Program-made: the position numbers and the translations under genes
Source: Sphaerochaeta sp.
GTDB lineage: Bacteria; Spirochaetota; Spirochaetia; Sphaerochaetales; Sphaerochaetaceae
DNA length: 42,236 nucleotides
Reading direction: 5' to 3'
NCBI GenBank assembly: GCA_018399495.1
Contig: JAGYOG010000023.1
Location: 1-42,236, forward strand
In this document: one piece after another, positions 1 to 42,236 of the stretch
How the letters are laid out: each line of letters starts with the position of its first letter
How positions within the stretch are numbered: the first letter of the stretch is position 1
Notes under the pieces: model-generated
The model's input: the letters and a program-made list of their open reading frames with translations, nothing else
Told to the model about the DNA's origin: nothing
Database searches by the model: none

Positions 1-213
1 TGGGGCAGGGGGAGCCGGCTCTGGCTCTGGCTCTGGCTCTGGCACCTCTACGAGCTCTGGAGCGGGTTCTACGGGGACTACCGGCTCTGGAGCGGGTTCA
101 ACAGGAGCTGGGGGAATTGGTTCTACCTTTGCAGTGCTCTTACAGCCAACAAGGGAAAAAGCCAACAAAGCTACCAGCATTGCTGTCATAATTGTTCTTG
201 AAAGACGTTTCAC
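1..213 (-). CDS. Pro/Glu-rich lipoprotein, N-terminal part only
   Basis: The reading frame runs off the left edge, so only the first 71 codons are seen. It starts with a basic stretch and a hydrophobic helix ending in the lipobox L-V-G-C, so it should be a lipid-anchored envelope protein. After the cysteine comes a Pro/Glu/Val-rich spacer with repeated VEPAPE and PE units, coded by a tandem GGCTCT hexamer (four copies at 17-40). Such spacers often precede an OmpA-like or other periplasmic domain, but that part is outside the window. I chose the GTG at 213 because AGGAGG lies six bases upstream; an in-frame ATG at 228 would add five residues. Function unknown. Confidence 0.6.
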   Translation of the reverse strand, partial: MKRLSRTIMTAMLVALLAFSLVGCKSTAKVEPIPPAPVEPAPEPVVPVEPAPELVEVPEPEPEPEPAPPAP

Positions 214-338
214 GTGTTTCCTCCTCATGACGTTCTCATGTGTCGTTGTATACGTACTCATCAACACTATAACACACACTACTTGAAACGGATACATTAA
301 AAATGCGCTAAAAACGGGGATTTACCGGAAGATTTACG

Positions 339-374
339 AAAAAAAGGAGCCTGCGATACTTATAATCACAGGCT
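339..374 (-). terminator. Rho-independent terminator of the 56-aa gene
   Basis: Read on the minus strand, a ten-pair stem (arms 365-374 and 348-357, one G-U pair) is followed by CC and a run of seven T. It lies about 30 bases after the stop codon of the small protein gene at 403-573 and isolates it from the lipoprotein gene downstream. Confidence 0.75.
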
Positions 375-402
375 AATGGCTATTTTTCTTGACCTTAATT
401 CC

Positions 403-573
403 TTACATCAAATCTTTTGGCTTGCGAGCAGTATTACCTGATTTCTCGCAATATGCCACATGACGAAGTTTTCCATTCTCGAAAACTGCTTTCATCTTTA
501 TGGTGCCACCCCATCGACTGGTCATTGCCTTTGCACCTTCACGGCGTGCGTTCTTGGATACGTTACCTGCCAT
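403..573 (-). CDS. Small basic protein, 56 aa, unknown function
   Basis: A 56-residue frame (ATG at 571-573, TAA at 403-405). The protein is rich in Lys, Arg and Asn, with a helix-like basic N-terminus (NARREGAKAM), a central hydrophobic/aromatic strand region (RWGGTIKMKAVFENG) and a C-terminal KSGNTARKPKDL tail. It has one Cys and no signal peptide or membrane segment. A strong terminator follows directly, which supports a real monocistronic gene. No good Shine-Dalgarno is visible before the ATG. I do not recognise a family; a nucleic-acid-binding role is conceivable from the charge but is only a guess. Confidence 0.55.
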   Translation of the reverse strand: MAGNVSKNARREGAKAMTSRWGGTIKMKAVFENGKLRHVAYCEKSGNTARKPKDLM

Positions 574-669
574 ATACCTATTCCTCCATACATATTACTC
601 AGTTTCTAAAATATCATAACGATTATCACGTTACAAGTCAAATGTCTACCTTACTATTGTATCTACTTG

Positions 670-698
670 TTGCAACTTTGACAATCGCTCAATAGAAT
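670..698 (+). promoter_or_regulatory. Promoter of yidD, predicted leaderless
   Basis: TTGCAA (670-675), a 17-base spacer, then TAGAAT (693-698). The -10 box ends six bases before the ATG at 705, so transcription should start at or next to the start codon. No Shine-Dalgarno is present. Confidence 0.55.
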
Positions 699-704
699 GT
701 TCTC

Positions 705-992
705 ATGAAAAAGATTCTTTGGCTACTAAGGCAGATATTTCTCATCCCAGTGTACCTCTACAAAGGAATTTTGTCACCTTTTTTTGGTGGGGGGAGTTGC
801 CTGTACCATCCAACTTGTTCCTCATATATGGTAGATGCCGTGACAAAGCATGGAATTATCAAAGGCTTTATCATGGGTTTTGCCCGAATCACACGTTGCA
901 GCCGGTGGTTTTACGGAGGAAACGACCCGGTACCAGAATCCTGGTCTTGGAAAACCATCAAAGATGGATTCACCATCTTTCGTAAGCATTAA
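705..992 (+). CDS. yidD: Membrane protein insertion efficiency factor YidD
   Basis: A 95-residue member of the YidD family (formerly DUF37), a small inner-membrane-associated protein that helps YidC-dependent membrane insertion. Diagnostic features are the N-terminal amphipathic/hydrophobic helix (LLRQIFLIPVYLYKG), the SPFF segment, the conserved C-x-Y-x-P-T-C-S-x-Y motif near residue 35 and the R-x-x-R-C-x-x-W segment. In many bacteria yidD sits between rnpA and yidC; here it stands alone, facing udk. Its stop codon (990-992) abuts the stop codon of udk with no base between. The start follows a promoter so closely that a leaderless mRNA is predicted. Confidence 0.93.
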   Translation: MKKILWLLRQIFLIPVYLYKGILSPFFGGGSCLYHPTCSSYMVDAVTKHGIIKGFIMGFARITRCSRWFYGGNDPVPESWSWKTIKDGFTIFRKH

Positions 993-1604
993 TCACCCGG
1001 CAAGCTCCCGTACAAAAGGTATGAGTACTGAAAGGGCATTTTCATTATACCCTCCTTCAGGGATGATTAAGTCTGCGAATGCCTTGGTGGGCTCGATAAA
1101 ATTGAAATGCCCCGGTCTAACGACCTCCAGATACTGTGTACACACACTATCAACGGTTCTTCCACGCTCTGCAATATCACGCTTCAACCGTCTGATAAAG
1201 CGAATATCGTCCGGCGTATCCACATACAGTTTCAAATCTAACAAATCTCGAATGTTGTTGTCATGTAAAATCATCAACCCTTCAATAATCACCAAACTTT
1301 TTGCTGCCACCGACACTGTTTCTTCTTTTCTACGGTGATGCACAAAATCATACTGAGGCATTTCGATGGACTTGCCTTCTTTGAGCATCTTCAGATGTTC
1401 ATGGAGTAATTCCATATCAAAGGCATCAGGATGGTCAAAATTGAATGCAGTAATATTGGCATTGCTTATGAAGGTGGCTGAACGATAGTAGTTGTCTTGT
1501 GGAATAAATACAAAATCCGTACAGACTTCACTGATCTTCTTCACAATCGTGGATTTCCCAGAACCAGAACCACCAGTAATCCCGATAATTTTCACCTCTT
1601 TCAT
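993..1604 (-). CDS. udk: Uridine kinase
   Basis: A 203-residue P-loop kinase of the uridine kinase family, phosphorylating uridine and cytidine to UMP and CMP in pyrimidine salvage. The Walker A motif G-x-x-x-x-G-K-S is at residues 11-18. Also visible are the substrate-region PQDNYY, FDHPDAFD and PQYDFVHHRR motifs, the Walker B-like strand LVIIEGLMIL, and the lid-like RRLKRDIAERGR. Length fits the family. GGGAG lies upstream of the ATG. The gene is 80 bases after galM on the same strand with no terminator between, so the two may be co-transcribed. Confidence 0.9.
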   Translation of the reverse strand: MKEVKIIGITGGSGSGKSTIVKKISEVCTDFVFIPQDNYYRSATFISNANITAFNFDHPDAFDMELLHEHLKMLKEGKSIEMPQYDFVHHRRKEETVSVAAKSLVIIEGLMILHDNNIRDLLDLKLYVDTPDDIRFIRRLKRDIAERGRTVDSVCTQYLEVVRPGHFNFIEPTKAFADLIIPEGGYNENALSVLIPFVRELAG

Positions 1605-1684
1605 GCAACGCTCCCTTCAGATAATATTCACTTTTTCTATTACAGCAATGCCAATATATTACAAGTGGGGCCAACACTATCGTT

Positions 1685-2719
1685 TTACTTCACACCAAAG
1701 GAGAACACTGTCGTATGTTTATAAGGTCTCTCTTTACTGAAAATACAGGAAGGAAACTCCTCATGATTTGGTCCATCTGGATAGTATTGGGTCTCAAAAC
1801 AGACTCCACCATGCTTGGGGTATGCTACACCACCCTTCCCAATTTCCTTGCCTTCAAGGAAGTTTCCGCTGTACATCTGCACAGCTGGCATGGTTGTTTT
1901 GATCTTCATGGTTCGCCCTGAGATAGGTTCATAAATCCATGCAAACTCTACGGGTTTCGCCAAGGGTGTTTGTTCCAAGATGAAACAGTGGTCATACCCC
2001 TCTGCTTCTTCAATATCCTTACCCAACGGCTTCCCTTTGGTAAAATCAAAAACAGTTCCCTGTACCGGTAGCACGCTTCCGGTGGGAATAAGATACTTGT
2101 CAATCTCCAAATACCGGTCGCAAGCAAGTTTCACCTCATGGGCAGTAATTTCTCCACTACCAGCACCTCGTAAATTGAAATAACTATGATTTGTCAGATT
2201 AATCGGTGTAGGAGCTGAAGCAGTTGCTTCATATTCAATGCGCAACTCACCGTTTTTCGTAAGAACATAAGAAACAGTACAATTCACATTACCCGGAAAA
2301 CCACCATCCCCATCAGGACTGAACAGACTCAGCACAACACCAGGATTTCCATCCCATTCAAAGGTCTCAACGTGCCAGTTACGACGTCCCCAATTACTTT
2401 TTCCACTATGGAGTGAATTTTCTCCTTCATTTGTTTCAAGGGTGTACTGTTTCCCATCGAGGGAAAACGTACCCTTTGCTATACGATTTGCAAATCGTCC
2501 AACTACTTGCCCGAAACAAGTAGTGTATGTAATGTTATCCAAAGGATTGTCAAAACCAAGCACAATGTCTTTTACCTTCTGATTCCGATCAGGGGTTTTA
2601 AGTGTTTTAAGAATAGCCCCTAGACTCAGAATTTCAGCGGAATAAGCCCCACTGGAAAGCGTTATCAGATAGATAGGTTGCCCATCATTGGTTCGGGCTA
2701 CTACTTGTTTAGTCATCAT
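1685..2719 (-). CDS. galM: Aldose 1-epimerase (mutarotase)
   Basis: A 344-residue GalM protein interconverting the alpha and beta anomers of hexoses such as galactose and glucose in the cytoplasm. The catalytic base/acid pair is visible: His in NLTNHSYFN near residue 176 and Glu in GVCFETQYYPDGPN near residue 307. The substrate-binding GRFANRI segment and the NEGENSLHSGK loop are also there. A longer frame begins at 2773, but that start lies upstream of the predicted promoter; the ATG at 2719 follows AAGGGGGTG at a proper distance and is preferred. No other galactose genes are adjacent. Confidence 0.9.
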   Translation of the reverse strand: MMTKQVVARTNDGQPIYLITLSSGAYSAEILSLGAILKTLKTPDRNQKVKDIVLGFDNPLDNITYTTCFGQVVGRFANRIAKGTFSLDGKQYTLETNEGENSLHSGKSNWGRRNWHVETFEWDGNPGVVLSLFSPDGDGGFPGNVNCTVSYVLTKNGELRIEYEATASAPTPINLTNHSYFNLRGAGSGEITAHEVKLACDRYLEIDKYLIPTGSVLPVQGTVFDFTKGKPLGKDIEEAEGYDHCFILEQTPLAKPVEFAWIYEPISGRTMKIKTTMPAVQMYSGNFLEGKEIGKGGVAYPKHGGVCFETQYYPDGPNHEEFPSCIFSKERPYKHTTVFSFGVK

Positions 2720-2754
2720 ACTACACCCCCTTACAGTAATCCCTTCTTGCAATG

Positions 2755-2783
2755 AGTATACACCCAGCCACAAACGGGAACAA
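2755..2783 (-). promoter_or_regulatory. Promoter of galM
   Basis: On the minus strand, TTGTTC (2778-2783), a 17-base spacer and TATACT (2755-2760). This gives a leader of roughly 30 bases with a Shine-Dalgarno before the ATG at 2719. Confidence 0.5.
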
Positions 2784-2803
2784 TAAAGAATTGGGTAAAT
2801 ACA

Positions 2804-4621
2804 TTATTTAGAGTTGTCATCACTCTTCAAAACAGCGAGAAATGCACTCTGAGGAATTTCTACATTCCCCACCATTTTCATGCGTTTTTTCCCCTCTTTT
2901 TGTTTTTCAAGCAACTTACGTTTTCTACTAATATCACCGCCATAACATTTGGCCGTAACATCCTTTCGGAAGGCTGTGATGGTCTCTCTACTGACAATTG
3001 TGCCTCCGATAGCTGCTTGGATTGCAATCTTATACTGCTGACGGGGAATTTCACCCTTCAAACGTTCACAAACCTGCTTTCCACGCAATTGGCTACTTCC
3101 CCTGAAGACGAGTTGGCTCAGAGCATCAACCGGCTCCCCATTGACGAGGATATCCATCCTCACCAGATCGGTACGTTTATACCCAAGCAATTGATAATCA
3201 AAAGAAGCATAGCCTCTGCTTACAGACTTCATGCGATCGTAGAAATCAAAAAGAACTTCACTTAATGGCATCTCATACATCAACTCAATACGCTTCTCAT
3301 CCAGATAATTCATTCCAACCTGAACTCCACGTTTTTCCATGCAGAGGGTAATCAACGCCCCAACAAACGAAGAGGGAGTAATGATATTCGCCTGAATGAA
3401 CGGTTCCTCTGCATACTCGACCCGCATTGGATCAGGGTACTCAAGAGGATTATCGATATTGACAACCTCACCGTTCTTCATATGTACGATGTATTTTACT
3501 GAAGGGCTGGTAAATACGATAGAAAGCCCAAATTCTCTCTCGATACGCTCTTGAACCACCTCAAGATGCAACATTCCCAAAAATCCACACCGGAATCCAA
3601 ATCCCAGTGCAGCTGAACTATCCTTTTCATAAATCAAGGAAGCATCGTTAAGTTTGAGTCGTTCGATTGCACTAACCAATTCTTCGTAGTCATTGGTATC
3701 TACTGGGTAGATTGAACTGAAAACGACTGGCTTTACATCCTTAAACCCAGGTAGGGGATTCTTTGCTGGATTCTTTATTGTAGTAATGGTATCACCGACT
3801 CTCACGTCGCTGATTGTTTTAACCCCGGTAATGACATATCCAACATCCCCTGCATGCAATGCATCTGTTTTTACCAAACCTAGCTGGAAAAAACCAACCT
3901 CCTCAACCTTATAAGGAGTATCAGTATGCATGAAACGAACTTCTGTTCCAGCTTCCAACACCCCGTCAAAAACACGACAGTGTACAATGACCCCACGATA
4001 TGCATCGTAATGAGAGTCAAAGATTAGGGCCTGGAGAGGCAGTCCATCTTTCCCGACCGGAGGATCAATCTGATTGACGATTGCCTCAAAAAGCTCGTCT
4101 ACTCCTACTCCGGTTTTTGCACTCACCAAAACAGCTTCTTCCGACTCCAACCCCAAATCATGGTCAATCTGATGCAAACAGGCATCGATATCAGCTGAAG
4201 GCAGATCAATCTTGTTGATGACCGGAATAATGGTTAGATTATGCTCCATCGCCATGTACAGGTTGGCCAAAGTCTGGGCTTCGACGCCTTGCGAGGCATC
4301 TATTATCAATAAAGCCCCTTCACAAGAGCTAATAGCACGGCTTACCTCATAGGAGAAGTCAACATGTCCAGGAGTATCGACGAGATTCAGTTCATAAGTC
4401 TTACCATCACTAGCCTTGTAGGGAATGGTTACCGCTTGGCTTTTAATGGTAATACCACGTTCTCGCTCAATATCCATATTGTCAAGAATCTGTGCCTGGG
4501 CTGGCCCTCGAGAAACATATATCTTTGCTTTCTCAATAAAGCGGTCGGCAAGGGTCGACTTGCCGTGGTCAATGTGCGCAATGATGCAAAAATTCCGTGT
4601 CAGTGTTGAATCAGCTGGCAT
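2804..4621 (-). CDS. lepA: Elongation factor 4 (LepA), back-translocating GTPase
   Basis: A 605-residue translational GTPase acting on the 70S ribosome. The G1 motif AHIDHGKST is at residues 15-23, followed by the switch I ERERGITIKSQ, the G3 DTPGHVDF and the G4 NKID. The C-terminal half has the EF4-specific regions: the EF-G-like domain V (PFIQANIITPSSFVGAL), GMNYLDEKRIELMYEMP, and the C-terminal domain ending in RKKLLEKQKEGKKRMK-like basic residues that contacts tRNA. Length is normal. It begins 11 bases after ftsH and has AAGGA before the ATG, so it is likely the last gene of the tilS-ftsH-lepA run. Confidence 0.96.
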   Translation of the reverse strand: MPADSTLTRNFCIIAHIDHGKSTLADRFIEKAKIYVSRGPAQAQILDNMDIERERGITIKSQAVTIPYKASDGKTYELNLVDTPGHVDFSYEVSRAISSCEGALLIIDASQGVEAQTLANLYMAMEHNLTIIPVINKIDLPSADIDACLHQIDHDLGLESEEAVLVSAKTGVGVDELFEAIVNQIDPPVGKDGLPLQALIFDSHYDAYRGVIVHCRVFDGVLEAGTEVRFMHTDTPYKVEEVGFFQLGLVKTDALHAGDVGYVITGVKTISDVRVGDTITTIKNPAKNPLPGFKDVKPVVFSSIYPVDTNDYEELVSAIERLKLNDASLIYEKDSSAALGFGFRCGFLGMLHLEVVQERIEREFGLSIVFTSPSVKYIVHMKNGEVVNIDNPLEYPDPMRVEYAEEPFIQANIITPSSFVGALITLCMEKRGVQVGMNYLDEKRIELMYEMPLSEVLFDFYDRMKSVSRGYASFDYQLLGYKRTDLVRMDILVNGEPVDALSQLVFRGSSQLRGKQVCERLKGEIPRQQYKIAIQAAIGGTIVSRETITAFRKDVTAKCYGGDISRKRKLLEKQKEGKKRMKMVGNVEIPQSAFLAVLKSDDNSK

Positions 4622-4632
4622 ACTATTCCTTA

Positions 4633-6642
4633 TTATACTTTTGTAGGTTCTTCTTGCGTACCAGGAGAATCTTCTTCCGGAGAGGCTTCAGACTCCTCAT
4701 TCGCAGATGGTTCTCCCTGGAAATCGTTAATGGCTTCGAAGCCCAAGAGAATCCTAATCTGAGCATCGTCCAAAGTCTCTTTCTCAATCAGCTCACTGGT
4801 AAGGGCATCTAATTGGTCGCGATGCGTTGAGAGTACCTTGTGAGTTTCTTCCATTGCCTTGTCAAGAATCTTATGGGTCTCGGCATCAATCCTTTTTGCC
4901 GTCTCTTCGCTGTAATCCTTGTGCTGGGTAATCTCCCTTCCTAGGAATAGCGGCTCTGCTTCATCGGCAAGATTGACAAAACCCAATCCACTCATACCCC
5001 ATTCAGTAACCATCCTATGTGCAAGATCGGTTGCTTGCTTGATGTCGTTGCTGGTACCAGTCGTGGTCTCTCCATACACCAATTCCTCTGCAACATATCC
5101 ACCCATGCAAACTTTGATCCAGTCATCAAGCATTGACTTTGTCTTGGTGTAGGGATCCCGCTCTGGAAGACTGACCGTAAGGCCAAGTGCACGTCCATGC
5201 GGTATAATGGTTACCTTGTGTAGTGGATCAAGATGCTCGAGGTAATAGTGCAACAGGGCATGCCCTGCCTCGTGATAGGCAGTAGCTCGTTTTTCTTCAT
5301 CGGTCATTGCACGACTCTTCCGTGCAACCCCGAGAAGAATCTTATCCCGTGCATCTTCCATCTCATCCATCCCCACCGTACTCTTGTTCTTCCGAGCAGC
5401 AAACAGGGCAGCCTCATTAATCAAGTTTGCAAGATCGGCTCCGCTGGTACCAGCTGAACCTCTAGCAAGACGCTTGAGATCGACATCCTTTTCCAGTTTG
5501 ATCTTTTTACAGTGAATCCTGAGAATCTCTTCTCGTTCCTTGATATCCGGTAAATCGACAACAACCTGACGGTCGAAACGACCAGGACGGAGTAAAGCAG
5601 GGTCGAGAACATCAGGACGGTTGGTAGCTGCCATGACAATGACTCCGGTGGTAGTACCAAACCCATCCATTTCCACGAGGATCTGGTTCAGTGTTTGTTC
5701 ACGTTCATCATTACCCCCGCCAAGGCCACCCCCACGAGTACGACCAACTGCGTCTAGCTCATCGATAAACAAGATACAAGGAGAATGCTTACGTGCTTGT
5801 TCAAACAGGTCACGTACACGGGCGGCACCCATTCCTACGAACATCTCAACAAAGTCAGAGCCACTGGTATGGAAAAATGAAACTCCGCTCTCTCCGGCAA
5901 CCGCCTTGGCAAGTAGTGTCTTTCCAGTTCCAGGAGGACCTACCAACAGAACACCACGGGGAATTTTTGCCCCAACCTTTGTAAAGTGGTCAGGATGCTT
6001 GAGAAATGAGACCACCTCTTCCAACTCGTATTTCGCCTCAATTTGTCCGGCAACATCCTTGAAAGTAGTCTTCGTGTCAGTCTCCATATATTCTTTAGCT
6101 TTGCTCTTCCCCAGGGTTGACATCATCTTTCCGTTCAGTCCACTGGACTGTCGATACAACATGATGGTAAAACCAATAAAAATTATCCAGGGAAGCAACT
6201 GCAATATAACTTGCAGGAATGAAACTTCCTGTATGGAACCGGTAACCGAGACATCTTTTTGTTTCAATGATTCAAGCAGGGTGTCATCAAAGTACGGAAT
6301 CCTGGTCTGGGCTGTAAGCCCATTTTTCAATGAAAACCGAATCAAGGATTGTTCATTAATCTCTACCTGAGTTACCTGACCAGACTCAATATAAGAAATG
6401 AAGGTGGTGTAAGGTACCGACTGCTCAGCACCAGCGGCACTATCAAAGAACATATAGGCAAATAGAATTGCCAAGGTGGCAAACACAATCAGGGCAAAAC
6501 GATTCTTTGGATTGTTAGGCGGCATAAAAGGAGGCTTTTTGTCATTCTTGGGAGGACCCTGCCAATACTGGTTGGGATCCTGGTTGTCCGACTGTTTGTC
6601 CGGTCCATTCTCTTGGCTATCTTTTCTCAATTTCACTGTCAT
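4633..6642 (-). CDS. ftsH: ATP-dependent zinc metalloprotease FtsH
   Basis: A 669-residue membrane-anchored AAA+ protease degrading damaged or short-lived membrane and cytosolic proteins. The N-terminus is unusually rich in Asn/Pro/Gln/Lys, then come two membrane helices (about 48-66 and 142-163) bracketing the periplasmic domain. The AAA module has Walker A GPPGTGKT near residue 234, Walker [13 protein letters not shown] and the second region of homology ([21 protein letters not shown]). The zinc site HEAGH is near residue 457, with the third metal ligand in the [16 protein letters not shown] region. The acidic, Glu/Ser/Pro-rich C-terminal tail is probably disordered. Its start overlaps the tilS stop by one base (TAATG), implying translational coupling. 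Confidence 0.97.
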
Positions 6643-8057
6643 TATTCCTTTATTCTACTACTATATATATTTGTCAATCTTCGAGCAAGGGGAGCCTTGA
6701 AACGACGAGCCAACCTGTCCTTCCCCCCATACATACGTGCAAAGACGGCCACAATCCCACTACGGTCACACAGAAGAGGAACCGTTGGGTGTTTGCTCTT
6801 GGGTATATGGTAAGAGGAAAGTAGTTTGGACACAAGGACACTTCCTGCCTCCAACTCAATGGAATCTCCTTCTTCCGCTGATCGAATAACCGCATTCTCC
6901 AAGGAATCAGCATCAATCATAAGTAATTGTGAATCCATTCCCTCTTGTAATTCATTGATACGAAATACTATTCCTTCAGGAAATAAGATTTCCTGTATCT
7001 TTCTTGGATTCTTCAAGGGAAACAAAAAGTGGGAATGCTGAATAACCCGACTCCAAACGACCTGCCCATCAACGACCAGCACGCTGCTGTTACCTGCCTC
7101 AATATGCAACCGTGTATCAGAAGTACTGATATCGAGGTGTTCCTGCAATCGTACAACCATTGCTTGACGGAGACGTTGAGTCTCGCCAGCACACACCTCT
7201 GCATACAAACGGAACAACAATCGCTCACGTATCTCTTGCATCGTGCCTTGGTACCATGCAAGAGAAAATTGCACTACACCCTCACCTATTTTTACATGGG
7301 ATAAGGCATCATCTTCCCAAGTTTGCAACAGAGATGCAATATCGGAAAAACGTTTGGACATGATAGAGACTGCATTGTAAGCCTTTGGGAAGAGGGCAAG
7401 AATCTGGGGTTTGACCGTATGGCGTATCTGGTTTCTTAAATACGTATCTTGTTCATTCGTAGAATCCTCCGCCCACTGGAATCCTAGCCTCTCCACATAG
7501 TCTCTCAATGTTCGATGGGGAAGCGTGAGTAATGGTCTAATCAGTGTAGGACTGCCAGATGACTGCGAAACAGCAGCAATCCCTGTGAGGGAGGTAACTG
7601 ATGCTGCTTGAAAAAGACGCATCAAGAGGGTTTCCATTTGGTCATCTGCATTATGGGCTGTCGCAATGTAGGCACATTCATGTTCCCTGCATGCAGCATA
7701 TAGAGCCTCATAGCGAAGTGTTCTTGCGGCTGCTTCTATACCCTCACCACACTTCTTCGCTTGCGCTTCAACATTCCCTTCACCTAATGCAAGAACTTCC
7801 AATGAAAATCCCAGCCGTTGGCAATTCGAATGACAAAGCTGCAGTTCAAGAGACAGCTCCTGCTCTGGGCGTAGATGATGATTGACGTAGAAAACAGAAA
7901 CTTTCTCACGTGGCAGCAACATTGAGAAACTTAAAAGCAGAGCAAGGGAATCACTACCGCCTGAAAAAGCCACGGCAATGCGGGCTTCTTTACCTATATG
8001 GTGAGATGAGAAAAATTCCTGGATTGTCTTAGGAACGATTTCGTCTGTTGTAGGCAA
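6642..8057 (-). CDS. tilS: tRNA(Ile) lysidine synthetase
   Basis: A 471-residue TilS, which modifies C34 of the CAU-anticodon tRNA-Ile to lysidine so that it reads AUA. The N-terminal PP-loop SGGSDS is at residues 32-37; the TAHNADDQMETLLMRL segment and the NEQDTYLRNQIRH motif are typical of TilS. The C-terminal part carries the TilS C-terminal domain around VSKLLSSYHIPKSKHPTVPLLCD. It overlaps the end of pth by 29 bases and touches ftsH; a tilS-ftsH pairing is common in bacteria. The start lies inside pth, so translation is probably coupled. Confidence 0.94.
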   Translation of the reverse strand: MPTTDEIVPKTIQEFFSSHHIGKEARIAVAFSGGSDSLALLLSFSMLLPREKVSVFYVNHHLRPEQELSLELQLCHSNCQRLGFSLEVLALGEGNVEAQAKKCGEGIEAAARTLRYEALYAACREHECAYIATAHNADDQMETLLMRLFQAASVTSLTGIAAVSQSSGSPTLIRPLLTLPHRTLRDYVERLGFQWAEDSTNEQDTYLRNQIRHTVKPQILALFPKAYNAVSIMSKRFSDIASLLQTWEDDALSHVKIGEGVVQFSLAWYQGTMQEIRERLLFRLYAEVCAGETQRLRQAMVVRLQEHLDISTSDTRLHIEAGNSSVLVVDGQVVWSRVIQHSHFLFPLKNPRKIQEILFPEGIVFRINELQEGMDSQLLMIDADSLENAVIRSAEEGDSIELEAGSVLVSKLLSSYHIPKSKHPTVPLLCDRSGIVAVFARMYGGKDRLARRFKAPLARRLTNIYSSRIKE

Positions 8058-8580
8058 GCATTACCTCCTCCGTGGATTTTCCCTTAATCATATCCTGTAA
8101 TGCAGCGGAAGCAAGCATAACTCCTTCCTGTAATGCAAGAGAGGAATCGCGCGAGAGGACATGGTCCACCACCGATACGCCTTCAGCAGGCCTACCTATA
8201 CCAATATAAATGCGGGTAAAATCACTGCTACCCAATACACCGATAAGACTTTTAAGCCCATTATGCCCAGCACTGCCCCCGCCCCTGCGGATTCTGATCA
8301 ATCCAGGAGGCAAGTCCATCTGGTCACAGACTACCACGATATCTTCTGGTTTCACACCAAGGAAGTATTGCATGACTTCCCCGCTATTATTCATGTAGGT
8401 TAGTGGTTCGACCAAGAATACAGAACCGCCCACCTTTGCCTGCCGATAGAGACGAAAACAGCGTTTTCTCAGGTGAACCTGAAAAAACGCTGCACAAGCT
8501 TCCAAAGCATCGAATCCGACATTGTGGCGGGAGTTTGCATACTTGGTACCGGGATTGCCCAGACCAAGAATTAACTGCAT
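8029..8580 (-). CDS. pth: Peptidyl-tRNA hydrolase
   Basis: A 183-residue Pth, cleaving peptidyl-tRNA released from stalled ribosomes. The conserved LGLGNPGTKYANSRHNVG start carries the catalytic His at residue 19. The PLTYMNNSGE, VVCDQMDLP and GGGSAGHNGLKS motifs are present, the last holding the second conserved His. Length is normal. It lies nine bases after rplY, with an AGGTGGA-type Shine-Dalgarno, and overlaps tilS. The rplY(ctc)-pth pairing is widely conserved. Confidence 0.96.
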   Translation of the reverse strand: MQLILGLGNPGTKYANSRHNVGFDALEACAAFFQVHLRKRCFRLYRQAKVGGSVFLVEPLTYMNNSGEVMQYFLGVKPEDIVVVCDQMDLPPGLIRIRRGGGSAGHNGLKSLIGVLGSSDFTRIYIGIGRPAEGVSVVDHVLSRDSSLALQEGVMLASAALQDMIKGKSTEEVMLAYNRRNRS

Positions 8581-8588
8581 TGTTCCAC

Positions 8589-9209
8589 CTACTCTTCTTC
8601 GGAAACTTCTTCTGTTTCCTCTTCCTCATCTTCGGCAGTTTCCAAAACCTCGGCCTTTACACCCTTGACAGAAGCAACGGTCCTGGACAAGTCCTCATGA
8701 ACCTTTATGGTATCAGGGAAGGTCATATCGCGTAAGTGCAATGTCTGGTTGATCTCAAGGTGGGATACATCAGCGTCAATCGAATCAGGAAGATCCTTCG
8801 GCAGACACTCAATCTCAATTTCATGGAGAACCTGGTCAAGAACACCACCTTCGCGGGTTCCAATGGGGCTTCCCGTAAGTACGACGGAAACCAAAGTGCG
8901 CAGTGTCTGTCCACGAGTTACCTCAAAGAAGTCAACATGCTTGATCACTCCGCGCATCAAATCTTCCTGATAATCCTTTAATAAGACCTCATAGTGCTTT
9001 CTTCCTACAGCAATTTTCAAGAGTGCAGTCTCTGAGAAGTGACGCATCTTGTTAGTAAATTCCTGGGCATCAAGAGCAATATGCACGGGGTCCTTCTTGC
9101 CATAGATAACGGCAGGAATCTGCCCGCTTCGAAGCAGGCGACGTGCACCGGCACTACCGAAATCTTCGGTTCTTGATTTAGCTTTCAAGCTTTTGTTGAT
9201 GTCAGACAT
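8589..9209 (-). CDS. rplY: 50S ribosomal protein L25, CTC-type
   Basis: A 206-residue long-form L25 (TL5/CTC type) that binds 5S rRNA. The N-terminal L25 domain contains the typical K-x-R-x-x-x-G-x-x-x-A-R-R-L-R-x-x-G-x-I-P-A-V-I-Y-G pattern. The beta domain (about residues 95-185) includes the VDFFEVTRGQ and EIECLPKDLPDSIDADVSHLE motifs. The tail is almost pure Glu/Asp. An in-frame ATG at 9236 would add nine residues, but AGGAG lies six bases before the ATG at 9209, which I use. Confidence 0.95.
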   Translation of the reverse strand: MSDINKSLKAKSRTEDFGSAGARRLLRSGQIPAVIYGKKDPVHIALDAQEFTNKMRHFSETALLKIAVGRKHYEVLLKDYQEDLMRGVIKHVDFFEVTRGQTLRTLVSVVLTGSPIGTREGGVLDQVLHEIEIECLPKDLPDSIDADVSHLEINQTLHLRDMTFPDTIKVHEDLSRTVASVKGVKAEVLETAEDEEEETEEVSEEE

Positions 9210-9343
9210 ATATACTCCTTGTACTCTCATTGGCACATCTTCTTTGTTTGATGTCCAATTACCATAACATTTGGGTATTTAGAATACCACTAAGTCGGAA
9301 GTATAGAATGTTTTGGCGTACCAGTACAAGTACTCTATATCAT

Positions 9344-9377
9344 GAAAAATAGAGCAGCCCTAAAGACAGGACTGCTC
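9344..9377 (-). terminator. Terminator after tRNA-Gln
   Basis: On the minus strand a stem with arms GAGCAG/CTGCTC extended by GC and GU pairs, followed by TATTTTTC. It begins four bases after the tRNA 3' end and separates the tRNA from the rplY operon. Confidence 0.7.
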
Positions 9378-9381
9378 ACTA

Positions 9382-9453
9382 CTGGGAAGGAGGGATTCGA
9401 ACCCCCGATGCCGGCACCAAAAACCAGAGCCTTAACCACTTGGCGACTTCCCA
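9382..9453 (-). tRNA. tRNA-Gln (anticodon UUG)
   Basis: A complete 72-base cloverleaf on the minus strand. The acceptor stem pairs TGGGAAG with CTTCCCA and the discriminator base is G. The D-arm contains CAAGTGGTTAAGG, the anticodon loop is TTTTGGT with anticodon TTG, and the T-arm is GGGGGTTCGAATCCCTC. The 3' CCA is not encoded. A perfect TATAAT lies 14 bases upstream of the 5' end and a terminator follows immediately, so it is probably transcribed on its own inside the spoVG-rplY gap. Confidence 0.95.
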
Positions 9454-9467
9454 ACAACGGAAATGAC

Positions 9468-9494
9468 ATTATACCATATTCCAAGGTTTGTCCA
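9468..9494 (-). promoter_or_regulatory. Promoter of tRNA-Gln
   Basis: A consensus TATAAT at 9468-9473 on the minus strand with a -35-like TGGACA at 9489-9494; the spacer is 15 bases, which is short. Confidence 0.55.
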
Positions 9495-9502
9495 GCGGAT
9501 TG

Positions 9503-9796
9503 TTACAATTCCTTTTTTTCAGTTTCTTGTAAAACTTCTTGTGGTTCTTCAGAGGCGTAAGCATCCATCACCACTTGTTGCAAATGGTCCCTAAAGTTGC
9601 TGCTTATTGGATGTGCTACGTCCTTGAACTCACCATTGGCCAACTGCCTGCTTGGCATTGCAATGAAGTCACCTTCCCTACCCTCGATAATCTTGATATT
9701 GTGCACCACAAATTGATTGTCAAATGTAACAGTCACATATGCCTTCAATTTGCCTGCCTGACTGACCTTTCGTACTCGAACCTCTGAAATGTCCAC
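9503..9796 (-). CDS. spoVG: SpoVG family RNA/DNA-binding regulator
   Basis: A 97-residue SpoVG protein, a small site-specific nucleic-acid-binding regulator found also in non-sporulating bacteria, including spirochaetes. The diagnostic pattern I-x-x-V-R-V-R-K-V, then KAYVTVTFDNQFVVHNIKIIEGREGDFIAMPSR (described here by its ends), and the F-x-D-V-A-H-P-I motif are present. The frame can be opened at a TTG (9808), but GGAGG lies five bases before the GTG at 9796, and starting there gives M-D-I-S-E-V-R, matching the family N-terminus; I use GTG. It follows ispE by 26 bases; ispE-spoVG linkage is also known in Firmicutes. Confidence 0.93.
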   Translation of the reverse strand: MDISEVRVRKVSQAGKLKAYVTVTFDNQFVVHNIKIIEGREGDFIAMPSRQLANGEFKDVAHPISSNFRDHLQQVVMDAYASEEPQEVLQETEKKEL

Positions 9797-9822
9797 AAGA
9801 ACCTCCAAACGACCTTATCTTA

Positions 9823-10704
9823 TTATATAACTAAACCGGTTTTCCAGCTCATTATGTCAAATCCAAACCAAGAATTTACCTCGTCAAAAACAATTTGTAC
9901 TTGCCTATTGTCATCACTGACGAAAAACCAACAAGCACCACTGCCAGTAAGTCCACTATATCCAGTGCAAGCACTACGCAGCTCTTCCAGTTGGTCATAG
10001 AATGATTGTTGCTCCATACATCTCTGGAAATCATTATACAACAAACTTTTCCAGACTGCAGGAGATTTTTTAAAAACTTCTGCAATCTCTTCACCTGTCG
10101 GCCCCATTGTAATCAAACTACCGCTACGAATCTCATCAAGCCTGGAATAGGCTGATGACGTAGAAGTAGCAAAAGAGGTTGGCATCACCAAACATAAAAA
10201 CAGCTTTCTCTGTTCCACAGATGTAATCTCTTCACCTTTTCCAGCAACAATCGCACAGGAGTGGGAAGAGAGAAAAAAGGGTACATCGCTACCAACCTGC
10301 AGAGCTATGTCACCCAATGTCTTTTCGTCAAGCGCAGCATCTCCGGCATACTCCTGCAGCAAATGCAGTACAGTAGCAGCATCGCTCGATCCACCGCCCA
10401 AACCAGATTGAGCAGGAATACGTTTCCTACAATCTATTTGCAAGGACAGAGGGAAATGGGCCCTTTCACACCAGAGGCGGGCAGCCTTGGTCAAGGTATC
10501 CTCTCCATTGAGTTGAAACGCTTCCATTCCTTTCACTTCTACATTGAACCTGCGATGCCCTGTTACCGTGATGGAAATATCATCAGGAAGATCCACCAAG
10601 ACGAAAAGTGAGCGGATGGGGTGATACCCATCTTGAAACGGTTGGCCGACGGCCAGATGCAGATTTACCTTGGCATAAGCAGGACGTTCAAGTATGGTAT
10701 CCAT
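9823..10704 (-). CDS. ispE: 4-diphosphocytidyl-2-C-methyl-D-erythritol kinase
   Basis: A 293-residue GHMP kinase of the non-mevalonate (MEP) isoprenoid pathway. The conserved Lys in AYAKVNLHL is at residue 12, the ATP-binding P-A-x-S-G-L-G-G-G-S-S-D-A-A loop at about 98-110, and the catalytic Asp in the GSDVPFF motif near 148. The C-terminal G-L-T-G-S-G-A-C-W-F motif is present. Length is typical. It is the first gene of the minus-strand housekeeping run. No Shine-Dalgarno precedes the ATG and a promoter ends just upstream, so a leaderless mRNA is likely. Confidence 0.94.
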   Translation of the reverse strand: MDTILERPAYAKVNLHLAVGQPFQDGYHPIRSLFVLVDLPDDISITVTGHRRFNVEVKGMEAFQLNGEDTLTKAARLWCERAHFPLSLQIDCRKRIPAQSGLGGGSSDAATVLHLLQEYAGDAALDEKTLGDIALQVGSDVPFFLSSHSCAIVAGKGEEITSVEQRKLFLCLVMPTSFATSTSSAYSRLDEIRSGSLITMGPTGEEIAEVFKKSPAVWKSLLYNDFQRCMEQQSFYDQLEELRSACTGYSGLTGSGACWFFVSDDNRQVQIVFDEVNSWFGFDIMSWKTGLVI

Positions 10705-10711
10705 ATTCTAC

Positions 10712-10740
10712 AGAGTACCAAAGCCAATGTTGATTGTCTA
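10712..10740 (-). promoter_or_regulatory. Promoter of ispE, predicted leaderless
   Basis: On the minus strand, TAGACA (10735-10740), a 17-base spacer and TACTCT (10712-10717), ending seven bases before the ATG at 10704. A second -10-like TAGAAT overlaps the start region. Confidence 0.45.
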
Positions 10741-10845
10741 GTAAGATTTTTCCATAATTGTAAGCTCTAAGCCCTTTTTTTTTGAAAATACATTTCTAAA
10801 AGTGACATATAGACCAAAGATACATAACAAATCTGGAATACAAAC

Positions 10846-11634
10846 TTACGCATCTTTCCAGATACCCAACGTAATGAGTTGCTGTTGGGTTTTTTCTTTC
10901 CAGTTTTTATTCGCTTGAGGATTTGCAGGACTGGGGTGAATAAGGGAACCTAGTATGTATCCATCATCCTCGAAAACCACCTGTTGCAACTTTTTCAAAG
11001 CGTATTTTCCTACCCCAATAAGATACGTTGGTTTCAACAGTAGGATCATGTCCAGAAGATATCGGTCACAGATTGTCTCCAATGCCATTCGCTCACCTTT
11101 GGGAAGTTTATCCGGGGTAATGTTCTTTGCATGTTTGGTTCGTTCCATAAATGCAAGCGGGCAGTAATTGGTAATTGCCATCTCCTGTGAAAATACATCG
11201 GCACTCTCGTAGTGTTCAGCCATCAGAGCCCAGAGCCGTTTACCACTGACCTCACTTCGCTGTACAGATAATCCAAGTACTGGACGTGATGGATGTTCGA
11301 TAGTTGGTTTTTGGATAGGTTCATCAAGCTTGAGAAATTGCTTTACGGCATCCACTTCACCGAAGGGTATACCGTTTTGTGCCATGCCAAAAGGTCCGGG
11401 GTTCATTCCTAGCAATAACGTCTTAACCGGGTGACTAAGATAAGCCCTTATATACGCTTCATGCATTTCCCAAGCGTATTGCAGCGGATTGTAGATATAA
11501 AAGTCTCCACTGAATCGCAATTGTTCCACCTGCCAAGCAAACAGTTTTGTCCGTTGTACGATCTCTTGTAAGCAATTCTGCACATCCGTCCCCCTAGCAT
11601 AAAAGTCAGTTTCTACCTTATGATATCCCAACAT
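10846..11634 (-). CDS. SMUG1-type uracil-DNA glycosylase
   Basis: A 262-residue enzyme of the single-strand-selective monofunctional uracil-DNA glycosylase (SMUG1) group, removing uracil and some oxidised pyrimidines from DNA in base excision repair. The family signature G-M-N-P-G-P-F-G-M-A-Q is at about residues 76-86, and the second active-site motif H-P-S-P-x-N-P near residue 233. The V-S-G-x-R-L-W segment between them is also typical. The frame can be extended upstream to a TTG at 11676 or ATG at 11667, but this would run into the divergent HAD gene; the ATG at 11634 is chosen with moderate confidence, as no Shine-Dalgarno is visible at any of these starts. SMUG1 is less usual in bacteria than Ung. 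Confidence 0.85.
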   Translation of the reverse strand: MLGYHKVETDFYARGTDVQNCLQEIVQRTKLFAWQVEQLRFSGDFYIYNPLQYAWEMHEAYIRAYLSHPVKTLLLGMNPGPFGMAQNGIPFGEVDAVKQFLKLDEPIQKPTIEHPSRPVLGLSVQRSEVSGKRLWALMAEHYESADVFSQEMAITNYCPLAFMERTKHAKNITPDKLPKGERMALETICDRYLLDMILLLKPTYLIGVGKYALKKLQQVVFEDDGYILGSLIHPSPANPQANKNWKEKTQQQLITLGIWKDA

Positions 11635-12394
11635 GGCACAAAAGGTTGAGAAACTCAAGGGAATCATTTTTGACAAGGATGGGACGTTGTTTGACTACGC
11701 CCAAGTTTGGGAAACCATCCTGAAAGAGGGTATCGCCCTAACCTTCAATTCCATGGGAAGGCAGAACCAGCAGAGTGCAAAACAGGCAATGCTAAGCCTG
11801 ATGGGCATAGATGAAAAAGGGCAGTGCATTCCCAAGGGATTGGTATTTACCCATCGTAGGGTCCAAATCCTCAGAAGATTCCTACTTTACTGCATCCGCT
11901 ATCGTGTCAATGCAATCAAGGCAATTAAAGGGTACCAGAGAAGTGTAAAACATAGTGAAGTCCTGCTCAACGAAAAACTCAAACAGATGGACTTCTCCAT
12001 ACAACAAAGCTTGTTCAGGCGACTGAAAGAAAAAGGTTATTATATAGGGGTCATTACCAGTGACAACGCTTCCTCAACCAATCTTTTCCTCTCATTGATG
12101 GGCTTGGAGAAGATGGTCGACTTCATTGCTAGTCGTGACAGCAACTATCGACGGAAACCGCATAGTGAAGCATTCAATACATTTTGCGAACAGGCAGGAA
12201 TTCAGCCCTCTCAGGTAGCAATGGTAGGTGACACGCTCACCGATATGTTATTTGCAAAACGAGCTCAAGCGGGCTATCGAGTGGCACTTTTAAGCGGAAG
12301 CAATGATAGAAGAAGCTTGGAAAGACTGAGTGATGTTGTCTATGAGGATATTTCATCCCTCCACCACGATACGAGACTATTTCCTGCCCAATAG
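11633..12394 (+). CDS. HAD-superfamily phosphatase, phosphoglycolate phosphatase-like
   Basis: A 253-residue haloacid-dehalogenase hydrolase. Motif I is F-D-K-D-G-T at residues 13-18 (nucleophile D14), motif II the Thr/Ser in GVITSDNASS, and motif IV MVGDTLTDM with a preceding Lys in YRRKPH. The helical cap is inserted between motifs I and II, as in the Gph/PgmB group. The substrate cannot be told. An in-frame TGA sits 12 bases upstream, so the ATG at 11633 is forced. That ATG shares the tetranucleotide CATG with the start codon of the divergent uracil-DNA glycosylase. A -10-like TATGAT (11619-11624) lies eight bases upstream and no Shine-Dalgarno is present. Confidence 0.85.
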   Translation: MAQKVEKLKGIIFDKDGTLFDYAQVWETILKEGIALTFNSMGRQNQQSAKQAMLSLMGIDEKGQCIPKGLVFTHRRVQILRRFLLYCIRYRVNAIKAIKGYQRSVKHSEVLLNEKLKQMDFSIQQSLFRRLKEKGYYIGVITSDNASSTNLFLSLMGLEKMVDFIASRDSNYRRKPHSEAFNTFCEQAGIQPSQVAMVGDTLTDMLFAKRAQAGYRVALLSGSNDRRSLERLSDVVYEDISSLHHDTRLFPAQ

Positions 12395-12446
12395 TACGTT
12401 TTAACTAAGATTCCAATCATTTTCATTGAAACAAATTAAGCTTTTC

Positions 12447-12475
12447 TTGACAAATAGGGATCTTTCTGTGAAAAT
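12447..12475 (+). promoter_or_regulatory. Promoter of the acyl-CoA synthetase gene
   Basis: A perfect -35 TTGACA (12447-12452), 17-base spacer and GAAAAT (12470-12475), about 70 bases before the start codon. Confidence 0.45.
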
Positions 12476-12547
12476 AGCCGATAGAGCATTCAAATTCAGT
12501 CTCTAGTAGATTTCTATCATCCTCACTTCTTTGGAGATTTCCCTATC

Positions 12548-14257
12548 ATGAAACATTCTTGGGATGACCTTGACCAATATCGCGGTGTACTGTTTGAAGG
12601 ACAGTGGCCAACCATCATTGACCTGTTACGCATCACAGAACAGAAGTTTGGGGAGAGAAACGGATTCACCGTATTCAAGCCTACACGGGAAACACTTACC
12701 TTCTCACAGATTCTCCAGGAAGTCAGAAGAGTCAGCTCATACCTTCAGAAATGCGGTATAGCAAAAGGCGATCGCATCATCATCAACGGAAAGAATAGTC
12801 CTATATGGGCTATTGCCTATTTGGCAACGCTGTATGCTGGAGCAATCGTAGTTCCTCTGGACAACCAGATGAATACTGAACGTGTTGAAACACTCGGTAG
12901 TTTTGTAGAAGCATCCTTTATTTTTGCTGACAAGAATGCTCTTGAAGCATTGGATGCTGAAAAAGACTTATTCAGAAAGCTGAAAGGACAAGCGACTCTC
13001 TTGGGAACCAGTGATATCTATCCAAGTATTACCACGATAAAAGCGGATAAGAAATATGAACGTGTACAAACCTCTGAGCATGACATTGCTTCCATTCTCT
13101 TTACCAGTGGAACCACGGGCAACGAGAAAGGAGTCATGCTCACCCATGCCAATATCGTAAGCGACCTCTACCAAGCATGTGACGGCACGTTCCTCAACCT
13201 CGATGAAACTGATGTGCTCTATGCCCTACTTCCTCTTCATCACAGCTATTGTTGTACCGCGGTACTACTTGAATCCATCAAGCATGGGGCTGAGTGCGTC
13301 TTTGGCCAAGATATTGTGGTAAGCAGGATGATCAACGACCTCATCGAAGGGAAAGTCACCATCTTCATGGGAATTCCCCTGCTTTACAACAAGCTGCTTG
13401 CTGGAATCATGAAGCAGGTAAAGAAAAAAGGATTTTTAATTAACACCTTGGTGCATTCACTGATGTGGATCAACGGATTTACCAAAAAATACTTGCATTG
13501 GAATCCCTTTCGAAAAACCTTCAATAAAATGCTGCTCAGCAAGATTGGTCTGGACAGAAATAATTTTTTGATCTGTGGAGCCGGTCCACTTGCCCCAAAG
13601 GTATTCAAACAGTATCAACAGCTTGGCCTTGATTTCATCCAAGGCTATGGGCTTACCGAGACAAGTCCAATCCTTACACTTAATCCAATCAGCCACTTCA
13701 AGGTGGAATCCGTTGGTATGGTATTCCCCTTGGTTGAGATGAAGATTGCTGACCCTGATGAAAACGGAATAGGTGAAATCCGGGTAAAGGGCCCAAACAT
13801 CTCACAAGGCTACTACAAAGATCCAATCCACACCTCTGAATTATTTGATGAAGAAGGGTATCTAAAAACAGGTGATCTTGGATGTCTCGACAAAGAAAAC
13901 TACCTATATATCAAAGGTCGGGCAAAGAACATCATCGTCACTGAAGGGGGAAAGAATGTCTACCCTGAGGAGATAGAAGACCTCTTCCAGCTCTACAATC
14001 AGGTAGAACAGATACTTATCCGTGGATACCAAGAGAAGAAGCATATCCCCAGTGAGCTTATTGAAGCAGTTATTTACCCCAATATTGATTACTACCTGGA
14101 ACACAATGTTTCTATGCAGGAAGATCTAGAACGGGTAATCAAGGAAGTCAACCAACGGGTGTCCGGCTACAAGAAGATCACTCGTCTCACCATTCTCGAA
14201 GAACCTATGGATATGACAAGCACTAAAAAGATCAAACGCAACAAGGTGACTGCCTAG
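12548..14257 (+). CDS. AMP-binding acyl-CoA synthetase
   Basis: A 569-residue adenylate-forming enzyme activating a carboxylic acid, probably a medium- or long-chain fatty acid, to its CoA thioester through an acyl-AMP. The phosphate-binding loop L-F-T-S-G-T-T-G-N-E-K-G is near residue 184, the A5 motif Q-G-Y-G-L-T-E-T-S-P near 360, and the Y-L-K-T-G-D-L-G hinge region is conserved. The C-terminal domain ends with the catalytic-Lys-type sequence T-S-T-K-K-I-K-R-N. The relatively hydrophobic stretch GFLINTLVHSLMWINGF is typical of long-chain ligases and may touch the membrane. GGAG is upstream of the ATG. It lies 23 bases before mtaD on the same strand. Confidence 0.88.
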   Translation: MKHSWDDLDQYRGVLFEGQWPTIIDLLRITEQKFGERNGFTVFKPTRETLTFSQILQEVRRVSSYLQKCGIAKGDRIIINGKNSPIWAIAYLATLYAGAIVVPLDNQMNTERVETLGSFVEASFIFADKNALEALDAEKDLFRKLKGQATLLGTSDIYPSITTIKADKKYERVQTSEHDIASILFTSGTTGNEKGVMLTHANIVSDLYQACDGTFLNLDETDVLYALLPLHHSYCCTAVLLESIKHGAECVFGQDIVVSRMINDLIEGKVTIFMGIPLLYNKLLAGIMKQVKKKGFLINTLVHSLMWINGFTKKYLHWNPFRKTFNKMLLSKIGLDRNNFLICGAGPLAPKVFKQYQQLGLDFIQGYGLTETSPILTLNPISHFKVESVGMVFPLVEMKIADPDENGIGEIRVKGPNISQGYYKDPIHTSELFDEEGYLKTGDLGCLDKENYLYIKGRAKNIIVTEGGKNVYPEEIEDLFQLYNQVEQILIRGYQEKKHIPSELIEAVIYPNIDYYLEHNVSMQEDLERVIKEVNQRVSGYKKITRLTILEEPMDMTSTKKIKRNKVTA

Positions 14258-14274
14258 CAAGTTCATGATACTAT
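14246..14274 (+). promoter_or_regulatory. Promoter of mtaD, predicted leaderless
   Basis: GTGACT (14246-14251), a 17-base spacer and TACTAT (14269-14274), overlapping the end of the upstream gene and ending six bases before the ATG at 14281. No Shine-Dalgarno is present. Confidence 0.45.
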
Positions 14275-14280
14275 AGCCTC

Positions 14281-15570
14281 ATGAAACTACTCATTACCAA
14301 CGCACTCATCATTCCGATGACCAAAGAGGGTCTGAGCCTTCGTGGGGATATCGGTATCGATGGGAAGCATATCGTTTTTGTAGGAACGGGAAACCCTTCC
14401 TTCACGGCTGACCGTATCATTGATGGATCTTCATTCCTTGCAATGCCGTCCTTGGTAAATGCTCATACTCATTTGAGCATGGGCCTGATGCGAAACTACA
14501 AGGATTCCCTTCCTACGCTGCATGCTTGGCTTGCTGAAATCTTCCCGATCGAAGAGAAACTCACCGCCGAGGATGTCCTTCTTGCAAGCCGCCTCGGCAT
14601 CATTGAACTTATCCAGAGTGGATGCACCATGTTCACTGACATGTACTTCGAGCCCCAATCAACGGCACAGGCTGTCATTGAGGGAGGGATCAGGGGAAGC
14701 ATAGGGGTGACACTGTTCGGTGCTCTTGAAGAGAACAAAGCAAGGGTCGAGGAGAGCGAGAAAACCCTCTCTCCTTACCTTGCACAAGCAGAAGGTCGTC
14801 TCACCCTCAATGTTGCTCCTCACGCCATCTATACCTGTACACAGGAAACCTACCAGTATGCTGCAGATTGGGCACGTCAGCATGGAAGGGTGTTTCATAC
14901 ACATCTTAGCGAGACCAAGAAGGAAGTGGATGACTGCATTGCAGAGACAGGAATGACCCCACCTGCCTACTTGGCAAAGATAGGCGTCCTACAGGAGGTA
15001 AAGAGCATGCTTGCCCATTGCGTTCACTTGACAGAAGAGGATATTAAGCTTCTGAAAACCTTTGACACCACCATCGTGCATAACCCCAGCAGCAATCTCA
15101 AGCTCTCCAGTGGTATCGCGCCCATTGCTTCCTATCTGAATGCTGGGATTTCTGTTGCACTAGGTACGGATGGAGCAAGCAGCAACAACAATCTCAACAT
15201 GTTCGAAGAGATGCACATTGCCAGTCTTCTGGGAAGAGTGGTGGAGACCAGTGGAGAGAAAACAACACCCTATCAAGTGTTGGAGATGGCCACCAAGCGA
15301 GGAGCAGAAGCGTTGGGAATAGGAGACCAAATCGGGACCTTGGAGACCGGCAAGGAAGCGGATCTTCTCCTGATTGATTTGAAGAAGAGTCACCTCACCC
15401 CACTCAATGACCCATTCAGTGCATTGGTATATGCAGCCCAGAGTTCCGATGTCGATACCGTCTTCTGCCAGGGAAAAATTGTGATGGAACATCGCAAGGT
15501 ATGTACCTTCGATGAAGGTCAGGTAATAGAAGATGTACAGAGAAGCTGGGCTGAAGTACTCAATCGATAA
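14281..15570 (+). CDS. mtaD: 5'-methylthioadenosine / S-adenosylhomocysteine deaminase
   Basis: A 429-residue amidohydrolase of the MtaD/SAH deaminase group, converting methylthioadenosine to methylthioinosine (and SAH to S-inosylhomocysteine). Metal ligands are visible: H62-x-H64 in NAHTHLSMG, His in T-H-L-S-E near 208, His in LAHCVH near 246 and Asp in T-D-G-A-S-S-N-N-N near 297. The stop codon is 13 bases before the mtnA start. The pairing with mtnA points to methylthioadenosine as the physiological substrate rather than a guanine- or cytosine-type deaminase. Confidence 0.9.
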   Translation: MKLLITNALIIPMTKEGLSLRGDIGIDGKHIVFVGTGNPSFTADRIIDGSSFLAMPSLVNAHTHLSMGLMRNYKDSLPTLHAWLAEIFPIEEKLTAEDVLLASRLGIIELIQSGCTMFTDMYFEPQSTAQAVIEGGIRGSIGVTLFGALEENKARVEESEKTLSPYLAQAEGRLTLNVAPHAIYTCTQETYQYAADWARQHGRVFHTHLSETKKEVDDCIAETGMTPPAYLAKIGVLQEVKSMLAHCVHLTEEDIKLLKTFDTTIVHNPSSNLKLSSGIAPIASYLNAGISVALGTDGASSNNNLNMFEEMHIASLLGRVVETSGEKTTPYQVLEMATKRGAEALGIGDQIGTLETGKEADLLLIDLKKSHLTPLNDPFSALVYAAQSSDVDTVFCQGKIVMEHRKVCTFDEGQVIEDVQRSWAEVLNR

Positions 15571-15583
15571 CGAGGAGATAATC

Positions 15584-16621
15584 ATGGATGAATCATTTGT
15601 CACTCTCATATTTAAGGACGATACGCTTACATTGATCGATCAACGTATTTTGCCTACTGAAGTTTCTTATGTTGAATGCAAGACCTACGAGGAAGTCGAG
15701 TTTGCCATCAGGGATATGATCGTACGAGGCGCTCCCGCCATCGGAGCAGCTGCAGCGTATGGGGTATATCTTGCTGCACACCAGTGCCCTAACGATGCAG
15801 AATTCAAGGACGCTTGCAAGTTTCTCAGTCTCGCAAGACCTACTGCGGTTAACCTCGGCTGGGCTATCAACCGAATGCTTGCCACCTATGAGCACAACAA
15901 ACAGCAACCTAGAAAGATGCTTCTTAAAACATTGGGGGAAGAAGCTGACACCATTAGGGAAGAGGACATCAAGACCAACAAGCAGATGTCCCGTATTGGT
16001 GCTGCAGTGGTTCCAAACAATGCAACGATACTTACCCACTGCAATACCGGGGCACTTGCTACAGCAGGTTGGGGGACAGCTCTCGGTGTTATCAAAACAG
16101 CGTTCTATGACAAGAAAGATATCTTTGTCTATGCTGACGAAACACGACCAAGATTTCAAGGAGCTCGTTTGACAGCTTGGGAATTGATGGAAGCAAAAAT
16201 CCCATCAAAACTTATTCCTGACAGTGCTGCAGCAACACTCATCCGTGATGGAAAGATTGATTTGGTCATCCTCGGTGGTGACCGTATAGCAGCTAACGGA
16301 GATGTTGCAAACAAACTTGGAACCTTCGCACTATCTGTCATATGTAAGGCCTATGGAGTACCTTTCTACAGTGTCGTACCCATTTCAACAATTGATTTTT
16401 CCATACCTGATGGATCTGCGATACCCATTGAGGAACGGGAAACAGAAGAAGTCACCCATGTACAGGGAGTGCAAATAGCACCTAGTGGCATGGGAGTCTA
16501 CAACCCTGCTTTTGATATCACCCCGCACCAAAACCTCACAGGAATCATTACAGAAAAGGGTATCATCTATCCTCCTTTCAAGGAAAACATTGAACGACTC
16601 AGGCGAGGAGAGACGCTCTAG
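15584..16621 (+). CDS. mtnA: S-methyl-5-thioribose-1-phosphate isomerase
   Basis: A 345-residue MtnA, isomerising 5-methylthioribose-1-phosphate to 5-methylthioribulose-1-phosphate in methylthioadenosine salvage. The R-G-A-P-A-I-G loop, the catalytic Cys in T-H-C-N-T-G near residue 153 and the catalytic Asp in G-G-D-R-I-A-A-N-G-D near 233 identify it within the eIF2B-like fold. The frame is open from 15533, but GAGGAG lies before the ATG at 15584, so I start there. No other methionine-salvage gene is in the window. A terminator follows. Confidence 0.94.
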   Translation: MDESFVTLIFKDDTLTLIDQRILPTEVSYVECKTYEEVEFAIRDMIVRGAPAIGAAAAYGVYLAAHQCPNDAEFKDACKFLSLARPTAVNLGWAINRMLATYEHNKQQPRKMLLKTLGEEADTIREEDIKTNKQMSRIGAAVVPNNATILTHCNTGALATAGWGTALGVIKTAFYDKKDIFVYADETRPRFQGARLTAWELMEAKIPSKLIPDSAAATLIRDGKIDLVILGGDRIAANGDVANKLGTFALSVICKAYGVPFYSVVPISTIDFSIPDGSAIPIEERETEEVTHVQGVQIAPSGMGVYNPAFDITPHQNLTGIITEKGIIYPPFKENIERLRRGETL

Positions 16622-16631
16622 GAGTATACCG

Positions 16632-16663
16632 GCAGTGGAGAGCGATTCCACTGCTTTTTTTTT
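16632..16663 (+). terminator. Terminator after mtnA
   Basis: An eight-pair stem, arms 16632-16639 and 16647-16654, followed by nine T residues, about ten bases after the mtnA stop codon. Confidence 0.85.
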
Positions 16664-16838
16664 AGATTTTTCATATACAAGAGATATTGTGGAGATGACA
16701 AAAAGAGTGGCTATCCATTGCGGTCCTCCTCAGTCTTTCTTGTTTTTGATATGCCATTTACGCATACCGCAAAAACCCCTACCCCATTTTTCGGTTTTAC
16801 GAAAGGCTTTACCAATTTCTCCATTTTCTATACCATCG

Positions 16839-16855
16839 TATACATATTATGTATA
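16839..16855 (+). promoter_or_regulatory. Perfect 17-bp palindrome upstream of gdhA, operator candidate
   Basis: TATACATA-T-TATGTATA is a perfect inverted repeat with a one-base centre, 28 bases before the gdhA start. It overlaps every plausible -10 sequence in the region, so a bound dimeric regulator would block initiation. The regulator is not evident in the window. Confidence 0.5.
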
Positions 16856-16883
16856 TTTATACAAATAGAGGAGTAGTATCTAA

Positions 16884-18245
16884 ATGCACACAGCAACACA
16901 ACAGATCCTTGACCACGTAAAGCAAGTCGATCCCAACCAGCCGGAATTCATTCAGGCTATAACCTCATTCATGGCCTCAATCGACCATTTGGTGAATGAT
17001 CTTCCTCAAATTGTATATCACAAGGTCCTTGATAGAATGGTAGAACCTGAACGTGTCATTATGTTCCGCGTTCCATGGATTGATGACGACGGACAGCTGC
17101 AGATCAATCGCGCCTTCCGTGTTCAGATGAATAGCGCAATTGGACCCTACAAGGGTGGATTGAGATTCCACCCCTCAGTGAACCTATCAATTCTGAAATT
17201 CCTTGCCTTCGAGCAGACCTTCAAGAACAGTCTTACCGGGCTTGCCATGGGCGGCGGTAAAGGTGGAAGTGACTTCAATCCCAAGGGAAAGAGCGACAAT
17301 GAAGTAATGCGCTTCTGCCAGAGCATGATGACAGAGCTTTCACGGCATATTGGTGAGGATACCGATATTCCAGCTGGTGATATCGGCGTTGGCGCAAGAG
17401 AGATTGGATACTTGTATGGTCAATACAGACGGATGAAAAACCGTTCAGTTGGTATCTTGACCGGCAAAGGCCCCACCTATGGTGGCTCCTATATCCGCCC
17501 AGAGGCAACTGGTTACGGCTTGGTATACCTATCAGCAGCCATTCTCGAAGCCAAGGGCAAAAATCTTCAAGGAAAGACATGTCTTGTCAGTGGTAGTGGA
17601 AATGTTGCACAGTATACCACTGAAAAACTGTTGCACATGGGAGCAAAACCCATCAGCCTTAGCGACTCTTCCGGAATTATCATTGACCCATCCGGTATTG
17701 ATGATAAGAAACTTGCCTTTGTCAAAACATTGAAGAATGTGAGAAGGGGAAGAATCAGCGAATATGCCCAACAGTTCAAGGAAGCCTCATATATCCCCCA
17801 CAATGGCTCAAACGATGCCAATCCACTGTGGGATGTGAAAGCTGATTATGCATTCCCTTGTGCGACCCAGAATGAAATCAATGGCAATGATGCCAAAAAT
17901 CTAATCGCCAATGGAATTTCTTTGGTTGGAGAAGGGGCTAACATGCCTACCACGTTGGAAGCTGATGAGATTTTCAAGGAAGCAGGTATATTGCATGCAC
18001 CAGGAAAGGCAGCCAATGCTGGTGGTGTTGCTGTATCAGGGTTGGAAATGGCACAGAACAGCCAGAAACTCCAGTGGACACCTGAACAGGTGGACCGGCA
18101 GTTGCAACAGATCATGAAAAACATCTACACTTCCATCAGCCAGGCAGCGGAAAAGTATAGCACACAGGATAACTTTGTCGATGGTGCAAACATCGCCGGC
18201 TTTCTGAAAGTAAGCGAAGCCATGATTGCACAGGGGTATGTTTAA
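16884..18245 (+). CDS. gdhA: NADP-type glutamate dehydrogenase
   Basis: A 453-residue hexameric glutamate dehydrogenase of the bacterial assimilatory class, forming glutamate from 2-oxoglutarate and ammonium. Substrate-binding and catalytic Lys residues lie in G-P-Y-K-G-G-L-R-F-H (near 90) and G-G-G-K-G-G (near 126), followed by PAGDIGVGAREIGYLYGQYRR. The nucleotide-binding V-S-G-S-G-N-V-A-Q-Y motif is near 237. Length and order match the small NADP-dependent type. A GAGGAG Shine-Dalgarno precedes the ATG. Its 260-base upstream region has a palindromic operator candidate; a terminator closes the unit. Confidence 0.95.
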   Translation: MHTATQQILDHVKQVDPNQPEFIQAITSFMASIDHLVNDLPQIVYHKVLDRMVEPERVIMFRVPWIDDDGQLQINRAFRVQMNSAIGPYKGGLRFHPSVNLSILKFLAFEQTFKNSLTGLAMGGGKGGSDFNPKGKSDNEVMRFCQSMMTELSRHIGEDTDIPAGDIGVGAREIGYLYGQYRRMKNRSVGILTGKGPTYGGSYIRPEATGYGLVYLSAAILEAKGKNLQGKTCLVSGSGNVAQYTTEKLLHMGAKPISLSDSSGIIIDPSGIDDKKLAFVKTLKNVRRGRISEYAQQFKEASYIPHNGSNDANPLWDVKADYAFPCATQNEINGNDAKNLIANGISLVGEGANMPTTLEADEIFKEAGILHAPGKAANAGGVAVSGLEMAQNSQKLQWTPEQVDRQLQQIMKNIYTSISQAAEKYSTQDNFVDGANIAGFLKVSEAMIAQGYV

Positions 18246-18267
18246 TGCACCCAAGGATTCAAATCTG

Positions 18268-18296
18268 AGGCAGGTTGAAAAGCCTGCCTTATTTTT
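18268..18296 (+). terminator. Terminator after gdhA
   Basis: A seven-pair AGGCAGG/CCTGCCT stem with an eight-base loop, followed by TATTTTT, 22 bases after the stop codon. Confidence 0.8.
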
Positions 18297-18374
18297 ACCT
18301 TCGACCTATTAGGAATAATACCCACTATACTATTGACGAAAATTCGGGTATGATATTTGTTAAGGAGAATAGCT

Positions 18375-18755
18375 ATGAAAGATCAGATTTTCTACATTTG
18401 TAAACATTGTGGCAACATTGCTGTAAAGGTTGTTGATAGAGGACCAAAGCTCTCTTGCTGTGGTGAAGAAATGTCTCCTTTGACGGTAAACACTGTTGAT
18501 GCAGCAAAAGAGAAGCACGTTCCTGTAGTAACTGTTGAAGGCAACAAAATGAGTGTGAATGTAGGTTCCGTGGATCATCCCATGACCCAGGAACACCACA
18601 TCGAATTTATTTATGTCCAGACTGAAAAGGGTGGCATGAGAAGAATCCTCCCTGTTGATGGCAAACCACACGCTACCTTTGCGCTTGATGAAGACAAGGC
18701 TGTAGCTGTATATGAGTACTGCAATCTGCACGGACTTTGGAAGGTTGATCTTTAG
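18375..18755 (+). CDS. dfx: Desulfoferrodoxin (two-iron superoxide reductase)
   Basis: A 126-residue 2Fe superoxide reductase, reducing superoxide to peroxide in anaerobes. The N-terminal desulforedoxin-type domain has the rubredoxin-like iron ligands C9-x-x-C12 and C28-C29. The SOR domain carries the active-site E-K-H-V-P motif, the His ligands in HPMTQEHH, and the C-x-x-H of CNLHGLW at the C-terminus. AAGGAG stands before the ATG at 18375; a start at 18357 would add six residues without support. Its stop codon overlaps that of the convergent ABC ATPase gene by three to four bases, with no terminator between. Confidence 0.95.
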   Translation: MKDQIFYICKHCGNIAVKVVDRGPKLSCCGEEMSPLTVNTVDAAKEKHVPVVTVEGNKMSVNVGSVDHPMTQEHHIEFIYVQTEKGGMRRILPVDGKPHATFALDEDKAVAVYEYCNLHGLWKVDL

Positions 18756-19465
18756 GATTGCACCAACGTTCCCATCAGCTTGGCTTCCAAAGCCAACAAT
18801 AATGCATCACCGATATTCCTTGCTTTGCGGGGGATATCTATTGTTTGGTACAAGAGTGGTTGTTTTGGGTTACCGAGACAACATACAGCATCTCCAAGCA
18901 ATATAGCTTCCTTTGGGTCATGGGTAACAAACAGCGTAGTCTTTGGACTCTCTTCCCACAACTTGATGAAAGAAGTCACCAACGCATACTTCAATTTGAT
19001 ATCCAAACTCTGGAATGGTTCATCAAGCAACATGAGGTCACATTGATGGGCAAATGCTCTAGCAATTGCAACACGCTGTCTCATCCCTCCTGAAAGCTGG
19101 TAAGGATAAAGAGAGAGGCTATCCTGTAGTCCCACAAGATCAAGATAGTGCAAAGCACGTTCTTCTCGTTCATGTTTCTCCTTACAGAAGGAACGAAGAG
19201 AAAGTTCCACATTTTCGTACACTGTACTGGCTGGAAGAAGACGCGGCTCTTGAAAGAGATAACTGATTGATCCCTGCTCTCCTACTTCCTTCTCAATCAT
19301 ACCTTCATCGGGTGACAACAATCCAGCGGCCATCTGCAACAAGGTGGTTTTCCCCTCACCTGAGGGACCAACTACCGAGAGTATTGTAGAAGGGGACACC
19401 TCAATGCTGAAGTTATCGAATACCTGATTCTCCCCGTATCGCTTGCTGATATTCAGGAAACGCAT
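18752..19465 (-). CDS. ABC transporter ATP-binding protein, nitrate/sulfonate/thiamine-precursor type
   Basis: A 237-residue ABC ATPase of the SsuB/TauB/ThiZ group, energising the importer formed with the two genes upstream. Walker A G-P-S-G-E-G-K-T is at about 33-40, the Q-loop in YLFQEPRLLP, the signature L-S-G-G-M-R-Q-R near 123 and Walker B L-M-L-L-D-E-P-F near 145. AAGGAGG precedes the ATG. Its start overlaps the end of the permease gene by 13 bases. Confidence 0.9.
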   Translation of the reverse strand: MRFLNISKRYGENQVFDNFSIEVSPSTILSVVGPSGEGKTTLLQMAAGLLSPDEGMIEKEVGEQGSISYLFQEPRLLPASTVYENVELSLRSFCKEKHEREERALHYLDLVGLQDSLSLYPYQLSGGMRQRVAIARAFAHQCDLMLLDEPFQSLDIKLKYALVTSFIKLWEESPKTTLFVTHDPKEAILLGDAVCCLGNPKQPLLYQTIDIPRKARNIGDALLLALEAKLMGTLVQS

Positions 19466-20235
19466 GGGACCCTCCTTGCATCAAGTCGATGCTTCAAAGC
19501 ACCTACCCCATCCACCACCAATGCAAACACCAAATCACCAAATGCGGTTAGAAAGATTGCAATCAAGGTCCAAGAGAGCACCTTATCAGTTTCTAATTGC
19601 ATTTGGGCAAGCTGCATCCTTGACCCCACACCGTACTGGGGTACCGTCAATACCTCAGCGGCAATTACTACTTTCCAGACCATGGAAAGAGCTGTCTTGG
19701 CACCGGTAACAAAAAAGGGAACCAATGAAGGTACGATAAAATGTACAAGTTTTGTCTGTTTTGAAAACCCATAGAGGTCACACATCTCATCCAAATTGGA
19801 ATCGAGTTGTTTCACTCCCATCTCCATCTGTACAAACATGACCGGGAATCCCATAAGAAACGCTGAAAACAGCGGTACCGTGCCACTGGAAAACCAGATG
19901 AAGGCAAGGAGGATGATACTCATCACTGGTACAGCTTTAAGCGTGGTGACAAAAGGCCGCAAGAAAGTGGAAAGCAAGGAGTAACGCCCAGCCAGTACCC
20001 CAAGGATTGAGGCACATACAAGAATGATTAAAAAGCTTTCCAATGCCCTAAGGACAGTAAACAGTACATTGGACGTAAAGACCGGCTCACGTACCAAACC
20101 AAGCAAGGTAGTGAAGACCGGTCCAAGACTGGGAAGCAAAATCTGGCTATCAAGCAAGAGAGAAGCAACCTGCCAGATAATAAGCAGGATAGCCGAAGCA
20201 AGAAGAAGTACCAGATTCCGCTTCACAGAACGCAT
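19453..20235 (-). CDS. ABC transporter permease, SsuC/TauC-like
   Basis: A 260-residue inner-membrane permease with about six helices. The cytoplasmic coupling loop E-x-x-D-L-Y-G-F-x-x-x-x-x (LDEMCDLYGFSKQTKLVHFIVPSLVP, given here by its ends) and the A-x-x-x-x-W-K-V-V-I-A-A-E motif place it in the nitrate/sulfonate/taurine family (BPD_transp_1). GAGGAG lies six bases before the ATG, ten bases after the binding protein gene. Confidence 0.9.
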   Translation of the reverse strand: MRSVKRNLVLLLASAILLIIWQVASLLLDSQILLPSLGPVFTTLLGLVREPVFTSNVLFTVLRALESFLIILVCASILGVLAGRYSLLSTFLRPFVTTLKAVPVMSIILLAFIWFSSGTVPLFSAFLMGFPVMFVQMEMGVKQLDSNLDEMCDLYGFSKQTKLVHFIVPSLVPFFVTGAKTALSMVWKVVIAAEVLTVPQYGVGSRMQLAQMQLETDKVLSWTLIAIFLTAFGDLVFALVVDGVGALKHRLDARRVPCVS

Positions 20236-20245
20236 ATGCTACTCC

Positions 20246-21220
20246 TCAAAGATACCAATTGTTTGCAGGAACCGCTCCACCAATGGCTGCTGGATTAAAG
20301 GAGTAGAGGAACCTGTAGTAAGCCTGCACTTCATCCATAGCCTCCTGGCTTGGCACAAAAACCAAGTTACAGGAAGGAATGGCAGGAGTCGCCAAGGCAG
20401 CCTTCATAATTCCTGCTTCCTCGATTGCCTTCCCGGCTGCTTGAGGTTCTGCATTGACCCAAGCAACAGAGTCCTCATAAGCTTCGAGGATTTGCTCGAG
20501 TGCTCGAGGGTGGTTCTTTGCAAACTGCTCATTTACCACCATAACACTCATGGGATAGTTTGCAACACCAGAAAGTTCTCCATACAGAGCCTGGACATCA
20601 ACAACCTCTTTCGCTTTCTTGCTCCCATTTAAAATCATGGAAACAAACGGTTGTGGTAGCATGACCAAGGAAACTTTACCGGCAATAGTTAATTGTGCAA
20701 GCTGCGCAGGACTGGCCACTGAGTAATCAAGGATTACATCCTTCCCTACTGCAAGTCCAGCCTCCTTGAGCAACAACTGAGCCATTTGATCAGGAGTGGA
20801 GCCAGCTCCGGGGACATGTACTGTTTCTCCTAGGAGGTCATCCACTCCTTGCACAGACCCATCGCAGGAAACAACACTGAGCATCCCGTTGCCGATAACA
20901 GCAGCCAATTTGATTTTGACTCCCTTATTATAGATATTTGCAGCAAGATTAGAGGGAAGACAGGCAAAATCGAGCTCCCCATTAGCCAAGCGAGCGACCA
21001 CTTCATTAGGAGAAGGAAATACCTGCATTGCTATCTGAATGTCATCGGTGATTCTTCCACCGTTTTCATTCAGGGCAACAGAAGAAAATCCAGTAGGTCC
21101 GGCCATAACAGCGAACTGGACTTCCAATGGCGAGTCAACCGGGATTTCAGCAACCGGTTGTGCCCCAAGCGCCACCATGGCGAGTAAGGCTACGATAACA
21201 AGACTGATTTTGTGTTTCAT
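20246..21220 (-). CDS. ABC transporter substrate-binding protein, NMT1/SsuA-like
   Basis: A 324-residue periplasmic binding protein. The N-terminus has Lys residues and a hydrophobic helix ending ALGAQPVA; no lipobox Cys is present, so a signal-peptidase I cleavage is likely. The body resembles the NMT1/THI5 and SsuA class: early strand leading to F-P-S-P-N-E-V-V-A-R-L-A-N-G-E-L-D-F-A, a PGAGSTPDQMA hinge loop, and the L-P-Q-P-F-V central region. The ligand cannot be assigned; sulfonates, thiamine precursors and similar small organics are all possible. The ATG at 21220 has GGGAG seven bases upstream; a GTG at 21223 is adjacent. Confidence 0.87.
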   Translation of the reverse strand: MKHKISLVIVALLAMVALGAQPVAEIPVDSPLEVQFAVMAGPTGFSSVALNENGGRITDDIQIAMQVFPSPNEVVARLANGELDFACLPSNLAANIYNKGVKIKLAAVIGNGMLSVVSCDGSVQGVDDLLGETVHVPGAGSTPDQMAQLLLKEAGLAVGKDVILDYSVASPAQLAQLTIAGKVSLVMLPQPFVSMILNGSKKAKEVVDVQALYGELSGVANYPMSVMVVNEQFAKNHPRALEQILEAYEDSVAWVNAEPQAAGKAIEEAGIMKAALATPAIPSCNLVFVPSQEAMDEVQAYYRFLYSFNPAAIGGAVPANNWYL

Positions 21221-21236
21221 CACATATCTCCCTATA

Positions 21237-21261
21237 AAGAGAGGGGATAATCCCCCCTCTT
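21237..21261 (-). terminator. Weak hairpin between tyrS and the ABC operon
   Basis: A GC-rich inverted repeat (AAGAG plus GGGG on one side, CCCC plus CTCTT on the other, loop of about five) directly after the tyrS stop. Only a short TTTATA follows, so termination would be partial at best. Confidence 0.35.
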
Positions 21262-21264
21262 CGT

Positions 21265-22521
21265 TTATTCAACACTGATACGAAAATACCGTTTCTTTCC
21301 GGCACGGAGAATCAACTCTCCATACTCATCCAAATAGGAGGAATCAATGAGTGTCTTGGGATCCTCAACACGACGATCCCCAACCCAGGCACCTCCACCT
21401 GTAACCAAACGACGAGCATCACTGTTTGTTGTTGCCAAGTCAGTCCGACTGAACAAATCCAACACACCAATACCTGTTTCCAACTCTATCTTGCTGATGG
21501 CCAAAGACGGCATGCCTTCACGACCACTAATTCCCATGGACGTATTATTGAACATGGCTTTTGCAGCGGTCCTTGCCTTTTCAGCTTCTTCTTCCCCGTG
21601 GATGATTTTTGTCTGTTCATAGGCAAGACGATCCTTGGCTTCATTGATATTTACGCCATCTCTCTCATACTGGGCAATTTCTTCAAGGGGAAGAAAGGTA
21701 AAGAGCTTGAGGAACCTTACAACATCTGCGTCGTTTACATTACGCCAGTACTGGTAAAAATCATAGGCACTGAAAAGCTCAGGATCAAGAAACACAGCAC
21801 CCTTCTCACTCTTACCCATTTTATGCCCATCAGAGCGGGTGATCAGATTGAACGTCAAACCATAGCATTCTGGTCCACCGAGTCTTCTGATCAACTCAAT
21901 ACCACTGATAATATTACCCCACTGATCATCTCCCCCGATTTGCAATCGACAACCATAATCACGATTGAGGATGTGAAAATCGTAGGACTGTAGAAGTTGA
22001 TAGTTGAATTCAATGAAGGAAAGCCCACGTTCCAGACGTTGTTTGTATGATTCAAAGGTAAGCATCCTGTTCACCGAAAAATGCTTACCAATTTCCCTGA
22101 GGAAGGTAATGTAGTTCAATCCCTTGAGCCAGTCTGCATTATTCAATGCAACAGCCTTCCCTTTTCCGCTCTCTGGATGTTCACTGAAGTCTACGACTGT
22201 TCCCAGCTGTTCTTTGATAGAAGCACAATTCTGTTCAATCTGCTCAACAGTGAGCATTTGCCGCATCTCACTCTTTCCTGAGGGGTCGCCGATCATGGCG
22301 GTTCCACCTCCCACAAGGGCAATAGGATTATGTCCAGCGTTCTGCAGATGGTGCATGGCAAAAAACGGCACCATATGCCCTATGTGAAGGCTTTTGCCGG
22401 TTGGATCTGCACCTACATAAAAGGTTACAGGACCATCGTCCATCAGGTCACTGAGTGCATCATAATCGGTACAGGTTTTGACGAACCCTCGATCAATCAG
22501 GGTCTGTAATGCTTTATTCAT
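21265..22521 (-). CDS. tyrS: Tyrosyl-tRNA synthetase
   Basis: A 418-residue class I enzyme charging tRNA-Tyr. The HIGH signature H-I-G-H starts at residue 46, the KMSKS loop is K-M-G-K-S near 231, and the substrate-binding L-Q-S-Y-D and G-G-D-D-Q-W-G-N motifs are present. The C-terminal S4 RNA-binding domain (SDARRLVTGGGAWVGDRRV) is complete. The frame is open from 22584, but that overlaps glyQS; the ATG at 22521 follows GGAG and lies four bases after the glyQS stop. Confidence 0.95.
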   Translation of the reverse strand: MNKALQTLIDRGFVKTCTDYDALSDLMDDGPVTFYVGADPTGKSLHIGHMVPFFAMHHLQNAGHNPIALVGGGTAMIGDPSGKSEMRQMLTVEQIEQNCASIKEQLGTVVDFSEHPESGKGKAVALNNADWLKGLNYITFLREIGKHFSVNRMLTFESYKQRLERGLSFIEFNYQLLQSYDFHILNRDYGCRLQIGGDDQWGNIISGIELIRRLGGPECYGLTFNLITRSDGHKMGKSEKGAVFLDPELFSAYDFYQYWRNVNDADVVRFLKLFTFLPLEEIAQYERDGVNINEAKDRLAYEQTKIIHGEEEAEKARTAAKAMFNNTSMGISGREGMPSLAISKIELETGIGVLDLFSRTDLATTNSDARRLVTGGGAWVGDRRVEDPKTLIDSSYLDEYGELILRAGKKRYFRISVE

Positions 22522-22525
22522 TATG

Positions 22526-23854
22526 CTACTCCACTCGCTTGTATGCTTTGTTTGCTTCCTTGATTGTTGCAACCAAGGAAGCAATGCTTACCCTGCTCTG
22601 TTCCATGCTATCCCGGTAACGCAGAGTAACGGTATTATCTTCAAGTGTCTGGTAATCAACAGTTACACAATAGGGAGTACCAACCTCATCCATTCTGCGA
22701 TACCTACGCCCAATGGCACCACTGACATCGAAGAATGTTGAGAAATCCTCTCTCAATTCTTTCTCAAGCTTGGCAGTAAATTCAGCGATTCCATCTTTCT
22801 TAACCAAGGGAAGTACTGCAACAGTGATCGGAGCAATACTCGGGTGGAAGTGCAGTACTGTCCGTACATCGCCTCCATCCAAGGTCTCTTCATCATATGC
22901 ATCACTGAGAGCCATTAATACATTCCGGGTTAAGCCGGCTGAGGTCTCCACCACATAGGGAAGATAGCGCTGGTTATCCTCGGGATTGAGATAGGTAAGA
23001 TCTTTCCCACTGAACTTTTGATGTTGGCCCAAGTCATAATCGGTTCGGTTGTGAACACCCTCAAGCTCCTGCCACCCCATGGGGAAAAGGAACTGAATGT
23101 CATAGGCGTCCTTAGCGTAGAATGCCAATTCATCCGGACCATGCTGATGCCATCTGAGACTGTCCGGCCTTATTCCCATCTTATGGTAGAAGGCCATCCG
23201 TTGCTCACGCCAATACCCAAACCATGACTCGTCTGTTCCAGGTTTGCAGAACCACTGCATCTCCATCTGCTCAAATTCACAAGAGCGGAAGATGAAGTTC
23301 TTCGTGGTAATTTCATTTCTGAAGGATTTACCTACCTGGGCAATTCCGAAGGGAACCTTTACACGACTTGAGGAAACCACATTCTTGAAATCTGCATAGA
23401 TGCCCTGTGCTGTTTCAGGCCGTAGGTAGATGGTGGAGAATGCGTCCGAACTTGCCCCAATATGGGTGGCAAACATCAGATTAAAATTTCTTGGTTCGGT
23501 GAAACTATCACGGGTACCACAGGTGGGACAAGCACCATTCAGATCAATCTGGTCTGCACGGAAGCGTGACTTACACTGCTTACAGTCAACCATGGGATCA
23601 CTGAAGTTGGACACATGTCCACTCGCTTCCCAAACACGGGGGTGCATAAGAATAGAGGCATCTAATCCAACGATGTTGTCATGAATCTGGGTCATCTCTT
23701 TCCACCAGAAATCGCGGATGTTGTTTTTCAGCTGTACGCCCAATGGACCATAATCATAGGCACCATTTAGACCACCATATATTTCACTCGACTGGAAAAT
23801 AAACCCACGCCGCTTACATAAGGAGACAATCTTATCCATCGTTACTTCTGCCAT
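22526..23854 (-). CDS. glyQS: Glycyl-tRNA synthetase, dimeric type
   Basis: A 442-residue class II synthetase of the alpha2 (eukaryote-like) type that charges tRNA-Gly with a single polypeptide. The N-terminal R-R-G-F-I-F-Q-S-S-E-I-Y-G and G-A-Y-D-Y-G-P-L-G motifs, two C-x-x-C pairs (CKQC, CPTCG) of a zinc-ribbon insert, class II motif 2 (FRNEI) and motif 3-type segment, and a C-terminal anticodon-binding domain are visible. It lies four bases after gltX and four before tyrS. Confidence 0.95.
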   Translation of the reverse strand: MAEVTMDKIVSLCKRRGFIFQSSEIYGGLNGAYDYGPLGVQLKNNIRDFWWKEMTQIHDNIVGLDASILMHPRVWEASGHVSNFSDPMVDCKQCKSRFRADQIDLNGACPTCGTRDSFTEPRNFNLMFATHIGASSDAFSTIYLRPETAQGIYADFKNVVSSSRVKVPFGIAQVGKSFRNEITTKNFIFRSCEFEQMEMQWFCKPGTDESWFGYWREQRMAFYHKMGIRPDSLRWHQHGPDELAFYAKDAYDIQFLFPMGWQELEGVHNRTDYDLGQHQKFSGKDLTYLNPEDNQRYLPYVVETSAGLTRNVLMALSDAYDEETLDGGDVRTVLHFHPSIAPITVAVLPLVKKDGIAEFTAKLEKELREDFSTFFDVSGAIGRRYRRMDEVGTPYCVTVDYQTLEDNTVTLRYRDSMEQSRVSIASLVATIKEANKAYKRVE

Positions 23855-23858
23855 TTAC

Positions 23859-25340
23859 TTATACCTCTCTCTTCAGCACATCCAACGCTGTTTCAATTCT
23901 TCTATAGGTCTCTTCTTGACCCAACAATTTGATTGAGTCAAACAGGGGGAGGCTTACCGTACTACCGGTAATGGCCACCCTGAGGGGCATGAACACCCCG
24001 TTCACCTTTATTTCCATTGCTTCGGCCAAGGAAGCAATCTCTCTTTCAATCTCTTCTTGATTCTTGCCTGCAGCAACCCCTTCCTTGAGCGTGTCGTATG
24101 CACGTTCCAAGGCCAAGGTTGCAGTAGCCAAGTCGACTTTCTTAGCAGCAAACAGATTTACATCCTCATAGGTTGGCGTTTCAAAGAGGAATCGGCTGAG
24201 AGCAACAATGTCGCTGAGTACCTTCAACCGCTCCTTGCTTACCACAGTGAGTGCAAGCATGTCTTCCCTCTCTTTTTCCTGTAGAGGGAGGGAAACAAAC
24301 CCTGCTTTCACCAGGCAGGGAAGCAACAGCTCCATAAGCTCTTCATCCCCTTTCTGACGGATGTATTGTCCATTAAACCAGTCAAGTTTCTTGTAATCAA
24401 ATATCCCGGGAGCTTTGTTTATCTTTTCCAAAGTGAAGAGCTGTTCCAGATTTTCCTTGCTGAAGAACTCCCGCTGTCCATCGTAGGACCAACCTACCAG
24501 ACAGATATAGTTCATCAAGGCCTCTGGAAGGTACCCTTTCTCACGGAATTCCCTTACTGCAGTAGAACCGTGGCGCTTGCTGAGCTTCTGCCCATCCTTA
24601 CCCATCACCATAGGAAGATGGCAATACAAGGGAGGCTCCCAACCGAATGCTTCATAGAGAATGATATGCAGAGGACCGGAGGGAATCCACTCTTGGGCCC
24701 TCATGATGTGTGTAATGCCCATCATATGGTCATCAATGACGTTTGCAAGATGATATGTGGGAAATCCATCACTCTTGAGCAGAACCGGATCAGGACTGAC
24801 ATCCTTGTTCTTACGGGAAATATCACCCATAAGCACATCATGGAAGGTTGTCTTGCCTTCAGTCGGTACCTTGAGTCGGATGACGGGGTTGATGCCTTCA
24901 TCCTCGTAGGCTTTGCGCTGTTCAGCGGTAAGATTACGGCAGTGACGGTCATATCCTTGTTGTTTGCTCTTCTCATTATGTTGTTGTTCACGTAAGGCTT
25001 CCAAACGTTTTGGAGTACAGTAGCAGTAATATGCCTTGCCTTCAGCAACCAGCTTCTCGGCATACTGCTTGTACAAATCGAACCGTTGACTTTGGATATA
25101 GGGACCTTTATCGCCCCCTACCACGGGACCTTCATCCCAACTAATTCCCAACCACTCGAGCGTGTCATACAAGTCCTGCAAGGACTCTTCACTGTATCGC
25201 TCACGATCTGTGTCTTCCACTCGCAAAATGAACTTGCCCCCATTTGCACGGGCAAAGAAATAGTTAAATAAGGCAGTCCTTACCCCACCGATATGTTGCA
25301 AACCGGTTGGAGAAGGTGCATATCGTACTCGTATTTCCAT
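23859..25340 (-). CDS. gltX: Glutamyl-tRNA synthetase
   Basis: A 493-residue class I synthetase. The HIGH-type motif H-I-G-G is at residues 16-19 and the KMSKS-type K-L-S-K-R near 253. A Cys-x-Cys with a downstream Tyr/Cys pair (CYCTP ... YDRHC) forms the zinc site. A conserved C-terminal helical anticodon-binding domain follows. AGGAG lies nine bases before the ATG. It opens a tight cluster gltX-glyQS-tyrS; the leader shows no T-box hallmarks. Whether it is discriminating (Glu only) or also charges tRNA-Gln cannot be decided here. Confidence 0.95.
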   Translation of the reverse strand: MEIRVRYAPSPTGLQHIGGVRTALFNYFFARANGGKFILRVEDTDRERYSEESLQDLYDTLEWLGISWDEGPVVGGDKGPYIQSQRFDLYKQYAEKLVAEGKAYYCYCTPKRLEALREQQHNEKSKQQGYDRHCRNLTAEQRKAYEDEGINPVIRLKVPTEGKTTFHDVLMGDISRKNKDVSPDPVLLKSDGFPTYHLANVIDDHMMGITHIMRAQEWIPSGPLHIILYEAFGWEPPLYCHLPMVMGKDGQKLSKRHGSTAVREFREKGYLPEALMNYICLVGWSYDGQREFFSKENLEQLFTLEKINKAPGIFDYKKLDWFNGQYIRQKGDEELMELLLPCLVKAGFVSLPLQEKEREDMLALTVVSKERLKVLSDIVALSRFLFETPTYEDVNLFAAKKVDLATATLALERAYDTLKEGVAAGKNQEEIEREIASLAEAMEIKVNGVFMPLRVAITGSTVSLPLFDSIKLLGQEETYRRIETALDVLKREV

Positions 25341-25385
25341 CAGGATACACTCCTCTCAATGTTACTGTTGTACCGTAAATCAAAG

Positions 25386-25391
25386 ATTATA
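25386..25391 (-). promoter_or_regulatory. -10 element upstream of gltX
   Basis: A consensus TATAAT on the minus strand about 46 bases before the gltX start. No convincing -35 box sits at the right distance. Confidence 0.35.
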
Positions 25392-25431
25392 GCAACACAA
25401 ATGACCGTACAGGAGACCAGGTTCTATACAC

Positions 25432-26178
25432 GTGTCCCAACCATGGGCATCCCTGTTGACCATCGTGGCATATTTCGATACGGTACACTCAATTGAACGG
25501 AGGAATACAACACTGATCAATCCAACGATTCCGGCATTTCTAGCAGGGGGAAATACCTCCCTAACAAACCTGTTCAGGTTGCCTGTTACACTATTTACTA
25601 CGCTTTATACATCCAAATATCTCATCCCATTCAACCAGCTTTCCAGCTTTTCGACTGAACTGCTGTTTCTACTCTTTTCCCTTATCAGCTTTCTGCTCGC
25701 CTACAACATCCAACGCACATGCAGACCGCGTTATATAAGGGAGCATGAGTTGTTGGTAAATGACATTCTTACTCATGAGGAATTTCTCAAACTGAAAGAG
25801 TACCACCACCATGCAGGCCATATATATGACCATGTCACCAGGGTAAGCTATATCTCCTACCGTATCAGCAAGGCTTTGGGCTTGGACTATCACGCTGCTG
25901 CTCGGGGAGGACTGCTCCATGACTTCTTTCTCTATGATTGGCGAGAACGAAAAAACCAGGATGAGAAGCGTTCATCCCATGGGAAGGAACACCCCTACAT
26001 TGCCTTGGAGAATGCACAGAAATACTTCTCGGTAAATGCAAAGGAAGCTGACATCATAGTCAAACATATGTTCCCCAAGACATTCTCGCTTCCAAGATAC
26101 CGTGAAAGTTTCATTGTAAGTCTCAGCGATAAAATCGCTGCAGTCTATGAATATTCCCTTGGACTTAGACGTTCCTAA
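25432..26178 (+). CDS. HD-domain phosphohydrolase with N-terminal membrane helix
   Basis: A frame of up to 248 codons. One hydrophobic helix (ELLFLLFSLISFLLAYNI) is followed by a His-rich HD domain: H-H-H-A-G-H-I-Y-D-H-V-x-R-V, the metal-binding H-D in G-G-L-L-H-D-F-F near residue 163, and a late K-H-M-F-P plus S-D-K-I. It is probably a membrane-tethered metal-dependent phosphohydrolase; substrate unknown. The GTG start is uncertain: a -10-like TATACA (25425-25430) abuts it. A non-standard CTG at 25525 stands nine bases after GGAGG (25500 region), so the N-terminus may be shorter. The stop codon overlaps that of the convergent hydrolase gene. Confidence 0.75.
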   Translation: MSQPWASLLTIVAYFDTVHSIERRNTTLINPTIPAFLAGGNTSLTNLFRLPVTLFTTLYTSKYLIPFNQLSSFSTELLFLLFSLISFLLAYNIQRTCRPRYIREHELLVNDILTHEEFLKLKEYHHHAGHIYDHVTRVSYISYRISKALGLDYHAAARGGLLHDFFLYDWRERKNQDEKRSSHGKEHPYIALENAQKYFSVNAKEADIIVKHMFPKTFSLPRYRESFIVSLSDKIAAVYEYSLGLRRS

Positions 26179-27020
26179 CGTCCACCTTCAATCCACGATA
26201 CTACCTCAGCCATTGCTCTATCCTGGGCCTTTTTGTTCTTGTCATAGGGCATAAGATGTCCAATATCCTCAATATGCAGATGCTTATTCACACCCTTGTT
26301 CTTACTGGTGATCAGTGTGCAGGCTTCCTGTGGAATAGTGGGATCCTGTCCACCACTGATTGCCAAGGTATCTGAAACAAGGTGATCAATACAGGCAACC
26401 GCTTGCTTTCGAACCCGCTCCAACTCCCAAATACCTGATGGGAACTGATATGACCAATATTGAGATCCCAGATATGCATCGTCCTCAGGATCCCCCTCAT
26501 AGTAAAAGTGATACTCGCTGTCGCTCTGCCAGGGAACCTTACGCTTCTTGATGAAATGTTTCAAAACCCAGATGGTCTTTCTTGGAATTGCAGGAATTAC
26601 CAAAGCAGGAGCAAGCAAGGCCAAGGTATCAGCAGAGAATGCATCTGCAATAATCGTGGCAACTGCTCCACCCATGGAGTGACCAACCACCGAAACCTTC
26701 TCATACTGACCAGAAAGATGGGCATAGGCATCATAGGCAGTTCCAATCCAATCCTCTGCCTTGGAAGCAAGAAAATCTTTGCTGCTGGTCCCGTGTCCTG
26801 GGTAGCGGGGACAGTAGACGTCATAACCCTTATCAAAGAGATCAATACCTGGTCTGACCAATTCTCCGGGATACCCTGTATAACCATGACAAAGAAGCAC
26901 AGCTTCTTTGGCTGTTACTTCATGAACCATTGCCCACGCCCTAGCACTCTTCCTCACAGGGGAAAGGTCCTGATAATGCTTTGCTGAAAAATCAGGGACT
27001 TCATAGGTTATGTGCATCAT
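26175..27020 (-). CDS. Alpha/beta hydrolase, carboxylesterase-like
   Basis: A 281-residue serine hydrolase resembling bacterial carboxylesterase Est30 and monoacylglycerol lipases. The nucleophile elbow G-H-S-M-G-G is near residue 97, the oxyanion H-G-Y-T-G-Y-P-G near 46, an acidic residue in S-G-G-Q-D-P-T near 225 and the catalytic His in I-G-H-L-M-P near 259. No signal peptide, so cytoplasmic. The ATG at 27020 follows GGAGG, whose sequence overlaps the stop of the LuxR gene; the pair is probably one transcript. Confidence 0.88.
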   Translation of the reverse strand: MMHITYEVPDFSAKHYQDLSPVRKSARAWAMVHEVTAKEAVLLCHGYTGYPGELVRPGIDLFDKGYDVYCPRYPGHGTSSKDFLASKAEDWIGTAYDAYAHLSGQYEKVSVVGHSMGGAVATIIADAFSADTLALLAPALVIPAIPRKTIWVLKHFIKKRKVPWQSDSEYHFYYEGDPEDDAYLGSQYWSYQFPSGIWELERVRKQAVACIDHLVSDTLAISGGQDPTIPQEACTLITSKNKGVNKHLHIEDIGHLMPYDKNKKAQDRAMAEVVSWIEGGR

Positions 27021-27028
27021 ACTTCCTC

Positions 27029-27922
27029 CTACCAACTCTGTTTCAACAGATTCAACAAGTCAATACGGCTCCTCACTTGGGTCTTCCCATAGATATTTGC
27101 CACATGGTTGTTCACTGTATTTGCACTAATACCCAATTCTCCGGCAATTTCCTTATTGGTCAGCCCCTCGCTGATCAGTTGGATGACGGAGAACTCACGC
27201 TCCGTGATATGGTACTCCTGCAGATCCTGCAGAGACAATGCTTCCTGTGGTTTCTTTTCCCTGTTATCACGCCCGATTCTTACAAAAGTAATGAATAGGA
27301 ACGTCATGATTGTAATCGATAGCGCAAGAAAATACACTCCGAACAGGAATGGCTTGAGTGCAGGGAAGAATAGCGCCAGCAAGATTGCCGGCACCATCGC
27401 AGCACTCACAATGATAATGGCAAGCGCTGAAGCCCTAGCCGTCTTGTTCTCAATTGTCTTGATGTTCTTCAGCATGACGATCAAGCTGAAACCCATAACA
27501 AAGACAAACACAAAAAGCATTGCCTGGTCCAATGCAATCATTCCCGTTATCTCCCGTGCAATTCCCAATCCAAGATAGATGACAGCAAGGAAAAAAAACA
27601 GTCCCTTGTAAGGATGTCTCCAAGGATGTGCGATAACCCAGGTAGCAAAGTACGGGATAAAGACGATAAGAAAGGCAAGATCGGCAAGGAACACGGCAGA
27701 GATAATAATCGATACAATCGTGTATGCAAGCCCACTCAAGAACATCTGGCTGAGTACCTGCAGCGCTAGTAACATCATACATCCCAGAAGGGATGCATGA
27801 CAGACAATAAAATACGTTGCCCAACGCTTTGCGTTCGATAGGCGGTACACGATAGCCAAGGCCAACGTCATACACCCCAAACCGAACGCAAGCATGTAAA
27901 CCAGCAGCAGGATTCCGCTCAC
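27029..27922 (-). CDS. Membrane-bound LuxR-family transcriptional regulator
   Basis: A 297-residue protein with about seven hydrophobic helices in the first 220 residues and a C-terminal LuxR/GerE helix-turn-helix (about 233-295). The HTH is well formed: I-T-E-R-E-F-S-V-I-Q-L-I-S-E-G, L-T-N-K-E-I-A, G-I-S-A-N-T-V-N-N-H-V. Such 7TM-LuxR fusions probably sense a membrane or periplasmic cue and bind DNA directly, without a separate kinase. The start is GTG with AAAGGA eight bases upstream, in the end of the rloB-like gene. Target genes are not known; its own operon is the simplest candidate. Confidence 0.85.
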   Translation of the reverse strand: MSGILLLVYMLAFGLGCMTLALAIVYRLSNAKRWATYFIVCHASLLGCMMLLALQVLSQMFLSGLAYTIVSIIISAVFLADLAFLIVFIPYFATWVIAHPWRHPYKGLFFFLAVIYLGLGIAREITGMIALDQAMLFVFVFVMGFSLIVMLKNIKTIENKTARASALAIIIVSAAMVPAILLALFFPALKPFLFGVYFLALSITIMTFLFITFVRIGRDNREKKPQEALSLQDLQEYHITEREFSVIQLISEGLTNKEIAGELGISANTVNNHVANIYGKTQVRSRIDLLNLLKQSW

Positions 27923-27926
27923 CGTT

Positions 27927-28574
27927 CTATCCTTTATTCTTGTTCAGACCAAGACGCTTCTGATTGTGTGTCAGGTCCGCCAATCCGCAAATCTCAGTGA
28001 TATCATTCAGCAAGGCCGCCATATTTGTGGGGGCCATCCCTACCTGCGAAGCGGTCAACGCGTTGTAGGAAGAGGCATTCACTGCAGCCTTCGATTTTGC
28101 AGAGTAGAGCTTGAGATGCAAGTCGAGTCCTTCATCCAAGAGATATGAAGCATCACTACTGAAGCCCGGAAATTGACCAGCAAGTGCAGTTTCAATCATG
28201 GCAGGATCCTTGACAAAACCCTTGGGAGTCTGGAGATGCAGAAGGTACCAAAGAGGCAAGGATGGATTATTCCATGCCAAATGCACCTTTTTCTTTTCTG
28301 CAAGAGGCATCAATTCCTTCACTTCCTGCACAGAAACGTTCAGGTCAGTGAATCCGAAAACCAGCCAGACACTGCTGTACTGTTTCTTGGTTCGCATTCG
28401 ACCAGCCAAAGTAATCAAATGGGTTAGATCCTTGAAATCAGGTTCCCATACCACCGTCATATTTGCATAGCGGCAGTCTTTGCGCATTTGGGAAAAGTAG
28501 AGGGCTTCCGCCTCGGTTGCCGTCACCACCAGTATAGTCCTGCGTGGTTTTTGGGATATACGTTTGCGTGCCAT
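27927..28574 (-). CDS. RloB-like protein with altered TOPRIM residues
   Basis: A 215-residue protein resembling the RloB family (PF13707), the TOPRIM-like nuclease partner of RloA in a presumed phage-defence or restriction-linked pair. Kept features are the N-terminal strand ILVV with a following E-x-x-x-Y-F (residues 23-27), V-W-L-V-F at 69-73, and the W-x-N-P-x-x-x-L-W-x-L-L-H core near 102-114. But where RloB proteins usually carry E-G-E and D-x-D acidic motifs, this one reads T-A-T (18-20) and G-F-T (74-76). The catalytic acids therefore appear lost. ATG lies two bases after the rloA-like stop, with AGGAGG in the end of that gene. Alignment is from memory of the family, not computed. Confidence 0.7.
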   Translation of the reverse strand: MARKRISQKPRRTILVVTATEAEALYFSQMRKDCRYANMTVVWEPDFKDLTHLITLAGRMRTKKQYSSVWLVFGFTDLNVSVQEVKELMPLAEKKKVHLAWNNPSLPLWYLLHLQTPKGFVKDPAMIETALAGQFPGFSSDASYLLDEGLDLHLKLYSAKSKAAVNASSYNALTASQVGMAPTNMAALLNDITEICGLADLTHNQKRLGLNKNKG

Positions 28575-28576
28575 TA

Positions 28577-29824
28577 TTACTCCTCCTTATCCTTGCTTGT
28601 GTCCACGAAACAGAACTCCGAGAGAATCGGAAGAGCTCCGAATGCTCCATTCAGGTACTGACTCTGCGTCTTGTCCTTGCTTCTTGAATACTTGAAGTTG
28701 GCCAAACTGAAGTAGACGGTGGCACTCTCACTGTTCTTCTCAGCAAAGTAAACGCCATCACGTCTGAGCAATCCCGGCTTAAGCAAAGAAGGGTTACAAT
28801 CAACCACGAGCATTTGGGAACCAAAGCCTATATTGCTTGCTTCGAATATTTCCACAATATGACTGAGGACATTGGGATGCAACAACATCCCAAAATCATC
28901 AATCACCAACGTCTGATTCCGAATAAATGAATCAAAGAAGGCAACACCCATCAAGCAGAGACGTCTGAGGCTCAAACTCTCCAGAGAAAAGTAAGAAGCA
29001 TAGTGTTGAGTTACATTGGTGTGAACAAAGATTATTCTCTCATCCTTTATCCTGATATCACGGATATCAGTGATATCAACACTCCAAAGGAAGTTGATCA
29101 ACTGCTGAACCCACTCAGGATGTTCACTCAGGCGGTTGATGAGATATTTCTCACTTATGTTGGAAACACCCATGGGAAGCAGATGCAGGCTATCACTCAA
29201 CCAGGTGTACAGCAAACCTGTGGTATCACTGCCTTTCTGGGCAGAAGCTGCCAGAAACGAGTGCTTCTCGTCAACTTTTCCAACCAGGCGCTTCTTATCA
29301 CCACGATACATCTTACCCCATCGATATTTGTAGGTCAGTTCTTGTTGGTCAAGAAGAAGGCTGTTCTCATCCACCTTCCGTTCAAACATCATCCGTTTTG
29401 ACCGACCTTGAAGATGATACAGGGATTCCTCGAAAATCTTTTCCCGGTCGCTGACCAAAGTATACTGAGCAATGGTTGGATCCCCACTCTCTTCATCACG
29501 GTCTACCAATACCCTGATGATAATGGTCGCAGGCTGTCCCTTTTCCTCGGAATAGGCAAAGGCAGTACCACTGAGAATCTGCAGAGGATTCTCCGTCTCC
29601 TCTGCAGCACATACAATGCCCTTCAGAGCCTCAAGTGCACGTACAAATGTGCTCTTTCCGGCTCCATTAGGACCTACAATAGCTGCTGTCTTGATCAGCT
29701 TCAGCTTTTCAGTGACCTCGACAACTTTCGACTCAGGGAACCTGTTATCCCTGACAGCTTCAAACGAAATGGTTTGTGCAGACTTTACGGACTTGAAGTT
29801 CGCAATAGTCATATCCAGCAGCAT
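28577..29824 (-). CDS. RloA-like AAA/ABC-type ATPase with eroded catalytic motifs
   Basis: A 415-residue protein of the RloA / AAA_15-AAA_21 group (SMC/ABC-like ATPases). It opens with the typical I-A-N-F-K-S-V and F-E-A-V-R, then an intact Walker A G-P-N-G-A-G-K-S at 51-58. The C-terminal part L-L-R-R-D-G-V-Y-F and the Y-L-N-G-A-F-G-A-L-P near the end match RloA. However the ABC signature reads E-S-L-S-L-R-R-L (282-289) instead of an S-D-G-T type motif. Walker B is V-I-D-D (second D at 310 in place of Glu), and the switch His position reads Cys (343, V-D-C-N-P-S-L-L). AGGAGG precedes the ATG. The frame is intact, so loss of ATPase activity, if real, is probably functional specialisation. Confidence 0.75.
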   Translation of the reverse strand: MLLDMTIANFKSVKSAQTISFEAVRDNRFPESKVVEVTEKLKLIKTAAIVGPNGAGKSTFVRALEALKGIVCAAEETENPLQILSGTAFAYSEEKGQPATIIIRVLVDRDEESGDPTIAQYTLVSDREKIFEESLYHLQGRSKRMMFERKVDENSLLLDQQELTYKYRWGKMYRGDKKRLVGKVDEKHSFLAASAQKGSDTTGLLYTWLSDSLHLLPMGVSNISEKYLINRLSEHPEWVQQLINFLWSVDITDIRDIRIKDERIIFVHTNVTQHYASYFSLESLSLRRLCLMGVAFFDSFIRNQTLVIDDFGMLLHPNVLSHIVEIFEASNIGFGSQMLVVDCNPSLLKPGLLRRDGVYFAEKNSESATVYFSLANFKYSRSKDKTQSQYLNGAFGALPILSEFCFVDTSKDKEE

Positions 29825-29853
29825 ACGCTACCTCCTCATACCCATAGGTGGAT

Positions 29854-30486
29854 TCACCAAAGATTTTGCATATTCCGTCCCACTGATGGCCATTTCTCAA
29901 TCGCATCCATCAAACGGGCCGGAAGAGTTTCATCACCATGATTGTCTGTGGCGATCACATCAATCAAACCAAGTTCCAAATAGGGAAGCGAGAGTTCACT
30001 CTCCACAGCTTCAACGTTCGTCTGTAGTAAACAACCGAGAGAGCGTAATCGTTGCAACATTGCACTTTTTGGATTCAACCAAAGATACCGTTCCACATGA
30101 GCTATAAGCGGGCGATAGTGCATATTGACCAATTGTTGCAACCGTTCCAACAATCCTGGAGGGGGCAAGGAGAGCCCAAACTCCACCAAGGCAAACCTCC
30201 CATCGATAGGAATACTTTTGAGGGTTTCTTGTTCCCCTACAAATAGCTCACTACCTAGATAGGTCTGTAATCCCAAGGCTTTCGCTTCTTTTCTAGCCCA
30301 CTGATATGTTTCTCTCAGCATGGAAGTGTTGGTTGTCACATATGGGTTGTAAATATGGGGTGTGAATGCAATTGCTGTGACTCCAGAGAGCTGATAAAAA
30401 TTGAGCATACGGATGAATTGCTCCCGTGAAAGATATCCATCATCAATTTCAGGCAAAAGGTGACAGTGCATATCACAGATACCCAT
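29854..30486 (-). CDS. PHP-domain protein tyrosine phosphatase, CpsB/YwqE type
   Basis: A 210-residue PHP-fold metal-dependent phosphatase. Visible metal-binding motifs are D-M-H-C-H-L-L-P-E-I-D-D-G at the N-terminus, F-T-P-H, an E-rich middle strand, A-H-V-E-R-Y and a late A-T-D-N-H. Family members dephosphorylate tyrosine kinases of capsule synthesis, but no kinase or polysaccharide gene is adjacent. An alternative TTG start lies two codons earlier; AAGGAG eight bases before the ATG at 30486 favours the latter. It has its own promoter and heads the rloA-rloB-luxR-hydrolase genes. Confidence 0.85.
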   Translation of the reverse strand: MGICDMHCHLLPEIDDGYLSREQFIRMLNFYQLSGVTAIAFTPHIYNPYVTTNTSMLRETYQWARKEAKALGLQTYLGSELFVGEQETLKSIPIDGRFALVEFGLSLPPPGLLERLQQLVNMHYRPLIAHVERYLWLNPKSAMLQRLRSLGCLLQTNVEAVESELSLPYLELGLIDVIATDNHGDETLPARLMDAIEKWPSVGRNMQNLW

Positions 30487-30506
30487 AGACAAAACTCCTT
30501 GTCGTG

Positions 30507-30534
30507 ATTATACCCGGAATCTTGAAAATGTGAA
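30507..30534 (-). promoter_or_regulatory. Promoter ahead of the PHP-rloAB-luxR unit
   Basis: On the minus strand, TTCACA (30529-30534), a 16-base spacer and a perfect TATAAT (30507-30512). It lies in the 92-base gap after cobO and gives a short leader with AAGGAG. Confidence 0.6.
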
Positions 30535-30578
30535 AGGAGAAAAGGAGCAAACTAAGCAATTAGGCCATCAAACAGTCT

Positions 30579-31124
30579 CTAATACTCAATCATGGGTTGT
30601 GCTGCACAGTTTGCATCAGAAAGATGATGTTTCACCTCTTTTATTTCACTTACCATGTCTACAACGGAAATTAATTGGCTAGGAGCATTTCTCCCCGTGA
30701 TGACGATATGGGGAAAACCTTCCTTATCTTTATGGTCTGCAAGCCAGAGGCAAACTTCCTCACAGTCAAGGTATCCTAGGGAAAGCGTATAGGTGAACTC
30801 ATCAAGGACAATGAAGTCATAGGAAGCAGAAGAAATCCAACGCTTCACCTGCTGCCACCCTTTCCTTGCCAACTCTGCATTCTTGACATCGTTGTCATCT
30901 TCCCAGGAGAATCCAGAACCAAACTGTTTCCAGAGCACCCCAAGTTGCTTGATGATACGATACTCACCGCTATCCAGAAGGGAAGGATCCTTCTTGATAA
31001 ACTGGGCAACTGCACAACGTGCATCGTGCCCCAGTGCCCGAATCAACTGGCCCATCGCAGCAGAGGTCTTCCCTTTTCCGTCTCCTGTATAAAGTAAAAC
31101 CAAAGAGGTTTTTGTTGTTTTCAT
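30579..31124 (-). CDS. cobO: Cob(I)alamin/corrinoid adenosyltransferase, CobO type
   Basis: A 181-residue ATP:corrinoid adenosyltransferase (CobO/BtuR/CobA family), adding the 5'-deoxyadenosyl ligand to cobalamin. The modified P-loop G-D-G-K-G-K-T-S is at about 14-21, with F-I-K near 43, Y-D-F-I-V-L-D-E-F near 105 and V-I-T-G-R-N-A-P near 142. Length is normal. It begins three bases after the lipoprotein gene. No cobalamin riboswitch or other cobalamin gene is in the window, so salvage of imported corrinoid is the likely setting. Confidence 0.92.
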   Translation of the reverse strand: MKTTKTSLVLLYTGDGKGKTSAAMGQLIRALGHDARCAVAQFIKKDPSLLDSGEYRIIKQLGVLWKQFGSGFSWEDDNDVKNAELARKGWQQVKRWISSASYDFIVLDEFTYTLSLGYLDCEEVCLWLADHKDKEGFPHIVITGRNAPSQLISVVDMVSEIKEVKHHLSDANCAAQPMIEY

Positions 31125-31127
31125 GTA

Positions 31128-32276
31128 TTACTCCATCACCATATATTGGGTCATCGTTGCCCCCTGTCCATCATCCACAGAATCTCCACTTATCTGCCTC
31201 TGGGCAAGCTGGTCTTGGCTCAAGGCTTGCTGCAGGATCAAAAGGGTATCGTGCGCCATCTTGTCCCCACTGGAATTGTACACTTCATTCATCAAGCCCA
31301 CTGCTTCCTGTAACTCACCCAAAGCGGAAAGCATCAACGCTGCGTTGTATCCACAACTCAACTCTCTTGATTGCTTCCAGATTGCCAGGAATTGCTGATA
31401 CGCCTTTCTATATTCTTCAGCCTTTGCCAACGCATATGCCGGTTCTGCAGAAGCAAGCTTCCCCTTGTTTTTCATGAGGGAGAGATGTTCAGTCTCCCAA
31501 GAAGGTGCTAGATGAAGCGCCATCTTGTCTGTAGCACGCTTGATAATTTGGGAAAAGAGTGGATCAAACGAGGGAGCCAATCCACTACTATAGTTTCGCT
31601 CATCACGATACTTACCATCTACAGCATAGTATCGTGTTCCAATCTTCGTTCGCTCCTTCTCCTTGTCCGTAAAACTTTCACTTATCAGAATCCTACCATC
31701 CTTCAAACTAGTGATGGTATACGATAAGCCAAGGGTGGCTTCCTGGACGAGATAGTACTCCCGTTTGGTGACTTGCTCACTACTGACACCGCTACTATCG
31801 GTAACAAACTCTCTGCAGTCCACCTCCTCTACGCGTTCCTCCATATCCATATAGGAGATTTCACTGCTCATAAGCAAATCAAATCCCTTTTCGCACATCA
31901 AGCGATAACTGTCCTCTCCTGCTTTCGCAAGACTGAGGTAGGCATCGGTTGCATCAGGTGTCAAAATAGAAAAATAATGGGTATCATGCACTGCCTGGAC
32001 AATCATCCGAGTTGCCAAGGAGGCTACACGCTCTGAGAGGTTTGCATCGAAACCAGTGGAAAGGGTAAAGTCGGTTTCGTGTAATCCATTGATCCAAGGG
32101 CTGAGAGGCCTGCCATAGGGGAACCTATAGTTGGCTGTTGAAGCAATGGAAAGACTCTTGCATCCCTTCAAATCGACTTCACCGGGAACCAGGTGGTGCA
32201 CCTTCACCGTGGTTGCACAGCCGGCAAGGAGAACCATGAGAGCAAAAACCAAGAACACATATATCAAACGCTTCAT
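31128..32276 (-). CDS. Lipoprotein of unknown function, 382 aa
   Basis: A signal peptide with lipobox L-A-G-C (Cys 20) makes this a lipid-anchored envelope protein. The first 220 residues look like a beta-rich domain including the conserved-looking YYLVQEATLGLSYTITSLKDGRILISES region, given here by its ends. The rest (about 270-350) is helical with Ala-rich TPR-like repeats (EPAYALAKAEEYRKAYQQFLAIW, then CGYNAALMLSALGELQEAVGLMNEVY). The tail is Gln/Asp-rich. I do not recognise a named family. The ATG overlaps the pdxA stop, and AGGAGG sits in the end of pdxA, so translation is coupled. Confidence 0.85.
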   Translation of the reverse strand: MKRLIYVFLVFALMVLLAGCATTVKVHHLVPGEVDLKGCKSLSIASTANYRFPYGRPLSPWINGLHETDFTLSTGFDANLSERVASLATRMIVQAVHDTHYFSILTPDATDAYLSLAKAGEDSYRLMCEKGFDLLMSSEISYMDMEERVEEVDCREFVTDSSGVSSEQVTKREYYLVQEATLGLSYTITSLKDGRILISESFTDKEKERTKIGTRYYAVDGKYRDERNYSSGLAPSFDPLFSQIIKRATDKMALHLAPSWETEHLSLMKNKGKLASAEPAYALAKAEEYRKAYQQFLAIWKQSRELSCGYNAALMLSALGELQEAVGLMNEVYNSSGDKMAHDTLLILQQALSQDQLAQRQISGDSVDDGQGATMTQYMVME

Positions 32277-33304
32277 TTTTTTCCTCCTTCCGCCAGGAGA
32301 TAATCAGTTGCTGCCTCCAATGCACGAACCATTCCATCTGCATCAGCAAGATTCTTTCCTGCAATGTCAAAAGCAGTTCCATGATCCACACTGGTTCTCA
32401 AAAACGGAAGATTCCACGTAATTGAAATTGTTTGGTTGAAATCATACGTCTTTGCCGCTATGTGCCCCTGATCATGGTAAAGGGAAATTACTGCTCGATA
32501 TTTCCCCTTCCTTGTTTGGTAAAATACCGAATCGGCCCCGATTGGCCCCACTACATCCACCCCATGCTTTCTCGCCTCATTGATTGCAGGCTCTATGGCT
32601 AATACTTCCTCATCACCAAAGAGACCATGCTCCCCGCAGTGGGGGTTCAAGCCCGCTACTGCCAGGCTAAGCTCGTTATTGAAAGCCCCTGCGTGGTTCT
32701 GTGTAATGGTATCACATTCGAGGATGGTCTTCAGCAAGGACTCCTTCGTTACTGCATTGCAGGCCTGTCGAAGGGAGAGATGTCTGCTATGGAAGAATAT
32801 TTTCAAGCCAAGGGTATCGAACATCGTTATCGCACGACGGGTCCCACTGAGCGCACTGAGAATTTCGGTGTATCCAACATGATCAACACCGGATGCTTTC
32901 AGGGCTTCCTTATGAAGTGGAGGCGTTACCAAGGCATCTGCGTACCCACAACGAATAAGACGAACCGCTTCCTCTACTGCGTGATAGGCAGCTCGGCCGC
33001 ACATTGCTTGGATTTCACCATAGTTGAATCGATGCATATCCAAGATATTCTGGGAATAGAGGATATGACGGCTACCACTTTCGATTGCATGGACCAAGGA
33101 ACTGTCATCCACTACCACAGCATCAAAATCTGAAGGAATGCTCATATCAATAGAAACCTTCTTCAATAGGGGCACATCACCAATCACCACCATTCCAATA
33201 AATGGAGGTAGCGATGCACGTTGCATTGCCTTCAGCACAATCTCAGGTCCAATCCCTGCGGGGTCTCCAAGAGGAACTGCCAAATACCATCGTTTTGTTT
33301 CCAT
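32273..33304 (-). CDS. pdxA: 4-hydroxythreonine-4-phosphate dehydrogenase family protein
   Basis: A 343-residue PdxA-family dehydrogenase. In vitamin B6 synthesis PdxA oxidises 4-phosphohydroxy-threonine; PdxA2 paralogues act on other 4-phospho acids. Visible are G-D-P-A-G-I-G-P-E-I, a V-T-P-P-L-H-K-E segment, the metal His in D-H-V-G-Y-T-E, H-x-x-x-x-x-R-H and L-Y-H-D-Q-G-H-I-A-A-K, and the terminal D-H-G-T-A-F-D-I-A-G. No other pyridoxine genes are near, so the exact substrate is open. The ATG has no Shine-Dalgarno and a promoter ends six bases upstream, predicting a leaderless mRNA. Confidence 0.9.
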   Translation of the reverse strand: METKRWYLAVPLGDPAGIGPEIVLKAMQRASLPPFIGMVVIGDVPLLKKVSIDMSIPSDFDAVVVDDSSLVHAIESGSRHILYSQNILDMHRFNYGEIQAMCGRAAYHAVEEAVRLIRCGYADALVTPPLHKEALKASGVDHVGYTEILSALSGTRRAITMFDTLGLKIFFHSRHLSLRQACNAVTKESLLKTILECDTITQNHAGAFNNELSLAVAGLNPHCGEHGLFGDEEVLAIEPAINEARKHGVDVVGPIGADSVFYQTRKGKYRAVISLYHDQGHIAAKTYDFNQTISITWNLPFLRTSVDHGTAFDIAGKNLADADGMVRALEAATDYLLAEGGKK

Positions 33305-33310
33305 AATCGC

Positions 33311-33339
33311 ATCATACCAGTGTGATTCTTACCTGTCCA
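33311..33339 (-). promoter_or_regulatory. Promoter of pdxA, predicted leaderless
   Basis: On the minus strand, TGGACA (33334-33339), a 17-base spacer and TATGAT (33311-33316). The -10 box ends six bases before the ATG at 33304. Confidence 0.6.
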
Positions 33340-33362
33340 GACACGCAAACCGATACAACCAA

Positions 33363-33391
33363 TTGACAACCTGATAACCTTCTTTTATGTT
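33363..33391 (+). promoter_or_regulatory. Promoter of the acidic protein gene
   Basis: TTGACA (33363-33368), a 17-base spacer and TATGTT (33386-33391), giving a leader of about 35 bases. It lies divergent to the pdxA promoter, which is only 24 bases away. Confidence 0.6.
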
Positions 33392-33431
33392 GGAGATGTG
33401 GGATTTGATTCTGTTTTCAAGGAGTAACGAC

Positions 33432-33725
33432 ATGGCTAAATACCGTGACGAAGAAGATGAACTCGATGATGAGGAAGATCGTTATTTCAGTAGACTTGAA
33501 GATGAGGAAGATGCATATCTTGCCGACCTATTCGATGCTCCTGAGGTAATTGATTTTAGTGATGACGATGACGAAATGCTCGATGAAGATGATGAAGACG
33601 ACGATGAGTTACTGGAAGACGGGTTTATGGTTGATGGAGATGAATCTTTCGAGGATGAATTCTATGACGATATATACGATGTTTTCAATGAAACGGATTC
33701 CTTCGAGGAAGACGACTTTATCTGA
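33432..33725 (+). CDS. Extremely acidic 97-aa protein, unknown function
   Basis: Fifty of 97 residues are Asp or Glu and only four are Lys or Arg, spread over the whole chain with interspersed Phe, Tyr and Leu. There is no Cys, no signal peptide and no membrane segment. It is probably disordered or binds a basic partner or metal cations, but no family is recognised. The gene is clearly real: a good promoter, AAGGAG seven bases before the ATG (the longer frame from 33387 is not supported), and a near-perfect terminator directly after it. It is a monocistronic unit. Confidence 0.85.
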   Translation: MAKYRDEEDELDDEEDRYFSRLEDEEDAYLADLFDAPEVIDFSDDDDEMLDEDDEDDDELLEDGFMVDGDESFEDEFYDDIYDVFNETDSFEEDDFI

Positions 33726-33749
33726 TCCAAAGTGCCCTTTGAATCCTAT

Positions 33750-33776
33750 CTCCCCGGACTTTCCGGGGAGTTTTTT
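33750..33776 (+). terminator. Terminator of the acidic protein gene
   Basis: A perfect nine-pair stem CTCCCCGGA / TCCGGGGAG with loop CTT, then six T residues, about 25 bases after the stop codon. Confidence 0.92.
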
Positions 33777-33817
33777 CATACTTTACAGAAAAAACTCATG
33801 TTTCTACAGATAGATAC

Positions 33818-33846
33818 TTGCACTTCTCTTAGTTACTATGTATAGT
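33818..33846 (+). promoter_or_regulatory. Promoter of the first binding protein gene
   Basis: TTGCAC (33818-33823), a 17-base spacer and TATAGT (33841-33846), followed by AAGGAG before the ATG at 33872. Confidence 0.7.
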
Positions 33847-33871
33847 AACATCATCACGAAGGAGATTTCCC

Positions 33872-34888
33872 ATGAAACGAATCATTGTCCTGTTACTGAC
33901 GTTCTTGCTTATCGGAACATACTTGATTGCCCAACCAGCGAGCGAAACAACTCCCACATCGACGACAAAACCGACCTACACCATCGGGATTTCCAAACTG
34001 GTTAGTCACCCTGCCCTCGATGCCATTGAGCAGGGAATTATGGATCATCTTGAGTCTAGTGAATTCTCTGTTGCTTTTGACAACCAGAACTGCAACGGAG
34101 AAATAGCCACAGCAATCGCCATAGCACAAAAATTCAAGAGTGATAACAAGGATATCGTGGTAGGCATTGCAACTCCAGCAGCCCAGGCACTCGCCCAGAT
34201 CATCAAGGATAAACCAGTGGTGTTCGGTGCAATCACTGATCCGCTTGCAGCCGGATTGGTCGCTGACTATACCAGAACAGAAGAGACAAACATAGCAGGG
34301 GTCTCGGACCTGAACCCACTTGAGCTTCAACTCGAGACCTACTTCTCTATCGTCAAACCAAATACCCTTGGGATGATCTATACCAGCAGTGAAGCAAATG
34401 GTGTCGTGCAGATGGAGATGGCAAAAGATATCTGTGAAGCAAATGGAATCAAATTCGTGGCAGCAGCAATCAGTAACTCCAGCGAGGTAAAGATGGCTGC
34501 CCAGTCAATCATTGACCGGGTGGATGCCATGTACGTGGCTATCGACAACACAGTTGTCAGTGCTATCCCCAGTGTAAGTGAAGTCTGCATGAAAGCAGGG
34601 GTGCCGCTTTTCAATACTGACACCACCAGCAGTGAAAACATCGATTTCCTGATGAGCTGGGGGTTCAACTACTACACTGTCGGTGTGGAGACAGGAAAAG
34701 TAGTGGAGCAAATAATCAGAGGAGAAAACCCGAAGGATATAGGATCCATCTTCTTCGAGGATCCAGCACAGTTCGAACTCTGGTTCAACCTCGATACCGC
34801 TGAAACGCTTGGTATCACAATCGATGAAACGTTGCTCGCCAACGCGAAAGTACTCATCAAGGACGGAAAAAAACAGTTTCAACCATGA
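33872..34888 (+). CDS. ABC transporter substrate-binding protein, PF04392 (TrpX-like), copy 1
   Basis: A 338-residue periplasmic binding protein of the ABC_sub_bind group (TrpX-type). A signal peptide (MKRIIVLLLTFLLIG, then IAQPAS) lacks a lipobox Cys. Family features are I-G-I-S-K-L-V-x-H-P-A-L-D, the V-V-G-I-A-T-P-A-A-Q-A-L-A motif, V-V-F-G-A-I-T-D-P, and a second lobe with S-E-A-N-G and A-I-S-N-S-S-E-V. Ligands of the family include tryptophan/tyrosine and other small organics; this one is unknown. It is a close paralogue of the next gene. Confidence 0.9.
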   Translation: MKRIIVLLLTFLLIGTYLIAQPASETTPTSTTKPTYTIGISKLVSHPALDAIEQGIMDHLESSEFSVAFDNQNCNGEIATAIAIAQKFKSDNKDIVVGIATPAAQALAQIIKDKPVVFGAITDPLAAGLVADYTRTEETNIAGVSDLNPLELQLETYFSIVKPNTLGMIYTSSEANGVVQMEMAKDICEANGIKFVAAAISNSSEVKMAAQSIIDRVDAMYVAIDNTVVSAIPSVSEVCMKAGVPLFNTDTTSSENIDFLMSWGFNYYTVGVETGKVVEQIIRGENPKDIGSIFFEDPAQFELWFNLDTAETLGITIDETLLANAKVLIKDGKKQFQP

Positions 34889-34909
34889 CAATGACTCTCC
34901 TTTTAGTGT

Positions 34910-34939
34910 GGACCTGCCGATTCGGGGGCAGGTCCCTTT
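34910..34939 (+). terminator. Hairpin between the two binding protein genes
   Basis: A nine-pair stem GGACCTGCC / GGCAGGTCC with an eight-base loop, followed only by CTTTA. A weak terminator or mRNA-stabilising hairpin. Confidence 0.5.
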
Positions 34940-35071
34940 ATGCTAAATCTTGATAATACTTGTATATTATATGAATTATTATTCATTATTTTGTATATTC
35001 GGATTTACAAATCAAGAAATTCCAGCTATAGTTTTGCAAACGAAAAGGATTATCCGCTTGGAGGAATGATT

Positions 35072-36073
35072 ATGAAAAAATTACAGCGTCCGATGCTCAT
35101 CGCACTCTCTCTTTTGCTCTGTGTTGCCCTTCCACTCTTCAGTGCCGGGCAGGAAGAACAGACCGGTCCACAGCCATACAAGATTGGTATTTCCAAACTG
35201 GTCACCCATGCAGCCCTTGATGCAGCTGAGCAGGGAATAATGGATCATCTGGCAACTACTGACCTTCTGGTGACCTACGACCATCAGAATGCAAACGGCG
35301 ATATTTCAACCGCTTCCTCTATCGCTCAGAAGTTCAAGAGTGACAAGGTGGATGTGGCCGTCGGTATTGCTACTCCTGCAGCTCAGGCTCTTGCTCAAGT
35401 GTTCAACGAAAACTCTGGTGTTCCCGTAGTATTCAGTGCTGTCACCGACTCAACAGAGGCTGGCCTCGTGGCAGCAAACATTGCCGGAGTATCTGACAAG
35501 AACCCAGTCGAAGAACAGATCAAGCTCTTGATCGATATCACCGGTGCAAAGACAATCGGTAATATCTACGCTTCCGGTGAAGCTAATGGTGTGCTACTCA
35601 TGGAAATGGCAAAAGCTGCCTGTGAGAAATATGGAGTAGAATTTGTATCTGCCGCCATCTCAAACTCCAGTGAAGTAAAAATGGCTACCCAGTCCATCAT
35701 TGATCGCGTTGATGCCATATATATTGCCACAGACAACACGGTTATCAGTGCCGTTGCCTCAGTTAACGATGTTGCAAAGAAGGCTGGCAAGCCGCTGTTC
35801 AGTTCTGATGCAAGCGGTATCGATGGTTTGAACGTTTTGGTCAGCCTCGGCTTTGATTACTACAACATTGGTGTTGAAACCGGTAAGGTCGTGGAACAAA
35901 TTCTCAGAGGTACTGAAGCCGGAGACATTGGAACGGTCTATATTACCGATCCTACAAAATTCCAGCTGTGGTTCAATCTTGATGTAGCCGACGAGCTTGG
36001 GTATACTATTCCGCAGTCGCTGCAAGATGCCGCAGCGGTACTCATCAAGGATGGTGTGAAAATTACCCAGTAA
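35072..36073 (+). CDS. ABC transporter substrate-binding protein, PF04392 (TrpX-like), copy 2
   Basis: A 333-residue paralogue of the preceding gene, sharing I-G-I-S-K-L-V-T-H-A-A-L-D, G-I-A-T-P-A-A-Q-A-L-A, A-I-S-N-S-S-E-V-K-M-A and the late Y-Y-x-x-G-V-E-T-G-K-V-V-E-Q-I. The N-terminus (MKKLQRP, then a hydrophobic helix ending LFSAGQEE) is a signal peptide without an obvious lipobox Cys. The frame is open upstream to 34940, but GGAGG lies seven bases before the ATG at 35072, so I start there. It stands before the permease and ATPase and is probably the main binding protein of this importer. Confidence 0.92.
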   Translation: MKKLQRPMLIALSLLLCVALPLFSAGQEEQTGPQPYKIGISKLVTHAALDAAEQGIMDHLATTDLLVTYDHQNANGDISTASSIAQKFKSDKVDVAVGIATPAAQALAQVFNENSGVPVVFSAVTDSTEAGLVAANIAGVSDKNPVEEQIKLLIDITGAKTIGNIYASGEANGVLLMEMAKAACEKYGVEFVSAAISNSSEVKMATQSIIDRVDAIYIATDNTVISAVASVNDVAKKAGKPLFSSDASGIDGLNVLVSLGFDYYNIGVETGKVVEQILRGTEAGDIGTVYITDPTKFQLWFNLDVADELGYTIPQSLQDAAAVLIKDGVKITQ

Positions 36074-36089
36074 CTGGGTTGATTGTAAT

Positions 36090-36123
36090 CCCGCCGGGCT
36101 TGTATTGAGCCGGCGGGTTTTTT
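36090..36123 (+). terminator. Strong terminator inside the importer operon
   Basis: CCCGCCGG pairs with CCGGCGGG (extended by GCT/AGC), followed by six T. It lies between binding protein copy 2 and the permease and would leave more binding protein than permease mRNA. Confidence 0.88.
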
Positions 36124-36141
36124 CTGTGTAAGGGGTACTAC

Positions 36142-37095
36142 ATGCTTGAAGGAATTTTTGTTGATGGCCTGATCTTTTCCCTCATGGTCATTGGAATCTT
36201 AATCTCATATCGAATTCTCGATATAGCCGACCTAACCTGTGATGGATCAGTTGCCACCGGGGCAGCAGTTGCGACAATGGCCATTGTCGCTGGCCTTCCC
36301 ATTTTTGTTGCGTTGTTGCTTTCATTCCTCGCAGGAGTAGTCGCAGGCATGGTTACTGCCGCTATCCATAATAAATTAAAGATTCCTGGTTTGCTTGCAG
36401 GTATCCTTACCATGACCATGCTGTACTCAATTAACCTGAGGATATTGGGTAATAAGGCAAACGTCCCCTTGCTTCGCGTTGAAACCTTGTATTCCAAGCT
36501 CCCCGAGGCGTTCCAGTTCCTTTCCCCTGAATGGGCAAGCTTGGTGGGTACCCTTCTGGTAGTGCTCTTTGTGAAGGTTCTTATTGATATCTTTTTCCGT
36601 ACCGATCTAGGTGTCTCACTTGGAGCATTGGGAGGCAACGAGCAGATGGTCATAAGCCAAGGCATAAACCCCGAGGTATTGAAGCTGATCGGCCTTGGGC
36701 TTTCCAATGGCTTGATCGCTCTCTCAGGCGGCCTGCTCGCACAGTATCAGGGCTTTGCTGATGCAAACCTGGGAATCGGTATGGTCGTCCAGGGACTGGC
36801 GGCAATCATGCTTGGCGAGTTCCTCTTCTCCACAAACCGAATATCACTGTTGACCCTCCGTGCTATCTTCGGAGCCATTATTTATAAAGCGTTGATGTTC
36901 TTCGGCCGGAAGTACGGCTACTTGGTCAACATAACCCCGAACGACTTTAAACTGCTTACAGGTATTTTGGTCATCGTCAGCTTGTTTGTTGCCCAGACCC
37001 GCAACGCTGCCAGCACTGCCGGGGCAAAAAAGAAAGCCATTGCACGCTCCCAGGCTAAAAACATGAGCGACAAGGAGGATGCAACCAATGCTTGA
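36142..37095 (+). CDS. ABC transporter permease, TrpY-like
   Basis: A 317-residue permease of the BPD_transp_2 (branched-chain/TrpY-like) group with about eight to nine hydrophobic helices. Typical segments include S-Y-R-I-L-D-I-A-D-L-T-C-D-G-S near the N-terminus, A-A-I-H-N-K-L-K-I-P-G-L-L-A-G, and D-L-G-V-S-L-G-A-L-G-G-N in the coupling loop. The C-terminus is a Lys/Ala-rich cytoplasmic tail. Its stop overlaps the ATPase start by eight bases, showing translational coupling. Confidence 0.9.
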   Translation: MLEGIFVDGLIFSLMVIGILISYRILDIADLTCDGSVATGAAVATMAIVAGLPIFVALLLSFLAGVVAGMVTAAIHNKLKIPGLLAGILTMTMLYSINLRILGNKANVPLLRVETLYSKLPEAFQFLSPEWASLVGTLLVVLFVKVLIDIFFRTDLGVSLGALGGNEQMVISQGINPEVLKLIGLGLSNGLIALSGGLLAQYQGFADANLGIGMVVQGLAAIMLGEFLFSTNRISLLTLRAIFGAIIYKALMFFGRKYGYLVNITPNDFKLLTGILVIVSLFVAQTRNAASTAGAKKKAIARSQAKNMSDKEDATNA

Positions 37096-37876
37096 TCTCA
37101 GTAATATCACCAAAGTATTCTACCCCGGAACCGTTAATGAAAAGACTGCGTTGGAAAACATCAATCTCCATGTCAATAAAGGGGACATCATCTGTGTCAT
37201 TGGCTCAAACGGCAGCGGCAAATCCACCCTTTTCAATTTGATCAGTGGAACCTATCCTGTCACCAATGGAAAGATAATCTTTGATGAGGTGGATATCACC
37301 AGCAGTCCAGAATATCGTAGGGCGATGACCATAGGCCGTATTTTCCAGGACCCTACCAAGGGAACTGCAGCAAATATGTCCATTGAGGACAACATGATCA
37401 CGGCAATGACAAAAGGAATGAAGGGCCTACAAATAAGCTTGAACAATGAAAAGCGTGAATTATTTAGTCAACTGCTCGAACCCATTGGAATGGAAAACCG
37501 ACTTAAAGACAACGTTGGGCTACTCAGTGGTGGACAAAGACAAGCTCTTACTTTGCTTATGACGGTTATGAGTAAACCAAAAATGCTTTTACTCGATGAA
37601 CATACTGCTGCCCTCGACCCTAGGAATGCACAAATTGTCATGGGTTTGACCGAGCGATATATCAAGGAATATGATCTTACTGCTCTAATGGTCACTCATA
37701 ACATGCAGTTTGCCATCGACTTCGGCAATCGTCTGATCATGATGGATGAAGGGTCAATCATCCTCGATGTTTCGGGTGAACAGAAATCAAGCCTGACCGT
37801 AGAAGAACTGGTACGCAGATTCAAAAACCTTCGCAAGAAAAACTTTGACAATGACGAAGGACTGCTAACTGATTGA
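37088..37876 (+). CDS. ABC transporter ATP-binding protein, TrpZ-like
   Basis: A 262-residue ABC ATPase serving the permease just upstream. Walker A is G-S-N-G-S-G-K-S-T near residue 37, the Q-loop lies in R-I-F-Q-D-P-T, the signature is L-S-G-G-Q-R-Q-A near 142, Walker B L-L-L-D-E-H-T near 163 and the switch His in V-T-H-N. Walker B has His after Glu (DEHTAALDP), as is common in this family. An in-frame ATG at 37079 touches the AAGGAGG itself; the ATG at 37088, nine bases after it, is preferred. Confidence 0.92.
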   Translation: MLDLSNITKVFYPGTVNEKTALENINLHVNKGDIICVIGSNGSGKSTLFNLISGTYPVTNGKIIFDEVDITSSPEYRRAMTIGRIFQDPTKGTAANMSIEDNMITAMTKGMKGLQISLNNEKRELFSQLLEPIGMENRLKDNVGLLSGGQRQALTLLMTVMSKPKMLLLDEHTAALDPRNAQIVMGLTERYIKEYDLTALMVTHNMQFAIDFGNRLIMMDEGSIILDVSGEQKSSLTVEELVRRFKNLRKKNFDNDEGLLTD

Positions 37877-37931
37877 TAGGTTGTAAGCGCTGTCTTCTTT
37901 ACTTTACCAAAAAGGGGCATGAGGTAGTATT

Positions 37932-39293
37932 GTGAAACCCACCCTTCAGGATACGGCGATGGAGCCTATGTTCTCCCGCCGTTTTCTGTATACCCTTATC
38001 ATTCCCCTTATCATCGAGCAGGTGCTCATGGTCTCCATAGGGATGGCCGACACCGTCATGATTGCCTCCGCCGGTGAAAGTGCTGTCAGCGCCATCAGCC
38101 TGGTTGATTCCATTACCATCCTGATAGTCCAACTATTTGCCGCATTCGCAACTGGGGGGGCAGTTGTCGCGAGCCAATATCTTGGAAGAAAGGACTATGC
38201 GTCTGCAAATGCGGCAGCCAAACAATTGATATTGCTTTCTATCATCGTATCTGTTGTTTTCCTGCTTCTCTGTATGCCGTTCAGAAGACAGCTCATCAGC
38301 TTTGTCTTTGGATCCATTGAGACCTCGGTGCTCGAAGGCGGGGCAACCTACTTCATTTATATCCTCCTCTCTCTTCCCTTTCTCGCCACCTACAACGCAT
38401 CAGCCGCTTTGTTCCGATCTATGGGAAACAGCAAGATCTCACTGAGAGTGAGTCTTGTCATGAATCTGGTGAATATTATAGGAAATGCCTACTTTATCTT
38501 CGGCCTGCATCTAGGAGTAATCGGAGCAGGACTAGGAACACTGCTCAGCCGTATAATAGGTAGTGCAATCATCCTAGCATTGCTGACTAATCCCTCCAAC
38601 CAGATATCAGTACGAAACTATCGCCACTGGTCCCTGCGCTGGGAGATGATCAAACGAATCTTGCATATCGGTATCCCCAACGGGATTGAGGGAAGCGTAT
38701 TCCACATCGGAAAATTACTCGTTCAAGGGTTTATTGCTGCTTTTGGTACCGCATCCATCGCTGCCAATGCAATTGCCAATTCGGTTTCTTCCTTCGTTAT
38801 TATCCCAGGAGGGGCCATCGGCTTGGCCTCGATCACTGTTATTGGCCAGGCAGTTGGAGCAAAACGGTCCGACCAGGCAATCTTCTATGGGAAAAGGCTT
38901 CTCTTGGTTGCCTACCTTGCCATAATAGCTTTGGCAATCCCGGTCTTTATCTTCGCGCCCCAGATTGTGATGATCTTCAATCTCTCAGCTGAAGCGACTG
39001 AACTTGCATACAATGTTATCCGCTCTGCCATGATCTTCAGCTCAATACTTTGGCCAACTGCATTCTTACTGCCCAATTTTCTGAGGGCTGCAGGAGATGC
39101 AAAGTTCACCATGGTTGTATCGATGGTGAGCATGTGGGCAAGCAGGGTTGGCATGAGCTACCTTCTGGCAATAGTACTAGGGTGGGGCATCTACGGAGTA
39201 TGGTTTGGAATGTATATTGATTGGATTTTCCGAAGTACCTGTTTCATCACCCGCTTTGCCCGTGGGAAGTGGAAAACCAAGCGCGTAATCTGA
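37932..39293 (+). CDS. MATE family efflux transporter
   Basis: A 453-residue protein with about twelve membrane helices, of the MATE (multidrug and toxic compound extrusion) family, exporting organic cations or other compounds against Na+ or H+. Helix 1 has P-L-I-I-E-Q-V-L-M and the D-T-V-M-I-A pattern; the internal repeat is seen with G-I-P-N-G-I-E-G and G-A-I-G-L-A-S-I-T-V-I-G-Q. The start is GTG with GAGGT upstream. It lies 55 bases after the ATPase gene and might be co-transcribed. No terminator is clear after it. Confidence 0.92.
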   Translation: MKPTLQDTAMEPMFSRRFLYTLIIPLIIEQVLMVSIGMADTVMIASAGESAVSAISLVDSITILIVQLFAAFATGGAVVASQYLGRKDYASANAAAKQLILLSIIVSVVFLLLCMPFRRQLISFVFGSIETSVLEGGATYFIYILLSLPFLATYNASAALFRSMGNSKISLRVSLVMNLVNIIGNAYFIFGLHLGVIGAGLGTLLSRIIGSAIILALLTNPSNQISVRNYRHWSLRWEMIKRILHIGIPNGIEGSVFHIGKLLVQGFIAAFGTASIAANAIANSVSSFVIIPGGAIGLASITVIGQAVGAKRSDQAIFYGKRLLLVAYLAIIALAIPVFIFAPQIVMIFNLSAEATELAYNVIRSAMIFSSILWPTAFLLPNFLRAAGDAKFTMVVSMVSMWASRVGMSYLLAIVLGWGIYGVWFGMYIDWIFRSTCFITRFARGKWKTKRVI

Positions 39294-39834
39294 TACATCA
39301 CTGCAAAATGTTCTCAAAAACTTTGTATAAATAGTATTTTTCTCTGTAAACCGAAAATTGATTTTTCCTCCTACCTTAAATATCATGGGTAAATCCGGTC
39401 AATTTATAGCTAGATTTTGTTGTTTCCATCGCTGATTCCGGTCGGAAACAAGCCGTTAACCTTACTATAAATTGCATGATGGGCAAAGTGAAAAGTTTGT
39501 ACTTCATTGATGATCAAGAGGAAGGGCAGGAAGTAATGAAGAGCTGTTGGAAACATTGTGAGAGTATCACATGCCTTGATCGGATGTTGTGGTATCTAGG
39601 CAACTTAGGATATAACGCATAACGAATTACAGACAGCAATAAACCGAAAGGATGGCTATTCTCCTGTACTTGAGTGGGGGAGACGGTACTGTTTCCCTAT
39701 AGAAGGAATTCTTTGAGAATCCCACCAGACAAGAGGCTTCCATTCCTTGTTCAGGGATCCTCTCCCTGGGCTTACCCCATTGAACCATAGGTTCACCCAT
39801 ATAGGAAAAAATCATTTAAAGAAAGAGAGGTTCC
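39294..39834 (+). other. Non-coding, possibly degraded region before the truncated permease
   Basis: About 540 bases without a recognisable gene. Near 39421-39449 there are nested inverted repeats (GTTTCC with GGAAAC, and TTCCG-GT-CGGAA), a possible operator. A TATAAA at about 39466-39471 precedes a 48-codon frame. From about 39640 to 39790 the sequence is GC-richer and has stop codons in all forward frames, looking like decayed coding DNA or the end of a mobile element. The boundary with the permease homology lies near 39820. Confidence 0.4.
39476..39622 (+). CDS. Possible small protein, 48 aa
   Basis: An ATG-ATG frame ending at TAA 39620-39622. The product has three Cys, an acidic D-D-Q-E-E-G-Q-E stretch and a hydrophobic C-terminus (RMLWYLGNLGYNA). 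No Shine-Dalgarno is seen, but a TATAAA box is just upstream. It may be a chance frame in a decayed region. Confidence 0.2.
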   Translation: MMGKVKSLYFIDDQEEGQEVMKSCWKHCESITCLDRMLWYLGNLGYNA

Positions 39835-39882
39835 CTGTTTGTACCTGCAAATATCTCGAACCTTATCAGCCAGAACTCCTAT

Positions 39883-40902
39883 GTGGTTATTCTGGCCACA
39901 GGAATGTTGCTTTGTATCCTTACCGGTGGAAACATTGACCTCTCAGTCGGATCTGTTGTTGCCTTGGTCGGTGCCTTGGCTGGAACATTGATAGTGAACC
40001 TCGGTTGGAATATATATTTCTCCATATTTGTATGTCTGCTCACTGGATTGGCAATCGGGGCATGGCAAGGGTTTTGGATTGCCTATGTACGCATCCCTCC
40101 CTTCATTACCACCCTGGCTGGAATGCTTCTGTGGAGAGGTGTTGCACTGCTTATCCTCAATGGGCTGACCATCTCCCCCTTTCCTGAAGAATACCTCCGC
40201 TATTTCAATAGTTACCTGCCCAATACAGACGATAAGGCAAAGATATTTGCTCTCACCTTCATCCTAGGTGTAATCATCTGCTTGATTGTAATTGCCTATA
40301 CCCTGTTCAATCGCCAAACCAAGAAGAAAAAAGGGTATCAGATTGAACCATTGGCATTTACTATAGTACGAATCATTTTCCTTTCAACCGCCATTCTCTT
40401 GATAGCAAGCTTGCTTGGCCAACATAAGGGAATTCCTGTTGTCCTGATCCTTCTTGCGGTAATCGTACTGGGATACAGTTACTTTACCTCCCGCAGTGTC
40501 CCAGGAAGACATCTCTACGCATTGGGGGGCAACGAGAAGGCAGCAAAACTCTCAGGTATCAACACCAATCGCGTACTCTTCTTTGCCTACGCAAATATGG
40601 GCTTCCTGGCCGGAGTAGCAGCTCTGGTGGGAGTTGCCCGCTTCAACTCTGCAGCTCCTACAGCAGGTACGAACTATGAGCTCGATGCCATTGGTGCATG
40701 TTTCATAGGAGGAGCCTCTGCATACGGTGGAACAGGTACCGTTGGAGGAGCAATTATCGGGGCAATCTTCATGGGTGTACTGAACAACGGTATGTCGATC
40801 CTTGGGATTGATGCGAACTGGCAAAAAGCAGTCAAGGGTATCGTTGTCCTTGCTGCGGTGGTATTTGATGTTTTAAGCAAAAAACGGGTAAAATCCAGCT
40901 GA
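39883..40902 (+). CDS. Sugar ABC transporter permease (XylH/GguB/MmsB-like), 5'-truncated
   Basis: A permease of the multiple-monosaccharide/xylose family. The first in-frame GTG (39883) begins inside what should be the second conserved segment, I-L-A-T-G-M-x-x-x-I-L-T-G-G-N-I-D-L-S-V-G-S. Homology clearly continues upstream in frame (G-S-L-F-V-P-A-N-I-S-N-L-I-S-Q-N-S-Y) to an in-frame TAA at 39817-39819, but the first membrane helix and N-terminal tail, about 35-45 residues, are missing. A CTG at 39835 stands four bases after GAGAGG and might serve as start. The rest is complete, including R-S-V-P-G-R-H-L-Y-A-L-G-G-N-E and the G-G-x-x-x-Y-G-G-T-G-T-V-G-G-A motif. The usual ATPase and binding-protein partners are absent, so it may be a non-functional remnant. 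Confidence 0.8.
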   Translation: MVILATGMLLCILTGGNIDLSVGSVVALVGALAGTLIVNLGWNIYFSIFVCLLTGLAIGAWQGFWIAYVRIPPFITTLAGMLLWRGVALLILNGLTISPFPEEYLRYFNSYLPNTDDKAKIFALTFILGVIICLIVIAYTLFNRQTKKKKGYQIEPLAFTIVRIIFLSTAILLIASLLGQHKGIPVVLILLAVIVLGYSYFTSRSVPGRHLYALGGNEKAAKLSGINTNRVLFFAYANMGFLAGVAALVGVARFNSAAPTAGTNYELDAIGACFIGGASAYGGTGTVGGAIIGAIFMGVLNNGMSILGIDANWQKAVKGIVVLAAVVFDVLSKKRVKSS

Positions 40903-40954
40903 GGACACCTGCACAGGCAACGTTGTCAGCATATCCTCATGCAAAAGGACTACC

Positions 40955-41959
40955 ATGGCTGTTACAATTAGAGATATCGCAAAAGAAGCAGGAGTATCCA
41001 GAGGTACCGTCGATCGGGTTCTCCATAACCGCAAAGGGGTGAATGAAGCGGTTGCCAAACGAGTACAGGCTATCGCTGATGATATGGGATTCACCCCAAA
41101 TCTTGCAGGAAAAGTACTTGCAAGAAGAAAACAACCGCTGAGAATTGGATGTCTTTTGCCCAGTATTGGGAACCCATTCTTTGATGATGTCATCGCAGGA
41201 TTTCGTCAAGCAGAACGTGAATTGAGTGACTTCGGAGTAATCCTTGACATAACCCAGATCAAATCATTCGACCTCGATGTACACCTAAAAGAACTCAAGC
41301 ATCTGGAAGCAAAACACTATGATGGAGTATGCGTAACAACCCTTGATGTCCAACCAGTAATGAATGCTATAGACAGGATTGCTGAAAGCGGTACCACTGT
41401 GGTGACAGTTAACACTGACATAGGCAGTTCGCACCGTCTCTTTTATGTGGGACCTGACTACTATCTGGAAGGTAAAACGGCGAGTGGACTCTTGCAGTTA
41501 TGTGGGAAAACACAAAAACGTATTCTCATCGTTACCGGTTCCTTCAACATGAAAGGCCACCAGGAGCGTATCAGGGGATTCATTGAAGGGTTAGAAGAAC
41601 ATAGGGCAGACTATATTGTGGTGGACACAGTAGAGAGTCTTGATGATGACACCATCGGCTATGAGCGAACCCGTACCTGCCTGGAACAGCATGAAGATAT
41701 CAACTGCATCTATCTGACTGCTGCTGGTGTGCACGGAGCATGTCAGGCGGTCAAGGACCTTGGCAGGCAGAATTCGCTTAGAGTATTCAGTTTTGATGAT
41801 GTTCCAATAACCAGGTCGCTGGTAAAAGAAGGGATCATAACGTTCACCCTCTGCCAGCAACCTAAGAGGCAGGGCTATGATGCCATACAGAAGCTGTTCA
41901 ACCACTTGATGAACCAGCAGGACCCCATAGTAGTTGATATGATTCCCTTACAAGGATAG
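40955..41959 (+). CDS. LacI-family transcriptional regulator
   Basis: A 334-residue repressor. The N-terminal helix-turn-helix reads T-I-R-D-I-A-K-E-A-G-V-S-R-G-T-V-D-R-V-L, with a hinge near residue 50-60. A periplasmic-binding-protein-like effector domain follows (I-G-C-L-L-P-S-I-G-N-P-F-F, V-N-T-D, Y-V-G-P-D-Y, G-S-F-N-M-K-G-H-Q-E-R-I-R-G-F). AAAGGA lies before the ATG. It probably regulated the sugar permease genes upstream. The C-terminus stops at D-M-I-P-L-Q-G; relatives usually continue for about eight more residues ending in E-N-[IL], so the last codons may have been replaced by the inserted DNA that follows. Confidence 0.9.
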   Translation: MAVTIRDIAKEAGVSRGTVDRVLHNRKGVNEAVAKRVQAIADDMGFTPNLAGKVLARRKQPLRIGCLLPSIGNPFFDDVIAGFRQAERELSDFGVILDITQIKSFDLDVHLKELKHLEAKHYDGVCVTTLDVQPVMNAIDRIAESGTTVVTVNTDIGSSHRLFYVGPDYYLEGKTASGLLQLCGKTQKRILIVTGSFNMKGHQERIRGFIEGLEEHRADYIVVDTVESLDDDTIGYERTRTCLEQHEDINCIYLTAAGVHGACQAVKDLGRQNSLRVFSFDDVPITRSLVKEGIITFTLCQQPKRQGYDAIQKLFNHLMNQQDPIVVDMIPLQG

Positions 41960-41984
41960 CAGAATGCAGTTATTTGATGTACTC

Positions 41985-42190
41985 TGTCCTGACGGGGGCG
42001 GAGGGCCGGCGGTTACGGTGAAAGTGTCTTAGGAATGGTTATCCCATATCCTTTTAGTAGTTTATCGAACCACACACCGGCCGTCGAACATCAAAATGGG
42101 AGACGCTGCTTGTATGTTTCACTGCTTGCAGCGTCATCCCGATTAGAAGCGTGACTGATCATCGAATGACCGCCATCCGGCCCCTAGTTT
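41985..42190 (+). ncRNA. Structured RNA, HEARO/omega-RNA-like candidate
   Basis: No ORF, but strong secondary structure. A terminal stem pairs 41994-42006 with 42172-42184 (11 of 13 positions paired, two mismatches at 41998/42180 and 42003/42175). Inside it, a second long stem pairs 42098-42109 with 42128-42140 (12 pairs with one bulged A at 42136). A third pairs 42016-42020 with 42075-42079, flanked by 42010-42012 with 42081-42083. The third stem encloses a further TGGTT/AACCA helix. The RNA ends about 18 bases before an ATG with AGGAGG. A multibranched GC-rich RNA of about 200 bases abutting an ORF is the layout of HEARO (omega-RNA) with IscB nucleases; a cis-regulatory leader is the alternative. 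The name is inference; the fold is seen in the sequence. Confidence 0.6.
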
Positions 42191-42208
42191 ACTACAACAG
42201 GAGGGGTT

Positions 42209-42236
42209 ATGGAAGAGAACGGAACTCATATCAGTT
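42209..42236 (+). CDS. Start of an ORF cut by the window edge, possible IscB-like protein
   Basis: Only nine codons (M-E-E-N-G-T-H-I-S) are visible. The start is convincing because AGGAGG (42199-42204) lies four bases before the ATG. Its position right after the structured RNA suggests an RNA-associated nuclease such as IscB, but nine residues cannot identify a family. Confidence 0.5.

Follow-up and report, generated by a model that had tools for sequence, protein, structure and literature searches.

A putative bridge RNA from an insertion sequence of the IS110 family at the 3′ end of a lacI gene in Sphaerochaeta

The locus and the ends of the element

The window, the whole stretch of 42,236 nucleotides analyzed here, is one entire contig (G000:C16). 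A lacI frame (40955–41959) lies near its right end. It is followed by a structured RNA and by an open reading frame that is cut after 28 bases because the contig ends there (Table 1). At Rfam gathering scores, the sole match in the whole window is one tRNA.

Table 1. Features of the element and its target in the window
Feature	Position	Strand	Basis
Left target, host lacI CCCCATAGT, adjoining the element	41923..41931	+	Orthologous lacI genes continue past it
Putative AG core dinucleotide of target and element ends	41932..41933	+	Other copies, empty sites
lacI frame, 3′ tail contributed by the element, VDMIPLQG and stop (last nine codons)	41933..41959	+	Present in element copies, not in orthologous lacI
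Left subterminal inverted repeat TATGATTCCC	41938..41947	+	Partner GGGAATCATA at the right ends of L039, L028 and L026
5′ stem-loop of the bridge RNA	41982..42003	+	Folding
Target-binding stem-loop	42004..42082	+	Stems conserved, loop sides hypervariable
Right target guide in the 5′ target-loop side (AG-ACACTTTCA in reverse complement)	42019..42029	+	Match to lacI of G003; permutations of four copies
Target loop, 10-nt sides	42021–42030 and 42053–42062	+	Alignment, fold
Left target guide UUUUAGU-AG, in the 3′ target-loop side	42052..42060	+	Follows its own left flank, n = 7
Putative donor-binding stem-loop	42083..42155	+	Four compensatory pairs, apical stem
Candidate right donor guide AUCAA, complement of the element left end TTGAT	42090..42094	+	Inspection, segment invariant
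Candidate left donor guide UAGAAG, as in the end junction TAGA-AG	42144..42149	+	Inspection, segment invariant
Shine-Dalgarno sequence AGGAGG	42199..42204	+	Read from the sequence
Transposase gene start, MEENGTHIS..., ATG at 42209, cut by the contig end	42209..42236	+	Position; MEE start as in the 441-aa transposase of full copies

Orthologues of this lacI are present in 17 other genomes of the genus, and 11 of them were examined. All 11 continue past the junction, with 16 residues beyond it (DTITQTIIKIRENIEE in the genome G003), and the 3′ end of lacI in the window is therefore element sequence. The initial annotation had proposed a comparison with genomes lacking the insert. In that comparison, the uninterrupted orthologues place the left junction at 41931–41933, inside the lacI frame, and not at 41960–41985, the segment that had been taken for a guide or host flank. 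Similarity between copies starts at 41930–41931. The insertion site is close to the end of lacI, with the lacI sequence ACACCATCACC as the expected right flank.

The dinucleotide AG is seen at the left end of all 12 copies, and also in three empty sites for the copies L026 and L028. At the core position, TG is found instead of AG in the six lacI orthologues closest to the window gene. A synonymous difference, GTT to GTA, could explain the TG, and AG is the putative core of the window copy. Another candidate core, YA before GTTGA, was dropped, as AG fits both ends as well as the empty sites for L026 and L028.

The empty sites have the structure of left target, AG, and right target (LT-AG-RT). 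They are found in G004 for the copy of G007 (L026; a match in one of four loci), and in G017 and G001 for the copy of G011 (L028). For L028, the right side can be seen in seven loci; four of these were checked on the left, and the two just named matched. For L032, three of five loci continue across the junction, one of the three with the AG core. Because the empty sites assign the left two bases to the target, the terminal extensions are 8 bp in total, which can be divided into 5+3, 6+2, or 4+4. The canonical 7+3 extensions of IS1111 are ruled out by the same assignment.

The left ends (n = 12) have AG-TTGATATGATTCCC in common, with small variations. The right end GGGAATCATAGA-AG is seen in three of the four full copies, the copy of G020 being without it. 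TATGATTCCC and GGGAATCATA constitute a 10-bp subterminal inverted repeat, also in three of the four. If the ends are joined, the sequence TTGACG-17-TATGAT is generated in 3/3 complete copies; TATGAT is derived from TATGATTCCC and is a putative −10 box. The circle-junction sequence predicted from the joined ends is CATAGAAGTTGATATG.

The RNA and its putative guide sequences

The RNA was originally described as highly structured and located upstream of an open reading frame, and this description is confirmed. The segment 41980–42212 folds at −89 kcal/mol, while dinucleotide shuffles give −69.9 (sd 4.2), corresponding to a z score of −4.53, and 0/200 shuffles are as low. Five full RNA copies from four genomes can be aligned with a common fold. 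It was first depicted as three nested long-range helices, a fair simplification of what is a 5′ hairpin and two stem-loop domains with an outer helix. A structured RNA with two internal loops in a non-coding end, as known for the IS110 family, is therefore present.

For the covariation test, a 40-pair structure was specified, in which each of two stem-loops has a symmetric internal loop of 10 nt. Among the five copies, 96.5% of its cells are standard pairs, and compensatory changes are seen at six of the 40 pairs. The structure has a covariation score of 0.135, compared with 0.033–0.058 with the partners slid. The number of further pair types (8) shows no excess over the shuffle mean (9.4), and the covariation term of RNAalifold is slightly unfavourable (+0.52). 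RNAalifold adds four pairs within the second loop, which is left open in the 40-pair structure. It also predicts the outer helix, 41960–41979 with 42160–42179, which encloses the 5′ hairpin and both domains and cannot form in full in the copy L039. The single-sequence fold of the window RNA has a different base for the second domain.

The variable columns of the five-copy alignment are both sides of the first loop, together with some isolated positions and the hairpin loops. In the first loop, the 3′ side follows the left flank of its own copy. Over five positions preceding the core, the number of matches is 23 versus a mean of 12.7 (p = 0.0032, all permutations, n = 7), and an alternative register gives 28 versus 18.0 (p = 0.0034, n = 7). 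This test includes seven of the 12 left ends, as L034, L035a, L035b, L036, and L038 have no target loop. In a scan of 352 RNA windows, in both directions and with three lengths, the left-guide segment ranks 1–3; windows that were gapped or had fewer than three variants were skipped, and the left-flank windows outside the target loop have n = 5. CAG instead of TAG is seen only in L026, in both the RNA and the flank. The left flank is matched poorly in L031, a damaged copy (2/5), and in L039 (3/5, with the invariant core A counted).

The 5′ side of the loop was compared with the reversed right flank. Among the 24 permutations, the pairing of each copy with its own flank ranks first at 6, 8, 9, 10, and 12 positions, where p = 0.042 is the floor (1/24) for n = 4; at 7 positions, p is 0.17. 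L027 has no right repeat and L031 and L032 have no right flank, and these three were left out. Some non-guide windows also hit the floor of 1/24 in the right-flank scan of 290 windows. For the window copy, whose own right flank is unassembled, 7 of the 9 nucleotides after the core match ACACCATCA in the lacI orthologue of the relative G003. The first loop is accordingly complementary to both strands of the target, as in the IS110 family, the right guide being deduced from four copies. The guides thus appear to sit in the internal loops of the RNA, instead of in 41960–41985. The candidate donor guides in the second loop were recognized by inspection only, because these segments do not vary.

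The transposase, its copies, and related elements

The same genome carries a second copy on the contig C29, 84% identical over 41930–42219, in which a 441-aa frame comes after the RNA. The C29 protein contains DEDD_Tnp_IS110 (PF01548, 45 bits) and Transposase_20 (PF02371, 80 bits), and no other Pfam family, including HNH, is found at E ≤ 1. It matches the NCBIfam model NF033542 "IS110 family RNA-guided transposase" with 205 bits (cut-off 140). Among PDB chains searched by sequence, only ISCro4 (9t56) and IS621 (8wt6) are found at E ≤ 0.1. D45, E91, D129, and D132 correspond to the four acidic residues that characterize the family, and S305 to its serine. The DEDD RuvC-like domain, Transposase_20, and the catalytic serine of IS110-family proteins are hence all seen in this sister copy; the window copy shows the first nine codons. 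The window frame starts with MEEN and the four full copies with MEE. The proteins of the other three full copies are 74–75% identical to the C29 protein. The transposase of the window copy could be broken beyond the contig end. Residues 167–319 of the protein P0001 give a sub-threshold NCBIfam match to a TIGR-Tas RNA-guided endonuclease (40 bits, cut-off 100).

A copy of the transposase is present in 4 of 26 genomes of the genus (protein search, E ≤ 1e-100). The search of the phylum at 1e-50 finds it in 2/392 genomes, both in the genus. The DNA search among relatives is positive in 11/100 genomes of four genera, and the search with the RNA model across the family in 7/139 genomes of three genera. 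Scans revealed two loci in genome contigs, the same as those of G007 and G020, none in viral contigs, and no new copies. The phylum, DNA, and RNA-model searches suggest that the range of the element is narrow.

Several relics are also found. At L033 (2900–3084, in G029), there is a relic of the bridge RNA with 65 bits to the RNA model R1 and with additional bases at the apex of the target stem-loop; no transposase is seen near it among ORFs of at least 120 aa. L034 and L038 (in G003 and G016) are relics of the left end only, with 67 and 49 aligned bases followed by unrelated DNA. At the ends of G044:C57 and C19 (L035 and L036), three contig ends fall inside the first 61–62 bases of the element. 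The contig breaks at L035 and L036 are as expected for an unresolved multi-copy element.

R1 was built from the five copies only, with ISLin1 left out. It finds a match directly 5′ of the transposase of ISLin1 from Leptospira interrogans, with E-values of 8e-5 (54 kb searched) and 1.9e-5 in another search. Weak matches are also located near two further IS110-type genes in the same genome as the window, at or just 5′ of the gene starts: L075 (2274–2420, − strand; 0.0027) and L076 (137–210; 0.017). The genome of the window may therefore hold three types of one bridge-RNA lineage, as judged from these similarities. R1 gives no match in L079, a near relative of L076, and in 13 other loci containing IS110-family genes it likewise has no hit at E ≤ 10.

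ISLin1 resembles the window element in several respects. Their transposases fall in one clade (98/97, in the tree without IS621), the upstream RNA has the same two-loop layout and guide order, and TATGAT is in the left end, with TTGACA in the right end of ISLin1. The 3′ side of the ISLin1 loop, UUUCAUAGAU, matches the flank GATTCATAGA at 8 nt, and the 5′ side, reversed, AGAGAGCG, matches AGAGAGCG of the target at 8 nt. Between the ISLin1 copies L088 and L074, the same two bases differ in guide and flank, both of which read CCGTAGA in L088. Natural re-aiming is known in ISMch6 (PMC11187229). In the copy L089, the first guide is retained, with one mismatch to the left flank and a poor fit to the right flank. 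The differences are that the ISLin1 protein, of 357 aa, is 33% identical over 77% of the sister protein, that the target is a short repeat, and that the subterminal repeat is imperfect (about 10/11 by eye, no exact one of at least 9 by script). On the Leptospira plasmid NZ_CP092665.1 (L074, 290–3180), two ISLin1 copies are in tandem with one short target repeat unit between them, and the transposase of the first copy is unannotated.

Proposed position between IS110 and IS1111

According to PMC11187229, subterminal repeats are a feature of IS1111 elements, which usually carry the RNA downstream of the gene and have the top-strand complement as their first guide. IS110 elements usually have the RNA upstream with the reverse guide order, although the RNA location has exceptions such as ISMtsp17 (PMC11187229). 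In IS621, for example, the left target guide LTG (50–58) precedes the right target guide RTG (77–80) (PMC11208158). The location of the RNA is described as a close predictor of the IS110/IS1111 relationship, and the RNA is proposed to have switched ends (PMC11208160).

The window element combines the two. The subterminal repeat of 10 bp is in the range of the IS1111 group (7–17 bp), and the top-strand complement comes before the bottom-strand match, as also in ISLin1. The RNA is, however, upstream of the gene in 4/4 full copies and in ISLin1, rather than downstream as in IS1111, and the extensions of 8 bp in total are not the 7 (or 6) + 3 bp of that group. The likeness to ISEc11, ISPa11, and ISKpn4 of the IS1111 group thus covers the repeat range, the guide order, and the absence of target duplication past the shared core, while these elements differ in the downstream RNA, the 7+3 or 6+3 extensions, and the size of the protein (330–350 aa, versus 441 aa here). 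With IS621 and the IS110 group, the element shares the 5′ stem-loop, a target-binding and a putative donor-binding loop, the RNA in the left end, DEDD and serine, and a putative promoter at the end junction. The target guides of IS621 are in the opposite order and its core is CT, versus the putative AG here; the long subterminal repeats of the window element are a further difference. ISMtsp17, of the IS1111 family, likewise has an upstream non-coding region but is the lone exception of its own cluster, and can be likened to the window element by its description in PMC11187229.

In the transposase tree without IS621, the spirochaete proteins form a clade (98/97). When IS621 and three more rows are added, IS621 falls inside this clade (84/93, with long branches) and the protein of Thiospirochaeta (L101) falls outside. 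Efs_L095, a long branch, was left out of the second tree.

The initial annotation considered the RNA a HEARO, or omega-RNA, upstream of IscB. A compact structured RNA immediately 5′ of an ORF in a mobile element would be in keeping with it. Against it, the covariance search of 41900–42236 finds neither HEARO nor any other Rfam family at E ≤ 10, and the sister RNA precedes an IS110-family transposase, with 74–75% identical relatives encoded by the three other full copies. That reading is rejected on these two grounds and has a negligible probability. The kind of element that had been proposed, apparently an RNA-guided mobile element in a spirochaete with a structured RNA before a protein gene, stands, while its family was misassigned; the likely activity is RNA-guided recombination instead of that of a nuclease. 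Another idea is that the RNA is a cis-regulatory leader, which serves transposase expression and has no guide role. The RNA lies directly before the Shine-Dalgarno sequence and would share a transcript with the gene. The two target-loop sides, however, are among the variable columns and follow the insertion sites, which makes a leader of this type highly improbable. A leader role could exist alongside the guide role.

It can be concluded with high confidence that the RNA in the window represents the bridge RNA (seekRNA) of an insertion sequence in the IS110 family, for which no name was found. Its position between branches can be stated with lower confidence than its IS110-family identity. An ordinary IS110-group element, similar to IS621 and with the ends and guide order of that group, is rather unlikely. 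The upstream RNA and the protein of 441 aa are typical of the IS110 side (PMC11187229), but the guide order, top-strand complement and then bottom-strand match, is that of IS1111 (PMC11187229, PMC11208158), and the 10-bp subterminal repeats are IS1111-like. It is somewhat more probable than not that the window element, ISLin1, and perhaps the two other types belong to a spirochaete lineage with the guide order and repeats of the IS1111 type and with the bridge RNA in the left end. With respect to the proposed move of the bridge RNA between ends, such a lineage would be an intermediate that has survived, or it would have been re-shuffled independently. The literature search for Sphaerochaeta and IS110 found no paper. 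ISLin1 is absent from the main text of PMC11187229 and PMC11208160, whose supplements may hold ISLin1 or the window element.

By analogy with IS621, ISEc11, and ISEc21, its transcription, protein binding, donor guides, and recombination chemistry can be proposed as follows. The element begins at 41932, and its right part would lie past the contig end. It would be excised as a circle, in which the right and left ends are joined to generate the promoter TTGACG-17-TATGAT. Such junction promoters are known for ISEc11 and ISEc21 (PMC11187229) and for IS621 (PMC11208158). A transcript from this promoter would cover the RNA as well as the downstream transposase gene. The two sides of the first loop would pair with different strands of the target, the 5′ side with the top strand to the right of the AG core and the 3′ side with the bottom strand to its left. 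The end junction of the element itself would be paired by the second loop. Target and donor would then be recombined at the core by the DEDD/serine transposase, here at the 3′ end of lacI.

For annotation, the 3′ end of lacI in the window genome comes from the element. What is of interest is how the features are combined, and not that the RNA exists. Bridge RNAs can be programmed to guide DNA recombination, and naturally re-aimed copies, of both the window element type and ISLin1, reveal which loop positions change with the target. If the placement proposed here is true, the guide order and the RNA location are separable. An IS1111 order with an IS110 location would break the link between RNA location and branch, and this lineage would be a place to test the move of the RNA.
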